A stretch of DNA of 64,000 bases from Amylibacter marinus (lineage in GTDB: Bacteria; Pseudomonadota; Alphaproteobacteria; Rhodobacterales; Rhodobacteraceae), in the NCBI RefSeq assembly GCF_030160015.1, contig NZ_BSNN01000002.1, forward strand, positions 930,001 to 994,000, written 5' to 3'. Below the pieces are notes generated by a model, which searched no databases, was not told the origin of the DNA, and saw nothing but the letters and a program-made list of their open reading frames with translations. Below, in pieces: positions 1 through 64,000 of the stretch; the stretch's first letter is position 1, and the number at the start of each line of letters is the position of its first letter. The position numbers and the translations under genes were made by a program.

Positions 1-305
1 AAGAAGATCATCATAGACCAAAACCCCAGCTCGCCTTGGTGCTGAAATGCCGTGGCCCAGGGGAATAGAAATGCCACCTCTAGATCAAAAATAATGAATA
101 AAATAGATACCAGATAAAACCGAATATCAAACTTCATCCGCGCATCATCAAATGCATTAAACCCACATTCATAGGCAGATGTTTTTTCCGCATCAGGGTT
201 GCGTACGGCCAAAACCAATGCCGCCAAAATCAGCACCAGACCCAGTCCAGCTGCAACCCCCAAGAAAACAAGAATAGGCAAGTAATTTAAGAGCAAGTCT
301 TGCAA
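1..305 (-). CDS. nuoA: NADH-quinone oxidoreductase subunit A (partial)
   Basis: Membrane subunit A of respiratory complex I (NADH:ubiquinone oxidoreductase). About 101 codons are visible; the 3' end lies beyond the left edge of the window (family length is about 120 residues). The translation has an N-terminal membrane helix, then ECGF, then the family hallmark [20 protein letters not shown] followed by FLFPWA. I chose a TTG start at 305-303 because an AAGGGG ribosome binding site lies just upstream and an in-frame TAG closes the frame a few codons further out; no ATG fits. As nuoA is the first gene of nuo operons, the rest of complex I should follow to the left. Identity is secure; the start is an inference. 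Confidence 0.9.
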
Positions 306-431
306 AGGTATCCCCTTTAGCGTTGGCAACTAAGAATTCTTCTCCATGCTTAACTGTCACATGCTTCAAGGTCAACAAACTCGAACGTGAAAACGGATGC
401 ACTCTAACCCTAGATACAAATCCACCACGCC

Positions 432-1631
432 CTAGGGGATTACCGCCGCCAACTCTTCGCGTATGATCTGCGCCACCACACGGTAATCCTCAGGCGCAAT
501 CGTTAACGGCAGGCGAATGTCCATCAGCCCAGCCAGCACGCTGTCTGTGCGCGGCAAATCCTGTGCTTCTGTATAGCGCCAACTGTCATGGCGCGAGGTA
601 AATCCAACAGGCCGATCCGCCCCAAACCATTTAATCTGCACACCGCGCGCCATACAACTTGCCAAAAACGCCTCGATCGGCGCCGCCGCCAAGTCATCTA
701 GGCAGAATTGAAAGGATGACGCCACAAACCCCTCTTTGGCTGGGCGATCAATCAATCGTAGCCCCTCTACCTGTGCCAAGGCATCCTCTAATACACGATA
801 ACGCGCATTCCACGCCGCCGCCTGCGCAGGCAATTGCGCCAGCTGTGGGCGTAGAATCGCCGCGCGCAGATTATCCATCCGCCCTGAACAATTGGGCGTA
901 TCAAGGCGAACATCGTCAAATGCCTCTGCCGGCGCCCCAGCCCCGTGGCTTTCATACAGCATATAAGAGCCAGACAACATGGTTGCCCGTGCCATCGCAT
1001 CTGCGTCATCCGTGATCAGCAATCCCCCCTCGCCCGAATTCACATGCTTAAAGGTCTGGGTGGAATAACACCCAATAATCCCGTGGCGTCCGCTGGGCAC
1101 CCCATTCCAATCCGCCCCCATAGTATGGGCGCAATCCTCAATCACCTGCACACCAGCCCCATCGCAGATTTGCATTAACGCATCCATATCCACGATATGT
1201 CCCCGCATATGGCTCAACATCAAAACCTTGGCGCCACTGGATAGAATCTTGGCGTTCAAATCGTCTAAATCCATCACCAAATCGCCTGTCACCTCGACAA
1301 ACACAGGGCGCGCACCCACAGATGCAATAGCCCCCGGTACAGGGGCCAAAGTGAAAGCATTGGTCAAAACCGCATCCCCATGTTCAACACCCAACGCACG
1401 CAACGCCGCGCCCAGCGCATAGCCCCCCGATGCCACCGCAAGGCAATATTTAGCCCCCGTAAATGCCGCGAATTCTTGCTCTAACAACACCGTTTCGGCC
1501 ACCTCGCCCGCAACGGTGTTATACCGATGTAGCCGCCCGTGGCGCATCACACGCACGGCCGCTTCAATACCGGCCTCGGGGATTGGCTCTTGCTGGGTGA
1601 AATCACCCTTAAATTTCACGCCCATCTTCAC
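432..1631 (-). CDS. DegT/DnrJ/EryC1/StrS family aminotransferase
   Basis: PLP-dependent, fold-type I sugar aminotransferase family protein of 399 residues. The VIEDCAHTMGA segment carries the aspartate that contacts the PLP ring nitrogen, and STQTFKHVNSGEGG carries the Schiff-base lysine. Family members usually aminate nucleotide-linked keto-sugars, but no sugar-nucleotide biosynthesis genes are nearby, so the substrate cannot be named. The GTG start (1631-1629) overlaps the stop of the upstream HAD phosphatase gene as GTGA, implying translational coupling; an ATG two codons further in is an alternative start. The pair forms a minus-strand operon between nuoA and glmU. Confidence 0.85.
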   Translation of the reverse strand: MKMGVKFKGDFTQQEPIPEAGIEAAVRVMRHGRLHRYNTVAGEVAETVLLEQEFAAFTGAKYCLAVASGGYALGAALRALGVEHGDAVLTNAFTLAPVPGAIASVGARPVFVEVTGDLVMDLDDLNAKILSSGAKVLMLSHMRGHIVDMDALMQICDGAGVQVIEDCAHTMGADWNGVPSGRHGIIGCYSTQTFKHVNSGEGGLLITDDADAMARATMLSGSYMLYESHGAGAPAEAFDDVRLDTPNCSGRMDNLRAAILRPQLAQLPAQAAAWNARYRVLEDALAQVEGLRLIDRPAKEGFVASSFQFCLDDLAAAPIEAFLASCMARGVQIKWFGADRPVGFTSRHDSWRYTEAQDLPRTDSVLAGLMDIRLPLTIAPEDYRVVAQIIREELAAVIP

Positions 1632-2305
1632 ACCTTTTCTAAGTCATCAAAAATCGGGCCAAGCATGGCCTCTAAATCTGTGTAATGATCCAGAACCGCC
1701 GCAGGTTTCATATCGGCCACCCCCGCGCCCAAAGGGCCAAACCCCACCAGAATACAGGGTAGGCCAGCATTTTGCGCCGCCTTGCGATCGGTAATGGTAT
1801 CACCGATCAACACACCACAACCGCGTGTGCCCCCCATGGCATCAATGGTGGCCCATAAATGCTCTGGGTCAGGTTTGCGCACAGGCAAGCTATCCGCCCC
1901 AAGCATTGCAGAAAAATAATCACGGATGCCCAGCCGCACCAGCAGATCCTCGGCCAAGCCCGCCGGCTTGTTGGTGCACACCCCCAAGGCATACCCCTGC
2001 TTCAACAGCCCCTGCAAGCAGGCCTCGACCCCATCATAAAGCCGCGTATGCACATCCAAATCCCGCGCATAATGAGCCAATAGGTTTGGAAATTCGCGCG
2101 AGATTGCGCTGGTATCCGATACTCCCAATCGCTCGAATCCCAATCCCAGCATCGCTCGCCCACCGGCAAAAGCGGTTAGCGCATCCGCCACAGGATCCAG
2201 CGGTGTGCCCAAGCCCAGATCCGCAAAACAGGCATTGGCCGAGGCAATTAAATCCGCACTGGTATCGGCCAATGTCCCATCCAGATCAAAAACCACCGAT
2301 TTCAT
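1628..2305 (-). CDS. gph: HAD-superfamily phosphatase, phosphoglycolate phosphatase-like
   Basis: 225-residue haloacid-dehalogenase-type hydrolase. Motif I is DLDGTLADT at residues 7-15 (nucleophile and acid/base aspartates), motif II lies in GVCTNK, and the motif III/IV region is RKPDPEHL ... LIGDTITDRKAA. Length and cap arrangement match Gph/PGP enzymes, which dephosphorylate 2-phosphoglycolate. HAD specificity is hard to read from sequence, so another small phosphoester such as a nucleoside monophosphate or phosphosugar is possible. It is first in a two-gene minus-strand operon with the DegT aminotransferase and is divergent from glmU across about 165 bases. The neighbouring glmU-glmS genes do not by themselves settle the substrate. 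Confidence 0.8.
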   Translation of the reverse strand: MKSVVFDLDGTLADTSADLIASANACFADLGLGTPLDPVADALTAFAGGRAMLGLGFERLGVSDTSAISREFPNLLAHYARDLDVHTRLYDGVEACLQGLLKQGYALGVCTNKPAGLAEDLLVRLGIRDYFSAMLGADSLPVRKPDPEHLWATIDAMGGTRGCGVLIGDTITDRKAAQNAGLPCILVGFGPLGAGVADMKPAAVLDHYTDLEAMLGPIFDDLEKV

Positions 2306-2470
2306 TTTATTCCCCTATGCTGGTACTTGGCCGTAAAACTGATAAAAAATTCATGCCACAAAACCGTAACGGATTGAAAGCTTTCTTGAGCACCTTATGT
2401 CTTTTGTTAAGTCTACTTTAAGTTTAAAAGAATGCTTCGGCCACCAACGACAAAAACAAGGCACTATAAT

Positions 2471-3823
2471 ATGACAAAAGCAGTGGTAATTCTCGCAGCA
2501 GGCAAAGGCACGCGTATGCAATCAGATCTGCCAAAGGTTCTGCACCCGCTGGCAGGCGCGCCGATGTTGGCACATTCGATCTTTTGCGCCCAAGCAATCA
2601 ACGCCCAAAAGACCATCATCGTTGCTGGCCACGGTTCCGATCAAGTCACCGCCGCCGCTAAAAAATATGATGAAGATGCCCAGATTGTCCTACAAACAGC
2701 CCAAAATGGCACCGGCCATGCCGTTGATCAGGCGCGCGATGCGCTGAGCGGTTTCGATGGCGATGTCTATGTTCTGTATGGGGATACGCCCTTTATCACC
2801 CCAGAAATCCTGGATCAAATGGCCCAAAAGCGCACAGATGGCGCCAGCGTGGTTGTGCTGGGCTTTGATGTGCCTGCCCCGTCAAACTATGGGCGATTGG
2901 TGATCAAAGACGGCGCACTTGATGCCATTGTCGAGGCCAAAGATGCCACACCAGAGCAACAAGAAATTCGCCTGTGTAACTCGGGCGTCATTTGCGCACC
3001 GCGTGACCTGCTGTTTGATCTGATCTCTGAAATCACCAATGATAACGCCAGCGGCGAATATTACCTCACCGATGTTGTCAGCCTTGCGCGGGCGCGGGGC
3101 CTGAGCTGTGCGGCGGTGGAATGTACCGCCCAAGACGCCATGGGCGTTAACTCGCGCCGTGAACTGGCCATAGCGGAGGCGCATTTTCAAGACAAAGCCC
3201 GCGCATCCGCGATGGACAATGGCGCAACCCTGCTAGATCCAAAAACCGTGTGGTTTTCCTATGATACACATGTGGGCCGCGATGTAGTGATCGAGCAGAA
3301 TGTGGTCTTTGGGCCTGGTGTTACGGTGGAAACAGATGCGCATATTCGCGCCTTTAGTCATATCGAAGGGGCGCATATCTCGCAACATGTGGTGGTTGGC
3401 CCCTATGCCCGCCTGCGCCCCGGTGCTGAGCTGGCAGATGGTGCGCGCGTTGGGAACTTCGTCGAGATTAAAAACGCCGCCATCGGCGAAGGTGCTAAGG
3501 TCAATCACCTGTCCTATATTGGTGATGCAAGCATCGGCGATGCGGCCAATATCGGCGCGGGGACGATCACCTGTAACTATGACGGCTATTTCAAGCACCA
3601 CACAGAAATCGGTGCGCGTGCCTTTATCGGATCGAACACCATGCTTGTGGCCCCTGTACGCGTTGGCGATGATGCGCTTACGGGGTCTGGTTCGGTTATC
3701 ACACGGGATGTGGCCGATGGCGATCTGGCGCTGGCGAGGGCTACGCAGGCGAATAAAACTGGTCTGGCCCTGAAACTTATGTCAAAACTCAAAGCTGCAA
3801 AAGCAGCGCTGAAAAAGGATTAA
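2471..3823 (+). CDS. glmU: Bifunctional GlcNAc-1-P uridylyltransferase / GlcN-1-P acetyltransferase
   Basis: 450-residue cytoplasmic enzyme making UDP-N-acetylglucosamine for peptidoglycan and lipid A. The N-terminal nucleotidyltransferase domain has the signature LAAGKGTRM at residues 8-16 and YGDTPFI near residue 103. The C-terminal half is a left-handed beta-helix of hexapeptide repeats (IGEGAKVNHLSYIGDA, NIGAGTITCNYDG), which is the acetyltransferase. I start at 2471 because the signature normally begins a few residues from the N terminus and AAGG lies 9 bases upstream; a longer frame from 2432 adds 13 residues untypical of the family. Three bases separate it from glmS, so the two are co-transcribed. 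Confidence 0.96.
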   Translation: MTKAVVILAAGKGTRMQSDLPKVLHPLAGAPMLAHSIFCAQAINAQKTIIVAGHGSDQVTAAAKKYDEDAQIVLQTAQNGTGHAVDQARDALSGFDGDVYVLYGDTPFITPEILDQMAQKRTDGASVVVLGFDVPAPSNYGRLVIKDGALDAIVEAKDATPEQQEIRLCNSGVICAPRDLLFDLISEITNDNASGEYYLTDVVSLARARGLSCAAVECTAQDAMGVNSRRELAIAEAHFQDKARASAMDNGATLLDPKTVWFSYDTHVGRDVVIEQNVVFGPGVTVETDAHIRAFSHIEGAHISQHVVVGPYARLRPGAELADGARVGNFVEIKNAAIGEGAKVNHLSYIGDASIGDAANIGAGTITCNYDGYFKHHTEIGARAFIGSNTMLVAPVRVGDDALTGSGSVITRDVADGDLALARATQANKTGLALKLMSKLKAAKAALKKD

Positions 3824-3826
3824 ACC

Positions 3827-5646
<1,820 letters not shown>

Positions 5647-5650
<4 letters not shown>

Positions 5651-6324
5651 TCACCCTGAACACCGCCCTTGAGCAACTGAGTGCACTAGCCAACCCCGCC
5701 CGCGCCCAAAAACAGGCCAAGCAGAATAAAATCGAGCGCCCCTATTTGGGCGTGACCAATCCTGAAATCGATGTGTTATACAAGCAATGGCGCGCGGATG
5801 TTGACGGGGCGGATCGCCTAACCTTGGCCGCCGGCCTATGGGACAGCAATATTTTCGAGGCCCGTATCGCGGCGGCTAAATTGCTAACGCAGGCGCGTAT
5901 TTCCCCCGATGCGGCGGTTTGGGATACGCTGATTTCTTGGATCGATGATCTGGATGGCTGGGCCATCGGCGAACAGGTCATGGGCGCTCTTGCCCGCCGC
6001 TTTATGGCCGTACCCGATCGGTTTGAAATCTTGGAAAACTGGGCCGAGGTCGACAGCCCCTGGCACCGTGCCGCGACCCTGATGATTACCCAGCCTTTGA
6101 CCAAGCTGAACAACCCAAAGCAAGCGGAACAGGCACAACGGGATGCGATTCTTGGCATGGCTGGCCAATTGGTGGGCGATCACAATACATTCGTGCAACG
6201 TGCATTAGCCGATTGGCTACGCACGCTGGGGAAACATGCCCCCAATCAAACGCAGGCATTTTTAGATGAGTTTTCTGCGCAGATGAACCCGCTGACCCTA
6301 GCCGAGGCGAACAAACATCTGTGA
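5647..6324 (+). CDS. AlkD-like DNA alkylation repair protein (HEAT-like repeats)
   Basis: 225-residue, all-helical protein resembling the AlkD family (COG4912). AlkD proteins are HEAT-like-repeat glycosylases that remove N3- and N7-alkylated purines. Visible support: the LWDSNIFEARIAAAKLLTQ segment, matching the LW(E/D)S..HE.R..A repeat of AlkD, then ISWIDDLDGWAIGEQVMGALARR, which carries the Trp-Asp region typical of the active groove. Its ATG overlaps the glmS stop as ATGA, so it is probably translated with the glm genes although the functions are unrelated. I infer the family from pattern; the glycosylase activity has not been shown, and catalytic residues should be checked against Bacillus AlkD. 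Confidence 0.72.
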
Positions 6325-6365
6325 GCGCCCTTGCGCCTATTCACGGCACCCCCTAGGTTCGCCTC

Positions 6366-7376
6366 ATGAGCACTATTCCCCAATTGATAGACCCCTATGC
6401 CCGCACCATTGATTATTTGCGGGTTTCGGTCACCGATCGATGCGATTTTCGCTGTGTATACTGTATGTCTGAAAACATGCAATTTCTGCCCAAGAAAGAA
6501 TTGCTAACCCTAGAAGAGCTGGATCGCCTGTGCTCGGCCTTTATTTCCCAAGGCGTGAAAAAACTGCGTATCACGGGTGGCGAGCCTCTGGTGCGGCGCG
6601 GCATCATGGAGTTCTTTCGCGCTATGTCTCGCCACCTAGAATCTGGTGCGTTGTCTGAACTGACCCTAACCACCAATGGGTCGCAATTGCGCCGCTTTGC
6701 CCATGATTTATTCGCAGCAGGCGTACGGCGCGTAAATATCTCACTGGACACGCTAGACGAAGAAAAATTCGCCTCTCTTACCCGCTGGGGTCGCTTGGCG
6801 CAGGTGCTGGATGGCATCGATGCGGCACAAGAGGCAGGCCTGCGCGTTAAAATCAACGCCGTCGCCCTTCGCGGCGGTAATGACGACGAGCTGGAAAAGC
6901 TGGTGGAATGGTGCGCCTCGCGCGATATGGACATCACCTTTATCGAGGTAATGCCTATGGGTGATATCGGCAATGAGGATCGCCTTGATCAATACTGGCC
7001 CCTAACCGATCTGCGTGCCCAATTAGCCAAAACATGGACATTGGAGAATAGCGCCGAGCGCACGGGCGGCCCTGCGCGCTATGTTCGACTGGCAGAAACC
7101 GGCCAGAAGATCGGCTTTATCACCCCCCTAACCCATAATTTCTGCGAAAGCTGTAACCGCGTGCGCCTAACCTGTACCGGCGAATTATATCAATGCCTTG
7201 GCCAGGAAGAACAAATCGATTTGCGCCGCGTCTTGCGCGCCAATGAAACCGACGCCCCTGTGATAGAGGCCATCCATGCCGCCATTGCCAAAAAGCCCAA
7301 GGGTCACGATTTTGATTATTCCCGCCAAAAAGTCGAGGGCGAAATGCCCCGCCACATGAGCCATACAGGCGGCTAA
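6366..7376 (+). CDS. moaA: GTP 3',8-cyclase MoaA (molybdopterin biosynthesis)
   Basis: 336-residue radical SAM enzyme that, with MoaC, converts GTP to cyclic pyranopterin monophosphate, the first step of molybdenum cofactor synthesis. The radical-SAM cluster motif is C26-x3-C30-x2-C33 (RCDFRCVYC), followed by ITGGEPLVR. The second 4Fe-4S cluster is bound by [19 protein letters not shown] near residues 259-277. The C terminus ends HMSHTGG, with the terminal Gly-Gly conserved in MoaA. No other moa or moe genes are nearby, so it appears to stand alone. Its stop overlaps that of olsB on the other strand by four bases (tail to tail). Confidence 0.95.
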
Positions 7377-8101
7377 TTCGGATCAGCGCGCAAAAATCGC
7401 CGCCGAGCAGGTGGCACTGATGCCACTTCTAAACCAGTGAACACATGCAGGGTATTCATCTGCCGATCAATCACCGCATGATCGCTGACCCAGCCCCCCA
7501 TCGTTAAATAGCTGCGCAGCAAAGGCGGCAGGTCGCGCTGTGCCACCGCAGGCTCTAGCTGTTGGGGTAATTGGGCAGGGTTAAGATGAAAAACCTCCGG
7601 TGCCTTGATCCCTAGACGCCATTGATCAGGCGCTAGATAGCGCCGCTGTAACAGCGCAAAACTCTGGGCATATTTCCCGACATCAATCCCATCAAAAGAC
7701 GAACACCCAAATAAAATCCCGATGTTTTCTCGATCAACGATCCCGCCAATATGCGCCCAAGCAAGGCGCAAAATAGTCGGATCCCCCATCCCCTCTGCCA
7801 CACAAAACCGCCCTATCTCTAGCATCGGCTGCTTAAACCGCCATAGGTTCTCCAGCCCGTAAAACTGGGCGGCATAGGCCCCATCAAGGGCCGCGCCAGT
7901 GCTAAAAACCTTGTAGCGGAATGTGCAAACCAGCTGATCAGAACGCTGGTCTTCTATCAGGATATGCTGGCACTCTTGGTCAAACTCATCGGGCTGATGA
8001 TCGGTGGGAAAGCAATCGCCACGCAAGAGGCGCGCGCGGTCGATATCCACAGAACATTGGCTTTGTCGCAGGCGATAGCTGGGTGTATCAGTGTGGGCCA
8101 T
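7373..8101 (-). CDS. olsB: L-ornithine N-acyltransferase OlsB (ornithine lipid synthesis)
   Basis: 242-residue GNAT-fold acyltransferase of the OlsB type, which transfers a 3-hydroxyacyl group from ACP to the alpha-amino group of ornithine to give lyso-ornithine lipid. Evidence is the [22 protein letters not shown] opening, [12 protein letters not shown] in the acyl-binding core and [14 protein letters not shown], all typical of bacterial hemolysin-type GNAT acyltransferases. The partner olsA (O-acyltransferase) is not adjacent and must lie elsewhere if a complete ornithine lipid is made. Ornithine lipids are known phosphorus-free membrane lipids of Rhodobacteraceae. The family match is good; ornithine specificity is inferred from length and motifs. 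Confidence 0.82.
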
Positions 8102-8182
8102 AGGCGCAACCTAAAACAGATTTCAGTCCATATCTGAAAATAGTTTGACCCTTTTCTAAAATAGATCAAGCCCAAAACCCGC

Positions 8183-8635
8183 CTAGCCGTCAATCAGGCT
8201 GCCTGGATCCAAATTGCCAAGGCTGCTGAGAACTTGGCGTAGGAATGTTGGGCCCTTGATTGGTTGCTCGGTTACGCGGCGACTTAGGGTGATAACCCGC
8301 CCATCCTCGATACCAAAGCGCTCGACGTTTTCAACAATACCCTCGCCATCAAAGGACACCGCCACCATCTCGCGCTCGACCACCTTAGGCTCAAAAAACG
8401 CATAGGAACGCACCCGCGAGCGGATGTAATACCAATCCCCATCCACCAACAGTCCTGTTGAATTTGGCGCCCCTAAAATATCTTCGATCGAGGCGCGATT
8501 GTCGACGCCAACCACCACCTGATCCAGCGTATCCTGATCCGGCAAATACCCATGATCGCGAAAGGTCGCGCTACAGGCAGCAAGAGAGGCACAGAGAAGC
8601 AGGCTCATGGTTACACGACAAGCAGTTTTTGACAT
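8183..8635 (-). CDS. bamE: BamE/SmpA-family outer membrane assembly lipoprotein
   Basis: 150-residue lipoprotein. Residues 1-20 form a signal peptide ending in the lipobox LAAC with the lipidated Cys at 21. The mature part has the BamE fold signature: GYLPDQDTLDQVVVGVDNRASIEDILGAPN (helical repeat with the D..G.....V...LG.P pattern), followed by WYYIRSRVRSYAFFEPKVVEREMVAVSFD, the beta-strand segment of the fold. BamE is an accessory subunit of the BAM complex that inserts beta-barrel proteins into the outer membrane. It diverges from the YceD-rpmF-plsX operon, the usual Rhodobacteraceae arrangement. Confidence 0.85.
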   Translation of the reverse strand: MSKTACRVTMSLLLCASLAACSATFRDHGYLPDQDTLDQVVVGVDNRASIEDILGAPNSTGLLVDGDWYYIRSRVRSYAFFEPKVVEREMVAVSFDGEGIVENVERFGIEDGRVITLSRRVTEQPIKGPTFLRQVLSSLGNLDPGSLIDG

Positions 8636-8743
8636 TCTTTGTTTTCGCCCCTAACACATTCTAAGGTGTCACATACCCTGTGGAACCGCTACAATCAAAC
8701 AACTTGTGCGCCGACGCAATCAGAAATCAAGGGATTTCACCAA

Positions 8744-9304
8744 ATGAGCAAGAATCCGAAGCCCCCTGCGGCCCAAACTGACAGCGTGATCATATTGGCC
8801 GAGCTGTCGCAGAATCGCCCCCGCCGTTTTGCCCTGCGCCTAGATGACGCGCAGACCGCGCAAATTCAGAATGACCTCACCCTTAGACGACTATCAAAGG
8901 TCACCCTAGAAGGCGAGATCACCTCCGAGGGGCGCACCGATTGGGCCCTAACGGCCAGCGTGGGCGCATCCGTGGTGCAGGCCTGTGTCATCAGCAACGA
9001 CGATATCAAAACCCGCTTAGATATTGGGATTAGCCGCCGCTATCTTCATGATTTCGAGGCCTATGACGCGGAGTTCACTACCGAGGAAGAGCTGAACGCA
9101 GAAATTGAGCCTCTGCCCGCCGAGATTGACCTGATTGATCTGATCCGCGAGTCGATTTCCCTTAACATTGATGACTTTCCGCGAATCAATGGAACCAGCT
9201 TAGAAACCAGCCTTTCGGCCCCCAAAGGCGTGACGCCACTGACTGATGAGGCCGTAAAACCCTTTGCTGCACTGGCCAGTTTGAAAGATAAGTTGAAAAG
9301 TTAG
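8744..9304 (+). CDS. YceD / DUF177 family protein
   Basis: 186-residue protein of the YceD/DUF177 family, the conserved partner encoded immediately before rpmF in many bacteria. In plants and Escherichia coli, members have been linked to 23S rRNA accumulation and ribosome assembly; the biochemical role is still unclear. Visible features are the acidic C-terminal half with IDLIDLIRESISLNIDDFPR, corresponding to the family's conserved L.D.I.EEL.L..P segment. I start at 8744 (ATG of MSKNPKPP) because AAGGGA precedes it; a longer frame from 8639 lacks family support. Unlike many members, the usual C-terminal cysteine pairs are not evident. Confidence 0.82.
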   Translation: MSKNPKPPAAQTDSVIILAELSQNRPRRFALRLDDAQTAQIQNDLTLRRLSKVTLEGEITSEGRTDWALTASVGASVVQACVISNDDIKTRLDIGISRRYLHDFEAYDAEFTTEEELNAEIEPLPAEIDLIDLIRESISLNIDDFPRINGTSLETSLSAPKGVTPLTDEAVKPFAALASLKDKLKS

Positions 9305-9445
9305 ACAATACCCACCGATTAGGGCTTGCGATTATGCTAAATCTTTGTATTTTCGCGGCTCTTGTATTCCTGTGGTAATCGGGTACGCGCTGTACTCAAA
9401 TTCCGCTTTTCCAAAGGCAAAATGCCTTAACTTCGAGGTTGTGAC

Positions 9446-9652
9446 ATGGCTGTCCCCAAAAGTAAAATTACCCGCTCTCGTCGGAACAATCGTCGTTCAC
9501 ATGACGCATTGGTTGCTGGCAATCCAAATGAATGCCCAAACTGTGGCGAGCTGAAGCGCCCGCATCACGTTTGTGGCGCATGTGGTCACTATGATGACCG
9601 CGAAGTCGTGGCACAGGCCGACGACATTGATCTGGACGACGACGCTGCCTAA
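9446..9652 (+). CDS. rpmF: 50S ribosomal protein bL32
   Basis: 68-residue ribosomal protein L32. It opens [22 protein letters not shown], the standard bL32 start, and carries two CxxC pairs ([20 protein letters not shown]) that form the zinc site of the C+ version. Residues 61-68 are an acidic tail ([10 protein letters not shown]). A 141-base gap separates it from the YceD-family gene, and the plsX gene follows closely. The start is secure because the N terminus matches the family. Confidence 0.97.
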
Positions 9653-9671
9653 AGCTAGGAGCTGATCCGTC

Positions 9672-10760
9672 ATGCGCGATTCCGCCAAATCGATCAGCTC
9701 TTCGTCACCTGATATGTCCCGCGACATAGTCATTTCTGTCGACGCCATGGGCGGCGACCAAGGCCCTGGCGCTGTCGTCAGCGGCCTTTTTATGTCTGCC
9801 AAGAAAAACCCCCGCATTCGGTTTATCCTAAATGGCGATCAGGCGGTATTGTCCCCCTTGGTGACCAAACGCGGCCTGTCTGACATCTGTGAGATCCGCC
9901 ACGCAGAAGAAGTCATCACCATGGATGACAAACCCAGCCATGCCATGCGCAATGGCAAAAACACATCTATGTGGCATACCGTAGATGCTGTGCGTGATAA
10001 ACAGGCCCATGCGGCCGTGTCCTGCGGCAATACGGGGGCCTTGATGGCCATATCCATGTTGCGCCTTCGTAAGGCACCAGGCGTCTACCGCCCCGCCATT
10101 GCGATCCTATGGCCTTCGAAAAATCCCAGCGGATTTAACGTGATGTTGGATGTGGGTGCAGATATCCGCGCCGATGCCCCTGATCTTCTGAAATACGCAC
10201 TTATGGGCGCATCCTATGCCCGTAACGGATTCAACATCAAAAAACCCCGCGTCGGCTTGCTTAACGTTGGCACAGAAGAACACAAAGGCCGCCCCGAATT
10301 ACACGAGGCAAACGACCTGATCAGCGAAACCTTCGACACCACCGATTTTGAATACGTCGGCTTTATCGAAGGTAATGATATCCCATCGGACAAGATCGAC
10401 GTGATCGTAACCGATGGCTTCACAGGCAACATAGCGCTGAAAACAGGCGAAGGCACCGTGAACTTGATCGCCGGCGCCATGCGCGATAGCTTCAAGGCAA
10501 CACTCTTGTCCCGCCTCAGCGCCCTCTTTGCCATGACATCCCTAAAACGTCTGTCGCGTCGCATTGATCCGCGGCGTAAAAATGGTGGCGTATTTCTGGG
10601 CCTAAATGGCACGGTCGTTAAATCTCATGGTGCTGCCGATGCTACGGGGATTTCCGCGGCCATCAAGCTGGCGTTTCAGCTGGCAGAAATGAACTTCGAT
10701 GAAAAACTCGCCGCAAGGGTTGCATCCGCCACCTCTGATGGTGAAACTATAAAAAAGTAA
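9672..10760 (+). CDS. plsX: Phosphate acyltransferase PlsX
   Basis: Makes acyl-phosphate from acyl-ACP, feeding PlsY for phosphatidic acid synthesis. The core begins ISVDAMGGDQGPGAVV, the invariant PlsX opening, and contains SCGNTGALMA, LLNVGTEEHKG, FIEGNDI and VTDGFTGNIALKTGEG. Two starts are possible: ATG at 9672 with an AGGAG about ten bases upstream (362 residues), or ATG at 9714 (348 residues), closer to usual family length but without a visible ribosome binding site. I list the first because of the Shine-Dalgarno match. Product identity does not depend on this choice. It is followed by fabH after 15 bases, the common lipid-synthesis pairing. Confidence 0.94.
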   Translation: MRDSAKSISSSSPDMSRDIVISVDAMGGDQGPGAVVSGLFMSAKKNPRIRFILNGDQAVLSPLVTKRGLSDICEIRHAEEVITMDDKPSHAMRNGKNTSMWHTVDAVRDKQAHAAVSCGNTGALMAISMLRLRKAPGVYRPAIAILWPSKNPSGFNVMLDVGADIRADAPDLLKYALMGASYARNGFNIKKPRVGLLNVGTEEHKGRPELHEANDLISETFDTTDFEYVGFIEGNDIPSDKIDVIVTDGFTGNIALKTGEGTVNLIAGAMRDSFKATLLSRLSALFAMTSLKRLSRRIDPRRKNGGVFLGLNGTVVKSHGAADATGISAAIKLAFQLAEMNFDEKLAARVASATSDGETIKK

Positions 10761-10775
10761 AAATAGGTAAAAGCG

Positions 10776-11747
10776 ATGATCAGAGCAGTCCCAGTTGGTG
10801 CAGGCCACTACCTTCCTGAAAATATCGTCACCAATGACGAACTCGCAAAAACCGTAGACACCAGTGATGAATGGATCCGCGCGCGCACCGGCATTGGCCA
10901 ACGTCACATCGCCGCTGATGACCAGCTTACATCTGACCTTGGGATCGCCGCCGCTCAGGATGCGCTGAAGAACGCGGGGCTAACAGCCGCCGATATCGAC
11001 GCCATCGTTCTGGCCACATCCACACCAGACCAAACATTCCCCTCGACCGCCACCAAAATCCAAGCGGGCCTAGGCATGAAACATGGATTTGCCTTTGATG
11101 TTCAGGCGGTTTGCGCAGGCTTTGCCTATGCCTTGGTCACGGCCAACTCTCTGATCACATCAGGTCAAGCCAAACGCATTCTTGTGATAGGGGCTGAAAC
11201 ATTTTCACGTATCCTAGATTGGGAAGACCGTACAACATCCGTGTTGTTTGGTGACGGCGCAGGGGCGTTGATCCTAGAGGCCCAGACAGGCACAGGCGCC
11301 TCGGATGATCGTGGCATCCTTGCCTGCGAGTTGCAATCCGATGGCACCTATAACGATCTGCTGTATGTAGATGGGGGCGTCTCGTCCACCCAGACCTCGG
11401 GGAAATTGCGTATGCAAGGCCAAGAGGTTTTTAAACATGCGGTAGCAAAATTGGCCGCCAGCGGGCATGCCGCACTTGATCGTGCGGGCATTGCCGCATC
11501 AGATGTGGACTGGGTGGTGCCCCATCAGGCCAACCTGCGCATCATCAAAAGCACGGTCAAAAAAATGGGCCTAAGCATGGATAAGGTGATTCTGACCGTC
11601 CAAGACCACGGCAACACATCCGCTGCATCGATTCCCTTGGCCATTTCTGTAGGCGCAAAACAGGGTAAATTCAATCAAGGCGATTTGATTCTAACCGAGG
11701 CCATCGGCGGTGGCCTTGCTTGGGGCGCTGTGGTTTTCCGCTGGTAG
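10776..11747 (+). CDS. fabH: Beta-ketoacyl-ACP synthase III
   Basis: 323-residue condensing enzyme that starts type II fatty acid synthesis by joining acetyl-CoA to malonyl-ACP. The catalytic triad is visible: Cys113 in AVCAGFAYAL, His in VPHQANLRI and Asn in HGNTSAASIPLA. Other family marks are TSDEWIRARTGI near residue 29 and GDGAGALILE. Length is typical. It lies in the conserved yceD-rpmF-plsX-fabH-ihfA order, so membrane lipid synthesis and a ribosomal protein share a locus. Confidence 0.97.
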   Translation: MIRAVPVGAGHYLPENIVTNDELAKTVDTSDEWIRARTGIGQRHIAADDQLTSDLGIAAAQDALKNAGLTAADIDAIVLATSTPDQTFPSTATKIQAGLGMKHGFAFDVQAVCAGFAYALVTANSLITSGQAKRILVIGAETFSRILDWEDRTTSVLFGDGAGALILEAQTGTGASDDRGILACELQSDGTYNDLLYVDGGVSSTQTSGKLRMQGQEVFKHAVAKLAASGHAALDRAGIAASDVDWVVPHQANLRIIKSTVKKMGLSMDKVILTVQDHGNTSAASIPLAISVGAKQGKFNQGDLILTEAIGGGLAWGAVVFRW

Positions 11748-11780
11748 GGCTATTTTCGCCAAAAATCAACGCGGTAAACG

Positions 11781-11810
11781 TTGACACAAAGGTGACTAAG
11801 CCAATATTAT
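11781..11810 (+). promoter_or_regulatory. Sigma-70-type promoter for ihfA
   Basis: TTGACA (11781-11786) and TATTAT (11805-11810) with an 18-base spacer lie in the fabH-ihfA gap, about 25 bases before the ihfA start. This is the best housekeeping-type promoter match I noticed in the window. It would let ihfA and the merR-type gene be transcribed independently of the upstream lipid genes. Transcription from it is inferred. Confidence 0.6.
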
Positions 11811-11835
11811 ATTCCTGAAACAGGGGAGATGATGA

Positions 11836-12138
11836 ATGGCTGGCGAAACTTTAACCAGAATGGACTTGGCAGAGGCTGTGTTTGAACAGGTGGGTCTGTC
11901 GCGTAACGAATCCGCGGATCTGGTCGAAAGCGTATTGCAACATATCTCTGACTCTCTGGTGCGTGGCGAGAACGTCAAAATCTCGTCCTTTGGCACATTC
12001 AATATTCGCGATAAAAACTCGCGCGTTGGGCGCAATCCCAAAACAGGCGAAGAAGTGGTCATTAACCCCCGTCGCGTTCTGTCCTTCAGACCATCCCTTA
12101 CTATGAAAGACAGGGTCGCAGCCGGCAACAAAAAGTAG
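11836..12138 (+). CDS. ihfA: Integration host factor subunit alpha
   Basis: 100-residue HU/IHF-family DNA-bending protein. It begins [26 protein letters not shown] and contains the beta-arm motif [17 protein letters not shown], with the proline that intercalates between base pairs, and [21 protein letters not shown] alpha works as a heterodimer with IhfB, not encoded here. A GGGGAGATG ribosome binding region precedes the ATG. Six bases separate its stop from the MerR-type gene, a pairing conserved in alphaproteobacteria. Confidence 0.95.
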
Positions 12139-12144
12139 GCCTCA

Positions 12145-12930
12145 ATGGCAAGAAAAACTGCACAGGCATTCCGCACCATTACCGAAGTATCCGATTGGTT
12201 GGATACGCCATCCCATGTTCTTCGGTTCTGGGAAAGTAAATTTTCACAGATAAAGCCAGTGAAACGCGCTGGCGGGCGGCGCTATTACCGCCCAGAGGAC
12301 CTGCGCCTAATTGGCGGCATAAAGGCCCTATTGCATGACCAAGGTAAAACTATCGCCTCTGTACAGGATCTGATCAAGACCGAAGGCATACCCGAGATCG
12401 AGACCCACTCGCCGGAACCGCTCTTCCCAGAAAAGGGTCGTCGCGCCAAAAAACGCGCAGCTGCGAAAACACACGACACCCCAAATACCGACACATCGAA
12501 CACCCTCAATACTGAACTGAAATCAGAGACCAATACCGTGACCCCCCCAGAAATGCCCCCCGAGACACCCCCTAGCGAAATCCACGGCTCGGCCATGGGC
12601 TTTTCTACACCAAACCCAGCCCCTGTGGCCGATCAGGACCCCGCCCAAGAGAACGATGCAGAGACTCAACAATCAGCTGATATCCCTAATGCGATCCCGT
12701 TTAAGTTATCGGGTGAAGATTCGGCGCGCGAGCTAATCACCAGCCATGTTTCCAAATCAAAATCCCCACCCGAGGATATGCCAAGCACCGAAAGCGAGGG
12801 CGCATCCGCCCTCACCGCGCTGAATATCCACGGCGCTACATTGGGCGAAAACATCGACGAGGTTGAAGAGCTATATTTCCAATTGCAACGTTTGAAAAAT
12901 CGCATGAAGCGACGCCTAGATCAGGTTTAA
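12145..12930 (+). CDS. MerR family transcriptional regulator
   Basis: 261-residue regulator. The N-terminal winged-helix domain (about residues 9-70) has the MerR pattern [25 protein letters not shown] and [12 protein letters not shown]. The middle (about 80-190) is rich in Pro, Thr, Glu and Asn and looks disordered. Residues 228-261 ([20 protein letters not shown]) form a likely coiled coil for dimerisation. No metal- or drug-binding cysteines are visible. The gene directly follows ihfA and precedes tRNA-Pro, a conserved alphaproteobacterial order, but its regulon is unknown. Confidence 0.85.
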
Positions 12931-12981
12931 TTTGCATTCGCTCTTGCAACTGTTTCCAACACCGATTAACCAGCACTCAGT

Positions 12982-13058
12982 CGGGCTATAGCGCAGTCTG
13001 GTAGCGCGTTCGTCTGGGGGACGAGAGGTCGCAGGTTCGAACCCTGCTAGCCCGACCA
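12982..13058 (+). tRNA. tRNA-Pro (GGG anticodon)
   Basis: 77-nt cloverleaf. The acceptor stem pairs CGGGCTA with TAGCCCG, followed by A and an encoded CCA end. The D arm has AGCGCAGTCTGGTAGCGC, the anticodon stem TTCGT/ACGAG encloses the loop CTGGGGG giving anticodon GGG (reads CCC and CCU), and the T arm has GCAGGTTCGAACCCTGC. All arms pair correctly, so it looks functional. Confidence 0.97.
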
Positions 13059-13089
13059 AGACCATTAGGTCACATACTCAGGGGGATAG

Positions 13090-14169
13090 ATGTCACAATC
13101 TGGGGTACTACCAAGCCAAAAAATAAACGCGATGTTACACAGCGGCGAAATCGCTGTAGACCACCCCGTTCTAGATGGCCAGATTCAACCCGCTAGCCTT
13201 GATTTACGCCTTGGCACCAAGGCATATCGCGTACGGGCATCTTTCTTACCAGGGGCGGGAAATACGGTCAAAGATCGATTGGCGGATTTCCAGATGCACG
13301 AGGTCGATTTGACCAATGGTGCGGTTCTAGAAAAGGGCTGTGTTTATGTGGTGCCATTGATGGAATCCCTAAACCTAGAGCGCAACACCAATGCCGTCGC
13401 CAATGCCAAAAGCTCAACTGGCCGTCTGGATCTACTAACCCGCTGTATCGTCGACAATGGTATTGAATTTGACCGTATCGAGGCGGGCTATACTGGCCCT
13501 CTATTCGCTGAAATCTCTCCACGCAGTTTTTCGGTACTGGTGCGTCCCGGTATGCGCCTTAATCAAATCCGCTTTCGCCAAGGGCAATCTGTCCTAAAAG
13601 ATGCCGAGCTTGCGGCGCTACACGCCGATATTGGTCTTGTGGATGGCACGGCCCAGATCGACGATGGCCTTGGGTTTTCGGTGGATCTAAGCCTAGAAAA
13701 CAATCTGGTCGGTTACCGCGCCAAACCTCATACAGGCGTGATAGATCTGGATAATATCGACCACTATGAGGTCGATGAGTTCTGGGAACCCGTCTATGCG
13801 CAAAATACCCGCATCATCCTTGATCCGGGCGCATTTTACATTCTTGTCAGCCGCGAGGCAGTGCACATCCCCCCTAACTGTGCGGCGGAAATGGCGCCCT
13901 ATCTAGCGATGGTTGGCGAATTTCGGGTGCACTACGCAGGTTTCTTTGATCCCGGATTTGGCAATGCAGGGGCTGGCGGCACAGGATCACGCGGGGTGCT
14001 AGAGGTACGCTGTCACGAGGCACCATTTGTGCTGGAACATGGTCAATCCGTTGGGCGGCTGGTCTATGAACGTATGGCAGAAGTGCCAGATATCCTTTAC
14101 GGCGCTGATCTGAAATCCAACTATCAGGGCCAAGGGTTGAAGCTGTCGAAGCATTTCAAGGCGCCTTAG
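13090..14169 (+). CDS. dcd: 2'-deoxycytidine 5'-triphosphate deaminase (long tandem-domain form)
   Basis: 359-residue protein, roughly twice the length of the classical Dcd. It appears to hold two dUTPase/Dcd-like beta-barrel halves: the first (about 1-170) has GQIQPASLDLRLG and AKSSTGRLDLLTR, the second (about 190-350) has HYEVDEFWEPV, ILDPGAFYILVSREAVHIPPNCAAEM and FRVHYAGFFDPGFGNAGAGG. The long version is typical of alphaproteobacteria and is annotated as dCTP deaminase, supplying dUTP for thymidylate synthesis. It lies alone downstream of tRNA-Pro. Family assignment is firm; the detailed activity of the tandem form is taken from annotation habit rather than shown here. Confidence 0.88.
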   Translation: MSQSGVLPSQKINAMLHSGEIAVDHPVLDGQIQPASLDLRLGTKAYRVRASFLPGAGNTVKDRLADFQMHEVDLTNGAVLEKGCVYVVPLMESLNLERNTNAVANAKSSTGRLDLLTRCIVDNGIEFDRIEAGYTGPLFAEISPRSFSVLVRPGMRLNQIRFRQGQSVLKDAELAALHADIGLVDGTAQIDDGLGFSVDLSLENNLVGYRAKPHTGVIDLDNIDHYEVDEFWEPVYAQNTRIILDPGAFYILVSREAVHIPPNCAAEMAPYLAMVGEFRVHYAGFFDPGFGNAGAGGTGSRGVLEVRCHEAPFVLEHGQSVGRLVYERMAEVPDILYGADLKSNYQGQGLKLSKHFKAP

Positions 14170-14264
14170 TGCTTGCGCGGTTTTCTGCAACTTTTCGCAA
14201 ACCCATTATCCAAAAATAGACACTGTACGCTCCCAGTCCTAAAATAGGATTTTAGGAGCTTTTC

Positions 14265-15098
14265 ATGCGCTTTTTGATTTCCATTTTAACATTTTTATTC
14301 ATTGCAAATCCAGTATTCGCTGAACGGTTTCAAGGACGTATTATTGAAATCGTTGATGGACGCGCGGATCCATCAAAACCAGCACCTGTTGTAATCGCAC
14401 TTCATCCATTCTTGGGAACAGCCGCCAGTATGCGCAAAAGCACAGGCTTTGACATATTGGCAAAACGAAATGGTATTGTTGCCGTTTTTGCAACAGGCCT
14501 AAAACGCAAATGGAACGATGGCCGCAATTCACGGCCTGCACCGGATGATGTGAAATATCTTAGTAATCTGATTGGCAATTTGGTTTTGACGAGGAATGTG
14601 GATCCGAAGCGCGTCTTTTTGGCGGGGCATTCAAATGGCGGTGGCATGGCCATGCGCATGGCCTGTGACAGGCCAGATTTGATCGCCGGCATTTCCGTTG
14701 CTGCCACGAAACTGGCTGCAAACTACACCTGCGCAAATGGCAAATCCGTTCCCGCCATTTTCTTTTACGGAACCGAAGATACGATTTCACCCCATGCAGG
14801 ACGCCCTGCTGGCAGATTGGGTGAAACGATATCAGCCACAGCCACAATTGCGAATTGGGCAAAACGCAACAAATGCGGTAATGCACATGCACCCCAAGTT
14901 GTAGATCGCCATAACGACGGCACAAAGGCGGAAATCTATCAATATTCCAGATGTCGCAAGGCACTTACTTATGTTGAAATAGAAGGCCACGGACACGGGT
15001 GGCCGGGTGGAGCTGGTCAAGGAACGCGCCTGCAAGGTCCTGCCAGCAAAGAGATCAACGCCACCTCTATGACTTGGCGCTTTTTCAACGGACGATAG
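14265..15098 (+). CDS. Secreted PHB-depolymerase/feruloyl-esterase-like hydrolase
   Basis: 277-residue alpha/beta-hydrolase with an N-terminal signal peptide (about residues 1-19, MRFLISILTFLFIANPVFA). The nucleophile serine lies in GHSNGGG near residue 122, the probable acid in YGTEDTISPHAG, and the histidine in GHGHGWPGG. Close family members are LpqC/poly(3-hydroxybutyrate) depolymerase-type esterases and feruloyl esterases acting on exported ester substrates. Codon use is visibly more AT-rich than its neighbours (many TTT, ATT, AAA, GAA codons), and it sits alone between dcd and the scp operon, which suggests lateral acquisition. The actual ester substrate is unknown. Confidence 0.8.
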   Translation: MRFLISILTFLFIANPVFAERFQGRIIEIVDGRADPSKPAPVVIALHPFLGTAASMRKSTGFDILAKRNGIVAVFATGLKRKWNDGRNSRPAPDDVKYLSNLIGNLVLTRNVDPKRVFLAGHSNGGGMAMRMACDRPDLIAGISVAATKLAANYTCANGKSVPAIFFYGTEDTISPHAGRPAGRLGETISATATIANWAKRNKCGNAHAPQVVDRHNDGTKAEIYQYSRCRKALTYVEIEGHGHGWPGGAGQGTRLQGPASKEINATSMTWRFFNGR

Positions 15099-15180
15099 CG
15101 CGTATCAATTGATTGGGTATTTGGCCTTTATATCTTCGGAAGTTTTTTTTGGCGAATGAAAGACCGCTTTAACCAGCTAT

Positions 15181-15384
15181 TTAACGACCAAACATTCGCA
15201 ACATGCGGGTTAAGCGTGACGCGATTTTTGCATTTTTTCGGGATTGTTCCCGTGTGATTTTGGCATGTTCAGGGGATTGGTTTCGGGCCTGTCTGTCGCC
15301 CCACCATGTAATCACTTGACGAATGCCTTGGTACAAAAACCGCCACAAAACAACGCGCATTATATTTGTGATAAACCTATTCAC
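15181..15384 (-). CDS. Small basic protein encoded after scpB
   Basis: 67-residue hypothetical protein. The start overlaps the scpB stop by four bases (ATGA), so it looks like the last gene of the dgt-to-scpB operon. The sequence has an amphipathic or partly hydrophobic N-terminal half (FITNIMRVVLWRFLYQGIRQVITWWG) and a strongly basic C-terminal half (about fifteen Arg/Lys overall, ending RLTRMLRMFGR). Small genes in this slot occur in other Rhodobacteraceae as far as I recall. It could be a membrane-peripheral or nucleic-acid-binding peptide; no function can be assigned. The coupled start is the main evidence that it is real. Confidence 0.6.
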   Translation of the reverse strand: MNRFITNIMRVVLWRFLYQGIRQVITWWGDRQARNQSPEHAKITREQSRKNAKIASRLTRMLRMFGR

Positions 15385-16037
15385 TCAAACATATCTTCTT
15401 GGTCATCCTCTGGATCGGGCACATCGCCGCGATCCGCATCCGGCAAAACACCCGGGATAGCCCCTGGTGCGGGGCGATTGTCCAACAATCCCGCATCGCG
15501 CAATTCCTTCACCCCCGGTAAATCCTTGGCACTCTCCATTCCAAAATGATCTAGGAAATGCTGGGTCACAATAAAGGTCACAGGCCGCCCGGGCGTCATG
15601 CGCCGCCGCCCCAGCTTAATCCACTCTAACTCCAGTAGCATGTCGATGGTGCCGCTGGATACAGATACACCGCGGATTTCCTCGATTTCGGATCGGGTTG
15701 TGGGCTGATGATACGCAATGATCGCCAGTGTCTCAATGGCTGCTCGCGATAGCTTGCGGGTCTCGACACTTTCTTTCTGCATTAAAAACCCCAGATCAGC
15801 ACTGGTGCGAAACGCATAGCCCTCGCCCGCACGCATCAATTGCACACCACGCCCCTCATAGCGCCGCTTAACATGTGCTAGGGCCTCGCTGACATCACAA
15901 CCATGGGGAAGACGCGCCTCGATTTGACGGCGCGTCATCGGTGTGGCGCTGGCAAACAGGATCGCCTCTACCATGCGCTCCTGTTCGGCCATGGGCGGCG
16001 CGTCAAACAGGCTCTCGGTGGTGTTTTCTTCACTCAT
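15381..16037 (-). CDS. scpB: Segregation and condensation protein B
   Basis: 218-residue ScpB, the winged-helix partner of ScpA in the SMC condensin complex. Family signatures are ERMVEAILFASATPMTRRQIEARLP and KLSRAAIETLAIIAYHQPTTRSEIEEIRGV near residues 105-135, followed by WIKLGRRRMTPGRPVTFIVTQ and FLDHFGM. I start at 16037 (MSEENTTES); a longer open frame to 16229 overlaps scpA and has no family support. One base separates it from the scpA stop. A Pro/Asp-rich tail (about residues 190-218) is unconserved and likely disordered. Confidence 0.93.
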   Translation of the reverse strand: MSEENTTESLFDAPPMAEQERMVEAILFASATPMTRRQIEARLPHGCDVSEALAHVKRRYEGRGVQLMRAGEGYAFRTSADLGFLMQKESVETRKLSRAAIETLAIIAYHQPTTRSEIEEIRGVSVSSGTIDMLLELEWIKLGRRRMTPGRPVTFIVTQHFLDHFGMESAKDLPGVKELRDAGLLDNRPAPGAIPGVLPDADRGDVPDPEDDQEDMFE

Positions 16038-16038
16038 G

Positions 16039-16827
16039 CTAAATCTCTTTACGTCTAACTTGGATCGGGGCGAATGTATCAGATTGGCGCAAATCCAATT
16101 TACCCTCTTTGACCAATTCCAACATGGCCGCAAAGGTGGATGCGGTGGCCGATCTACGCAGCTTGGCATCATTTGCCACCCCTTCGGGCAGAAATTGCTG
16201 TAGCTCGCCCCACTCGATCGCATGGCCAATCAGCCCCTTCATACGCTCCAGCGCTTGCTCCATGGTAAACACGCTATCGCGTTCCTCTAGGTGCAGGGGT
16301 TTAAAATCACCCTTGGTAGAAATGCGCGCATAGGCCTGCATCAAATCCAGAATGGTAGAGCTGTAGCGCACGGTTTTCTTAATGCTGTAATCTTCAGGGA
16401 TGCCACGGGCGAAAAAATCTCGACCCAGCTGATCACGCGCCATCAGCTTGGCCGCCGCGCGCCGCATGGCCTCTAGGCGCTCCAATTGAAACGCCAAATG
16501 CGCGGCCAATTCCTCGCCTGATGGGCCATCTTCTGTCGGGTCTTGGGGTAAAAGCAGGCGTGATTTAATAAAGGCCAGCCAAGCGGCCATCACCAAATAA
16601 TCCGCCGCCAATTCCAAGCGCACCCGTTTGGCCTCCTCGACAAAGGCCAAATATTGCTGTGCCAGATGTAAAACCGAAATGCGGCGCATATCCACCTTTT
16701 GGGTGCGCGCCAGTGTTAACAGAACGTCCAGCGGGCCTTCATAGCCCTCAACATCCACCACCAAGGCCTCGGCGGCCAGCCGATCAGATACGCTTAGTTC
16801 AAGACTTTGTTGTGATTCCATAATCAC
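16039..16827 (-). CDS. scpA: Segregation and condensation protein A
   Basis: 262-residue kleisin subunit of the SMC-ScpAB condensin. The N-terminal signature VEGYEGPLDVLLTLARTQKVDMRRISVLHLAQQYL is the SMC-neck-binding region, followed by DYLVMAAWLAFIKSRLLLP. The C-terminal winged-helix segment is RSATASTFAAMLELVKEGKLDLRQSDTFAPIQVR. Two nearby ATGs (codons 1 and 3) leave the exact start open by two residues. It is translated just before scpB and after nagZ in the same operon. Confidence 0.94.
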   Translation of the reverse strand: MIMESQQSLELSVSDRLAAEALVVDVEGYEGPLDVLLTLARTQKVDMRRISVLHLAQQYLAFVEEAKRVRLELAADYLVMAAWLAFIKSRLLLPQDPTEDGPSGEELAAHLAFQLERLEAMRRAAAKLMARDQLGRDFFARGIPEDYSIKKTVRYSSTILDLMQAYARISTKGDFKPLHLEERDSVFTMEQALERMKGLIGHAIEWGELQQFLPEGVANDAKLRRSATASTFAAMLELVKEGKLDLRQSDTFAPIQVRRKEI

Positions 16828-16850
16828 CGCATATTGCGCTAATTGCGCGC

Positions 16851-17837
16851 CTACAGCAAGCTTGCGAAAGTGGCATCAGCCGCTTCTATGTCAAATGCTT
16901 CGGGGGTTTTGCGCAACTCAAGTGCCGCCGCCGCGCGCCGTTTGGCCCCGCCGGAAAGGCGCGGTAAATTCGATGCAACCTCTTGCATCTCATCCATGTC
17001 TCCATTGCAATGCAGCATCATATCAACCCCCACGAACAGGGATTTCTGAACCCGATCTGCCAAACTACCCGAAAGGGCCTTCATCGAAAGATCATCACTC
17101 ATCAGCAATCCCTTGAACCCAATTTTGCGCCGAATGATAGACATCATCGGATCAGATAGGGTGGCGCAGTTTTCCGGATCAATATCCGAATAGGTGATAT
17201 GCGCCGTCATCGCCATAGGCAGATCTTTCAGGCGGCGAAAAGCCTCGAAATCGGTGCTGTCCAATTCGGCCATCGGGGTGTTGACCACCGGCAATTCCAA
17301 ATGGCTATCTAAATTCGCGCGCCCGTGGCCCGGAATATGTTTGATAATCGGTAGAACACCGCCAGCCAACAACCCATCAGCCGCCGCGCGGCCCATATCG
17401 GCCACACTGTCCACATCATGCCCATAACAGCGGTTTAGGATGATTTCATGAGACGCATCGGTGGCAATATCCAGCATCGGCGCACAGTTCACATCAATAC
17501 CAAGATCACGCAATTCATGGGCAATAATGCGGTAGCGCAATTCCATAGCTTGGCGGGCATTTTCTGGTGCGACTTGCGCCATCTGATCCAGCGGTGCCGG
17601 CCATTCCCGCCACTGTGGCGCGCGCAGGCGTTGTACCCGCCCGCCCTCTTGATCGATCAAAATCGGGGCATCATGACCCACGGTATCGCGCAATTCACGG
17701 GTTAAGGCGCGAACCTGATCCGGTGTTTCGATATTGCGAGCAAAAAGGATAAAGCCCCAAGGCGTCACATCCTTGAAAAATGCGGCCTCTTCGCTGGTTA
17801 AACTGGTGCCAGACAGGCCAAAAATCCCTGCGCGCAT
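16851..17837 (-). CDS. nagZ: Beta-N-acetylhexosaminidase NagZ
   Basis: 328-residue GH3 enzyme that removes N-acetylglucosamine from anhydromuropeptides during cytoplasmic peptidoglycan recycling. Visible features: LIDQEGGRVQRLR near residue 62, the substrate-binding KHIPGHGRANLDSHLELPVV near residue 166 (including the conserved H of the acid/base loop), and the nucleophile region LLMSDDLSMKAL near residue 245. No signal peptide, as expected for NagZ. It sits between the SPOR-domain gene (4 bases upstream) and scpA (23 bases downstream). Confidence 0.94.
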   Translation of the reverse strand: MRAGIFGLSGTSLTSEEAAFFKDVTPWGFILFARNIETPDQVRALTRELRDTVGHDAPILIDQEGGRVQRLRAPQWREWPAPLDQMAQVAPENARQAMELRYRIIAHELRDLGIDVNCAPMLDIATDASHEIILNRCYGHDVDSVADMGRAAADGLLAGGVLPIIKHIPGHGRANLDSHLELPVVNTPMAELDSTDFEAFRRLKDLPMAMTAHITYSDIDPENCATLSDPMMSIIRRKIGFKGLLMSDDLSMKALSGSLADRVQKSLFVGVDMMLHCNGDMDEMQEVASNLPRLSGGAKRRAAAALELRKTPEAFDIEAADATFASLL

Positions 17838-17841
17838 GATG

Positions 17842-18711
17842 CTACCTCGCGGTTGTGGTGATGCAATCTGTACCGCGCGCCTTTAGGGCCGAACAGAACC
17901 GCTTGGCGTCCTTGCTGGTATCAAACCCTCGAATGCGCAGACGATAAAATGTTTTGTCGCTGTTAGAAATTTTTTGAATAACGGATTGGCGATTGCCCAT
18001 CAAATCATGATGTTTGATCGAAAACTTCGCCCATTCAGATTCGGCCACCGTGGTGTTATCAAAGGCCCCGATCTGTACCAAAGGCGTGCCCTTGGCAATC
18101 GCCGCATTGGTGGTTTTCTTCCCGGCCAGTGTTTTCTTCTCGGCTGGGGCTTTCAATTTGGTCAAACCGGCCGGTCGGCGCGGGGGCCGCTTGCTCTTAA
18201 CAACAGATGGCAGAACCTCAGCACTCTCGGCCTTTTTCTCTTGATCCGTTTCCCAACGTGCCACATCGGCCTCTTCTTTGCTTAGTACGCGCTCTGATAC
18301 AGGTGCGTTGGCGACTGCGGCGGTCGGCACGGGGCTAGGCACAGTAGCAGAGACCAAAGTCTGGGGTGACGATGTAGCATCCCCTGCCACAGGGGCAACC
18401 ACTTGGCTGGCCTCTTGGGTCAGGCCAGCGATATCCTCGGGTTGAAAGGGGCGCGGTTTAGGGGCCAACACCACCTGCATTGCGGTCTCGCCTGCGCCGC
18501 CATTTGCTTGGATACGATTAACGGCCAGCCCTTGGTGATTGGCCTGATCGCCACCGGGATCAACGGGTGCGATACGCGCAGGCCCCAAGGCGGCCTTGAT
18601 CACAGGCACCTGATTAGGGTCCAGCTGGCTGAGGGTAATCCCCCAATAGATCACGGCCGCGAATAGCCCGATCGACGCCGTAGCGGCGCAAAGGTTCAAA
18701 AATCTACTCAT
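17842..18711 (-). CDS. SPOR-domain envelope protein
   Basis: 289-residue single-pass membrane protein. Residues 7-28 form an N-terminal membrane helix (AATASIGLFAAVIYWGITLSQL), followed by a long Ala/Pro/Thr-rich periplasmic linker with a Lys/Arg-rich stretch near residue 170-200. A C-terminal SPOR domain (about 207-289) has TPLVQIGAFDNTTVAESEWAKF, FYRLRIRGFDTSKDAKRFCSALKARGTDC. SPOR domains bind glycan strands lacking stem peptides, usually at the division septum. Position between argS and nagZ is conserved in Rhodobacteraceae and fits a cell-wall role. Two cysteines in the SPOR domain could form a disulfide. Confidence 0.86.
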   Translation of the reverse strand: MSRFLNLCAATASIGLFAAVIYWGITLSQLDPNQVPVIKAALGPARIAPVDPGGDQANHQGLAVNRIQANGGAGETAMQVVLAPKPRPFQPEDIAGLTQEASQVVAPVAGDATSSPQTLVSATVPSPVPTAAVANAPVSERVLSKEEADVARWETDQEKKAESAEVLPSVVKSKRPPRRPAGLTKLKAPAEKKTLAGKKTTNAAIAKGTPLVQIGAFDNTTVAESEWAKFSIKHHDLMGNRQSVIQKISNSDKTFYRLRIRGFDTSKDAKRFCSALKARGTDCITTTAR

Positions 18712-18780
18712 GTGCTCTCCGGGGCATGTTAGCCCGATCCCCCGCTTATGCGAGTGTTATTTAAGCATTATTTTAAGCAA

Positions 18781-20511
18781 TCAGCGCATTTCGTCAATTG
18801 GTGTTACACCTAAAATGCCCAAGCCCGCCGCAACTGTGGCTTTTACAGCAGAAATCAGGGCCAATTTATCGCCCGTTGCGACCAAATTCTCCTCTTGCAA
18901 GAAGCGCACGGCCTGTTCTTCCTTGCCCAAATTCCACAGGCTGTGAAATTCCGAGGCCAGCTCGTATAGATAAAAGGCAATGCGGTGCGGTTCGTTATGC
19001 TTCGCTGCCAATTCCAAAAGACGTGGCCATTCAGCCAATTTCTTCACCAAATTTAATTCACCCACATGTTGCAAGGTGCTGAGACCCTGATCCGCGGGGG
19101 AGATTTTTAAATCCGCTGCCTTGCGCAACACAGAATTAATCCGCGCATGGGCATATTGCACATAAAAAACAGGGTTATCCTTGGATTGCTCTGTCACCTT
19201 GTCGAAATCGAAATCAAGAGGGGCGTCATTTTTACGCGTCAGCATGACAAAACGTGTCACATCAGGGCCAACCTGTTCTACCAGATCAGCCAAGGTAACA
19301 AATGTCCCCGCGCGTTTTGACATTTTAAACGGCTCGCCATTTTTATACAGCTTCACCAGCTGTGTTAGCTTGATATCTAAGGGCACGCGTCCATCAGACA
19401 GCGCCGAAACCGCCGCCTTCATCCGCTTTACATAGCCACCGTGATCAGCCCCCAGAATATCAATCAACAGATCAAACCCGCGCTCGATCTTATTGTTGTG
19501 ATAGGCAATATCGGGGGCAAAATATGTCCATGCGCCATCAGATTTTTTAACCGGACGATCTACATCATCACCGTGCAAGGTGGATTTAAATAGAGTTTGC
19601 TCGCGCGGCTCCCAATCATCGGGCTTTTTGCCCTTGGGTGGTTCTAGTACGCCTTCGTAAATCAGCCCCTTAGCATCTAAATTATCCAAGGCACCCTCTA
19701 TCGCGCCTGTACCGTATAGAGATTTCTCTGAGAAGAAATGATCCATCTTAATACCCAAAGACCCAAGATCCTTGCGCACCAAATCCATCATCGCGTCGGT
19801 GGCAAAAACACGAACGTCCGCCAACCAAACCGCCTCGGGTTGATCCACATAAGCATCCCCCACCTTGGCCTTTAGCGCATCACCCACCGCGATCAAATAA
19901 TCGCCGGGATACGTACCATCCTCAAAGGCCACCTCTTGGCCATGGGCCTCTAGATAGCGCAGATAAACAGAGCGTGCCAAAACATCGACCTGTGCACCAC
20001 CATCGTTTATGTAATATTCCCGCGTGACATCATAGCCGGCAAAATCCAGCAGGCTGGCCAGCGCATCGCCAAATACCGCACCCCGCGTATGGCCCACATG
20101 CAAAGGGCCCGTGGGGTTGGCAGACACATATTCCACATTCACCCGCTTGTTTGCCCCCATATCCGAGCGTCCGAAATCAGCCCCCTTGGACAATGCCTCG
20201 GGAATAATCGCCAGCCATGCTGTTGTTTCCAAACGCAGGTTCAGAAATCCAGGCCCAGCCACATCGGCGCTGATAATCCGCGTATCACCTTGCAACAATT
20301 GTGCCAATTTTTCAGCAATCATACGAGGGTTGACCTTGGCTGGCTTTGCCAAAACCATCGCCGCATTCGTAGCCATATCCCCATGCAAAGGATCGCGTGG
20401 CGGCTCGACGCTAACGTTTGAAAAATCCAACTCAGCGGGCAAATCCCCTGCGGTTTGCATTTGGGTTAGCGCGTCCAGCACCAGCGTACGAATATCAGCA
20501 AAAAGGTTCAT
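18781..20511 (-). CDS. argS: Arginyl-tRNA synthetase
   Basis: 576-residue class I aminoacyl-tRNA synthetase. The HIGH signature appears as [21 protein letters not shown] near residue 122, the KMSKS-like element as [17 protein letters not shown], and the C-terminal anticodon-binding DALR domain as [14 protein letters not shown] ... [16 protein letters not shown]. The N-terminal tRNA-binding module covers about residues 1-100. It follows dgt by 65 bases and is first to be followed by the SPOR gene 69 bases later. Confidence 0.97.
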
Positions 20512-20576
20512 CGTTTTTCCAAGGATAATTTAGCGCGCATTTACCACAGGCCTGCCGCCTTCACCAGCCCTTTTGC

Positions 20577-21737
20577 CTATTTATCAAATCCCTTGCCAGC
20601 CAAAGCCGAACGCCCGAATAGCTGTTCAAAGCGCCCTAATGCATAACCATCCGTCATGCCCGATAGATAATCCGATACCCTGCGTGCGCGGGCCTGTTGA
20701 TCCAGCCCCGCCATGTCCCAATGTTTGGGCAGCGCGTCATTATCCTGCATGAAGCGGGCAAATAATTCTCCCACCACATGCGCACAGTCTTTACGCATTT
20801 CCACGACGGGTGGTGAACGGTACATGTTATCGAACAGAAAAGCGCGGATCACCTTTAGGTCTTGCCACATTGTGGATGAAAATTGAACTACCGGCGCTCC
20901 AATGGCGCGGATATCTTGGGCAGAGCGCGCGCCAGATTTCTCAATACGCGCCTTACTTTCACGGATCACATCATCCACCATCACCCCAAAAACACGCCGC
21001 AGGGCCTCGTGGCGTCGCCGTGAGGGATCAAGGCCCGGATGCAGGGCATCCACCTGAGCAAAGCAAGCCCCAACAATGGGCAGATCCAGTAGCTCCTCAA
21101 CGCAAAAGCTACCCGCACGCAAGCCATCATCCAGATCGTGGTTATTATAGGCAATGTCATCAGCAATCGCCGCGACCTGTGCTTCGGCACTGGCGTGGGT
21201 GTGTAACTCTAGGTCAAACTCTGCGCTGAATTCCGACAGCGCATAAGGCAGATCGCCCAGCACTGGCCCGTTGTGCTTGGCAATGCCCTCTAGCGTTTCC
21301 CATGTCAGGTTCATGCCATCAAAACCTGCATAGTGGCGCTCTAGGTTTGTGACAATTTTCAATGCCTGCGCATTGTGATCAAACCCGCCGTAAGGGGCCA
21401 TTGCTGCGGCTAATGCATCCTCGCCCGTATGCCCAAAAGGCGTATGCCCCAGATCATGGGCCAGTGCGATTGCCTCGGTCAGCTCTATGTTCAGGCCAAA
21501 CACCTTGGCCAATGTACGAGCCACCTGACCGACCTCAATGGTATGGGTCAGACGGGTGCGAAAATGATCGCCCTCGTGGGCTACAAATACTTGGGTCTTG
21601 TGTTTCAATCGCCGAAAGGCGGCGGAATGGATAATCCGGTCGCGGTCGCGCTGAAAAGGGCTACGGTGGGCGCTTTCGACCTCGGGAAATTGCCGCCCGC
21701 GCGTATTCGTTGGGTCGCATGCTATAATGCTACACAT
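20577..21737 (-). CDS. dgt: dGTPase-like deoxynucleoside triphosphohydrolase
   Basis: 386-residue HD-domain enzyme of the Dgt type-2 subfamily, which removes triphosphate from dNTPs. The start region has HRSPFQRDRDRIIHSAAFRRLKHKTQVF, then RTRLTHTIEVGQVAR, the metal-binding ALAHDLGHTPFGHTGE near residue 93-108, and a later histidine/aspartate in AIADDIAYNNHDLDDG. These are the H...HD...D ligands. The first gene of the long minus-strand operon running to scpB, and divergent from the erpA-like gene. Confidence 0.92.
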   Translation of the reverse strand: MCSIIACDPTNTRGRQFPEVESAHRSPFQRDRDRIIHSAAFRRLKHKTQVFVAHEGDHFRTRLTHTIEVGQVARTLAKVFGLNIELTEAIALAHDLGHTPFGHTGEDALAAAMAPYGGFDHNAQALKIVTNLERHYAGFDGMNLTWETLEGIAKHNGPVLGDLPYALSEFSAEFDLELHTHASAEAQVAAIADDIAYNNHDLDDGLRAGSFCVEELLDLPIVGACFAQVDALHPGLDPSRRRHEALRRVFGVMVDDVIRESKARIEKSGARSAQDIRAIGAPVVQFSSTMWQDLKVIRAFLFDNMYRSPPVVEMRKDCAHVVGELFARFMQDNDALPKHWDMAGLDQQARARRVSDYLSGMTDGYALGRFEQLFGRSALAGKGFDK

Positions 21738-21816
21738 TTGTGATCGCCTTTGTCTTGTAGCCGTTCTTTGGTCGGCTTATATTACCCCTGTACAGCAAAT
21801 AAGAGAGCCGTGAAAG

Positions 21817-22152
21817 ATGGACCTTACCCTGCCCCCGCAAGTAACCGAACGTGCCTTTGCCCAATTGGCACAGATCAACGCAAACACCGCTGAACCACAG
21901 GCCCTACGCGTGGCGGTCGAGGGCGGGGGATGTTCTGGATTTCAATATGAGATTACGCTTGAAGAGCAGGCAGATGCGGACGACATGGTTCTAGAACAGG
22001 ACGGGCAACGAGTGCTGATTGATCAGGTATCGTTGCCGTTTTTGGCCGATGCGGTGATCGATTTTACCGCCGAGTTGATCGGCGCGCGCTTTGTCATCGA
22101 AAACCCCAATGCCACCAGCAGCTGCGGCTGTGGGACGAGCTTCTCTATCTAG
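21817..22152 (+). CDS. erpA: Iron-sulfur cluster assembly protein (ErpA/IscA A-type)
   Basis: 111-residue A-type carrier that passes Fe-S clusters to apo-targets. The three conserved cysteines are present: one in EGGGCSGFQYEI near residue 38, and the pair in SSCGCGTSFSI at the C terminus. A-type carriers include ErpA, IscA and SufA, and sequence alone does not split them surely; the stand-alone location, outside an isc or suf cluster, favours ErpA. Its stop overlaps the stop of the opposing sulfotransferase-like gene by four bases. Confidence 0.88.
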   Translation: MDLTLPPQVTERAFAQLAQINANTAEPQALRVAVEGGGCSGFQYEITLEEQADADDMVLEQDGQRVLIDQVSLPFLADAVIDFTAELIGARFVIENPNATSSCGCGTSFSI

Positions 22153-23042
22153 GCGTGTTGGGCCTGTTGCAGCGTTATCTTGCGGCCCAAGTTTAACATT
22201 TCCATGCTAAAGGCGCGCTGATTGTCCTGTTCTAGCTGAACTGGGAAATCTTGGGGATCTAGGCGTGAATAGCCAAAACGCTCCATCAGCGCCGGATCGA
22301 TTTGAGCGTTAATTGATTCTACCCAAGGGGCGGTTAAGCGATGCTTCCATCCCTCGTCAGCATAAAACTCCTGTAGCTGGTCCAAGGGCTTGCCGTTACT
22401 TTTGGTCGATTGTTCGATGGGTTGTAGTTGTGCTTCTGGCAGGTCAAAACCGCGCAGCACCTCTGTCATCTGTGCGGCGGGATCTTGGATAAAATCCTCG
22501 AAGCGCAGGAACTGTATCGGCAGATCATGGCGCGCCGCGTGGTCGGCGAAATCCAGATAAGCGCTAAGCTTCTGATTCCAAAGCCCCAAAACCGATCCCA
22601 GAACAATGCCGCAATTGTCGCGCCGTTCAGTCAACCAAGGCCGAGAAATAAATGCACCAAAATCGCCCGTGCGCTCGGCCTTCATGTGGTAGGGTTTACG
22701 GGCCATAGACAGGGCCCAAGAATAGGGATTGCGCAGGGCAAACAACACAGACACCCGCTGGTCGGCGAAATCTGCTGACCAGCGCGGGCTAGCGTGCTTC
22801 CATGCGGCGATAGGATTGGTCTCATGGGCCACGTTATCGCGCAGGGCATCTACATAGATCTTGCGATACTCGCGCCGGTAATACAGGTTAATCCCTGCGC
22901 TTAACTTCGCCCATTCGACATTGCCCATAGTATCCGAAGCGCCCCCGGAATTCAGGGTCACCCCTTCGGCCCCTTGAAGCATCTGGATCATCGCCCGTGT
23001 GCCGGTATTTCGTTCGCCGAATAATTTGATTTTTTGTTCCAT
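22149..23042 (-). CDS. Sulfotransferase-like protein
   Basis: 297-residue protein resembling P-loop sulfotransferases. The N-terminal IKLFGERNTGTRAMIQML fits the 5'-phosphosulfate loop (G/R-N-TGT-R), and VSVLFALRNPYSWALSMARKPYH near residue 100 fits the 3'-phosphate loop with the conserved Arg and Ser. FLRFEDFIQDPAAQMTEVLRGF resembles the family's C-terminal segment. No signal or membrane segment is visible, so it would act in the cytoplasm with PAPS. It stands alone; no capsule or glycan genes are nearby, so the acceptor is unknown. Confidence 0.7.
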   Translation of the reverse strand: MEQKIKLFGERNTGTRAMIQMLQGAEGVTLNSGGASDTMGNVEWAKLSAGINLYYRREYRKIYVDALRDNVAHETNPIAAWKHASPRWSADFADQRVSVLFALRNPYSWALSMARKPYHMKAERTGDFGAFISRPWLTERRDNCGIVLGSVLGLWNQKLSAYLDFADHAARHDLPIQFLRFEDFIQDPAAQMTEVLRGFDLPEAQLQPIEQSTKSNGKPLDQLQEFYADEGWKHRLTAPWVESINAQIDPALMERFGYSRLDPQDFPVQLEQDNQRAFSMEMLNLGRKITLQQAQHA

Positions 23043-23135
23043 GGGCTCACCCTAGAAGTTGAAAGTTAACGCATTCCTAACTTGCGCAGGCTTGACGGGG
23101 GGGTATAGATTGCGCCCATATGAAAGGCCCCAAAC

Positions 23136-23918
23136 ATGAAAATCGCCAGCTTTAATATCAATGGGATCAAAGCCCGCCTGCCCGCATTATTGGACTGGTT
23201 GCGCGACAGCGCCCCAGATGTGGCGATGCTTCAGGAAATCAAATCCATAGATGAAAATTTCCCACGCGAAGAAATTGAGGCGCTCGGATATCATATCGAA
23301 ACCCATGGACAGAAGAGCTTTAACGGGGTGGCATTGCTGTCTAAGTTCCCGCTAGAGGACATCACACGTGGCCTGCCCGGTGACGACAGCGATGAGCAGG
23401 CACGCTATATCGAGGCCACCGTAATTGGCGATAAAAACGCCGTGCGTATTGGCAATCTGTACCTGCCCAATGGCAACCCGGTGCCAGGGCCAAAATATGA
23501 CTACAAGCTGGCATGGATGGAGCGGCTATATAAACAGGCACAAAGTCTGTTAGCGGCCGAAGAGCCTTTCTTGTTGGCGGGGGATTATAATATTATCCCG
23601 CAGGCCGAAGATTGCTGGGATACCAAGCCTTGGGAAAATGATGCCGCCTATTTACCCGCAAGCCGTGCGGCCTATCGCCGGATCGTAAACCTTGGCCTGA
23701 CGGATGCCTTTCGGGCGCGCGATACATCGGCAATGAATTACACCTTCTGGGATTATCAGGCGGGCGCTTGGCCAAAAAACAATGGCATTCGCATTGATCA
23801 TTTCCTGCTGTCACCCAGCTGTGCTGATATGTTGCGTGATTGCCAAACAGACCGCGAGGTGCGCGGCAAGGATAAGCCATCCGATCACATCCCTGTTTGG
23901 GTCGAGTTGGATATCTGA
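23136..23918 (+). CDS. xth: Exodeoxyribonuclease III
   Basis: 260-residue AP endonuclease/3'-exonuclease of base excision repair. Motifs match ExoIII: KIASFNINGIKARLPALLDWL at the start, DVAMLQEIKSID (metal-binding Glu), NGVALLSKFPL, RIGNLYLPNGNP, LAGDYNIIPQAEDCWD (Asp and Asn), and GIRIDHFLLSPSCADM ... KPSDHIPVWVEL (catalytic Asp-His). Length is normal. It is convergent with a small minus-strand frame whose stop lies two bases away. Confidence 0.96.
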   Translation: MKIASFNINGIKARLPALLDWLRDSAPDVAMLQEIKSIDENFPREEIEALGYHIETHGQKSFNGVALLSKFPLEDITRGLPGDDSDEQARYIEATVIGDKNAVRIGNLYLPNGNPVPGPKYDYKLAWMERLYKQAQSLLAAEEPFLLAGDYNIIPQAEDCWDTKPWENDAAYLPASRAAYRRIVNLGLTDAFRARDTSAMNYTFWDYQAGAWPKNNGIRIDHFLLSPSCADMLRDCQTDREVRGKDKPSDHIPVWVELDI

Positions 23919-23919
23919 T

Positions 23920-24126
23920 TTACAAGGCTTTGCGCTCTAGGGACGCTGCCACCGCAAATTCTGTGTAACTTTGAAACAAATGCCCCTGCCCTATACTCAG
24001 GCCGTCAACCAGCCGCCAATCAAAGCCCCGCGCTGAAGATTTGGCGTACAAAAGCGCCATCGCTAAACAACAGCCCATGGAAACGGGCTGTGATAATTGG
24101 GTAAGGCGCGTAGGTTTCTGGCCCAT
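23920..24126 (-). CDS. Small hypothetical protein (68 aa)
   Basis: 68-residue frame filling almost exactly the gap between xth and the flavin monooxygenase gene. It starts ten bases after the monooxygenase stop and ends next to the xth stop. The protein has a moderately hydrophobic segment (VSMGCCLAMALLYAKSSARGF) and a C-terminal HLFQSYTEFAVAASLERKAL that reads like a real helix. No motif is recognised. The ribosome binding site is weak (AGCAGGG). Tight packing and non-repetitive, protein-like composition support a gene, but without comparison it could be chance. Confidence 0.4.
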   Translation of the reverse strand: MGQKPTRLTQLSQPVSMGCCLAMALLYAKSSARGFDWRLVDGLSIGQGHLFQSYTEFAVAASLERKAL

Positions 24127-24136
24127 GGCGGCCCTG

Positions 24137-25288
24137 CTACAATGGTCGTGTCACATCGTGATTATATATCCAGTCGGTGCGCCGTCGTAACAGGCCAGGC
24201 GCAAGGGTGCTGGTGATTTTCAGGCCAACAGTGGCGGTACGCCGCGCCAATGGATTGGATATATGGAACAGCCGCCCATTGGATTTTGCGGCGCGCTGGA
24301 GCGCGCTACAGCGCGGCTTGCGCAACATTTCGTAGCGCTGCAGGGCACTGGGAATTTCCGTTGTCTGGTCCAAGCTATCGGCCAAGACCCACGCATCCTC
24401 GATGCCCATACAAGCACCCTGCGCCATATAGGGCAACATTGGGTGGGCGGCATCCCCAACCACCACCAGATTACCGCGCGACCACGAATTCAGCGGCGGG
24501 TGATCAAACAGGCCCCATAACTTTGGCGCTGTTACCTGATCAAGGGCGGCGCGCACATCTGCGCTGAACCCTAGGAAATGCGCGCGCATATTTGCTCCGC
24601 TGTCGGGTATATCCCAGCCCTCGGCTGTCCATGATTTACGCCGTTCGACCGCCACGATGTTCAATAGTGTCTGATCCCGTAGCCCATAAAAGACCACATG
24701 CCGCCCAAGCCCCATATACACATTGGTATCACGCCAAACTTCGGCGCCCTGTGGCATGGGAACCAATGCCCGCCAAGCCACCTGACCGGTGAAAGCGGGT
24801 TCTATGCCATCAAGAAAGGCCATGCGCGTGGGCGAGCGCACCCCATCCGCCGCCACCACCAGATCAAAATCATGTGCGACGCCGTTAATCCGAATACTGC
24901 CCGCGCCGCCATCTGCCAATGCGGGTTGACCCATATTCAGGGTCACACCTGCCGCGCGTGCTTGTTCAGCCAGCAAGGCAATGAAATCGGCGCGGTGCAC
25001 TTGATAATAGGGATGATCGGGCTGGGTGTTCAGGGGGGTTCTCGAGAGTAACATCCCCCGCGCCCCGCGTAGATTTACGGCCTGGGGTGTACCGCAGGGG
25101 ATTGCGTCCTTCAAATCGATACCCAGATCCGTTAGGACACGCAGCGCATTGGCGCTGATTTGGATGCCCGCGCCAACTTCTGCGAAATCCTCAGCCTGTT
25201 CGAAAATTTCTACATCGGCACCACGCCGCGTCAATGCGATGGCGCTGGTCAGCCCCGCAATTCCCGCCCCAATGATGCCAATTCTCAT
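24137..25288 (-). CDS. FAD-dependent monooxygenase (salicylate/hydroxybenzoate hydroxylase-like)
   Basis: 383-residue class A flavoprotein hydroxylase. The N-terminal Rossmann motif is MRIGIIGAGIAGLTSAIAL with the ribose-binding acidic end at DVEIFEQ; the DG motif is DLVVAADGVRSPTR near residue 150; the GD motif is LVVVGDAAHPMLPYMAQGACMGIEDA near residue 280. Relatives hydroxylate aromatic acids with NAD(P)H and oxygen (salicylate 1-hydroxylase, 3-hydroxybenzoate 6-hydroxylase). No ring-cleavage genes are adjacent, so the substrate is unclear. I start at the ATG of the Rossmann motif (25288); an upstream in-frame start adds 16 residues lacking similarity. Confidence 0.82.
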   Translation of the reverse strand: MRIGIIGAGIAGLTSAIALTRRGADVEIFEQAEDFAEVGAGIQISANALRVLTDLGIDLKDAIPCGTPQAVNLRGARGMLLSRTPLNTQPDHPYYQVHRADFIALLAEQARAAGVTLNMGQPALADGGAGSIRINGVAHDFDLVVAADGVRSPTRMAFLDGIEPAFTGQVAWRALVPMPQGAEVWRDTNVYMGLGRHVVFYGLRDQTLLNIVAVERRKSWTAEGWDIPDSGANMRAHFLGFSADVRAALDQVTAPKLWGLFDHPPLNSWSRGNLVVVGDAAHPMLPYMAQGACMGIEDAWVLADSLDQTTEIPSALQRYEMLRKPRCSALQRAAKSNGRLFHISNPLARRTATVGLKITSTLAPGLLRRRTDWIYNHDVTRPL

Positions 25289-25318
25289 CTGCGTTAACGC
25301 CACTTTCAATCTCCTAAC

Positions 25319-25345
25319 CAAAAACACCGGACCCAAGGGCCCGGC
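25319..25345 (-). terminator. Rho-independent terminator after dksA
   Basis: Reading the minus strand, a GC-rich stem (CCGGGCCC with GGGTCCGG, one mismatch, TT loop region) is followed by GTGTTTTTGG. It sits about 45 bases downstream of the dksA stop and before the monooxygenase gene, so it should separate the two transcripts. Confidence 0.65.
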
Positions 25346-25388
25346 GCTGTTTCAAAATTGGAATTTCGATTGCATTGCGAATTTCCAG

Positions 25389-25805
25389 TTAATCGTCGCG
25401 GTGGACCTTTTCTTTGCGCTCGTGGCGCTCTTGGGCCTCGAGCGAAAGAGTGGCGATCGGACGTGCATCCAATCGCTTTAGTGAAATAGGTTCACCGGAT
25501 GCTTCGCACCAGCCGTAGGTGCCATCATCCAAACGGCGCAAGGCGCTATCGATTTTTGCCACCAGTTTGCGCTGGCGATCCCGTGTGCGCAATTCTAGGG
25601 CACGATCGGTTTCCTCTGAGGCACGATCTGCAACATCTGGAATGTTTCGTGTACCTTCTTGCATGCCTTCGATGGTTTCGCGCCCCTCTGCCAGCAATGA
25701 TGCGCGCCAATCTTTAAGTTTCGTTCGGAAATATTCTTGCTGACGATCGTTCATAAATTCTTCGTCTTCGGAAGGACGGTAAGCTGTATCAAGCACTGTA
25801 GTCAC
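25389..25805 (-). CDS. dksA: DksA-type RNA polymerase-binding transcription factor
   Basis: 138-residue DksA/TraR family protein that binds the RNA polymerase secondary channel and, with ppGpp, controls stringent-response promoters. The central coiled coil (about residues 20-95) has the acidic tip region EETDRALELRTRDRQRKLV. The zinc-finger part reads GTYGWCEASGEPISLKRLDARPIA: only Cys100 of the usual four cysteines remains (Ser103 at the second position). This degenerate finger is known from alphaproteobacterial DksA proteins. A terminator follows the gene. The start at 25805 gives a typical length; an internal Met18 is possible. Confidence 0.9.
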   Translation of the reverse strand: MTTVLDTAYRPSEDEEFMNDRQQEYFRTKLKDWRASLLAEGRETIEGMQEGTRNIPDVADRASEETDRALELRTRDRQRKLVAKIDSALRRLDDGTYGWCEASGEPISLKRLDARPIATLSLEAQERHERKEKVHRDD

Positions 25806-25896
25806 CCTTGTAATTCCTAGTTCAATTCAAAACATCCTTCCCAAAAGTCGAGAAAATTGTTTATCACGCATCACCTATCTTGATTTGACCCGATTG

Positions 25897-25915
25897 TCAC
25901 CTAAAACTTAGGTGA
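25897..25915. promoter_or_regulatory. Operator-like palindrome between dksA and the GNAT gene
   Basis: Perfect inverted repeat TCACCTAA-AAC-TTAGGTGA. An additional half-site TCACCTA occurs about 27 bases to the left (around 25871), and GAGGTGAG recurs at the GNAT ribosome binding site. The size and symmetry fit a dimeric repressor site acting on one of the two divergent genes. The protein that binds it cannot be named. Confidence 0.5.
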
Positions 25916-25993
25916 GTTTCACGCATATTTTGACCCAGTTGGTTAATTTCTCTAAGGTTTTTCCGAATCACAAAACACGTTTGAGGTGAGTAC

Positions 25994-26434
25994 ATGACAT
26001 TGGTTATTCGCGCTGTAGATGCAGGAATGGCGCCCGATTGGAGGCGATTATGGCGACACTATCTAGAATTTTACAACACTGAGAAACCGCCAGAGATCTA
26101 TGATGCGGCATGGGCGCGAATCATTGCGCCAGACAGCGGTATGCACAGCGCATTGGCCTTTCACGATGATCAGGCGGTTGGGCTCGTCAACTATCTATAT
26201 CACGATACTTTTTGGTCAGTAGAGCCACGGATTTATCTGAATGATTTGTTCGTAGACCCCAATGTTCGTGGCACCGGCGCCGGGCGCGCGCTCATTGAAT
26301 ATGTAGAGGCAGAATGCCGTAAAGAGGGGGCAGAATGCCTCTATTGGTTGACCGCAGAAGATAACATGACCGCGCGACGATTATATGATAAGGTTTCTAG
26401 GTTAACGCCCTTTATAAAGTATGAGATTCGATGA
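25994..26434 (+). CDS. GNAT family N-acetyltransferase
   Basis: 146-residue acetyl-CoA-dependent acetyltransferase. The acetyl-CoA-binding motif A appears as IYLNDLFVDPNVRGTGAGRALIEYVEAEC (R-x-x-G-x-G/A at about residues 92-97), followed by CLYWLTAEDNMTARRLYDKVS, the motif B region. A GAGGTGAG ribosome binding site precedes the ATG. Its stop overlaps the start of the DUF2927 lipoprotein gene (ATGA), so the two are coupled although their functions are not obviously related. The substrate amine is unknown. Confidence 0.85.
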   Translation: MTLVIRAVDAGMAPDWRRLWRHYLEFYNTEKPPEIYDAAWARIIAPDSGMHSALAFHDDQAVGLVNYLYHDTFWSVEPRIYLNDLFVDPNVRGTGAGRALIEYVEAECRKEGAECLYWLTAEDNMTARRLYDKVSRLTPFIKYEIR

Positions 26435-27792
26435 AATCCATTGTCGCGTGCATAAGTTTAGTGAGCCTATTGATCGGCTGTGCCCCTATTGGGGCACCAA
26501 TCAGCAAGACATCACAGGTGCACGCGCCCTTGATTGCCCATGAGTTTGCCAATCCCAGCCATTCTACGGCCATTCGCAGATCTAATCTGGATATCGCCAG
26601 CGAATTTTTGGACTATAGCTTTGGGTTGGAAACCGGTGCGACCATAAACCAGTTCAGCCGTTTTAACGGGCGTATTGTTGTCGCCTTTACACAATCTGCG
26701 CCCTTGGATTTACAGCGCGATTTGAACAAATTGGTAAAGCGCCTACAAAATGAGGCTGGATTGAATATTGTGGTGGGGGCCACGGGCGGGCCGGCCAATA
26801 TATACATCAACCGCATCACCCCCAGACAGCTAAGCTCTGCCCTTCCTGGTGCCGCATGTTTTGTTGTGCCAAATGTGCGCAACCTGCAAGAATTGCGCAC
26901 AGGGCGCAAAACTGCTGCCACCGATTGGACGCAATTGGATGGGCGCAGTGTGGCCAGTATTTTCCTGCCCAACAATCATTCCCCCCAAGAAGGGCGTGAT
27001 TGTCTGCATGAGGAATTGGCGCAGGTTCTAGGGCCAGTGAATGACCTGTTTCGCGTGGCGGATACCATTTTTAACGATGACAACATGCATGTGGTTTTGA
27101 CCAATTACGATATGCTGTTGTTACGCCTGACCTATGATAGCCAGTTGCGCAATGGCATGTCGCGCGGGGATGTGGCTGCACGCTTGCCAGAGATGCTACG
27201 CCGCCTAAACCCCACCGGCGAGGGATATGGCACCCGCCCCGTCCCCAAGGCCAATGATGCATGGAAGAAGGCCATATTCTCGGCTCTTGGCAAGAGCGGC
27301 AACGCCAGCGCACGTATGCGCCACATTAACCGCGCAGTTAGCATTGCCCAGAACCAAGGCTATCGAGATAATTTGCTGGCATTTTCCTATTTCTCGCGCG
27401 GGCATTTGCAGGCGAAGTCCAACCCAGAGGCCGCGGTGGCGGATTTCACACGCGCCTATGGCATCTATTCGCGCGCCTACGGCAGCGAGAGCATCCAAGC
27501 CGCGCAGGCGGCGGTTCAGCTGGCCTCTTATACCTTTACAGGCGGGGATGTTACGGGGGCCTTGGCGTTGATAGAGCCCAGCATTTTGGCAGCGCGCCGC
27601 GCCCAAGATGCCACATTGCTGTTCCGGCTACTGGCGCTAAAGGCCGCGATTAAGAAACACCAGAACGAAACCATTGTGGCCAACCAGCTGTACCGCGAGG
27701 CGCATTCATGGGCCTATTATGCGCTGGGTACGCGGCCCTTGGTCGCACAGATATTTGATCGCATTAACTCTCTCGCCCCGCCCAAGGGGTGA
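26431..27792 (+). CDS. DUF2927 domain lipoprotein with helical C terminus
   Basis: 453-residue exported protein. Residues 1-16 are a signal peptide with a lipobox ending SLLIGC (Cys17), so it is probably a lipoprotein. A DUF2927-like domain follows (about 60-250; FSRFNGRIVVAFTQ, ANIYINRITPRQL, DCLHEELAQVLGPVNDL with a protease-like HEE, and LTNYDMLLLRLTYDSQLRNGMSR). The remaining ~190 residues are helical, with TPR-like pattern (AVADFTRAYGIYSRAYGSESIQAAQAAVQLA). Role unknown; the HEEL motif raises the possibility of a metal site. It overlaps the GNAT gene upstream. Confidence 0.72.
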   Translation: MKSIVACISLVSLLIGCAPIGAPISKTSQVHAPLIAHEFANPSHSTAIRRSNLDIASEFLDYSFGLETGATINQFSRFNGRIVVAFTQSAPLDLQRDLNKLVKRLQNEAGLNIVVGATGGPANIYINRITPRQLSSALPGAACFVVPNVRNLQELRTGRKTAATDWTQLDGRSVASIFLPNNHSPQEGRDCLHEELAQVLGPVNDLFRVADTIFNDDNMHVVLTNYDMLLLRLTYDSQLRNGMSRGDVAARLPEMLRRLNPTGEGYGTRPVPKANDAWKKAIFSALGKSGNASARMRHINRAVSIAQNQGYRDNLLAFSYFSRGHLQAKSNPEAAVADFTRAYGIYSRAYGSESIQAAQAAVQLASYTFTGGDVTGALALIEPSILAARRAQDATLLFRLLALKAAIKKHQNETIVANQLYREAHSWAYYALGTRPLVAQIFDRINSLAPPKG

Positions 27793-27836
27793 TCTTGGGG
27801 GTTGAGAAACCCATTCACCACTTCCATATATAGGTT

Positions 27837-28529
27837 ATGTTGAAATTTTCACCGATTCTGCTGGCGTTGATTTACGGGGTGGTGGTCTACATCATGTCTG
27901 CGGGGCGTTTACACCGCGAATTGGATCAGAAATCATCCCCTCTAGATGATACAGAGTTAGAGGCGCTGTCGCGCAAGATGGCGCGTGCGTTGGATCTGGA
28001 TCAAATCGCCGTCAATATTTACGAGATTGATCCGGTAAACGGGCTGGCCGCACCAGATGGGCGGATTTTTCTAACCCGCGGATTTATCAACAAGTACAAG
28101 ATGGGCGAGATCAGCGCGCCCGAATTGGCCAGCGTGATTGCGCATGAGCTGGGGCATGTGGCGCTGGGGCATACACGGCGGCGCTGGTTGGATTTTTCGG
28201 GGCAGAATGCCATTCGCGTAACACTTTCTATGGTGCTCTCGCGGTTCTTGGGTGGTTTTGGGGTGATGATCGCCAATTGGGTGGCCTCGGGAATCGCCGC
28301 GCGGGTATCGCGGGGGGACGAGTTTGAGGCCGATGAATATGCCGCCGCCCTGCTAACGCGCGCGGGCATTGGCACGGCCGGGCAAATTTCGCTGTTTCGC
28401 AAATTTGAGGCCCAAAGCGGTGGCAGTCAGCCCACCTTTGCATGGCTGATGAGTCACCCGAAGATGGCAGATCGCATTGCCGCAATTGAGGCCCTAGAGG
28501 ACAAGTGGCACGCCCCTAGCCCGCAATAA
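27837..28529 (+). CDS. M48 family zinc metallopeptidase
   Basis: 230-residue membrane-associated protease. Residues 4-20 form a membrane anchor (FSPILLALIYGVVVYIM). The zinc motif HELGH is at 103-107, and the third ligand Glu lies in DEFEADEYAAALL near residue 165. Relatives (HtpX, BepA, Oma1) degrade misfolded membrane or outer membrane proteins. Here there is one N-terminal anchor, fewer than in HtpX, which makes this a shorter, generic M48 type. Its end overlaps the end of the opposing PIN gene by 14 bases. Confidence 0.85.
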   Translation: MLKFSPILLALIYGVVVYIMSAGRLHRELDQKSSPLDDTELEALSRKMARALDLDQIAVNIYEIDPVNGLAAPDGRIFLTRGFINKYKMGEISAPELASVIAHELGHVALGHTRRRWLDFSGQNAIRVTLSMVLSRFLGGFGVMIANWVASGIAARVSRGDEFEADEYAAALLTRAGIGTAGQISLFRKFEAQSGGSQPTFAWLMSHPKMADRIAAIEALEDKWHAPSPQ

Positions 28530-29049
28530 ATTTGGCCAGCCGTGGCAGGCGGGCGTTTTTCAGCATCTTGCGATTGTTAATCGACTGACCAGAGCGGCGG
28601 ATCGCCTCTTTACGGGTTTTTTCTACCGCCGATAGCACCGCCTCGCGGTTGGCATGGGCCAATTCTAGCAGAAAATCATCGGGTGCGCGGCGGATCAGCC
28701 CCTGTTTGCTTAGGATATCTGTTGGGAAATCTTTTAGGTTTGCGGTTAGCAGTTCATCGGCCTTGCCCGTGATCGCGGCCTGTAGAACGTGGATATCATT
28801 ATCATCAGGCAAATGCAGGTTTGGGTCGATCTTATCGACCTGTACCAATGACTCGCGCCATTTCGAGCTAAGCAACGCAATTTCGATTGTGGCCTCGGCC
28901 TCGACGTGATTGCGTACAGATGTGTGGCGCCATTCATCAAGGATCCGTTCAGACCACAGCGGCATAAACAGCCCCTGTGACGCCACATCCAACAGAATAG
29001 AGCGCAGGACAGAGGGGTATAGAACACAAGTATCAAGTAAAACGCGCAT
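28516..29049 (-). CDS. PIN domain protein
   Basis: 177-residue PIN-fold protein, a likely metal-dependent ribonuclease. It begins MRVLLDTCVLYPSVLRSILLDVA, where Asp6 is the first catalytic acid; LPDDNDIHVLQAAITGKADELLTANLKDFP carries the later aspartates. I chose 29049 because the first catalytic Asp is normally within the first ten residues; an in-frame start at 29085 adds 12 residues. PIN proteins are frequent toxins, but no antitoxin gene is directly upstream: the next gene is a separate 53-residue protein with its own terminator. A housekeeping RNase role is equally possible; similar proteins are widespread in Rhodobacteraceae as I recall. Confidence 0.8.
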   Translation of the reverse strand: MRVLLDTCVLYPSVLRSILLDVASQGLFMPLWSERILDEWRHTSVRNHVEAEATIEIALLSSKWRESLVQVDKIDPNLHLPDDNDIHVLQAAITGKADELLTANLKDFPTDILSKQGLIRRAPDDFLLELAHANREAVLSAVEKTRKEAIRRSGQSINNRKMLKNARLPRLAKFIAG

Positions 29050-29098
29050 GGGGGTACCTTTCAGTTGCCCCCGCTTATCCTGCATTTAGGCAAAAGAA

Positions 29099-29130
29099 AA
29101 GCGCCCAAGCGGGAGGATGCTTGGGCGCTT
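29099..29130 (-). terminator. Rho-independent terminator for the 53-aa gene
   Basis: A 12-bp perfect stem (AAGCGCCCAAGC / GCTTGGGCGCTT, loop of 8) is followed on the minus strand by a run TTTTCTTTTG. It lies about 30 bases after the stop of the small gene at 29161 and immediately upstream of the PIN gene, so it separates the two. Confidence 0.85.
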
Positions 29131-29160
29131 AAACCTGTGAACAACGGGAGGAATTGTTTC

Positions 29161-29322
29161 TTAGGCTGTCTTTAGTGGCTTCAACGACAATGTTGATTTC
29201 ACAAACTCTTTGAATACTGTTGTTAGGCGACGGATTTCTGCGGCGCGCAGAGCGGCTGCTTCGCGTTGGATTTCCACCATGTCGATTGGGTTATCCAGAT
29301 CAAATTCGGGTGTATGTGCCAT
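29161..29322 (-). CDS. Small 53-residue protein (RSP_7527-like)
   Basis: Encodes a 53-residue protein beginning MAHTPEFDLDNPIDMVEIQR and continuing as one Ala/Arg-rich helix (EAAALRAAEIRRLTTVFKEFV). An AGGAG ribosome binding site sits 7 bases before the ATG; a promoter-like pair precedes it and a strong terminator follows, so it is probably a free-standing single-gene unit. The opening pattern (PEFDL.NPIDM..I.REA...RA) recalls the RSP_7527 family of small Rhodobacteraceae proteins, from memory. Function is unknown. Its independent transcription and conserved style suggest a small regulatory or membrane-peripheral protein. Confidence 0.75.
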   Translation of the reverse strand: MAHTPEFDLDNPIDMVEIQREAAALRAAEIRRLTTVFKEFVKSTLSLKPLKTA

Positions 29323-29339
29323 GTTAGTCTCCTATATTT

Positions 29340-29368
29340 CGTATACTCAACATAGAGTTGAAGACCAA
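29340..29368 (-). promoter_or_regulatory. Promoter-like sequence for the 53-aa gene
   Basis: On the minus strand TTGGTC and TATACG are separated by 17 bases, with the -10-like element about 18 bases before the start codon. The -35 match is moderate, so this is a prediction. Confidence 0.4.
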
Positions 29369-29450
29369 CATTTACATCCGATAATCCCGCCTTGGCGCTA
29401 CGGCGTTAAACGCATAGCTTGTTACAAAACCTATGCAAAAATTTCACAAC

Positions 29451-30014
29451 TTAGTGATAATCTACCTGTGCTGCGGGATCAGCGGCGGTGGACAACCATG
29501 TCAGCATATACGCCCCCACCGAGCGAAAGCACACCAACCGCGCGGTGGTTTCAGAGGTAAACCAAAAGGCCACTGCCACCTGCCCCAGCCGCGTGCGGCG
29601 CACTACATTTAGGCCCAGCGCATCGGGTGATAAATCCACAGGGGTACCCTTGGACAAAACATCGCGGATCGCGTTCCCAGACAGGTCAAACACCGCGCGC
29701 GCATCTGATACATTTACCGCCAGTGCATGGTGATCGGCCAGATCACCTGTGATCTGGGCCGTGATTTCATCGGCCTGCGCGTAGGGTGCAAATATCATCA
29801 GCTCGTCTGGGGACATCCACGCACAGCTCTGGGCATCCGCGTGCACGATCTGCCCCATTTCTGGGGGCGCTGTTCCTGTGGCCGTTTTTACCGCAGCATT
29901 AAGGGTTGGGCTGGCAAGATCACCACGCAGGGTGATCATACCCAACAGGCCTGCATCGCGGATCTCAATCGCCCCATCAAAGCCCGCGCCCTGTAGCACC
30001 GTTACACTAGACAT
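29451..30014 (-). CDS. soxG: Sarcosine oxidase gamma subunit
   Basis: 187-residue gamma subunit of heterotetrameric sarcosine oxidase, structurally like the second half of a T-protein (aminomethyltransferase) domain. Features are CAWMSPDELMIFAP, LAVNVSDARAVFDLSGNAIRDVLSKGTPVDLSP and RTRLGQVAVAFW, all typical. I start at 30014 (MSSVTVLQGA), which overlaps the soxA stop by eight bases; a longer frame from 30053 reads deeper into soxA. Last gene of the soxBDAG operon. Confidence 0.9.
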   Translation of the reverse strand: MSSVTVLQGAGFDGAIEIRDAGLLGMITLRGDLASPTLNAAVKTATGTAPPEMGQIVHADAQSCAWMSPDELMIFAPYAQADEITAQITGDLADHHALAVNVSDARAVFDLSGNAIRDVLSKGTPVDLSPDALGLNVVRRTRLGQVAVAFWFTSETTARLVCFRSVGAYMLTWLSTAADPAAQVDYH

Positions 30015-33000
30015 TTTGCAAAGCTCCTTCTGGATCATAAAACACAGGGTCACAGATGGTGGCGCGGATCATCTTGCCATCCAACGTGGGGAAATCGATC
30101 TGCTCGCCCATGCGTTCTGGGCCATTTTGCACCAACCCCATGGCGATACCATGCCCCAATGTGGGGGAATAATAGGTCGAGGTAACCCGCCCGATCATGT
30201 TTTTCACACCGTTTTCGCGAATGGTGCCATCCACAGCATAGGCGCCATCGGGGATGATTTCGCCATCATTTACCGGGCGCAGGCCCACCAGACGCCAGCG
30301 ATCAGGATCCTGCATATGGGGCCGCAGTTGCGCCCGCTTGCCCAAGAAATCTTCTTTCTTTTTCGATATCGCCCATGACAGGCCCAGATCCTGCGGAATA
30401 ACCGTGCCATCGGTTTCATCGCCAATCATAATAAAGCCCTTTTCGGCGCGCATCACATGCAGGCATTCAGTGCCGTAGGGTTGCAGGCCGAATTCAGCGC
30501 CCGCCTCGATGCACATATCCCAAAAGGCCTGACCATCGCTGGCCGGCACGGCGATTTCATAGGACAGCTCGCCCGAGAAAGATATCCTAAAGGCGCGCGC
30601 CTTGATGCCGCCAATTTCCCCATCAAGGAAACCCATAAAGGGCAGGTTTTCACCTGATACATCCATACCGCCCAGTTTTTCCAACAGGTGGCGGGCTTTG
30701 GGGCCGACCACGGCGATCTGGGCGTATTGCTCGGTGACATTGGCGGTATAGACCTGCCAATCCCACCATTCGGTTTGCAGCCATTCCTCCATCCATGCAT
30801 GAATGCGATCAGAGCCGCCGGATGTGGTGTGGCATAGGAAGGTATCAGAATCGAGGCGCGCAACTACCCCGTCGTCAGACAGAAATCCGTTCTCGGTGCA
30901 CATCAACCCATAGCGGCATTTGCCGACCTTGAGCGTCGACATCATGTTGGTGTACATCATATCCATAAAGCGCCCAGCATCGGGGCCTTTGACGATGATT
31001 TTCCCCAGTGTCGATGCATCCAGCAGGCCAATGTTCTTGCGGGTGTTCAAGATTTCGCGGGTTACGGCCTCGCTGACGCTTTCATCTGTGCGTTGATAGC
31101 AGTAGGGGCGGCGCCAATCGGCAACGGGCTCGAAAAATCCGCCATTGTCTGCGATCCAGTTATGTATCGGGCTTTGGCGCACCGGTTTAAACAACTCGCC
31201 GCGTGCATCGCCAGCAATCGAGCCCATCGAGATCGGGTGATAGGGCGGGCGAAATGTTGTGGTGCCCACATCCGGGATTTCGGCATTTAGGCTATCGGCA
31301 AGGATCGCCAGCCCGTTGATGTTGGACAGCTTGCCTTGGTCTGTGGCCATGCCAAGTGTGGTATAGCGTTTGGTGTGCTCAACACTTTCGTATCCTTCGC
31401 GCGCAGCAAGGCGGACATCCGAAACCTTTACATCATTTTGATAATCAAGGAAGGTTTTCATCTGTTTCTTCGGGCCCATGCCTTGGGGCATTTGCCAGAT
31501 CGGCTCGATCGGATGTTCTGGTGTGCTTGTCGCCATATCCTTGAGGGCTGGGCCTGCTTTAAAGCCCGCCTCTTTGGTCGCAAGAGTGCCTATGTCAAAA
31601 CCATCTTTCAGCACCGAGGCCGCATCTAGGTGGCCATTGGCACTGCCCGCTACATGCACAAACCCTGTGCCATCCGCCCCCAATGGTGGGCGCATAGGAT
31701 CGGGGCGGAACATCGCCTGTGTGGCATCCCAATGCAATTTGCCGCCGCAATGCGACCACAGATGCACAATTGGTGACCACCCCCCCGACATAGCCAGCAC
31801 ATCGCAGGGAATTGTTTCCAGCACTGCGCCCTCGCCAGCCTGCGCACAGATCGTGACAGCTTTCAGATATTTATTACCCTTGGCCGCCGCAATGGCACGC
31901 CCTGTGTGCACCGGAATGCCCAGCGCGCGCACCTGCTGGGGCAAATCGCCCGCGGCGGATGCACGGGCATCGATCACCGCCGCCACCGTAAGGCCCGCCG
32001 CGTGCTGGGCAAGCGCTGTGCGATAACCATCATCGTTGTTGGTAGCCAGAACCAAACGATCCCCGCAGGACGTCGCATAGTTAATCAGATAATCCCGCAC
32101 CGCACTGGCCAGCATAACACCCGGTATATCATTGCCCGCAAAAGACAGCGGGCGTTCAACCGCACCTGTTGCGCTGATAATCCGCTTGGCTCGAATGCGC
32201 CACAAACGGTGGCGGGGGCCAGCGGCTTTAGGGGCGTGATCCGTTAGGCGCTCATAACCCGTGGCCCAACCGTGATCATAGACACCTGCGCCCATGGTGC
32301 GGTTTTTCAACGTAACATTGGGCATACCGTCCAATTCGGCCAGTGTGGTATTGATCCAATCCTGCGCGGCTGCGCCATTAATCTCGGCACCATCCACAGG
32401 CGCCCGCCCGCCCCAATGAGCAGTTTGTTCCAGCAACAGCACCCGCGCACCCGCGCGCCCCGCCCGCAGAGCGGCGGCCAATCCCGCGATGCCGCCACCG
32501 ATAATCAACATATCGACAGTGGCATAGAAATATTCATAGCGATCCGCATCTGGGGTTTTGGGCGCCGCTCCTAGGCCCGCCGCACGCCGGATCACAGGCT
32601 CGAACAGATGCTTCCACGCAAAACGCGGGAACAGGAATGTTTTATAGTAGAACCCTGCAGGGAAGACCCGCGAGAGGATGCGGTTAAAGCCCATGATGTC
32701 AAAGTGTACACTCGGCCAAGCGTTCTGCGATGTAGCGCTCAGATCCGTGAACAGCTCTGTGGTCGTGGTACGCTGGTTTGGTTCGAAACTAGCGCCCTGC
32801 CCTAGCCCAACCAACGCATTTGGTTCCTCTGGGCCGCTGGCCAATATGCCGCGCGGGCGATGGTATTTAAAACTGCGCCCAATCAGAGTCTGATTGTTGG
32901 CCAACAGCGCCGATGCCAGCGTATCGCCCGCATAGCCCATCAGACGTGTGCCGTTCCAATTGAATTCAAGCGCGGATTTGCGATCTATCAGGCGACCGCC

Positions 33001-33021
33001 CTGTGGCAAACGGGTGCTCAT
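30007..33021 (-). CDS. soxA: Sarcosine oxidase alpha subunit
   Basis: 1004-residue subunit that binds NAD+ and tetrahydrofolate in the enzyme that oxidises N-methylglycine to glycine and 5,10-methylene-THF. The N terminus has the 2Fe-2S-ferredoxin-like/thiamine-oxidase-like region with GDTLASALLAN and RSFKYHRPRGILASGPEEPNALV. A Rossmann domain follows (MLIIGGGIAGLAAALRAGRAGARVLLLEQ near 170), and the C-terminal ~380 residues are a GcvT-like aminomethyltransferase domain (LLDASTLGKIIVKGPDAGRFMD, GELSYEIAVPASDGQAFWDMC). Full length. Overlaps soxD upstream by four bases. Confidence 0.97.
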   Translation of the reverse strand: MSTRLPQGGRLIDRKSALEFNWNGTRLMGYAGDTLASALLANNQTLIGRSFKYHRPRGILASGPEEPNALVGLGQGASFEPNQRTTTTELFTDLSATSQNAWPSVHFDIMGFNRILSRVFPAGFYYKTFLFPRFAWKHLFEPVIRRAAGLGAAPKTPDADRYEYFYATVDMLIIGGGIAGLAAALRAGRAGARVLLLEQTAHWGGRAPVDGAEINGAAAQDWINTTLAELDGMPNVTLKNRTMGAGVYDHGWATGYERLTDHAPKAAGPRHRLWRIRAKRIISATGAVERPLSFAGNDIPGVMLASAVRDYLINYATSCGDRLVLATNNDDGYRTALAQHAAGLTVAAVIDARASAAGDLPQQVRALGIPVHTGRAIAAAKGNKYLKAVTICAQAGEGAVLETIPCDVLAMSGGWSPIVHLWSHCGGKLHWDATQAMFRPDPMRPPLGADGTGFVHVAGSANGHLDAASVLKDGFDIGTLATKEAGFKAGPALKDMATSTPEHPIEPIWQMPQGMGPKKQMKTFLDYQNDVKVSDVRLAAREGYESVEHTKRYTTLGMATDQGKLSNINGLAILADSLNAEIPDVGTTTFRPPYHPISMGSIAGDARGELFKPVRQSPIHNWIADNGGFFEPVADWRRPYCYQRTDESVSEAVTREILNTRKNIGLLDASTLGKIIVKGPDAGRFMDMMYTNMMSTLKVGKCRYGLMCTENGFLSDDGVVARLDSDTFLCHTTSGGSDRIHAWMEEWLQTEWWDWQVYTANVTEQYAQIAVVGPKARHLLEKLGGMDVSGENLPFMGFLDGEIGGIKARAFRISFSGELSYEIAVPASDGQAFWDMCIEAGAEFGLQPYGTECLHVMRAEKGFIMIGDETDGTVIPQDLGLSWAISKKKEDFLGKRAQLRPHMQDPDRWRLVGLRPVNDGEIIPDGAYAVDGTIRENGVKNMIGRVTSTYYSPTLGHGIAMGLVQNGPERMGEQIDFPTLDGKMIRATICDPVFYDPEGALQNV

Positions 33022-33344
33022 TTCTCAAATCCCTCCCACTCGGGGCGCAGTTTTTTAATTTTAGTGATCAACGGTTTGGGCGGGGTTAATGTCTGTGCGG
33101 AATAGGTGCCAAACACCTGTAGCGTGGTTGTGCAACGCGCCGCATGAAACCACTTGCCGCAACCATAGACATGACGCCAGCGCTCGAAATGCACCCCTTT
33201 GGGATTTTTGCGCATGAACAGGTAATCCTCGAAATCAGCGTCCGAGGCACCAGCACCGTGGCGGGTGATATGGGCCTGACCGCCTGCATGCAGGTCTGTT
33301 TCATCGACCATTTGGCCGCAATTTGGGCATGTTAGATGTAGCAT
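33018..33344 (-). CDS. soxD: Sarcosine oxidase delta subunit
   Basis: 108-residue zinc-binding delta subunit. The CPNCGQ pair at residues 6-9, HAGGQAH and later His/Cys residues (VYGCGKWFHAARCTTTLQVFGTY) match the family; SoxD clamps the holoenzyme. I start at 33344 (MLHLTCPNC) with GGGGGC upstream; an in-frame ATG at 33377 would add 11 residues. It ends overlapping soxA as ATGA and lies 46 bases after soxB. Confidence 0.93.
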   Translation of the reverse strand: MLHLTCPNCGQMVDETDLHAGGQAHITRHGAGASDADFEDYLFMRKNPKGVHFERWRHVYGCGKWFHAARCTTTLQVFGTYSAQTLTPPKPLITKIKKLRPEWEGFEK

Positions 33345-33390
33345 AAGAAGCCCCCAAGAATTTTGGAATTGGTGCAAGTGGGTCTATCGG

Positions 33391-34638
33391 TCAATGCGCA
33401 ACCCCCGCGGCGACGCTTTCATCGATAAAACGCCCCTCTTGAAAGCGGTTCAGGCCGAATTCTGCGGCCAGCCCTTGGGTTTCGCCTGTGCTCATTAATT
33501 CGGCCATGGCCCAGCCAGAGCCAGGGATGGCCTTGAAACCACCCGTGCCCCAGCCACAGTTGATGAAACAGCCCCCCAGCGGGGTTTTCGAAATGATCGG
33601 CGAGCGATCCCCGGTGACATCGACAATGCCGCCCCAGTGGCGCAGCATTTTCAGGCGCGACACCATCGGGAAGGTCTCGATCAGCGCGCGCACGGTTTCC
33701 TCTAGGTGATGGAAAGAGCCGCGCTGCGTATAGCTGTTGAACCCATCGGTGCCGCCGCCAATCACCATCTCGCCTTTGTCAGACTGGCTCATATAACCGT
33801 GCACCGTATTGGCCATAACCACAACATCCATGCAAGGCTTCACAGGCTCTGAGACCAACGCCTGTAGGGATACCGATTCCAACGGCAGGCGAAAGCCACC
33901 CATATCGGCCAGATGCCCAGAATTGCCAGCGACCACAATGCCCAGCTTTTTGGTTTTCATAACGCCCTTGGTGGTCTCGATGCCGGTGACCTGTCCGCCG
34001 GATTGCGTAATTCCCGTGACCTCGCATTGCTGGATCACATCCATGCCCATATCCGAACAAGCACGCGCATAACCCCAAGCCACCGCATCATGGCGTGCGG
34101 TGCCCCCGCGCGGTTGCCACAGCGCGCCCAACACGGGAAAGCGTGGGCCTGATAGCTCGATAATAGGGCAGAGCTGCTTAACACGCTGGGGGGAAATGAA
34201 TTTCGTTTCCACACCTTGTAGAGCATTGGCATGGGCCGTACGCTGATAGCCGCGCACCTCGTGTTCTGTTTGGGCCAACATCATCACGCCGCGGGGGCTA
34301 AACATGACGTTATAATTCAGATCTTGGGACATCGTCTCATAGAGGCTACGGGCCTTTTCATAAATCGCCGCCGATGGATCCTGTAGGTAATTTGAGCGGA
34401 TAATAGTGGTGTTGCGGCCTGTATTGCCCCCGCCCAGCCAACCTTTTTCCACAATCGCGACATTAGTGATGCCATAGTTTTTGCCCAAATAGTAAGCCGT
34501 GGCCAACCCATGACCACCTGCGCCTATTATAATGGCGTCATATTCGGGCTTGGGCTCTGGCTTAGCCCAGGCACGTTCCCAACCGCGGTGATAGTTGACA
34601 GCGTTTTTGGCGATCGCAAAAGCTGAGTAACGTTTCAT
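33391..34638 (-). CDS. soxB: Sarcosine oxidase beta subunit
   Basis: 415-residue catalytic subunit. The FAD-binding Rossmann motif is AIIIGAGGHGLATAYYLGKNYG near residue 35; the sequence GGTARHDAVAWGYARAC near residue 178 contains the histidine that in characterised enzymes carries covalent FMN. C-terminal GGWGTGGFKAIPGSGWAMAELM matches the family. First gene of soxBDAG on the minus strand. In marine roseobacters this operon serves degradation of glycine betaine and choline; upstream demethylation genes are not in this window. The 333 bases before it hold a large inverted repeat. Confidence 0.96.
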   Translation of the reverse strand: MKRYSAFAIAKNAVNYHRGWERAWAKPEPKPEYDAIIIGAGGHGLATAYYLGKNYGITNVAIVEKGWLGGGNTGRNTTIIRSNYLQDPSAAIYEKARSLYETMSQDLNYNVMFSPRGVMMLAQTEHEVRGYQRTAHANALQGVETKFISPQRVKQLCPIIELSGPRFPVLGALWQPRGGTARHDAVAWGYARACSDMGMDVIQQCEVTGITQSGGQVTGIETTKGVMKTKKLGIVVAGNSGHLADMGGFRLPLESVSLQALVSEPVKPCMDVVVMANTVHGYMSQSDKGEMVIGGGTDGFNSYTQRGSFHHLEETVRALIETFPMVSRLKMLRHWGGIVDVTGDRSPIISKTPLGGCFINCGWGTGGFKAIPGSGWAMAELMSTGETQGLAAEFGLNRFQEGRFIDESVAAGVAH

Positions 34639-34971
34639 AGATGTGCCCTTTAGCCAAAACCTATCTCAGTGTTTCAAAGCTAGGCGATTCTGCCTGCACA
34701 GCCAACGACAAATGCCGAGGCGTTCGCGACATCCCGCCTTCCAAATCTTACAAATATCCAAATTCGGTGAGTGAGGCCGGGTCGGAAATTGGATATTTTA
34801 AAGATTTGGAAAGATTAATCGTTCATTTTGGTCAAGCGGTACAGGCGGGGACGCCGATGGCCGTAGATTTGGAAGCGCCTTGTTACACCTAAGTGTGACA
34901 GGGTGTTTTTCGTTTTATCCTACCCAATGCGTTACAAACTCGCTAGGAACGATTGGAGTAAAGGATCGGCG
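34639..34971. other. Divergent soxB-ccmI intergenic region
   Basis: This 333-base stretch has no gene I can support. It must contain the promoters for the sox operon (leftward) and ccmI (rightward). It holds a large inverted repeat (next entry), and a third copy of the repeat end AGATTTGGAA at 34865-34874. I saw no riboswitch; in particular the glycine riboswitch core was not found. Confidence 0.6.
34739..34811. repeat. Near-perfect 23-bp inverted repeat upstream of soxB
   Basis: The arms 34739-34761 and 34789-34811 are reverse complements over 23 bases with two mismatches, separated by 27 bases. The outer end of each arm is TTCCAAATCT/AGATTTGGAA, and the inner end AATATCCAA/TTGGATATT. As RNA on either strand it would make a stable hairpin with a loop of 27; as DNA it could be two sites for a dimeric regulator. 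It is 100-172 bases upstream of soxB and 160-233 bases upstream of ccmI. Role unknown. Confidence 0.85.
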
Positions 34972-36177
34972 ATGATTTGGTTTATTGGTATAGCGGCAAC
35001 ATTGGCCGCAGCATGGATTATTGCGCGCCCGTTGTTAGGCGCTGCAGCGGATCAGGGTACGGGGGCCGACGATCCTGATCTACAGGTTTACAAGGCGCAA
35101 ATGCGCGAGCTGGACAGTGATCTTGCGCGCGGGATTATCAACCAAGACGATGCCGAGACCACCCGCTTAGAAATTGCGCGCCGCATTTTGGCCGCTGACA
35201 AGCGTGCGGGCGCTCAACGCAGAGATCCGTCTGTACACGCCCATGGACTAACAGCGGGTTTTATATTTGTAATATGTCTGGTTGGGGTTTTGGGGATTTA
35301 CGCGCAACTGGGGCGCGCGGATTTGCCAGACCGCCCCTTGGCCCTACGACTATCAGAAGCACAGGCCCTACGTGCCCAGCGCCCTAGCCAAGAGGTGATT
35401 GAGGCTCAAGTTGTGAAATCCCAAATTGATGCCGATCCTGATTATTTAGCTTTGGTTGAGAAATTGCGCGGTGCCGCGACTGAGCGCCCCGAAGATTTAC
35501 AGGGGCAGCGGCTGTTGGCATTGCACGAGGCACGGCTGGGCAATTATAGTGCTGCGCGCGTGGCTCAACAGCAGGTACTGGCCTTGCTTGGGTCTGGAGC
35601 AACTGCGCAGGATTATTCTGATGCCGCAGAGTATATGATCATGGCAACCAATGGTTATGTATCACCTCAGGCCGAAGAAATGCTGGGGCAGGTTCTGCGG
35701 TTAGACAGCGTTGATGGGCGTGCGCGCTATTACTCTGGGTTGGCCATGGCGCAAAACGGGCGCCCCGATGTCGGGTATCGGTTGTGGTTGGGGTTGTTAA
35801 ACGAAGGCCCTGCGGATGCGCCTTGGATTGCGCCCATTCAGGCGCGCATTGCCGATATGGCACGTGCGGCGGGTGTTGCCCCGCCCACCGCCGAAATGCC
35901 CGGGCCAAGTGCTGCGGATATTGAGGCCGCGGGTCAAATGAGTGCTGAGGATCGCCAAGAGATGGTGCGTGGTATGGTGGGTGGATTGGCCGCGCGTCTT
36001 GCATCACAGGGGGGCAGTGTTGATGAATGGGCCCGCCTGATCCGCGCCTTGGGCGTATTGGGCGAAACCACCCGCGCCAATGAAATTTGGCAAGAGGCGC
36101 AAGATGTTTTTGCCGAGGATACCCAAGCCTTGGCAAAACTACTGGCCGCAGCACAATCCGCAGAGGTGGCACGATGA
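34972..36177 (+). CDS. ccmI: Cytochrome c biogenesis protein CcmI
   Basis: 401-residue CcmI (CycH), the chaperone that holds apocytochrome c for heme ligation. Two N-terminal membrane segments (residues 2-19, IWFIGIAATLAAAWIIAR, and about 92-110, TAGFIFVICLVGVLGIYA) flank the cytoplasmic leucine-zipper-like loop (DPDLQVYKAQMRELDSDLARGII). The C-terminal periplasmic half has TPR repeats. I start at 34972 with AAAGGATCGGCG just upstream; an earlier frame start lacks similarity. It is away from other ccm genes, as in other Rhodobacteraceae, and overlaps ruvX by four bases. Confidence 0.9.
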   Translation: MIWFIGIAATLAAAWIIARPLLGAAADQGTGADDPDLQVYKAQMRELDSDLARGIINQDDAETTRLEIARRILAADKRAGAQRRDPSVHAHGLTAGFIFVICLVGVLGIYAQLGRADLPDRPLALRLSEAQALRAQRPSQEVIEAQVVKSQIDADPDYLALVEKLRGAATERPEDLQGQRLLALHEARLGNYSAARVAQQQVLALLGSGATAQDYSDAAEYMIMATNGYVSPQAEEMLGQVLRLDSVDGRARYYSGLAMAQNGRPDVGYRLWLGLLNEGPADAPWIAPIQARIADMARAAGVAPPTAEMPGPSAADIEAAGQMSAEDRQEMVRGMVGGLAARLASQGGSVDEWARLIRALGVLGETTRANEIWQEAQDVFAEDTQALAKLLAAAQSAEVAR

Positions 36178-36647
36178 GCATTTATGAAGATATCGCAGAA
36201 TTCGCCAGCGCATTACCGCGTGGGAAATCACTGGTTGGGTTAGATCTGGGCACCAAGACCATTGGCGTGGCGGTATCGGATCGGTTGTGGTCTATTGCGA
36301 CGCCCCGTGAAACCATCAAGCGTAAAAAATTCGGCCTTGATGCAACCGCGCTAGAGGTGATCCTTGCGCAGGCTGATGCGGGTGGCATTCTGTTGGGCCT
36401 ACCGATGAATATGGATGGCACCGAGGGTGCCCGGTGCCAATCTACCCGCGCCTTTGCGCGCAATTTAGCCGCGCGCATTGACTTGCCCATCGGATATTGG
36501 GACGAACGCCTATCGACCGTGGCCGCCGAGCGTGCCCTGATCGAGGCGGATATGAGCCGCGCCAAACGCGCCGAGACCATTGATCATGTGGCGGCAGGGT
36601 ATATTTTGCAGGGAGCCTTGGATCGATTAGGGCATCTGGCGTCATGA
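36174..36647 (+). CDS. ruvX: Putative pre-16S rRNA nuclease / Holliday junction resolvase YqgF
   Basis: 157-residue RNase H-like YqgF/RuvX protein. The first catalytic motif is LVGLDLGTKTIGVAVSD near residue 20; GILLGLPMNMDGTEG is the second; YWDERLSTVAAERAL and DHVAAGYILQGALDR finish the family pattern. In Escherichia coli it matures the 5' end of 16S rRNA; a Holliday resolvase role was first proposed. The start overlaps the ccmI stop and the stop overlaps the DUF1289 start (ATGA both times). Confidence 0.92.
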   Translation: MSIYEDIAEFASALPRGKSLVGLDLGTKTIGVAVSDRLWSIATPRETIKRKKFGLDATALEVILAQADAGGILLGLPMNMDGTEGARCQSTRAFARNLAARIDLPIGYWDERLSTVAAERALIEADMSRAKRAETIDHVAAGYILQGALDRLGHLAS

Positions 36648-36868
36648 GCGATGATATTTGGGCACGCGCAGAAATTGAAAGCCCCTGTGTGAAAGTATGC
36701 GTTATGCACCGCGAGAGCGATCTATGCATGGGCTGTTATCGCAACCGTCAGGAATTGGCATTATGGGGCAGTATGAGCAGCGAAGAGCGTAAAGCGATTA
36801 TGGCAGAATTGCCCGGCCGCGCGCATCTGGTAAAGGGCCAGAGACGCAAACGCGGCCCCAGACCCTAG
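36644..36868 (+). CDS. DUF1289 domain protein
   Basis: 74-residue protein with the DUF1289 signature: SPCVKVCVMHRESDLCMGCYRNRQELALWGSMSSEERKAIMAEL. Four cysteines (C-x3-C, C-x2-C) could bind a metal or Fe-S cluster. The family is common and short; its function is unknown. The C terminus is basic (KGQRRKRGPRP). Translationally coupled to ruvX. Confidence 0.88.
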   Translation: MSDDIWARAEIESPCVKVCVMHRESDLCMGCYRNRQELALWGSMSSEERKAIMAELPGRAHLVKGQRRKRGPRP

Positions 36869-36877
36869 GCGCGGGAT

Positions 36878-37897
36878 CTAGGCGATCTTGCGTTGTCGCT
36901 CTTGGGCGATTTGCACCTGTTCATATGCGGCGCGCAGCGTATCGACCCCTGCGCCCTCTAAATGCGCGTGATCAGACAGGTATCGTTTCCAGTGCCGCGC
37001 ACCGGTTTCACCGGCGAACAACCCCAGCATATGTCGCGTAATTTGATTCAGACGGCCACCAGCCCCGAGATGGGCTTCGATATAAGGCAGGAATTCCTCG
37101 ATCACTTGGCCTGCTGATTTGGGCGGTTGTGCATCCCCAAACAGCGCATCGGCCTGTGCCAAGACCTGCATCGGGCGGTGATATGCCGCGCGCCCGATCA
37201 TCACGCCATCTAGGCCCTGATCAAGGTGCGCTTGCGCATCTGCCAGCGTTTCTATACCGCCATTGATTGCGATTTCCAGATCGGGAAACTCGGTTTTCAT
37301 CCGGTGCACCAACGGATAATCCAGCGGCGGCACATCGCGGTTTTGTTTGGGGCTTAGGCCCTGTAGCCAAGCCTTGCGCGCGTGGATTGCAAAGGATTTC
37401 ACCCCTGCTCCAGAAACGATCTTCAGAAAATCAGGCAAGACATCATCGGGGTTTTGATCATCAACACCAATGCGGCACTTGACCGTAACTTCGATATCCC
37501 CAGCCGCCGAGATCATCGCCGATACGCATTCTGCCACCAGTTCTGGTTCTTGCATCAGCACGGCGCCAAAGCGCCCCGATTGCACCCGATCCGATGGGCA
37601 GCCCACATTCAGGTTAACCTCGTCATAGCCCGCATCAACCCCCATGCGTGTGGCCTCGGCCAACTCGGCAGGGTTGGAACCACCGATTTGCAGCGCTACG
37701 GGATGTTCGCCGGTATTAAAAGCCAGCAGGCGCGCACCATCCCCATGCACCAAGGCCGGGGCTGTGACCATTTCCGTATACAAAAGAGTATTGCGCGAGA
37801 TCACACGGTGCAGAGCACGGCAATGAGTATCCGTCCAATCCATCATCGGGGCGACGGAAAGGCGTCGGTTGATTTTATCGCATGCATGTTTGGTCAT
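36878..37897 (-). CDS. dusA: tRNA-dihydrouridine(20/20a) synthase DusA
   Basis: 339-residue FMN enzyme reducing uridines in the tRNA D-loop. The family opening RLSVAPMMDWTDTHCRALHRVIS, the catalytic cysteine in NLNVGCPSDRVQSGRFGAVLM near residue 100, AIHARKAWLQGLSPKQNRDVPPL and the phosphate-binding GVMIGRAAYHRP are all present. The WLQGLSPK and RDIPPL-like segment is specific to the DusA branch. Convergent with DUF1289. Confidence 0.94.
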   Translation of the reverse strand: MTKHACDKINRRLSVAPMMDWTDTHCRALHRVISRNTLLYTEMVTAPALVHGDGARLLAFNTGEHPVALQIGGSNPAELAEATRMGVDAGYDEVNLNVGCPSDRVQSGRFGAVLMQEPELVAECVSAMISAAGDIEVTVKCRIGVDDQNPDDVLPDFLKIVSGAGVKSFAIHARKAWLQGLSPKQNRDVPPLDYPLVHRMKTEFPDLEIAINGGIETLADAQAHLDQGLDGVMIGRAAYHRPMQVLAQADALFGDAQPPKSAGQVIEEFLPYIEAHLGAGGRLNQITRHMLGLFAGETGARHWKRYLSDHAHLEGAGVDTLRAAYEQVQIAQERQRKIA

Positions 37898-37952
37898 GAG
37901 CGGTGTTTACTGTGGCGGCGCGGGATTGTCACGCGGTGAGTGCGCCGCAAAG

Positions 37953-37974
37953 CCCCCCGCCATGGGCGGAGGGG
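37953..37974 (-). terminator. Terminator-like hairpin after the ABC ATPase gene
   Basis: On the minus strand a GC-rich hairpin (CCCTCCGCC / GGCGGGGGG, loop CAT) followed by CTTTG lies just past the stop of the ATPase gene. The T run is short, so termination is only likely. Confidence 0.45.
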
Positions 37975-37980
37975 AGATGA

Positions 37981-39042
37981 TCAACGCAGTCGTGCCTCGG
38001 ATTCTGCATCAAAGAACATAGCATGTTCAGCCTCAAAGACCACATCCACGGTGGTGTTGGGGGCAATGGGATCATCCCCCTTGGTCTCTACGGTGATGCG
38101 CTCGCCCGTTGGGGTGGTTAGGTAATCATAGGCGACCCCGCCCAACCGTTCGCGCAGGTTCACCACGATGCCAGATTTTGCCTCGGTGACCGCCAGATGT
38201 TGTGGGCGCAGACCCACGGTAATGGCAGCGCCATTCGCCGGTAGGGACACATCAGTTTTGATCAGCGTATCGTTTAGCGCGGGCACACGCACGCCGCCCT
38301 GATCCACCACACCATTTAAGAAGTTCATGGAAGGCGAACCGATAAAGCCAGCCACAAATTTATTGTCCGGGTTTTGGTAGAGCTCCATTGGGCTACCGAC
38401 CTGTTCGATATTCCCAGCACGCAGAACCACGATTTTGTCCGCTAGGGTCATGGCCTCGACCTGATCATGGGTCACATAGATCATGGTGGTGCCCAGTTCT
38501 TTGTGCAGGCGGGCGATTTCCACACGCATATCTACGCGCAATTCCGCATCAAGATTAGACAGTGGTTCATCGAACAAGAATACATCGGGGCCGCGCACAA
38601 TGGCGCGCCCGATTGCCACACGTTGGCGTTGGCCACCAGACAGGGCCTTGGGTTTACGATCTAGGTAGGGGCCGAGCTGCAGTATTTCGCTGGCTTTGGC
38701 CACTTTTTCGTCGATTTCTGCCTTGGGAACACCATTCATTTTCAGGCCGAACCCGACGTTTTGTTCCACCGTCATATGCGGGTAAAGCGCATAGGTTTGG
38801 AACACCATCGCCACGCCGCGCTCTGCGGGGTCGGCGTTGGTAACATCGCGCGCGCCGATGTGGATCTGGCCATCGCTCGTATCCTCTAGGCCTGCGATCA
38901 TACGCAGCAGTGTTGATTTACCACAGCCCGATGGGCCAACAAAGACGCAAAATTCCCCGTCTTCGATTTGTAGGTCAACGCCATGGATGACCTGGGTTTT
39001 GCCGTAGCGTTTGATCGCCCCTTTGAGTGTTACTCCTGACAT
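37981..39042 (-). CDS. ABC transporter ATP-binding protein (MsmK/UgpC/MalK type)
   Basis: 353-residue sugar-type ABC ATPase. Walker [10 protein letters not shown] at about 36-44, Q-loop [10 protein letters not shown], signature [15 protein letters not shown] near 135, Walker [13 protein letters not shown] and switch THDQVEAM are intact; a C-terminal TOBE/OB domain (about 240-353) completes the MalK shape. It energises CUT1 permeases such as those encoded 2.3 kb away on the opposite strand. It follows the IclR gene by 40 bases, so regulator and ATPase form a minus-strand pair facing away from the galactoside operon. Confidence 0.93.
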
Positions 39043-39082
39043 TATTGGTCCTTTCCCAATTGCGCCTTGTGATGCGCGGTGT

Positions 39083-39862
39083 TCATGATGGAAACTGCCA
39101 TGATGTGGCCTCGTCTCCGATTAATTTTGCGGTTTTCAGCAAGGGCTGGCGAAACTGTTTCAAGGCTTCGGTATCGAAACGTGTTGTGGCGCTGGCGATT
39201 GATATCGCGCCCACGATACGCCCATTGGTCGACAGGATGGGGGCCGCAATTGAATTGATGCCCTGTTCGTGTTCTTCGTGATCAAAGGCGATGCCTGATT
39301 TCCGAATTTTGGCCAGCTCTTCTGACAGGTCATCAGCACTACCCTTGGTTGTGGTTGTGAATTTGTAGAAGGATTGCTGCTGCAGGACGATCTGAAGGCG
39401 CTTGGGTGCCAGGAAGGCCAGCATAGCCTTGCCAACACCTGTGCAATAGGCCGGTGCCACATGCCCCACCTGTGCCAAAGTTTCGAATCGGTCAGTGGCG
39501 CGCAGCTTGTCTACGAACAGAACCTGCCCATTATCAAGCTGTGCAAGGTGCACAGCCTCGCCCACTTCTGTGGCCAGCTGTTCTAGGAAGGGGCGCGCGA
39601 TGGGGGCAAGGGATGCGTTTTTCCATGCGGCATGGGCCAGCCGCATTAGGCGAATGCCCAGAGAATAGGCGCCGGTATCCGTATCTAGGCTAAGCATTTG
39701 TTGATTGGTCAGGGTTTGAAGGAATCTGAACAAGGTCGCCTTTGGGTATGGGCTGTCTTGGAGCAATTCAGAGAACTTTACCGGTCGCCCATAGGCAGCA
39801 ACTTGGTCAAGCACCTCCAGTGCTTTGCCCACCGTTCCGTCAGCTTTGACAGGTTTATCCAT
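39083..39862 (-). CDS. IclR family transcriptional regulator
   Basis: 259-residue regulator. The N-terminal winged helix has [25 protein letters not shown] ... [18 protein letters not shown]; the C-terminal effector-binding IclR domain has [33 protein letters not shown] and [34 protein letters not shown]. It diverges from the galactoside transporter operon across 140 bases that hold a palindrome fitting an IclR dimer, so it probably controls this locus in response to galactose or a downstream sugar acid. Confidence 0.9.
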
Positions 39863-39934
39863 GTGTTCCTCCCTGGGGATTCGGGTCAGAATCCCAACAA
39901 CCCCGTTGACATTTGTAGCGAGTCACGTCAGAGT

Positions 39935-39970
39935 TTTCAATACTTGATACTAAGTTTCAATATATGAAAC
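39935..39970. promoter_or_regulatory. Operator-like palindromes between IclR gene and galactoside operon
   Basis: GTTTCAATATATGAAAC (39954-39970) is a perfect palindrome with 6-bp arms and a 5-base centre. Just left of it, GTTTTCAATACTTGATAC (about 39933-39950) resembles a weaker copy. The pair lies about 33-70 bases before the binding-protein start, where a repressor would cover the promoter. Binding by the adjacent IclR protein is inferred. Confidence 0.6.
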
Positions 39971-40002
39971 CAATAGTCAACAGGGACCCTAGGGAGGAAA
40001 CT

Positions 40003-41259
40003 ATGTTCCAATACTCAAAAACTCTGCTGGCCGCGCTGGCCGCAGCCACAACCTTGGCGGGCAATGCCAGTGCCGACAACTTGACGGGTGATCTAAAGAT
40101 CTTCTTGGATACGTCCAACCCAGCACCCCGCGCCACAATGGAAGCCATGATCGCGCGCTTCCAGGCCAAGAACCCCGAGATGAACATCGAAACAACGGTG
40201 ATTGATCGCGAAGCTTATAAAACCCAGATCCGCAACTTTCTGACGGCCAATGCACCGGATGTTGCCACATGGTATGCGGCCAACCGCATGACACCTTATG
40301 TGAATGCGGGCCTGTTCGAGGATGTATCTGATCTATGGGCAGAGCCAGAGATAGCAGAAAACCTTGCATCAACCAAGGGTGCCATGACCATCGATGGCAA
40401 GCAGTGGGGTGTGCCATACACCTACTATCAATGGGGCGTTTACTACCGCGCCGATATCTACAAGGAGCTGGGCCTAAGTGAGCCTGCGAATTTTGATGAG
40501 ATGGTTTCCAACTGTGAGGCTGTTATCGCCTCTGGTCGTAAATGTTACACAATTGGTACCAAGTGGTTGTGGACGGCATCTGGCTGGTTTGATTATTTGA
40601 ACATGCGCACGCATGGGTTTGATTTCCATATGCAATTGGCGCGTGGCGAGATTGCGTGGACAGATGACCGTGTGCGCGAAACATTTGCCAACTGGCAGCG
40701 TTTGGTTGATTTAGGCGCCTTTGTTGATGACCACCAGAACAAAGACTGGCAGCAATCTCTACCGTTCTTGGTATCCGGTGATGCGGCGGCGATCCTAAAG
40801 GGCAACTTTGCCGTGGCCCCCTTGCGCGAAGCAGGTCTTACCGATGATCAGCTGGACTTTCACCAGTTCCCAGCCATCACACCGGGCATTGAATTGGCAG
40901 AAGATGCGCCAACAGACACGTTCCACATCCCAACGAATGCACAAAACAAAGACAACGCCCGTGCGTTCCTGCGCTTTGTGGTATCTGCGGAAGAGCAAAC
41001 CGAGATCAACAACGGCAAGAACCTAGGGCAGTTGCCTGTGAACGCAAAATCAAGCGTTGACGACGACAAGTTCCTGCAAAAAGGTTTCGAGATGCTGTCT
41101 ACCAATAGCCCCGGTGGTGTAGCACAGTTCTTTGACCGTGATTACCCGGCAGAAATGGCCAAGGCGGCCATGGAAGGCATGCAAGAGTTCATGGTTTTCC
41201 CAGACAACTTGGATGATATCCTAGAGCGTCTGGAAGCCGTGCGCCAAGATAGCAAGTAA
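40003..41259 (+). CDS. ABC transporter substrate-binding protein (galactoside locus)
   Basis: 418-residue periplasmic binding protein of the CUT1 sugar family. Signal peptide at about residues 1-24 (MFQYSKTLLAALAAATTLAG, cleavage after NASA). Mature features: GDLKIFLDTSNPAP, a SBP cluster-B type core with APDVATWYAANRMTPYVNAGLFEDVSDLW, and WGVPYTYYQWGVYYRADIYKELGL. I start at 40003 because AGGGAGGAAA lies directly upstream; an in-frame ATG at 39964 falls inside the operator. A stem-loop after its stop probably keeps its expression above that of the permeases. Confidence 0.92.
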   Translation: MFQYSKTLLAALAAATTLAGNASADNLTGDLKIFLDTSNPAPRATMEAMIARFQAKNPEMNIETTVIDREAYKTQIRNFLTANAPDVATWYAANRMTPYVNAGLFEDVSDLWAEPEIAENLASTKGAMTIDGKQWGVPYTYYQWGVYYRADIYKELGLSEPANFDEMVSNCEAVIASGRKCYTIGTKWLWTASGWFDYLNMRTHGFDFHMQLARGEIAWTDDRVRETFANWQRLVDLGAFVDDHQNKDWQQSLPFLVSGDAAAILKGNFAVAPLREAGLTDDQLDFHQFPAITPGIELAEDAPTDTFHIPTNAQNKDNARAFLRFVVSAEEQTEINNGKNLGQLPVNAKSSVDDDKFLQKGFEMLSTNSPGGVAQFFDRDYPAEMAKAAMEGMQEFMVFPDNLDDILERLEAVRQDSK

Positions 41260-41269
41260 TCCATAATCT

Positions 41270-41296
41270 GTGACGCGCAGCCCGCCTGCGCGTCAC
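41270..41296 (+). terminator. Stem-loop between binding protein and permease genes
   Basis: Perfect 11-bp stem GTGACGCGCAG / CTGCGCGTCAC with a 5-base loop, 11 bases after the binding-protein stop and without a following T run. In ABC operons such hairpins commonly act as partial terminators or protect the upstream mRNA from 3' decay, raising binding protein relative to permeases. Confidence 0.75.
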
Positions 41297-41381
41297 GCGA
41301 CGATCTGTCGCCAATGACAAGCGCCCATGGGGTGCTTTTCCCTGACGACTGGCATCAATTGCCACGAAAGCGAGGCCCCTA

Positions 41382-42275
41382 ATGTACAGCTGGTATAAAA
41401 GAAACCAAATCGCCGCCACACCGTGGCTGTTTTTGATCCCTGCATTGATCATGTTTGCGATGTATGTGATCTATCCGATTTTGCAGAGCTTTAATCTATC
41501 TCTCTACAAATGGGATGGGCTTGGAGATGCCGAATATGTAGGGCTGGCCAACTACGAAAAATTGCTGCTGCGTGACCGCGCCTTTGAAATTTCCATGTGG
41601 AACAATGCCAAATGGCTGGCGTTTTATTTGCTGGCGATCCCTGGTGGGCTGTTTATTGCGCTGTTCCTTAATCAAACGGTGCGGGGCATTCGCCTGTATA
41701 AATCGCTGTTCTTCTTTCCCTTTGTGATTTCGCAAATCGTTGTGGGGCTGGTGTTCACGTGGTTTTATGACCCGACATTCGGCCTGTTCAATGCTATAAT
41801 TGGCGTGGTGGGATTGGGCCCTGTGAATGTTTTGGGTGATCCTCAGCTGGCGACATATGGTATTATTGCCGCAGGCCTGTGGCCGCAAACCGCCTACTGC
41901 ATGATCCTGTATCTAACGGGACTGAATGCGGTAGACCCCGAACAAATCGAAGCCGCGCGCCTTGATGGGGCTAAGGGGATGCGAATGCTGTGGCATGTGA
42001 TCCTACCCCAGTTACGCCCTGCTACATTCATTGCCTTTGTGGTGACGATTATCGGTGCCCTGCGCTCGTTTGATTTGATTTCGATCATGACCAATGGCGG
42101 GCCATTTGGATCCACGCGGGTGCTCAGCTTTTATATGTTCGAAAAATCCTTGTCTGAATATGGGTTCAAAATGGGATATGGCGCGGCCATTGCGGTGGTG
42201 CTGTTCCTGTTGATGCTGATCTTTATCGGCTATTTCCTATGGCGGATGTACCAAGACGAAAAAGGAGGTCACTGA
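41382..42275 (+). CDS. Sugar ABC transporter permease (MalF/UgpA type)
   Basis: 297-residue inner-membrane permease with six predicted helices; the first is near residue 14-34 (PWLFLIPALIMFAMYVIYPI). The cytoplasmic EAA loop that contacts the ATPase is EAARLDGAKGMRMLWHVILPQLRPA near residue 187. Pairs with the next permease to form the channel for the galactoside importer. Two bases separate the genes. Confidence 0.93.
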   Translation: MYSWYKRNQIAATPWLFLIPALIMFAMYVIYPILQSFNLSLYKWDGLGDAEYVGLANYEKLLLRDRAFEISMWNNAKWLAFYLLAIPGGLFIALFLNQTVRGIRLYKSLFFFPFVISQIVVGLVFTWFYDPTFGLFNAIIGVVGLGPVNVLGDPQLATYGIIAAGLWPQTAYCMILYLTGLNAVDPEQIEAARLDGAKGMRMLWHVILPQLRPATFIAFVVTIIGALRSFDLISIMTNGGPFGSTRVLSFYMFEKSLSEYGFKMGYGAAIAVVLFLLMLIFIGYFLWRMYQDEKGGH

Positions 42276-42276
42276 T

Positions 42277-43122
42277 ATGTTTCCTGCACCTATTGAAAAA
42301 GCATCGCGCGGCGCGCGCATTACCTATCAAACCATGTTGCCGTTTGTCTTGGTTTTATGGTTGGCCCCCCTGATCGCAGTGGCGCTGTTTTCAGTACGCC
42401 CTGCGGCGGATTTCACCGCCGGCAACTATTGGGGGCTGCCGTCATCTTGGGAATTCATTGCCAACTATGGGCAGGTGTTCACCTCGTCTATGCCGCGCTA
42501 TATCCTGAATTCTTTTATGATTACCATACCCACGGTAATCGGCGCCGTTGCGCTTAGTGCGATGGCGGGGTTTGCCTTGGGGGTTTACCGCTTTCGCGGA
42601 AATTTGATTTTGTTCTTCCTGTTTATTGCCGGTAATTTTGTGCCTTTTCAGATCTTGATGATCCCAGTGCGCGATCTGACCTTGGATATGGGGCTATACA
42701 ATACCAAAACAGGGCTGGTTCTGTTTCACGTGGCCTTCCAAACGGGGTTCTGCACGCTGTTTATGCGCAATTTCATCCGCGCCCTGCCCTTTGATCTGAT
42801 CGAGGCGGCGCGCGTAGAGGGCATTGCAGAATGGCGGATATTCTGGTTTGTGGTTCTACCCCTGATGAAGCCCGCGCTAGCGGCGCTGGCGGTACTGATT
42901 TTCACCTTTATCTGGAACGATTATTTCTGGGCGGTGGTCTTAACCCAAGGTGAGGCGGCCCAACCTGTGACCGCAGGGATCACCAGCTTTAACGCCCAAT
43001 TTCGCGCCATGTATCATTTGATGTCGGCTGGTTCCATTATTGCGGCCCTACCCCCTGTTGCTATGTTTTTTCTAATGCAGAAGCACTTCATCGCGGGCCT
43101 GACATTGGGTGCCGTAAAATGA
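42277..43122 (+). CDS. Sugar ABC transporter permease (MalG/UgpE type)
   Basis: 281-residue second permease. The EAA loop reads LIEAARVEGIAEWRIFWFVVLPLMKPALA near residue 171, and the C terminus ends FFLMQKHFIAGLTLGAVK, the standard MalG-type ending. An AAAGGAGG ribosome binding site sits at the end of the preceding permease. Its stop overlaps the start of the alpha-galactosidase gene by four bases, tying import and hydrolysis in one transcript. Confidence 0.94.
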   Translation: MFPAPIEKASRGARITYQTMLPFVLVLWLAPLIAVALFSVRPAADFTAGNYWGLPSSWEFIANYGQVFTSSMPRYILNSFMITIPTVIGAVALSAMAGFALGVYRFRGNLILFFLFIAGNFVPFQILMIPVRDLTLDMGLYNTKTGLVLFHVAFQTGFCTLFMRNFIRALPFDLIEAARVEGIAEWRIFWFVVLPLMKPALAALAVLIFTFIWNDYFWAVVLTQGEAAQPVTAGITSFNAQFRAMYHLMSAGSIIAALPPVAMFFLMQKHFIAGLTLGAVK

Positions 43123-45203
43123 TCCAAACATGGCGCTTGGATTCGCCTGACCAGACATTGGTATTTGCGACCCAAGATCAATGCCTACCGCGTGTTCTCT
43201 ATTGGGGGAAATCACTACCCCTGACCGAGGATCTTGTGGCCCTTGTAATCAGCGGCGAAATGGATGTAACCGGCGGAATGCTGGATGCCAATCCGGATAT
43301 TTCGCTGTGCCCAGCGCAGGATCAGAATTTTCCCGGTCATTTAGGTATGGAGATTTTTGGTGCCGACGGTGCACCCGTTACCCCGCGCCTGCGCCTGCAA
43401 GAGGTGGATGTATCCGCCGATCAGCTGGTGTTCCACTGTGCCGACACGAATGCGGGCATCCGCTATAGCGCACACTTCTGCATCGATGCCACCACGGGAA
43501 TCATCACCACCAAGGCTCGCCTGCACTGCCAATCCCCGATGCGCCTGAATTGGCTGGCGGCCCCCGTATTGCCCGCCCCCCAAAACAGCATCGAGATGGT
43601 TGATTTCGCGGGGCGCTGGTGTGGTGAATTCCAGACCAATACCATCCCTTGGTCGTCGGGCATGCGATATCGCGAGAACCGCACTGGGCGCACTGGGCAC
43701 GAGCATTTTCCTGGCCTATACCTGCCCTGCACAGGGGCGCAGAACACAACCGGTTCGGTATATGCGCTGCATTATGGTTGGTCAGGCGGGCACGCCATGG
43801 TGGCAGAGGAATTACCAGACGGCCGTAGGCAGGTGCAATTTGGCCATGCCAAGGGGTCCCACAGGGATGCACGCCAAGAGTTTGAAACAGCACCTCTGTA
43901 TGCCATTTATTCCCCGCATGGGACAAATGGCTGTAGCATCGGATTTCAGCGCCACCTGCGCGACCAGATTGTAAAATTTCCCAATTCTGCCGCCCCGCGC
44001 CCTGTGCATTACAATTGCTGGGAGGCGGTCTATTTCGATCATAAGATCGACGAACTAAAGGATATCGCAACCCGCGCCCATGATCTGGGGGCAGAGCGGT
44101 TTGTTTTGGATGACGGCTGGTTTGGCCTGCGCGATGACGACACCAGCTCTTTGGGGGATTGGGACATTGATCCGCGCAAATACCCCGATGGGTTGGCCCC
44201 GCTAGTGGATCATGTCACAGGCCTTGGAATGGGATTTGGAATTTGGTTCGAGCCTGAAATGATCAACCCAGACAGCGCTACATACCGCGCCCACCCCGAT
44301 TGGATATTGGGTGCGCCAGATCAAATATTGGGCCGCCAGCAGATGGTACTGGATCTGCGCATTGGCGCGGTTCAGGACTATTTGTTTGAGAAAATTTCCA
44401 ACATTCTGTCCGCCTATGCGGTTGAGTATGTGAAGTGGGATCATAACCGCGTATTGCCGGTATCGGATGCGGCGCAGACCGAGGCGCTATATGTGCTGCT
44501 GGCGCGGCTGAACACTGCCTTTCCTTTGGTAGAGTTTGAAAGCTGTGCATCGGGCGGGGGGCGTATTGACTTTGGCATCCTGCATCACACCCACCGCGTC
44601 TGGTTATCTGACAGCAACGATGCGCTAGAGCGTTTGCAAATTCAGCACAATGCGGCCCTGTTTTTGCCCAGCATTGTCACCGGCAGCCATGTGGGCCCGC
44701 GCAATTGTCATACCTCTGGTCGGGTGATTGATATGGGCATGCGGGCATGGGTTGCCGCCCAGCGCCACATGGGGTTTGAAATGGATCCCCGCGAACTGAC
44801 GGATGACGAGGCCGATACATTGCGCACAGTCACCACATGGTGGAAAAGCAATCGCCATTGGATGGGGGATGCGGATATTCTGCGTCTGAATTCCGCTGAT
44901 CCAGCCGTTGTGGCCGAGCAGCAATTGTCCGCAGATGCCGGCCGCTTTGTGGTCTTTGCGGGTAAGGTTGCGACCAGCAGGCAGATCCTGCCGCGCCCCT
45001 TGCCTCTTACCCGCCTAGATCCGGATGCCATCTATCGCATCCAGCTGGTCAACCGCGCCGATCCCCCCACCCTGTCGCGCGCAGAGCAAGCCATCAAAAC
45101 ACAGCCACTTGATCTAAGTGGCGCATATTTAATGAACCATGGTCTGACCCTGCCGTGGACTTTCCCTACAACAATATGGGTTGTCGAAGGAAAACGGCTA
45201 TGA
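43119..45203 (+). CDS. GH36 alpha-galactosidase
   Basis: 694-residue cytoplasmic glycoside hydrolase that releases terminal alpha-linked galactose. The N-terminal beta-sandwich is followed by the TIM barrel: RFVLDDGWFGLRDDD, GIWFEPEMINPDSATYRAHPDWIL, nucleophile Asp in YVKWDHNR near residue 441, FESCASGGGRIDFG, and acid/base Asp in VWLSDSNDA near residue 498. No signal peptide, consistent with uptake before cleavage. Typical GH36 substrates are melibiose, raffinose and galactosylglycerols. ATGA overlaps at both ends of the gene show tight coupling. Confidence 0.94.
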   Translation: MIQTWRLDSPDQTLVFATQDQCLPRVLYWGKSLPLTEDLVALVISGEMDVTGGMLDANPDISLCPAQDQNFPGHLGMEIFGADGAPVTPRLRLQEVDVSADQLVFHCADTNAGIRYSAHFCIDATTGIITTKARLHCQSPMRLNWLAAPVLPAPQNSIEMVDFAGRWCGEFQTNTIPWSSGMRYRENRTGRTGHEHFPGLYLPCTGAQNTTGSVYALHYGWSGGHAMVAEELPDGRRQVQFGHAKGSHRDARQEFETAPLYAIYSPHGTNGCSIGFQRHLRDQIVKFPNSAAPRPVHYNCWEAVYFDHKIDELKDIATRAHDLGAERFVLDDGWFGLRDDDTSSLGDWDIDPRKYPDGLAPLVDHVTGLGMGFGIWFEPEMINPDSATYRAHPDWILGAPDQILGRQQMVLDLRIGAVQDYLFEKISNILSAYAVEYVKWDHNRVLPVSDAAQTEALYVLLARLNTAFPLVEFESCASGGGRIDFGILHHTHRVWLSDSNDALERLQIQHNAALFLPSIVTGSHVGPRNCHTSGRVIDMGMRAWVAAQRHMGFEMDPRELTDDEADTLRTVTTWWKSNRHWMGDADILRLNSADPAVVAEQQLSADAGRFVVFAGKVATSRQILPRPLPLTRLDPDAIYRIQLVNRADPPTLSRAEQAIKTQPLDLSGAYLMNHGLTLPWTFPTTIWVVEGKRL

Positions 45204-46909
45204 GCAAAGAACGGCGCAACCGCGCGTGGTATGGGAAACACGACAAAGATGGGTTTATTCACCGCAGTTGGATGAAGAATCAGGGCTTCCCTGATCATGC
45301 CTTTGATGGTCGCCCGATCATTGGGATTTGCAACACATGGTCAGAATTAACCCCGTGTAATTCAGGCCTGCGGGATCTGGCCGAGGGCGTAAAACGTGGC
45401 GTCTGGGAGGCCGGGGGGTTCCCAGTAGAGTTTCCAGTAATGAGTTTGGGTGAAACCCAGATGAAGCCCACGGCGATGCTATTTCGCAATCTGTTGGCGA
45501 TGGATGTCGAGGAATCGATCCGCGCCTATGGCATAGATGGCGTCGTGTTGCTGGGGGGCTGTGACAAGACTACGCCTGGGCAATTGATGGGGGCGGCCAG
45601 TGTTGATTTACCAACGATCGTTGTGTCATCGGGGCCAATGCTCAATGGTAAATGGCAGGGCAAGGACATCGGATCAGGCACAGATGTATGGAAATTCTCC
45701 GAAGATGTGCGCGCAGGAGATATGACCCTAAAGGATTTCATGGCCGCCGAGAGCGGCATGAGCAGATCCAAGGGCACCTGTATGACCATGGGCACAGCAT
45801 CAACAATGGCATCCCTGTGCGAGGCCATGGGGGTATGCCTGCCCACCAATGCCGCCCTGCCGGCGGTAGACAGCCGCCGCATGGCGCTGGCCCATGTAAC
45901 CGGCAAGCGGATTGTAGAAATGGTGGACGAGGATCTGAAGCTGTCAAAAATTCTGACGCGCAGCGCCTTTGAAAATGCTATTTTAGCAAATGGTGCGGTT
46001 GGGGGATCTACCAATTCTGTGGTGCACCTATTGGCCCTTGCGGGGCGCGTTGGGGTGGATCTAACGTTGGATGATTTCGACCTTGGCTCTGATATTCCAT
46101 TACTGGTGAATTGCATGCCCTCGGGAAAATACCTGATGGAGGATTTCTGCTATGCTGGCGGTATGCCTGTTATTCTAAAAGAGCTGGGCGAGAGATTGCG
46201 CAGTGCCACCACCTGTTTGGGCGGGGATATTACCGCCTATGCCGAGGGGGCGGAATGTTTTAACCGCGATGTGATCCATGCCTTTGATACCCCGCTGAAA
46301 CCGGCGGCAGGGATCAAGGTTCTGCGCGGCAATTTGGCCCCGCGCGGCGCGATTGTAAAACCGTCTGCCGCCAGCGAACACCTGCTGGAACACGAGGGCG
46401 AGGCCTATGTTTTTGAAAACATCGAACAATTAAAGGCCACCATTGATGACCCTGATCTGCCGGTAACCAAAGACAGCATTCTGGTGCTAAAGGGCTGTGG
46501 ACCCAAGGGATATCCGGGCATGGCCGAGGTTGGCAACATGCCGATCCCGCGTAAATTGGTGCGCGAGGGTGTGCGCGATATGGTACGTATTTCTGATGCG
46601 CGCATGTCTGGTACCGCCTTTGGCACCGTGATCTTGCATGTTTCCCCCGAGGCCAATGCGGGGGGTAATCTGGCCTTGGTACAGACCGGTGATCGCATTC
46701 GCTTTTCTGCCAAAGACGGGGTGTTGGATGTGTTGATTTCTGATACAGAATTGGAACAGCGCCGCGCCAATTGGGCGCCTGATGCGCCCCATTACACCCG
46801 CGGGTATGCCAAAATGTATATCGATCATGTGATGCAGGCCGACCAAGGGGCCGATCTAGATTTCCTTGTGGGCAAAGACACACGCCCCGTAACACGAGAG
46901 AGCCACTGA
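45200..46909 (+). CDS. IlvD/Edd family sugar-acid dehydratase (L-arabinonate/D-galactonate type)
   Basis: 569-residue Fe-S dehydratase. Motifs: PIIGICNTWSELTPCNSGLRDLAE near residue 44 (first cluster Cys), VLLGGCDKTTPGQLMGAASVDLP near residue 118, SGTC-like RSKGTCMTMGTASTMASL near residue 190, and C-terminal GCGPKGYPGMAEVGNM. The whole pattern closely follows L-arabinonate dehydratase of Rhizobium leguminosarum, which also accepts D-galactonate and D-fuconate. In this locus it should convert D-galactonate to 2-keto-3-deoxygalactonate, taking the place usually held by enolase-type DgoD. Start chosen at 45200 (ATGA overlap). Confidence 0.88.
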   Translation: MSKERRNRAWYGKHDKDGFIHRSWMKNQGFPDHAFDGRPIIGICNTWSELTPCNSGLRDLAEGVKRGVWEAGGFPVEFPVMSLGETQMKPTAMLFRNLLAMDVEESIRAYGIDGVVLLGGCDKTTPGQLMGAASVDLPTIVVSSGPMLNGKWQGKDIGSGTDVWKFSEDVRAGDMTLKDFMAAESGMSRSKGTCMTMGTASTMASLCEAMGVCLPTNAALPAVDSRRMALAHVTGKRIVEMVDEDLKLSKILTRSAFENAILANGAVGGSTNSVVHLLALAGRVGVDLTLDDFDLGSDIPLLVNCMPSGKYLMEDFCYAGGMPVILKELGERLRSATTCLGGDITAYAEGAECFNRDVIHAFDTPLKPAAGIKVLRGNLAPRGAIVKPSAASEHLLEHEGEAYVFENIEQLKATIDDPDLPVTKDSILVLKGCGPKGYPGMAEVGNMPIPRKLVREGVRDMVRISDARMSGTAFGTVILHVSPEANAGGNLALVQTGDRIRFSAKDGVLDVLISDTELEQRRANWAPDAPHYTRGYAKMYIDHVMQADQGADLDFLVGKDTRPVTRESH

Positions 46910-47679
46910 TGAGCCAGACCGCAACATTTCACGACCTAAAGGGCAAAAGCGTATTTATCACGGGGGGCGGCTCGGGCATTGGCGCATCCCTAACCGAGGG
47001 CTTTATCGAACAAGGGGCGAATGTGGCCTTTGTTCAACGGTCGGATTCCACAGCGTTTTGCAATGAAATGGAGAGCAAACACGGGGTGCGCCCCCTGTTT
47101 ATACCCTGTGATATTACCGATATCGCGGCCCTGCGCGGTGCAATTGATACCGCCAGTGCGGCCCATGGGGCCGTGCAGGTTCTGGTGAACAACGCCGCCA
47201 ATGATCAGCGCCACAGCACCGCCGAGGTTGACGAGGAATTCTGGGACTGGTCACAGGCGATTAACCTAAAGGCATATTTCTTCGCCTGTCAGGCGGTGAT
47301 CGAGGGCATGAAATCCAAGGGCGGCGGCGCCATCGTGAATTTCTCCTCCATCAGTTATATGATGGGCAATGCAGGTTATCCCGCCTATACCACCGCAAAT
47401 GCGGGGATTAATGGTATGTCGCGTTCATTAGCGCGAGAATTTGGGCCAGATAATATTCGGGTGAATGCATTGGCGCCGGGCTGGGTTCTAACACAAAAGC
47501 AATTGGATCAATGGGCCGAACCCTCCGCATTGGCGGCGCATCTGGAACGCCAATGCCTGAAAGAACACCTAGCGCCGCGCGATATTGTGGATGGGGTATT
47601 GTTTTTAGCCTCTAACACCAGCCGCATGATGACCGGCCAGACGATGGTTGTGGATGGTGGCGTGGTGACCACTGGTTAA
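46909..47679 (+). CDS. SDR family oxidoreductase (putative galactose dehydrogenase, altered active site)
   Basis: 256-residue short-chain dehydrogenase. The cofactor motif is GKSVFITGGGSGIGASLTEGF near residue 9; NNAAND and the catalytic Ser in NFSSISYM are present. The active-site motif reads YTTAN (Tyr160, Asn164) where YxxxK is expected, so the catalytic lysine is replaced. From its position between the dehydratase and the aldolase it should oxidise galactose to galactonolactone, but the missing Lys makes the activity doubtful. The start codon shares one base with the dehydratase stop (TGATG). Confidence 0.82.
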   Translation: MSQTATFHDLKGKSVFITGGGSGIGASLTEGFIEQGANVAFVQRSDSTAFCNEMESKHGVRPLFIPCDITDIAALRGAIDTASAAHGAVQVLVNNAANDQRHSTAEVDEEFWDWSQAINLKAYFFACQAVIEGMKSKGGGAIVNFSSISYMMGNAGYPAYTTANAGINGMSRSLAREFGPDNIRVNALAPGWVLTQKQLDQWAEPSALAAHLERQCLKEHLAPRDIVDGVLFLASNTSRMMTGQTMVVDGGVVTTG

Positions 47680-47714
47680 GGGCCACGCGCCCATTAGAAG
47701 AATTGGACAAGACT

Positions 47715-48323
47715 ATGGATAGAAACATTATCGCAATTTTGCGCGGCGTGCGCCCAGACGAGGTGGTTGAACTGGCGGGGGCCTTAATCGAGGCAGGCAT
47801 CACCAAGATCGAGGTGCCGCTGAACTCGCCAGATCCGTTTGACAGCATCGCGCGCTTGGTCACAACCTACGGCGAGCGTGCATTGATTGGGGCGGGCACC
47901 GTGCTCTCGATCAGCGATGTGGCCCGCCTGAAAGAGATCGGCGCCAAGTTGGTGGTATCCCCAGACACCAACATCGAGGTGATCAAGGCCACTAAGGCCG
48001 CAAACATGCTCTCTTATCCTGGGGTTATGACCCCTACGGATTGTTTTTCCGCCCTTCGCGCAGGGGCTGATGGGCTAAAGTTTTTCCCAGGCTCTTTAAT
48101 CGGGCCAGCGGGTCTGGCGGCCATTCGCGCGGTGCTGCCCAAGGGTACTGAAACCTTGGCCGTGGGCGGCGCAGATGCCAGCAATTTCGCCCAGTGGCAG
48201 GCCGCAGGGGCAGATGGTTTTGGCATTGGATCGGCCATTTACAAGCCCGGTATAAACCGCGCAGAGATCGCCGCCCGCGCCGCAGAAATCGTGACCGCCT
48301 ATGATGCGGCATATGATCTGTGA
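47715..48323 (+). CDS. dgoA: 2-dehydro-3-deoxy-6-phosphogalactonate aldolase
   Basis: 202-residue class I aldolase of the KDPG/KDPGal family, splitting 2-keto-3-deoxy-6-phosphogalactonate into pyruvate and glyceraldehyde-3-phosphate. IIAILRGVRPDE near the start, ITKIEVPLNSPDP (catalytic Glu) and GADGLKFFPGSLIGPAGL (Schiff-base Lys) are diagnostic; the EVPLNSP version and FFPG fit DgoA more than Eda. I start at ATG 47715; a TTG four codons earlier (47703) is possible. It needs a phosphorylated substrate, which implies a kinase not found in the window. Confidence 0.92.
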   Translation: MDRNIIAILRGVRPDEVVELAGALIEAGITKIEVPLNSPDPFDSIARLVTTYGERALIGAGTVLSISDVARLKEIGAKLVVSPDTNIEVIKATKAANMLSYPGVMTPTDCFSALRAGADGLKFFPGSLIGPAGLAAIRAVLPKGTETLAVGGADASNFAQWQAAGADGFGIGSAIYKPGINRAEIAARAAEIVTAYDAAYDL

Positions 48324-49165
48324 TCGCGCCCTATGACCCGCGCAACGCCTCTTTGGGCGAGGGGCCGCTGTGGCATCCAGAACGCGCACAACTGTTCTGG
48401 TTTGATATCAATAACAACACCCTGCTAAGCCGCACCCAAGACGGACCAGCGCAGTGGCAATTTGACCGCCCTGTTTCTGCGGCGGGCTGGGTCAGCCATG
48501 ATGAGTTATTGATTGCCAGCGCCACCGATCTGTTTGTGTTCAATGTTGAAACCACAGCCCAAAGAACCCTCTGTGGGCTAGAGGTCGATAATTCCGCCAC
48601 ACGTTCCAATGATGGGCGCGCCGATCCATGGGGGGGCTTTTGGATTGGCACCATGGGCCGGCAGGCCGAGGCGCAGGCGGGGGCGATTTATCGATACCAC
48701 CGCGGTGTGCTGACGCGGCTGTACTCGGATATCACCATATCCAATGCGATCTGTTTTTCACCTGATAAATCTTCGGCCTATTTCGCCGATACACCGAGGC
48801 GCCAAATTATGCGCGTCTCGTTGGATAGCGATGGTTGGCCCATGGGCGCGCCAGAGGTGTTTGTCGACCTATCTGAACAGGGGTATAATCCAGATGGGGC
48901 AGTGGTGGATAGCACGGGCCATCTGTGGAACGCCCAGTGGGGCGCGGGGCGCGTAGCGCGCTATGCGCCCGATGGGGCCTTTGTTTCGGCTGTGGAAATT
49001 CCCGCCGCACAGGCCACTTGCCCTGCTTTTGGCGGTGCGGATTACAAAACCCTATTTGTGACCTCTGCATCGGAGGGTATGGTTAATCCATCCCCCGAAC
49101 AGGGCCAAGTGTTCAGCACCCAAACCGCCATCACAGGCCAACGTGAACACGCCGTAATATTATAA
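48320..49165 (+). CDS. SMP-30/gluconolactonase family lactonase
   Basis: 281-residue six-bladed beta-propeller lactonase. The metal-binding Glu lies in SLGEGPLWHPERAQLFWFDI near residue 13, with Asn in NDGRADPWGGFWIGTM near residue 95 and the Asp region in NPDGAVVDSTGHLWNAQWGAGRVARY near residue 190. In this operon it should open galactono-1,4- or 1,5-lactone to galactonate. The GTG start overlaps the aldolase stop by four bases (GTGA). Confidence 0.9.
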   Translation: MIAPYDPRNASLGEGPLWHPERAQLFWFDINNNTLLSRTQDGPAQWQFDRPVSAAGWVSHDELLIASATDLFVFNVETTAQRTLCGLEVDNSATRSNDGRADPWGGFWIGTMGRQAEAQAGAIYRYHRGVLTRLYSDITISNAICFSPDKSSAYFADTPRRQIMRVSLDSDGWPMGAPEVFVDLSEQGYNPDGAVVDSTGHLWNAQWGAGRVARYAPDGAFVSAVEIPAAQATCPAFGGADYKTLFVTSASEGMVNPSPEQGQVFSTQTAITGQREHAVIL

Positions 49166-49175
49166 GTGAAGTCAG

Positions 49176-51080
49176 ATGAAAAGAACTCTAGGAACCTGCT
49201 ACTACCCCGAACATTGGCCCGAGGATCAATGGGGCGAAGATGCGCGCCGCATGGTCGAGGCAGGCCTGACATGGGTGCGCATTGGTGAATTTGCGTGGTC
49301 GCGGCTGGAGCCGGTGCGCGGCGCGTATGATTTTGCATGGTTAGACCGCGCGATTGCGGTTCTGGGGGGCGCTGGCCTGCGCGTGGTGCTGGGCACGCCT
49401 ACGGCCACGCCACCGCGCTGGATGCTAGACCGCCACCCAGACATGTTGGCGCTGGATGAACAGGGACGCGCGCGCAAATTTGGGTCGCGGCGGCATTATT
49501 GTTTTAGTCACGAGGGGTATCGCGCCGAGTGCGCCCTGATCGTTGAGCAGCTGGCAGAACGCTATGGCAAGAACCCCCATGTGGCGGCATGGCAGACCGA
49601 CAATGAATACGGGTGCCACGACACCGCCCTTTCCTACAGTGACGCGGCGCGCATAGGATTTCAGGTTTGGCTACGTGACCGGTTCTCGGGCGATATTGCA
49701 GCACTGAACACCGCATGGGGCAATGTGTTTTGGTCTATGGAATATGATGATTTTGCCCAGATCGATCTGCCAAATCTAACGGTTACCGAGGCCAACCCCG
49801 CCCATTGCTTGGCATTTCGCCGCTATACATCCGATGCGGTGGTCAGCTTTAACCGGTTACAGGTTGATATCCTGCGCGCCCATACGGATAGGCCGCTGAC
49901 CCATAATTATATGGGGCGGATCACCGATTTTGACCATTTCGCGGTGGGGGATGATTTGGATATCGCCAGCTGGGATAGCTATCCGCTGGGCTTTTTGGAA
50001 GACCGCGTTGGCGCCGATGCCGCCCGTCAGCGTATCTATGCTCAGACGGGCGATCCTGACTTTCAGGCCTTTCACCATGATTTATACCGCGCGGTTGGGC
50101 GCGGGCGCTGGTGGGTGATGGAACAACAGCCCGGGCCTGTAAACTGGGCACCCTATAACCCAGAGCCCCTGCCCGGCATGGTACGCCTATGGACATGGGA
50201 GGCCTTTGCCCATGGGGCCGAGGCGGTGTGTTATTTCCGCTGGCGCCAAGCACCAATGGCCCAAGAGCAACTGCATGCGGGCATGTTGCGTCCAGACAGC
50301 AAGGATGCCCCCGCTATCATCGAGGCCCGCGAGGTGGCGCGCGAATTGGCCGATGCGGGTGATGTTGCACCAGCGCAGGCCCCCGTGGGCTTGATCTTTG
50401 ACTACGATGCAGATGCGGCTTGGCAGGTACAGCCCCACGGGGCAACACTTAGCTATTTCGGGCTGGTATTTGAACAATACCGCGCCTTGCGCTCCTTGGG
50501 CCTATCGGTGGATATTCTACCGCCAACGGTTCGTGATTTCACGGGCTACGCTGTGGTTCTGGCCCCAGGGATGATGCATATGCCCCAAGATTTAAAGAAC
50601 GCATTGGCCCAGAGTGAGGCCCATGTGGTGCTGGGCCCGCGCAGTGGCGCGCGCGATGCCCATATGAATATTCCCCTGCCCTTGCCACCGGATTACCCCG
50701 ACTTGGATGTGACTGTGGCACGTATTGAAAGCCTTCGCCCCGATATGCCCCGTGATTTGGCCGATGGTGGTCGGATTATCAATTACCGCGAGATTATTGA
50801 GGGCACTGCAGATGTGGTTCTGCGCTGTGCAAAAGGATCAGCCATTGCCATGCACGCGGGTACGGGCACCTATGTGGCGGCTTGGCTGGATTTAGAGGGA
50901 TGGCAGAATATCCTGCGCCCCCTGATACAGAACGCAGGAATCGAGACGATCGACCTGCCCGATGGGGTGCGTATCCGCGATACGGGGGCCGAGCGATTCT
51001 GGTTTAATTTCACCCAAGAGCCCCATCAGATCGGCGCGCATCATTTGGCGCCGATCTCGGTTTTACGCCAGCCGCGTTAG
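49176..51080 (+). CDS. GH42 beta-galactosidase
   Basis: 634-residue beta-galactosidase. Start LGTCYYPEHWPEDQWGEDARRM is the GH42 opening. Acid/base Glu lies in WQTDNEYGCHDT near residue 143, nucleophile Glu in WWVMEQQPGPVNW near residue 315. A trimerisation domain and a C-terminal beta domain follow (FTGYAVVLAPGMMHMPQDL, GTGTYVAAWLDL). No signal peptide, so it works on imported sugar. Last gene of the galactoside operon; it ends four bases into the convergent SDR gene. GH42 enzymes often act on beta-galactosides other than lactose. Confidence 0.93.
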   Translation: MKRTLGTCYYPEHWPEDQWGEDARRMVEAGLTWVRIGEFAWSRLEPVRGAYDFAWLDRAIAVLGGAGLRVVLGTPTATPPRWMLDRHPDMLALDEQGRARKFGSRRHYCFSHEGYRAECALIVEQLAERYGKNPHVAAWQTDNEYGCHDTALSYSDAARIGFQVWLRDRFSGDIAALNTAWGNVFWSMEYDDFAQIDLPNLTVTEANPAHCLAFRRYTSDAVVSFNRLQVDILRAHTDRPLTHNYMGRITDFDHFAVGDDLDIASWDSYPLGFLEDRVGADAARQRIYAQTGDPDFQAFHHDLYRAVGRGRWWVMEQQPGPVNWAPYNPEPLPGMVRLWTWEAFAHGAEAVCYFRWRQAPMAQEQLHAGMLRPDSKDAPAIIEAREVARELADAGDVAPAQAPVGLIFDYDADAAWQVQPHGATLSYFGLVFEQYRALRSLGLSVDILPPTVRDFTGYAVVLAPGMMHMPQDLKNALAQSEAHVVLGPRSGARDAHMNIPLPLPPDYPDLDVTVARIESLRPDMPRDLADGGRIINYREIIEGTADVVLRCAKGSAIAMHAGTGTYVAAWLDLEGWQNILRPLIQNAGIETIDLPDGVRIRDTGAERFWFNFTQEPHQIGAHHLAPISVLRQPR

Positions 51081-51844
51081 CGTGGTGCCATGCGAATGGC
51101 GCCATCTAGGCGAATGACCTCGCCGTTCAGCATGGGGTTGCCCACGATATGCGCGGCCAAATCTGCATATTCTGATGGTTTGCCAAGGCGTGATGGGCAC
51201 GGCACCTGCGCACCCAAGGAATCTTGCACCTCTTGGGGCATCGCCGCCAGCATTGGTGTTAAAAATATGCCCGGCGCGATGGCACAAACGCGAATGCCCT
51301 TATCGGCCAGATCGCGTGCCATTGGCAGGGTCATGCCGACAATGCCCCCCTTGGAGGCCGCATAGGCCACTTGTCCTACCTGCCCGTCATAGGCGGCAAC
51401 AGAGGCGGTATTGATGATCACACCGCGGCTGTTATCTGGCCCAAAGGTATCGGCCTCGACCATACGCGTGGCGGCCTGACTGGCGCAATTAAACGAGCCG
51501 ATTAAGTTGACACCAATCACCGAGGCGAACAATTCTGGGTCATGAGGTGCACCGCGCGATACGGTTTTGGCCGCAGGGGCGATGCCTGCACAATTCACCA
51601 GCACCCGTGCAACGCCCAGCTCTGCCTCTACACGGTCAAGCCCCGCGGTCACGCTTGCGGGATCGGTCACATTAACCTTACAGAATATACCGCCGATTTT
51701 GGCGCTGTGTTCGGCGCCCGCTGCCTCGTTCAGATCAAACAGCGCCACCTTCATACCCTGTGCGGCCAGCGTTTCCGCGGTTGCGGCGCCAAGGCCAGAT
51801 GCCCCGCCAGTTACGATGGCTACTTTGTCTTTCCAATCAGTCAT
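51077..51844 (-). CDS. SDR family dehydrogenase (3-hydroxyacyl-CoA dehydrogenase type II-like)
   Basis: 255-residue short-chain dehydrogenase with intact catalytic set: DKVAIVTGGASGLGAATAETLA at the N terminus, VNCAGIAPAAK, NTASVAAYDGQVGQVAYAASKGGIVGMTLPMARDLA (Ser, then YxxxK as YAASK). DNSRGVIINTASVAAYDG and the C-terminal RLDGAIRMAPR resemble HSD10/type II hydroxyacyl-CoA dehydrogenases, which use NAD. I start at 51844, where ATGA overlaps the upstream MarR stop. A longer frame from 51958 would run through the MarR gene. Confidence 0.85.
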   Translation of the reverse strand: MTDWKDKVAIVTGGASGLGAATAETLAAQGMKVALFDLNEAAGAEHSAKIGGIFCKVNVTDPASVTAGLDRVEAELGVARVLVNCAGIAPAAKTVSRGAPHDPELFASVIGVNLIGSFNCASQAATRMVEADTFGPDNSRGVIINTASVAAYDGQVGQVAYAASKGGIVGMTLPMARDLADKGIRVCAIAPGIFLTPMLAAMPQEVQDSLGAQVPCPSRLGKPSEYADLAAHIVGNPMLNGEVIRLDGAIRMAPR

Positions 51845-52290
51845 GGTGTTTTTCCTTCTTCGAATTTTCTGATTTTTTGCAACACTGCGCGCAGACTGTC
51901 GATCTCTGTCGCGCTTAATACTTGGGTTAGCTGCTCTTCTTGCATTTGAATGGCACACAGAGCCTCTTGGTGGGCGGCAATGCCCTTGGCTGTGGCGATC
52001 AGCGCCTGAATACGCCGATCTCCGGGCACAGCCACGCGATTAAGTAGGGCGCGCTGTTCCAGGGCATCAATGGTACTGACCAAGCCAGAGCGCTCTACCC
52101 CCAGATGGCGGGCAAGGGTGCTTTGGGTGATATTGGGGATTTCAACCGCCAGCGCCAGTGCGGAAAATTCACGCGGGGCCAGACCGATGTTGGCAAGACA
52201 TCTGCGAATTTGCGATTCTGCGATGGTATTGGCGCGTTTCAGGTTATAGCCGATCATCGCGTCAAGCGCGCTGTTTTGCTCTGCGGTCAT
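51841..52290 (-). CDS. MarR family transcriptional regulator
   Basis: 149-residue winged-helix dimeric regulator. The HTH region is PNITQSTLARHLGVERSGLVSTIDALEQRALLNR, followed by the wing VPGDRRIQALIATAKGIAAHQ. Dimerisation helices lie at both ends. It is co-transcribed with the SDR gene by a four-base overlap and probably regulates it. The 82 bases upstream contain two copies of GTTAAC, a possible binding site. Confidence 0.88.
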   Translation of the reverse strand: MTAEQNSALDAMIGYNLKRANTIAESQIRRCLANIGLAPREFSALALAVEIPNITQSTLARHLGVERSGLVSTIDALEQRALLNRVAVPGDRRIQALIATAKGIAAHQEALCAIQMQEEQLTQVLSATEIDSLRAVLQKIRKFEEGKTP

Positions 52291-52338
52291 CCAAATGGGC
52301 CTCTATAACGTTAACTGGGTCAACTGTTACAGAGGTTA

Positions 52339-52371
52339 ACAATATTTGTCCAGCCTTGGACAGTATTGAGC
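52339..52371 (-). terminator. Hairpin after the PuuD-like gene
   Basis: On the minus strand CAATACTGTCCA and TGGACAAATATTG form a stem with AGGC as loop, one base or so after the stop of the amidotransferase gene. There is no T run, so it may be a processing or protective hairpin or an operator (TGTCCA-N4-TGGACA) for the MarR gene downstream. Confidence 0.4.
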
Positions 52372-52372
52372 G

Positions 52373-53110
52373 TTAGCCGCGCAGGGCCGCCCCAAAGGTT
52401 TCGAATAAGGGGCGCGACACACTATCAAATCCTGCGCGCCACTCTGGATGCCACTGTACCGCCATGGCAAAGCTGGGCGCATCAGCGATGCGGATTGCCT
52501 CTGGGGTGCCGTCGGGGGCGGTGCCTTCGATTATAACACCTTCGCCTGCCTGTTTGATACCTTGACCATGTAGAGAATTCGTGCGTACCACATTTGTGCC
52601 GAAGATTTTGGCAAATTCACCGTCTTCGATCAGCGAGACGTTATGGCGCAGTGCAAATTTTTCCTCTAGCGTACCTTCGGGGGGCATGCGGTGATTCATC
52701 CGCCCAGGCAGGTCGCGAATTTCTGGATAAAGTGATCCGCCAAAGGCCACGTTAAATTCCTGAAAGCCGCGACAAATTCCCAAGATCGGGATGCCCCGTG
52801 CAACACAGGCGCGGATCAATGGCAAGGCCAGCGCATCGCGGTTTCTATCAAATTTTCCATGGGCGGGGGTTTCGGCCTCGTTATATTCCGAGGGGTGAAC
52901 ATTAGGGCGCGCGCCCGTCAACAAGATCCCATCAAAGGTGGCGCAGATATCATCCACGTCATTCACCTGAGGTAGGGCAGGAAAGATCATGGGCATAGCC
53001 CCTGAAACCTCGGCCAAGGCCTCTAGGTTATTGAGGCCAGACATTTGTACCGGGTAGGAATCGTCGATCAGTTCGGCATTGCCAATTACACCAACTAGGG
53101 GACGGGGCAT
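52373..53110 (-). CDS. Gamma-glutamyl-gamma-aminobutyrate hydrolase-like (PuuD, class I amidotransferase)
   Basis: 245-residue peptidase C26 family protein. The nucleophile Cys lies in ILGICRGFQEFNVAFGGSLY near residue 107, the His-Glu pair in FAMAVQWHPEWRAG near residue 220. MPRPLVGVIGN opens the family domain. PuuD removes glutamate from gamma-glutamyl-GABA in putrescine breakdown; no other puu genes are nearby, so the substrate may be another gamma-glutamyl amide. I start at 53110; an upstream in-frame start lies in the glcB terminator. Confidence 0.83.
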   Translation of the reverse strand: MPRPLVGVIGNAELIDDSYPVQMSGLNNLEALAEVSGAMPMIFPALPQVNDVDDICATFDGILLTGARPNVHPSEYNEAETPAHGKFDRNRDALALPLIRACVARGIPILGICRGFQEFNVAFGGSLYPEIRDLPGRMNHRMPPEGTLEEKFALRHNVSLIEDGEFAKIFGTNVVRTNSLHGQGIKQAGEGVIIEGTAPDGTPEAIRIADAPSFAMAVQWHPEWRAGFDSVSRPLFETFGAALRG

Positions 53111-53191
53111 ATCAGACTCACTTTGTAGTTCATCGCCACTGTTGCAGATCGTGCATCGAATGAAAACCACACCCTGGGGAAAAAGCGACAT

Positions 53192-53217
53192 AAAACCCGC
53201 CTCGAAGGGCGGGCTTT
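53192..53217 (-). terminator. Rho-independent terminator after glcB
   Basis: On the minus strand AGCCCGCC-CTTCGA-GGCGGGTTTTAT forms a GC stem with a T-rich tail, eight bases after the glcB stop. Confidence 0.8.
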
Positions 53218-53224
53218 GGAGCGC

Positions 53225-55375
53225 CTAGGCGCTGAGCTTTAGCTCCAGTCGGCGCGCGTGCAACACAGGTTCGGTATAACCCGAGGGCTGTTGTGTGCCC
53301 TTAAATACCAGATCGCAGGCCGCCTGAAACGCCAAGCCTGTGAAATCTGGGGCCATGTTAACATAACTGGGGTCGCCCTGATTTTGCCTGTCGACCACCG
53401 CTGCCATTTGGCGCAGGATATCCATTACCTGTTCCTTGCTGACCACACCGTGGTGCAACCAATTTGCGATGTGTTGTGACGAAATACGACAGGTCGCACG
53501 ATCCTCCATCAGGCCGATATTGTTGATATCAGGCACCTTAGAACACCCAACCCCCGCATCAACCCAGCGCACAACATAGCCCAAGATCCCTTGGGCGTTA
53601 TTTTCGACCTCGCGGGTGATTTCATCCGCAGACCAGTTCTGGCCCTGTGCCAGTGGGATTTGCAAAATTGTATCAACCGAGGCACGCGGGCCATTTTGGC
53701 GTAATTTTTCCTGTACCGCAGGCACATTCACCGCATGATAATGCATCACATGTAATGTGGCGGCAGTGGGCGATGGCACCCATGCACAATTTGCACCGGC
53801 CTCTACGTGGCCAATTTTTTGCTCTAACATATCGGCCATGTTGTCTGGGATGGCCCACATTCCTTTGCCGATTTGGGCACGTCCCTGAAGCCCACAGGCC
53901 AGCCCAACATCCACGTTGTAATCCTCGTATGCGGCGATCCATGGTTGGGCCTTGATATCGGCCTTGGGCAAGAACACCCCAGCCTCCATGCTGGTGTGAA
54001 TTTCATCGCCCGTGCGATCCAAGAATCCGGTGTTGATGAAGGCCACGCGGGATTTAGCTGCGCGGATGCATTCGCGCAGGTTAACGCTGGTGCGGCGCTC
54101 TTCGTCCATGATGCCGATTTTCACGGTATTTTGCGCCAAGCCCAGCGCCTGTTCTACATGGTCAAATATTTCACAAGCAAAGGCCACCTCTTCTGGGCCA
54201 TGCATCTTGGGTTTTACCACATACATCGAGCCGGTGACTGAATTGCCGCCCTCGCGTTGTAGATCATGTAGGGCGATCAATGTGGTGATCATCGCATCCA
54301 TCAACCCCTCAAAGGCCTCGTTACCCTCTTTGTCTAGAATGGCCGGGTTGGTCATCAAATGTCCCACATTGCGCACCAGCATCATGGCGCGACCCTTAAG
54401 AGTTTTGGCGCCGCCCTCAGGGGTGGTTATCTGTAGATCCGGGTTCAGGGCGCGGGTAAAAGTTTGGCCGCCCTTGGACACGGTTTCGGTTAGGGTGCCC
54501 TGCATCAGGCCCAACCAATTGGAATAGGCCAGCGTTTTATCAGCGCCATCTACGGCCGCGACAGAATCTTCGCAATCCATAATGGTGGTCAGCGCGGATT
54601 CCAGCACCACATCCGAGATTCCAGCCGGATCTTGTGTACCGATAGGGCTATCGGCATCGATTTTAATTTGCACATGCAAGTTGTTGTTGAGCAGGAATAC
54701 AGCACTTGGGGCGGTATCGCCGCCTTGGAAGCCCGCATATTGCAGGGGGTCCGCTAGGCCAGTTTCGCCCTGTGCGCCCGTTACGCGCAGCATGTTTTTA
54801 GTACAGGCAATATCCGTGATGTCGCCCCAAGAGCCAATGGCCAGTGGGAATGTTCTATCCAAGAAGCTCTTGGCCCATGCGATCACCTCTGCGCCGCGCA
54901 CCGTGTCATAGCCGCCTGCGGTAGGCTTGCTGCCCATAGCATCGGTACCATACAGCGCATCATACAAAGAGCCCCAGCGCGCATTGGCTGCATTCAGCGC
55001 ATAGCGGGCGTTCATAATGGGCACCACCAATTGTGGGCCGCAAATGGTGCCTATCTCGGGATCTACACCAGCGGTATCCACTGTGAAATCTGGCCCCTGA
55101 GGCACCAAGTAGCCGATTTCCTGCAAGAAGGATTTATAGGCGCTAGCGTCTAATTCAGTGCCGCGTTGTTCTATATGATAGGCGTCAATCTGGCCCTTGA
55201 GGTCTTGACGCTTTTGCAACAAGGCGCGGTTTTTGGCGCTAAACCCATTAATCAAAGAGGACAGTTCAGACCAGAAATGATCCGCCGCGACCCCCGTGCC
55301 TGCCAAGGCCCGAGATTCGACAAAGGTCGCAAGTTCAGCATCAACAGAGATATCTGCGCGGGTTACGTGGGTCAT
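53225..55375 (-). CDS. glcB: Malate synthase G
   Basis: 716-residue monomeric malate synthase condensing glyoxylate with acetyl-CoA. It has the long G-isoform architecture: an N-terminal clasp, the TIM barrel with [18 protein letters not shown] near residue 265, [18 protein letters not shown] near 375, [17 protein letters not shown] (catalytic Arg/Glu region) and [17 protein letters not shown], then the C-terminal cap with [26 protein letters not shown] (catalytic Asp). A strong AAGGAGG ribosome binding site precedes it. Isocitrate lyase is not nearby; in Rhodobacteraceae malate synthase also serves the ethylmalonyl-CoA pathway. Confidence 0.96.
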
Positions 55376-55394
55376 TCTATCCTCCTTAGTTGAT

Positions 55395-55417
55395 ATTGGT
55401 AATATTTACTTACCAAT
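55395..55417. promoter_or_regulatory. Operator-like palindrome upstream of glcB
   Basis: ATTGGTAA-TATTTAC-TTACCAAT: perfect 8-bp arms about the same 7-base centre, 20 bases upstream of the glcB start. Further out GTGCA-AAA-TGCAC (55437-55449) is a second small palindrome, followed by TTCTTGCAATTT. These lie in the divergent glcB-pepN gap and probably bind a regulator of glcB, which is normally induced by two-carbon growth. The regulator is not identified. Confidence 0.5.
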
Positions 55418-55540
55418 TATGACGCAAGAGCTTATTGTGCAAAATGCACGAAAAGTGGCGGATTTCGCATGTTCTTGCAATTTAGGCTTGTAACTCTGCG
55501 CTAAAACCCGTTCGTAGTCTTGAGGATACAGGAGACACCC

Positions 55541-58105
55541 ATGCGCCCAAGCACCCCCCCGACCATTCGCCTAGTGGATTATCAGCAACCTGCGTTCTGG
55601 ATCGAAAAGGTTAATCTAAAGTTTGCATTGCACCCCACCGCGACCAAGGTGACCAGCGAGATCACTTTTCACGCCAATGCAGATCGCGGCGACGGCCCCC
55701 ATGATCTACGCCTTGATGGGCGGGACCTGAAACTGATTCATGCATCAATCGATGGGCGCGATTTAGCAGACGACGAGGTCTTGTGCGATGCCGAGGGCCT
55801 ATCGGTGCCCGCAGATTTGGTACCCCAAGAGGGATTTACATGGCGCTGTACGGTAGAAATCAACCCAGAGGGCAATACAGCTCTTGAGGGCTTGTATATG
55901 TCTAATGGTATGTATTGCACCCAGTGCGAGGCGCAGGGCTTTCGCAAGATCACCTATTATCTAGACCGCCCGGATGTGATGGCACGTTTTAATGTAAAAA
56001 TTGAGGGAGAGGCCCCTGTACTCTTATCCAACGGGAATAAAATCAACCACGGGAGTTGGCAGGATCCTTGGCCCAAGCCTGCCTATCTGTTTGCGCTGGT
56101 AGCTGGTGAATTAGAGGTGGTTGAGGATCAATTCACCACCCGTTCCGGGCGCGATGTCGTCTTGCAAATTTTTGTACGCAAAGGGGACGAGGATAAATGC
56201 GATTATGCCATGGACGCATTGAAACGGTCCATGCGCTGGGACGAAGAACATTACGGCCGCGAATATGATCTGGATCTGTTTATGATTGTGGCGGTGGATG
56301 ATTTCAATATGGGCGCAATGGAAAATAAGGGTCTGAATATCTTCAACTCGCGCCTTGTTCTGGCCACACCAGAAACCGCAACTGATGCCAATTACAAGGC
56401 GATCGAGGCGGTGATTGCCCATGAGTATTTTCACAATTGGACTGGCAATCGCATTACCTGTCGCGATTGGTTTCAGCTGTGCCTGAAAGAGGGGCTGACG
56501 GTTTTCCGCGATCAAAAGTTCAGCGGTGATATGCGCAGCCATTCAGTGCAGCGCATCGAGGATGTTCTAACCCTACGTGCGCGTCAATTCCCCGAGGATG
56601 CCGGCCCCCTATCTCATCCTGTGCGCCCCGAAGAATATATCGAGATCAACAATTTCTATACGGCCACCGTTTATGAAAAAGGGGCCGAGGTTATCGGCAT
56701 GCTAAAGCGGCTGGTGGGGGATGAAACCTATCGTGCCGCATGTGATTTGTATTTTGAACGCCATGATGGGCAGGCCTGTACCATCGAGGATTGGATCCGA
56801 GTATTTGAAGATGTCAGCGGGCAGGACTTGACGCAATTTAAGCTCTGGTATCAACAAAACGGAACTCCTGTCGTATCTGTAGACGAAGATTTTTCCCAAG
56901 GCACCTATCGCCTGACCCTGCGCCAAGATGCAGATGCATCGGGGCATCGCATCGACAAGGCCGCGCAGGTGATCCCCGTGATGACCGGTTTTCTGGATAC
57001 GGATGGTAGCGAGCCCCTGCCAGAGCAATGTTTGATCTTGGATGCAGCAGAAAAAACCTTTGTATTTGAAGGATTGACCGCGAAACCCGTGGTCTCATTG
57101 CTGCGCGGATTTTCTGCGCCTGTAATTTTAGATCATACGATGGATTCCGATCAGCGCATGTTCTTGTTCAAACATGACAGCGACACATTTAACAAATGGG
57201 AGGCAGGGCGCGGAATTGCGCTGGATCTTTTGTGCGATATGGCCCGCGGGCAACTGGTGAAAGGTGCTAATTTTGCCGATGCCTTGCGCACTATTGCTCT
57301 GGACGGCGCACTGGACCCCAATTTTCGCGCCTTGATGCTGACATTGCCCAGCGAGGATGCCATTGCAGTGCATATGGGGCATCTAGGGGCTGTGCCAGAC
57401 CCAGAGGCGATCCACCGCGCGCGTCATGATCTGAAAAAGACAATCGCCAAACAGCTGGCCTCTGACCTGCCAGAGCTGTTCGCGGCCATGCGCGTGCGGG
57501 GGCCCTATAGCCCCGATGCCGATGCGGCGGGGCGACGGGCCCTGCGTTTGGCTGCGCTTGGGCTATTATCTTTGCTGGATGACTGCGCAGCGGCGCAGGA
57601 TCTGTACTGGGGTGCTGATAATATGACAGAACAATTTGCCGCCCTGTCTATCTTGATCAGCGCAGGCAAAGGCGCGGATGCGATCGATGCCTTTTATAAA
57701 CAGTGGAAAGACGAGGGGCTGGTGTTGGACAAGTGGTTCGCAATTCAAGCGGGCACCACGCCACCAGAGGCCGCATTAGACGTGGTGCGCGCCCTTGGCG
57801 AACATGGCGATTTCAACTGGAAAAACCCCAACCGCTTTCGCAGCTTGATCGGCGGATTCGCCACCGCACCGGCCAGCTTCCACCGCGCCGATGGGCGGGG
57901 GTATGAGTTTGTGGCCGATTGGCTGATCAAGCTGGATGCGCTAAACCCGCAAACCACCGCGCGCATGTGTGGCGTTTTTGGCACTTGGAAACGCTATGAC
58001 AAGAAGCGGCAGACCTTGATTTCTACGCAGCTGCGCCGCATTCAGAAAACCCCTACACTCTCAAAGGATACGGGCGAGATTATCGGTAAGCTGCTGGCAG
58101 GGTAG
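55541..58105 (+). CDS. pepN: Aminopeptidase N (M1 family)
   Basis: 854-residue zinc aminopeptidase. The exopeptidase motif GAMEN is at 257-261, the zinc motif HEYFH at 294-298 and the third ligand Glu at 317 (LKEGLTVFRD). Length and C-terminal DUF3458-type helical domain match the Escherichia coli PepN branch. I start at 55541, with ACAGGAG eight bases upstream. No signal peptide, so it degrades peptides in the cytoplasm. Stands alone, divergent from glcB. Confidence 0.96.
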   Translation: MRPSTPPTIRLVDYQQPAFWIEKVNLKFALHPTATKVTSEITFHANADRGDGPHDLRLDGRDLKLIHASIDGRDLADDEVLCDAEGLSVPADLVPQEGFTWRCTVEINPEGNTALEGLYMSNGMYCTQCEAQGFRKITYYLDRPDVMARFNVKIEGEAPVLLSNGNKINHGSWQDPWPKPAYLFALVAGELEVVEDQFTTRSGRDVVLQIFVRKGDEDKCDYAMDALKRSMRWDEEHYGREYDLDLFMIVAVDDFNMGAMENKGLNIFNSRLVLATPETATDANYKAIEAVIAHEYFHNWTGNRITCRDWFQLCLKEGLTVFRDQKFSGDMRSHSVQRIEDVLTLRARQFPEDAGPLSHPVRPEEYIEINNFYTATVYEKGAEVIGMLKRLVGDETYRAACDLYFERHDGQACTIEDWIRVFEDVSGQDLTQFKLWYQQNGTPVVSVDEDFSQGTYRLTLRQDADASGHRIDKAAQVIPVMTGFLDTDGSEPLPEQCLILDAAEKTFVFEGLTAKPVVSLLRGFSAPVILDHTMDSDQRMFLFKHDSDTFNKWEAGRGIALDLLCDMARGQLVKGANFADALRTIALDGALDPNFRALMLTLPSEDAIAVHMGHLGAVPDPEAIHRARHDLKKTIAKQLASDLPELFAAMRVRGPYSPDADAAGRRALRLAALGLLSLLDDCAAAQDLYWGADNMTEQFAALSILISAGKGADAIDAFYKQWKDEGLVLDKWFAIQAGTTPPEAALDVVRALGEHGDFNWKNPNRFRSLIGGFATAPASFHRADGRGYEFVADWLIKLDALNPQTTARMCGVFGTWKRYDKKRQTLISTQLRRIQKTPTLSKDTGEIIGKLLAG

Positions 58106-58151
58106 CCCCCCTTTGCAGGGGTGCTTCCACTAAAATCTTTGCTCAGAATCG

Positions 58152-58183
58152 CCTTTTGCAGTATATTTAGATTCTGCAAAAGG
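58152..58183. promoter_or_regulatory. Inverted repeat covering the ribosome binding site of the DMSP-lyase-like gene
   Basis: CCTTTTGCAG (58152-58161) and CTGCAAAAGG (58174-58183) are perfect reverse complements with a 12-base spacer. The right arm runs into the Shine-Dalgarno AAAGGGG (58179-58185) of the gene starting at 58192. Nested with it, AGAATC (58145-58150) pairs with GATTCT (58169-58174). In mRNA the stem would hide the ribosome binding site; in DNA it would be a repressor operator over the promoter. Confidence 0.7.
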
Positions 58184-58191
58184 GGATTATC

Positions 58192-58803
58192 ATGACCCAA
58201 TACGCCGCCTTTTATACGATGCTAACTAATTTTGCGGCCCTATTCGATACCGAATTACGCATAGGCGGGGATCACGCCGCCAGCGTTTTGCGCGATATTG
58301 GCGGGCGCTCGCATACGCCTCTGCCCCCGTCGAAACATCCGCTGGATGATACATGTTTGATCGCCCTAGATCATAACCCGCATCCTCTGGCGGTGATCGT
58401 ATCACAGGCGCTGCCGCTGATTGATTGGCATTCGTCTGGATTAGATGATGGGCATGTACCAACAGAGATCGCGCGCCGCGTTGCGACGACCGAGCTGGTT
58501 GGGCCAGACGGGATGATTTACCACAAAGATCTGCGCATCGGGCTTTTTGTGCAATCGGCGCATACTAAGTACCCCGAGCGTCAGCATAGCGCAGAGGAAT
58601 GTTTCATCATGCTAGGGGGGGCTGGCCATTGGCAAAATCACCCCTATTCTCCCCCGACCCCACAGGGGCAAAGCGGTGCTGGCGACATTGTCTTTCATCC
58701 GCCCAATACGGCTCATCGATCTATCACACAAGATTATCCGATGATTGCGCTATGGCGTTGGACAGGGGATATCAGCTATGCGCGGTATACGCTGGCAGGA
58801 TAG
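58192..58803 (+). CDS. DMSP lyase family cupin (DddQ-like)
   Basis: 203-residue cupin resembling DddQ, the roseobacter enzyme that cleaves dimethylsulfoniopropionate to dimethyl sulfide and acrylate (DddQ is about 200 residues). Putative active-site positions line up by spacing with DddQ Tyr120, His125, Glu129, Tyr131 and His163 (numbers from memory): here Tyr127, His132, Glu136, Phe138 and His169. The fourth position is Phe instead of the metal-contacting Tyr. Core motifs are YPERQHSAEECFIMLGGAG and GAGDIVFHPPNTAHRS. Family membership is probable; DMSP lyase activity is uncertain because of the Phe. The inverted repeat before it implies regulation. Confidence 0.75.
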   Translation: MTQYAAFYTMLTNFAALFDTELRIGGDHAASVLRDIGGRSHTPLPPSKHPLDDTCLIALDHNPHPLAVIVSQALPLIDWHSSGLDDGHVPTEIARRVATTELVGPDGMIYHKDLRIGLFVQSAHTKYPERQHSAEECFIMLGGAGHWQNHPYSPPTPQGQSGAGDIVFHPPNTAHRSITQDYPMIALWRWTGDISYARYTLAG

Positions 58804-58896
58804 GCGTGCTCATTTGGGTCTAGTTTTCGCGCTTTCGCTCTTGCGATGGGGGGCCGGCTTGCCTAAAACCATCCCCATCATTTGCGAGAGAGAACC

Positions 58897-60408
58897 ATGC
58901 TTGATCTAGTATACGAAGAACCCAAACCCAAGGTAATTTCCGGCGCCACTGGCGACTGGGAATTGGTGATCGGATTGGAAGTCCACGCACAGGTTTCCTC
59001 GAATGCCAAGTTGTTTTCAGGGGCCAGCACACAGTTTGGCAATGAACCGAATTCCAACGTTTCGATGGTGGATGCGGCCATGCCCGGTATGTTGCCAGTG
59101 ATCAACGAATTCTGTGTGGAACAGGCCGTGCGCACGGGGCTGGGCCTTAAGGCTGCGATCAACCTGTATTCTGCCTTTGATCGTAAGAACTATTTCTACC
59201 CTGATTTGCCGCAGGGCTATCAGATCAGCCAGTTGTACCACCCCATCGTGGGTGAGGGCGAAATTCTGGTGGATATGGAGCCAGGTATTGCGCGCAAGGT
59301 ACGCGTAGAGCGTATTCACCTAGAGCAGGATGCGGGTAAATCGGTACATGACATGGATCCGAACATGTCCTTTGTTGATCTAAACCGTACGGGCGTGGCC
59401 CTGATGGAAATTGTATCCAAGCCAGATATTCGCGGCCCCGAAGAGGCCGCCGCCTATGTGACCAAGCTGCGCCAAATTTTGCGTTATTTGGGCACCTGCG
59501 ATGGCAATATGCAAAACGGCAGTATGCGCGCGGATGTCAATGTATCTGTATGCCGCCCGGGACAATATGAAAAGTACCAAGAGACCCAGGACTTTTCTCA
59601 TTTGGGCACGCGCTGTGAATTGAAGAATATGAATTCCATGCGGTTTATCCAGCTGGCCATCGATTATGAAGCCCGCCGCCAGATTGCCATCCTAGAGGAT
59701 GGTGGCAGTGTTGATCAAGAAACCCGCCTGTATGATGCAGACAAAAACGAAACTCGATCTATGCGATCCAAGGAAGAGGCGCAGGATTATCGTTACTTCC
59801 CCTGCCCTGATTTGCTACCCCTGCAATTAGAGCAATCCTGGGTCGATGAAATTGGTGCTGGCCTGCCTGAGCTGCCCGATGCCAAGAAGGCGCGTTTTGT
59901 GAACGATTATGGCATGACCGAATATGACGCATCGGTTTTAACAGCCGATGTTGTGGATGCTGCCTATTTCGAGGAAGTTGCACAGGGCCGTGACGGTAAA
60001 ATCGCCGCCAACTGGGTGATTAACGAATTATTTGGCCGCCTGAACAAAGCTGATTTATCCATCCCAGACAGCCCTGTTTCTGCTGCCCAGCTGGGGGGGG
60101 TTTTAGATCTATTGGCTCAGGATGTAATTTCGGGCAAGGGCGCTAAGGATGTGTTCGAGATTGTTTGGAACGAGGGTGGTGACCCTGCCGAGATTGTCGA
60201 AAGCCGCGGCATGAAGCAGGTAACGGACACAGGCGCTATTGAAGCAGCCGTCGATCAGATTATGGCCGACAACCCCGCACAGGTGGAAAAAGCCAAGCAA
60301 AACCCGAAACTGGCGGGCTGGTTTGTAGGGCAGGTTATGAAGGCCACCGGCGGCAAGGCTAACCCCAAGGCTGTGAACCAAATCATCGCACAAAAGCTGG
60401 GCGAATAA
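58897..60408 (+). CDS. gatB: Aspartyl/glutamyl-tRNA amidotransferase subunit B
   Basis: 503-residue GatB, which activates Glu-tRNA(Gln) or Asp-tRNA(Asn) for amidation by GatCAB. Signatures: [23 protein letters not shown] near residue 22, [35 protein letters not shown] and [24 protein letters not shown], then the C-terminal YqeY-like tail domain. Start at 58897 (MLDLVYEEP) with GAGAGAGAA upstream. gatA and gatC are not here. A terminator follows. Confidence 0.96.
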
Positions 60409-60416
60409 GCGCCCCA

Positions 60417-60437
60417 GCCAAGGCCGCTGGCCTTGGC
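60417..60437 (+). terminator. Terminator hairpin after gatB
   Basis: Perfect 9-bp stem GCCAAGGCC / GGCCTTGGC with loop GCT, nine bases after the gatB stop and followed by ACACTTTTAG. Confidence 0.75.
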
Positions 60438-60468
60438 ACACTTTTAGACTGAGCCGTATTTTCGCACC

Positions 60469-61569
60469 CTATGGGATATTCAATGCCTGCAAGGCGGTAT
60501 AGTCATAGGTCTGGGCAAATTGCTCGATGACCTTCTTGGGCGCATTGGTATGGAATTCTAATTGCACATGCCCAGAGACAAATCCCGAATACCGCGGCGG
60601 ATTAAGGTTTAGCTGTTTGGCGCGCGCCTTTAGCGTTTTTGAAACACTGGCGTCCAGAAATTGGCTATCGCGCCCATAAAAAGGAATATTGCCGAGCTTG
60701 AACATCAAGTTATCTGGAGTTTGGCGGAATTTTCTCATCAAACGCACCGCCCCCGTTTCGCGGTGAGCTCTGGTGAAAAACACCATTTCAACATAAATCG
60801 TATGCCCCTGTTCGTTGTAATAATATGCATAGCCGCGCTGATTGAATTTCACTTTGTTATCCTCTTGGGACAACAAGAAACGGCGTAATAGCGGCAAATC
60901 CTCCCATGGCATATCTGGCTTGGCCACGGTGCCCTTCCAGGCGTTTTTGGCATCGAAATAGGCCGATGCATCACCGGATAGATCACCCGATGTTAGGCGG
61001 GTCCAACCCTCTGGTGCGGGGGCGTGGTATAGTTGGGGTTTGTTTGGGTGATCAGGTTGCAACAGGTTCATGACCCGCTTGGTCAGGGAGAGGGGCGGCT
61101 GAGGCACGGGCTCTAGAAGACCCTTTTCTTTACGCGTGGTAGCCAGATTTACATTGGCCTGTTCGCTGAGCTCTCTTGAAACGCCGGCAAGGGTAAAGCT
61201 GGCGTTGGCATCGGAATTATTCAGATCAAACAACGGCACCAAGATCGGATCTGCTAGCATTGCAAATCGTATGCCAATATATTCCATTTCCTTGGTTTTT
61301 CCGATTGTTTCCAATTGGGCACGCCGCCCTGGGAAATCGATGCCCGTGAATTTAGTGCCGACCACGCGCATCATTGTAATCAACAACAAAACAACAACCA
61401 CCAGCTTTAATAGCAAAAACAAGCCCTGCCCGTTGCCCTTTTTCTTGCCCGGGGCATTGGCCAGCGCAGGGTCGATGCCACCACCACCACGCGGCACGGT
61501 TACACGTTTTGTTTTTTCCAGCCGCTGAAGGCGTTTTTGAAAATCTTCTTGTCCGGGCATATGCGTCAC
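60469..61569 (-). CDS. Unrecognised membrane-anchored protein
   Basis: 366-residue protein that I do not recognise. Residues 1-45 are cytoplasmic and basic (QKRLQRLEKTKRVTVPRGGGG ... GKKKGNG), residues 49-71 form one membrane helix (GLFLLLKLVVVVLLLITMMRVVG), and about 300 residues would lie in the periplasm. The periplasmic part has aromatic clusters (GYAYYYNEQGHTIYVEMVFFT) and a later VSGHVQLEFHTNAPKKVIEQFAQTYDY but no known catalytic motif. Convergent with gatB; the DUF4177 gene diverges from it. A start three codons in (61560) is equally possible. Probably a lineage-specific envelope protein. Confidence 0.75.
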   Translation of the reverse strand: MTHMPGQEDFQKRLQRLEKTKRVTVPRGGGGIDPALANAPGKKKGNGQGLFLLLKLVVVVLLLITMMRVVGTKFTGIDFPGRRAQLETIGKTKEMEYIGIRFAMLADPILVPLFDLNNSDANASFTLAGVSRELSEQANVNLATTRKEKGLLEPVPQPPLSLTKRVMNLLQPDHPNKPQLYHAPAPEGWTRLTSGDLSGDASAYFDAKNAWKGTVAKPDMPWEDLPLLRRFLLSQEDNKVKFNQRGYAYYYNEQGHTIYVEMVFFTRAHRETGAVRLMRKFRQTPDNLMFKLGNIPFYGRDSQFLDASVSKTLKARAKQLNLNPPRYSGFVSGHVQLEFHTNAPKKVIEQFAQTYDYTALQALNIP

Positions 61570-61717
61570 TTATATTGGTTTCAATCTATCCATAGCACAG
61601 GTGCATCGGATTTCCAGAATTGATCGGATGATTTACGTTTCGCTGTTGTAATCACAGCATGCTACCCAATATATATGTTTAATCCGATTTATAAACAAAC
61701 CTCCGCGTTGGTATATT

Positions 61718-62194
61718 ATGACAAAATTTACGTATAAGGTTATCCCTGCCCCAACATCGGGGAAATCTGGCAAAGGCATCAAGGGTGCGGAGGCGAAATT
61801 TGCCCATGCACTGGCCGAGTTGATGAACGAACTCGCGGCCGAGGGCTGGGAATATCAACGCGCGGAGAGCCTACCATCGGTCGAGCGGCGCGGTGTGGCG
61901 CGCAAGCGTATCGAGACCTATCAGAATGTATTGGTATTTCGCAAAGAGGCTGATCAAGCCGAACCCGCGCCCCAAAAAGAGGTCAGCGAAGGGTTCAATC
62001 CCTTCAAGCGTAAAAGCCCCGCAACCGAGGCCAAGCCCGCCCCTGTTTTGCTGACCACGCCAATTGCTGAAAAAGAACCCGATACCAGCGACGCTGAGGA
62101 GGATGCCGACACCAACATGGCAAAAGAGATCGAGGATTTCATCACCGAGACCGACAGCGAAACGCCGGAAAAATCAGATGCGGATCGCGCCTAG
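61718..62194 (+). CDS. DUF4177 domain protein
   Basis: 158-residue protein. Residues 1-75 form a DUF4177-like domain (KFTYKVIPAP ... ALAELMNELAAEGWEYQRAESLP ... YQNVLVFRKE), an alpha/beta unit of unknown role. The remainder (about 80-158) is rich in Glu, Asp, Pro and Lys and looks disordered, ending TETDSETPEKSDADRA. It shares four bases at its 3' end with the convergent bolA gene. Confidence 0.75.
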   Translation: MTKFTYKVIPAPTSGKSGKGIKGAEAKFAHALAELMNELAAEGWEYQRAESLPSVERRGVARKRIETYQNVLVFRKEADQAEPAPQKEVSEGFNPFKRKSPATEAKPAPVLLTTPIAEKEPDTSDAEEDADTNMAKEIEDFITETDSETPEKSDADRA

Positions 62195-62445
62195 GCGCCA
62201 TCCACATCCAATGCTAAGGCATGCAACCCTTGGTCAAAAGCAAAGTCCAAGGCCTTGTTTACCGCACGTTGGCGTGCCACCCGCGATAAATCACTAAAAT
62301 ATTCGGCGCGAATTTTCACATTCACATGGGTGGTTTCACCCTCGCGGTAGCCCCCATGCCCGCGGTGCGATTCGCTGTCATCCACCACCTCTAGCTCGGT
62401 TGGATCAAAGGTCTGTTGTAGCGCGGTTTCGATAGCGGTAAGCAT
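62191..62445 (-). CDS. bolA: BolA family protein
   Basis: 84-residue BolA-like protein: MLTAIETALQQTFDPTELEVVDDSESHRGHGG, then THVNVKIRAEYFSDLSRVARQRAVNKAL and HALALDVDGA. The conserved His in SESHRGHGG and the class II KH-like fold pattern support the call. BolA proteins work with monothiol glutaredoxins in Fe-S and redox handling. Divergent from the J-domain gene, the usual Rhodobacteraceae arrangement beside cobST. Confidence 0.92.
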   Translation of the reverse strand: MLTAIETALQQTFDPTELEVVDDSESHRGHGGYREGETTHVNVKIRAEYFSDLSRVARQRAVNKALDFAFDQGLHALALDVDGA

Positions 62446-62535
62446 TGTGTAAATTCCTTGTAATCGGGTCTTGGCATTGGCTGGAATTAGGTTAGTATTC
62501 TTTGCCTGACTCGGGCAAGTACAAAGGATAGTACA

Positions 62536-63183
62536 ATGGCAAATCGTCCACCATTGGATTTTGATTTCGATATTTCTGTTTCGGCAGACAAGAAAAAGCG
62601 CGCCCGCACACGGCGTGGCATGTCCGGCGCATCTGAAACATCACAAATGGTTTGCCAGCATCCCGATTGCCAAGAGCCGGGAAAATACCGCGCGCCTCTG
62701 AACCCCGATAACCTAGAAGAGTTTCGCTGGTTTTGTCTGACGCACATCCGCCAGTTCAACCAAAAATGGAACTTTTTCGAGAACCATTCCGAGGAAGACC
62801 TGCAAAAACAATTCGCCGCGGATCGCGTATGGGAGCGCCCAACAGAACCTCTGGGCAAGCAATCTGCAGAACAGCGCGCATGGGCACGTTTAGGGATCGA
62901 GGACCCGCATCAGGTATTGGGCGAAAATGCCACCCAGAATCCTGGCAAGGGCGATGGACTGGGCGGGGCAAAGCGTCTGCCTGCTGACGAGCGCAAGGCA
63001 ATCGATATCCTAGAGGCCAAGGACACGTGGACCAAGGCAGAGTTGCGCAAGAAATACAAAGCCCTGATCAAGGAGTTGCACCCCGACCTAAATGGCGGCG
63101 ATCGCAGCCAAGAAGAGTTCCTGCAAAAGGTTGTTTGGGCTTGGGATCAGGTGAAGAACAGCTCTAGTTTCAAGGACAAATAG
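62536..63183 (+). CDS. J-domain co-chaperone (DnaJ-like)
   Basis: 215-residue protein with a C-terminal J domain (about 153-215): EAKDTWTKAELRKKYKALIKELHPDLNGGD, with the HPD motif at 182-184 that stimulates Hsp70 ATPase. The N-terminal part has CQHPDCQEPGKYRAP, a possible metal-binding pair, and FCLTHIRQFNQKWNFF. This atypical J protein (no G/F or zinc-finger domain of classical DnaJ) always lies beside cobS in alphaproteobacteria as I recall. Partner Hsp70 is not in the window. Confidence 0.88.
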   Translation: MANRPPLDFDFDISVSADKKKRARTRRGMSGASETSQMVCQHPDCQEPGKYRAPLNPDNLEEFRWFCLTHIRQFNQKWNFFENHSEEDLQKQFAADRVWERPTEPLGKQSAEQRAWARLGIEDPHQVLGENATQNPGKGDGLGGAKRLPADERKAIDILEAKDTWTKAELRKKYKALIKELHPDLNGGDRSQEEFLQKVVWAWDQVKNSSSFKDK

Positions 63184-63279
63184 CCCCATCCCCCCGCGCC
63201 CCCCCTTGCGCTGGTTCGTAAAAATATGCACAACAAGCCAACTGATATCGGATCAGGGGTATAGTTTAGGATTAATCAC

Positions 63280-64000
63280 ATGGCTGATGGCACATTGGAA
63301 ATCGGTGAACCCACCGTAGAATATAGCGCGCGCGAGTTGTTTGGCATCGACAGCGATATGAAGGTTATGGGATTCGCCAATGCATCCCCCCGTGTGCCCG
63401 AGGCCGATAGCACCTATCGCTTTGACCATGATACCACATTGGCCATTTTGGCGGGATTTCAACACAATCGCCGCGTGATGATACAGGGCTATCACGGTAC
63501 TGGTAAATCCACCCACATCGAACAGGTGGCCTCGCGGCTGAATTGGCCCTGTGTGCGCGTGAACCTAGACAGCCACATCAGCCGGATTGACCTGATCGGC
63601 AAAGATGCCATCAAATTGCAAGACGGCAAACAGGTAACCCAGTTCCAAGAGGGCATTTTGCCTTGGGCCTTGCGCAATCCTACGGCCATTGTCTTTGACG
63701 AATATGATGCGGGCCGCGCGGATGTGATGTTTGTGATCCAGCGTGTCCTAGAGGTTGATGGCAAGCTGACACTGTTGGATCAGAACCAGGTGATCACCCC
63801 GCACCCTAGTTTCCGCCTATTTGCCACTGCCAATACCGTGGGCTTGGGCGATACAACGGGTCTGTACCACGGCACCCAACAAATCAACCAAGGCCAAATG
63901 GATCGCTGGTCTATTGTGACCACTCTGAACTATTTGGACCATGCGGATGAAACCAAAATCGTCTGCGCTAAAAACCCCACCAATGACCCCGAGGTGATCG
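63280..64000 (+). CDS. cobS: Cobaltochelatase subunit CobS (partial)
   Basis: First 240 codons; the 3' end lies beyond the right edge (family length about 325 residues). AAA+ ATPase subunit of the aerobic cobaltochelatase CobNST that inserts cobalt into hydrogenobyrinate diamide during vitamin B12 synthesis. Walker A is GYHGTGKST at 70-78, Walker B IVFDEYDAGRADVMF near residue 131, and sensor-1 FRLFATANTVGLGDTTGLYHGT near 177. The start ATG at 63280 is supported by the MADGTLEIGEPT N terminus. cobT should follow to the right. Confidence 0.95.
   Translation, partial: MADGTLEIGEPTVEYSARELFGIDSDMKVMGFANASPRVPEADSTYRFDHDTTLAILAGFQHNRRVMIQGYHGTGKSTHIEQVASRLNWPCVRVNLDSHISRIDLIGKDAIKLQDGKQVTQFQEGILPWALRNPTAIVFDEYDAGRADVMFVIQRVLEVDGKLTLLDQNQVITPHPSFRLFATANTVGLGDTTGLYHGTQQINQGQMDRWSIVTTLNYLDHADETKIVCAKNPTNDPEVI

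Follow-up and report, generated by a model that had tools for sequence, protein, structure and literature searches.

The locus occupies positions 37981-51080 of the window, the whole 64,000-nucleotide stretch of Amylibacter marinus DNA analysed here. Comparison of ORF translations with Pfam and NCBIfam profiles recovered every gene named in an earlier note on this DNA (Table 1). That note had described an importer, both galactosidases and oxidative galactose catabolism as one unit; the genes were borne out, whereas the pathway is incomplete within the locus, where DgoK is absent. The same grouping recurs across the family, so its co-location here is not a matter of chance.

Table 1. Genes and putative operator of the A. 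marinus galactoside locus (positions in the window).
Feature	Position	Strand	Evidence
Importer ATPase, MsmK/UgpC type	37981..39042	-	Pfam ABC_tran + OB_MalK + TOBE_2; NCBIfam NF008653 (UgpC subfamily) 470.9 bits, cutoff 432
IclR-family regulator, divergent from operon	39083..39862	-	Pfam IclR_C 160.5 bits, HTH_IclR 35.3 bits
17-bp palindrome GTTTCAATATATGAAAC, putative IclR operator	39954..39970	.	Intergenic motif of iclR-SBP gaps
Periplasmic substrate-binding protein (CUT1)	40003..41259 (listed ORF from 39964)	+	Pfam SBP_bac_1; nearest solved relative AcbH by sequence and predicted fold
Permease 1, UgpA/MalF-like	41382..42275	+	Pfam BPD_transp_1
Permease 2, UgpE/MalG-like	42277..43122	+	Pfam BPD_transp_1
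GH36 alpha-galactosidase	43119..45203	+	Pfam Melibiase 342.8 bits, GH36N, GH36C; aligned Asp pair D441/D498
IlvD/Edd-type sugar-acid dehydratase, probable galactonate dehydratase	45200..46909 (ATG ~45200 inferred)	+	NCBIfam NF004784 904.2 bits, cutoff 539
SDR, probable galactose 1-dehydrogenase (role by position)	46909..47679	+	Best NCBIfam match D-xylose 1-dehydrogenase 279.5 bits, below cutoff 400
KDPGal aldolase (DgoA)	47703..48323	+	NCBIfam NF006600 272.3 bits, cutoff 207
SMP-30/gluconolactonase-type lactonase	48320..49165	+	Pfam SGL 238.2 bits
GH42 beta-galactosidase	49176..51080	+	Pfam Glyco_hydro_42 498.2 bits + GH42M; aligned Glu pair E144/E316

The importer is of the CUT1 type, comprising an SBP_bac_1 protein, two BPD_transp_1 permeases and a UgpC-type ATPase with OB/TOBE domains (Pfam, NCBIfam). 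The alpha-galactosidase has the N, catalytic and C domains of GH36, and its D441/D498 align with AgaB D478/D548; the beta-galactosidase, the sole GH42 match in the A. marinus genome, has the GH42 catalytic and trimerisation domains, with E144/E316 aligned to E141/E312 of Thermus A4 (1kwg). Judged by eye, neither glycosidase has a signal-peptide-like N-terminus, in agreement with the earlier claim that both lack signal peptides, and the N-terminus of the binding protein does look like one. We take the aligned Asp pair in GH36 and Glu pair in GH42 to be the catalytic residues.

Four members of the De Ley-Doudoroff pathway (dehydrogenase, lactonase, dehydratase and DgoA) lie together in the operon, and a profile search found the gene classes of the pathway to be complete genome-wide, DgoK having no match within 37981-51080 and two elsewhere in the A. 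marinus genome. The operon departs from the pathway in this placement of DgoK and in having a dehydratase of the IlvD/Edd type and a dehydrogenase of the SDR type, the latter reaching the cutoff of none of the 25 NCBIfam models listed for it. Relatives place DgoK between the SDR and dgoA (for example, loci L195 and L315, the latter on the megaplasmid of Ruegeria sp. TM1040), and plasmid loci of Paracoccus and Falsirhodobacter carry galactonate dehydratase DgoD and Gfo/Idh/MocA types instead.

Conservation of the locus, which the earlier note had named as a way of checking its proposal, was assessed in 130 relatives' loci (those of the 129 other genomes with the importer, and L310, an additional and distant copy in G179). 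Among the 107 with at least 9.5 kb downstream, the remaining 23 being cut by contig ends, both galactosidases lie beside the importer in 95 (63 GH36+GH42 and 32 GH4+GH42), and the two activities thus persist despite enzyme-family swaps. In 94 of the 95 paired loci, each of the two enzymes is matched over 90% or more of the query. A further locus, L183, has a GH2 enzyme on the other arm; two Paracoccus-type plasmids retain the pair with GH2 replacing GH42, and two rhizobial plasmids also retain an alpha/beta-galactosidase pair. Minimal loci, consisting of importer, regulator, GH36 and GH42 only, occur in L240, L264 and L305, in Mesorhizobium (L316) and in Rhizobium (L317); L302 was dropped from this set because its GH36 and GH42 genes look shortened, the matches covering just 87% and 68% of the query.

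At the level of whole genomes, GH36 or strong GH4 matches were found in 129 of 130 importer-bearing genomes versus 18 of 165 importer-less genomes, with GH4 taken as MelA-like at E about 1e-59 or better (our own cut) and with activity less sure in G065, G191 and G244, whose one alpha-galactosidase is a GH4 encoded apart from the importer. GH42 was found in 125 of the 130, leaving five with no GH42 match and one with no alpha-galactosidase match. The GH4 examined is of the MelA type (NCBIfam 672.1 bits, cutoff 486); in G065, G191 and G244 the model match starts one position later, as it does in loci with paired GH4 genes. Counting GH36 alone (84 of 295 genomes, against 130 with the binding protein) would make the alpha-galactosidase an optional extra, a view we rejected since the slot is otherwise filled by GH4 MelA. 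On a binding-protein tree (built quickly, in most cases from a single genome per genus; 37 of its 125 inner branches have good support), GH36/GH4 identity changes 31 times, and GH36 membership shows no more clustering than shuffled labels do (44 changes against a mean of 42.0, with 18 unlabelled rows, some from loci cut by contig ends, scored as not GH36).

The binding protein probably starts at ATG 40003, after AGGGAGGAA, and not at the ORF start 39964, because the conserved palindrome overlaps the longer start. Its top solved relative is AcbH of Actinoplanes, which belongs to an acarbose cluster, both by sequence (138.4 bits against 74.2 for the next protein) and by predicted fold (E 2e-31, the best non-AcbH match reaching 2.9e-24). 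Lactose and raffinose were reportedly not bound in the study of AcbH, and the gaps in the AcbH alignment are all short, so a narrow pocket may be common to both proteins. Equivalents of AcbH R82, D361 and R362, which we presume, after Licht 2011, to read the axial O4 of galactose, are kept in A. marinus and invariant in 44 of 44 aligned binding proteins; among the AcbH crystal variants, D361 and R362 are not constant. By its title, the AcbH paper (PDB 3oo6-3ooa) reports an exclusive preference of this Actinoplanes galactose-binding protein for beta-D-galactopyranose. An AcbH-like protein that bound beta-D-galactose only, with the galactosides of the two glycosidases entering otherwise or arising inside the cell, would accord with these matches and with galactose pathway genes that share the operon. 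We consider such a free-galactose importer unlikely: the protein shares just about 24% identity with AcbH, the pairing of the importer with both galactosidases in 95 of 107 loci is left unexplained, and minimal loci without the galactose pathway still keep both galactosidases.

Glycerol genes adjoin the locus in a few relatives. In three distinct genomes (L101/L266, which are one genome, L260 and L153), iclR, msmK, glpD and glpK share a strand, msmK and glpD being separated by 16, 18 and 58 nt, respectively; for L101 and L153, both GlpD and GlpK score above the NCBIfam equivalog cutoffs. This continuation of the regulator-ATPase arm into glpD-glpK fits a glycerol-releasing substrate. It was seen directly after msmK in 4 of the 177 loci with room to show it (3 distinct genomes) and was absent from 173; the sets of 177 and, below, 200 loci pool two genome sets in which some genomes appear twice (for example, L101 and L266). 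A genus-level look, at genera with one and two genomes, added G334 (L313), with glpD-glpK behind a damaged-looking msmK. The A. marinus locus itself has no glpD-glpK, and GlpD is encoded elsewhere in the genome. One GH36 enzyme reportedly joins galactose and glycerol to form isofloridoside (PMC8509150).

Generalist scavenging would explain most of these facts: the importer would take many galactosides (melibiose, raffinose-type sugars, lactose-like sugars, galactinol, galactosyl-glycerols and free galactose), and the two glycosidases would handle either linkage, with no need for a single molecule containing both. The pair is found in marine, soil and plant-associated bacteria, and only a small share of loci include glycerol genes. 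Growth on galactose, lactose, melibiose and raffinose has been described for Rhodoalgimonas, a roseobacter associated with algae (PMC10608839), a parallel in growth range only, and the authors of the Roseobacter litoralis study assigned a near-identical cluster simply to the transport of galactosides and the degradation of galactose (PMC3141670). Scavenging of this kind does not by itself predict such strict keeping of both activities, or the run of the regulator-ATPase arm into glpD-glpK seen in three distinct genomes, and we rate it as a real possibility, though on the improbable side.

An operator motif was derived from 124 iclR-SBP intergenic stretches, that of A. marinus included. The pattern GTTYCANWWWNTGRAAC has one exact match in the A. 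marinus genome, at 39954-39970, and a reversed-pattern control has none. We discarded a wider regulon in A. marinus: sites with one mismatch number 7 per strand (including the exact one) against 8 for the reversed pattern, and are attributed to chance because the reversed pattern gives as many. Because the genome has no second exact site, the regulon offers no link to a lipase or a glycerol gene. The commonest extra neighbour is an aldose 1-epimerase (41 of 200 loci). Neither lipase nor sulfatase was found by Pfam among 20 representatives of the 22 commonest extra neighbour families, which were drawn from ORFs picked by length, so that some were missed, with that of L144 unscanned and that of L227 represented by L101 and L153. 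Across these 20 scanned families and the single exact operator site, no linked or co-regulated galactolipase was found. In a Burkholderia relative, a 595-residue neighbour had no Pfam match.

The same survey bears on algal-galactan oligosaccharides, such as desulfated carrageenan-type fragments of alternating alpha- and beta-galactose, as the imported molecule. Such fragments hold both linkages, and a plasmid relative in Phaeobacter inhibens, with a binding protein 51% identical, adjoins a sulfatase and an annotated alpha-glucosidase/alpha-galactosidase gene. However, the scan of the 20 commonest neighbour families showed no sulfatase, the minimal unit persists in rhizobia from soil and nodules, and GH36 and GH4 MelA enzymes are known mainly for alpha-1,6 bonds. 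We judge a galactan importer very improbable.

We favour, at slightly less than an even chance, IclR-controlled import and cytoplasmic breakdown of small galactosides, with galactolipid headgroups as the likeliest natural substrate. The CUT1 importer would bring in galactose-containing compounds, galactosyl-glycerols among them; GH36 (GH4 MelA in many relatives) would take off alpha-galactose and GH42 (GH2 in some relatives) beta-galactose. Pyruvate and glyceraldehyde-3-phosphate would then be formed from galactose by oxidation through the SDR, lactonase and dehydratase of the locus, a DgoK encoded elsewhere in the genome, and DgoA. As natural substrates we picture the DGDG headgroup, alpha-Gal-(1-6)-beta-Gal-glycerol, and the MGDG headgroup, beta-Gal-glycerol, or possibly the related floridoside; these would yield galactose and glycerol, the glycerol passing to GlpK/GlpD. 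We infer which ligand the importer takes, what the enzymes act on, how flux runs through the pathway and what induces it; the case for a galactosyl-glycerol substrate, such as the DGDG headgroup, has grown stronger but falls short of proof. A bolder proposition, which we hold to be less likely than not, is that about four in ten of the sampled Rhodobacteraceae genera and some rhizobia may carry a dedicated importer and two-galactosidase system for DGDG/MGDG headgroups, its activities held by selection through many GH36/GH4 replacements and glycerol catabolism wired into the regulatory arm of some lineages.

Few membrane lipids on Earth are as abundant as galactolipids, yet to our knowledge no bacterial import system and catabolic route for the headgroups of these lipids has been described. 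If true, galactolipid-headgroup use by this locus would represent a widespread route of thylakoid-membrane recycling in marine and plant-associated alphaproteobacteria, and would provide a gene marker for following such use in blooms. Even with a broader galactoside range, the locus would be a clear natural example of functional replacement, since GH36 and GH4 have repeatedly taken each other's place in a single operon slot while the importer next to it stayed the same.

The locus type is already known, a near-identical gene set being present in R. litoralis. Cluster 1 of that species (RLO149_c015710-c015810) was annotated in 2011 as 'putative galactose degradation' with galactoside transport and, like the A. 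marinus locus, comprises IclR, a galactoside ABC importer, RafA alpha-galactosidase, SDR, DgoA, lactonase and BgaB beta-galactosidase (PMC3141670, Table 3). As tabulated there, it lists DgoK and no dehydratase, whereas A. marinus has the dehydratase and lacks DgoK; in its excerpted text, the same paper discusses galactose, arabinose and fucose, not galactosyl-glycerol (PMC3141670).

The lac operon of Escherichia coli, which is not known to include an alpha-galactosidase, differs from the A. marinus locus in importer and enzyme families. The idea is the same, a beta-galactosidase operon acting on galactosylglycerols: Egel (1979, 1988; cited in PMC8333865) proposed that lac serves galactosylglycerols derived from galactolipids. 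The earlier remark that no such locus had been assigned this role therefore needs qualifying, in that the gene set was published as a galactose/galactoside cluster (PMC3141670) and galactosylglycerol use was proposed for lac (PMC8333865). Among the matches listed in the open-licence literature, bacterial digalactosylglycerol use appeared only as Egel's hypothesis, via citing papers, which is no proof of absence. Comparative evidence new here suggests, from gene content, that selection maintains the importer and the two galactosidases, alpha and beta, as a single unit. In sulfoquinovosyl-glycerol systems of the SmoF/SmoI type, a photosynthetic lipid headgroup, that of the sulfolipid, is imported and its glycerol released in the cytoplasm by a GH31 enzyme. 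The proposed galactolipid route would work alike, by functional analogy, and would, if true, be the galactolipid counterpart of sulfoquinovosyl-glycerol catabolism.

The galactoside locus lies in G000:C2:930001-994000 of a genome of 2.72 Mb in 14 contigs and is laid out divergently in two arms (table). Named relatives of the GH36 gene place the genome in the Rhodobacteraceae, broadly defined. From the first permease onward, the plus-strand genes overlap or are separated by at most about 25 bases. The locus supplies the genome's sole GH42 match and its sole GH36 match at E <= 1e-60. Alignment with AgaB (GH36) and Thermus A4 (GH42) indicates that the residues we take to be catalytic are kept in both enzymes, and neither N-terminus shows a signal-like stretch by eye. 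The gene content claimed in the earlier note (importer, regulator, two glycosidases without signal peptides) stands, and its claim of galactose catabolism holds for the dehydratase, SDR, DgoA and lactonase but not for DgoK. Relatives such as L195 (325.7 bits to Pfam DGOK) and Ruegeria sp. TM1040 (L315) encode a DgoK, about 305 residues long, between the SDR gene and dgoA. The window has none between these genes (46909-48323); DgoK was lost from the locus or was never present there. Two DgoK genes lie elsewhere in the genome, at C2:419640 and C8:195556 (L178, L177), one of them adjoining a second dgoA-like gene.

Features of the galactoside locus, with plus-strand genes in order
Feature	Position	Strand
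Whole locus	37981-51080	
IclR regulator		minus
Importer ATPase (msmK)		minus
Putative operator	39954-39970	
Binding protein (likely start)	40003	plus
First permease		plus
Second permease		plus
GH36		plus
IlvD/Edd dehydratase		plus
SDR		plus
DgoA		plus
Lactonase		plus
GH42		plus

Most relatives carry a TTGACA box and a 17-bp palindrome, GTTYCANWWWNTGRAAC, between iclR and the binding-protein gene, and we infer that the IclR protein binds this palindrome. Over 124 such stretches, including the window's (31.2 bits), the median score was 26.8 bits, the 5th percentile 15.0 and the lowest value below zero. Exact matches occur in at least 119 of 295 genomes; in the window genome there is one, at the locus, with none for a reversed-pattern control, and this exact-match search gave no sign of a second target. 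In another genome, two adjacent exact copies lie at a site outside the galactoside locus (G193:C12:6483-6530). Because the putative operator overlaps the longer listed start of the binding protein and a good ribosome-binding site precedes the shorter one, the shorter start is the likely one.

In a sample of the family (295 genomes from 294 genera), the binding protein was found in 130 genomes (E <= 1e-80), GH42 in 144 and GH36 in 84 (both E <= 1e-60), and Pfam GH4 in 86 (E <= 0.001). We fetched 130 loci around the binding-protein gene (129 other genomes and a second copy in G179), typed them by tblastn and counted the 107 in which the downstream sequence reaches 9.5 kb or more. GH36 and GH42 occurred together in 63 of these and GH4 and GH42 in 32, with GH36 only in three, GH4 only in one, GH42 only in five and neither in three. 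Of the 95 paired loci, 94 have query coverage of at least 90% for both enzymes, the exception being L302 (G184), where GH36 and GH42 look shortened. Single in-frame stops interrupt the binding-protein genes at G015:C1:635368, G035:C1:1295248 and G256:C108:8854; these and L302 are possibly decaying copies or sequencing errors. Of the four loci with only an alpha-galactosidase, three (L218, L263, L186) belong to genomes that encode GH42 on a different contig. The GH42-only genomes all have a strong GH4 at another site (our own cut for MelA-like proteins, E about 1e-59 or better) except G116, which has none. Of the loci with neither enzyme, L310 is G179's distant second copy; the genome of L214 (G065) encodes both enzymes at other sites, and that of L180 (G209) encodes a GH4 at another site but gave no GH42 match. 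GH36 or a strong GH4 is present in 129 of the 130 importer-bearing genomes (all except G116; both in only three) and in 18 of the 165 importer-free ones; for GH42 the counts are 125 (missing from G059, G117, G209, G227 and G256) and 19.

The slot directly after the second permease is filled by GH36 or, in many of loci L181-L304, by a GH4 protein about 450 residues long. The one GH4 example tested, L195 from the window's own genus (G120), scored 672.1 bits against the NCBIfam alpha-galactosidase (MelA) model (cutoff 486). When mapped onto a tree built from 128 binding proteins (110 labelled rows), GH36 versus GH4 identity requires 31 changes and is scattered as if at random; GH36 membership requires 44 against a shuffled mean of 42.0, with at least 24 changes forced by well-supported branches alone. 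Neither fold nor chemistry relates GH36 to GH4, so in this slot they appear interchangeable. No other evidence argues as strongly that selection maintains alpha-galactosidase activity, rather than one particular enzyme, next to the importer.

Three loci (L240, L264, L305) hold importer, regulator, GH36, GH42 and nothing else. Among plasmid relatives, of which 7 of 32 records found were examined, those of Mesorhizobium terrae and Rhizobium sp. BG4 are annotated with a binding protein, permeases (one absent from an incomplete feature table in BG4), alpha-galactosidase, ATPase and beta-galactosidase; their regulator is of a different, helix-turn-helix type, and no galactose pathway lies nearby. 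On Falsirhodobacter and Paracoccus plasmids, GH2, DgoD and Gfo/Idh/MocA proteins, as annotated, replace GH42, the IlvD/Edd dehydratase and SDR. The same gene types recur in L183, a GH36-only locus with a GH2 enzyme on its other arm (best NCBIfam match beta-galactosidase GalA, below its cutoff) plus DgoD and Gfo/Idh types. Judged by the minimal and plasmid forms, the importer is more closely linked to both galactosidases than to the galactose pathway. Two counter-examples were found. A Burkholderia relative (binding protein 44.6% identical) has an alpha-galactosidase in its surroundings, where no beta-galactosidase is annotated, and its 595-residue hypothetical neighbour has no Pfam match. On the Phaeobacter inhibens plasmid pDOK1-1-2 (L314, 7752-22844; binding protein 51% identical), two CUT1 importers are accompanied by two cellulase-family enzymes, an alpha-glucosidase/alpha-galactosidase and a sulfatase; this is probably a related system whose sugar is a different one and perhaps sulfated.

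Because breakdown of a galactosyl-glycerol would set glycerol free, we sought glycerol genes near the importer in the 177 loci whose sequence runs 1 kb or more past the ATPase gene. In four, from three distinct genomes (L101 and L266 share one), msmK is succeeded on its own strand by glpD, with gaps of 16 (L101), 16 (L266), 18 (L260) and 58 nt (L153), and glpK comes next. NCBIfam equivalogs gave 758.2 and 725.5 bits for the L101 and L153 glycerol-3-phosphate dehydrogenases (cutoff 360) and 678.7 and 675.9 bits for the kinases (cutoff 590.35). Binding proteins of the three genomes are 53-63% identical and their GlpDs 69-70%, so these loci, which may still go back to a single ancient event, are not near-copies. 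GlpD occurs in at least 278 of 295 genomes and inside only six fetched neighbourhoods, the four above plus L227 and L111, where it lies near the GH42 end; in L183, glpK is convergent with the GH2 gene. Besides this copy, the L101 genome (G204) carries a GlpD on a separate contig, and the L260 genome (G241) has no other at E <= 1e-80 among the matches listed. A further genome of that genus (L313) has glpD-glpK, both still open, beyond a damaged-looking msmK. The locus in the window lacks glp genes, and the genome has one GlpD among the matches listed. The commonest extra neighbour is an aldose 1-epimerase of the galactose mutarotase type (41 of 200 loci, mostly towards the GH42 end; for example, L161:17101-18039), fitting release of both alpha- and beta-galactose. 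Glyceraldehyde-3-phosphate dehydrogenase lies nearby in 11 loci (for example, L133:17174-18166); that apart, the commonest neighbour families look like unrelated flanking genes, and 20 representatives of the 22 commonest, run against Pfam, included no lipase or sulfatase.

The binding protein is nearest to AcbH both by sequence (138.4 bits versus 74.2 for the next protein) and by predicted fold (Foldseek E 2e-31 versus 2.9e-24; TM up to 0.89), its model being confident (mean pLDDT 92.0). All 44 aligned family members keep the equivalents of AcbH R82, D361 and R362 unchanged (R95, D378 and R379 in the window, numbered from 40003); we take these residues to read the axial O4. Given this closeness and these residues, a galactose moiety is very probably recognised. 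AcbH has an exclusive preference for beta-D-galactopyranose according to its paper's title, as cited in PMC8233162. The main argument against import of galactosyl-glycerol headgroups is that the protein may fit nothing larger than galactose.

The DGDG substrate, pure inference in the earlier note, is now a hypothesis with some independent support, because the paired activities are kept through enzyme replacement and three genomes have wired in glycerol catabolism. A generalist galactoside importer is nearly as likely. One roseobacter grows on lactose, melibiose, raffinose and galactose and is API ZYM negative for both galactosidases, according to PMC10608839. Among the open-access papers listed, we recognised none on bacterial import of DGDG or MGDG headgroups. 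It was proposed that the E. coli lac enzyme acts on galactosylglycerols derived from galactolipids (Egel 1979, 1988, as cited in PMC8333865; the idea is likewise cited in PMC11896792). PMC3141670 reports growth of Roseobacter litoralis on D-galactose and describes in this species almost the same set of genes, labelled a putative galactose degradation cluster and including a putative galactoside importer.
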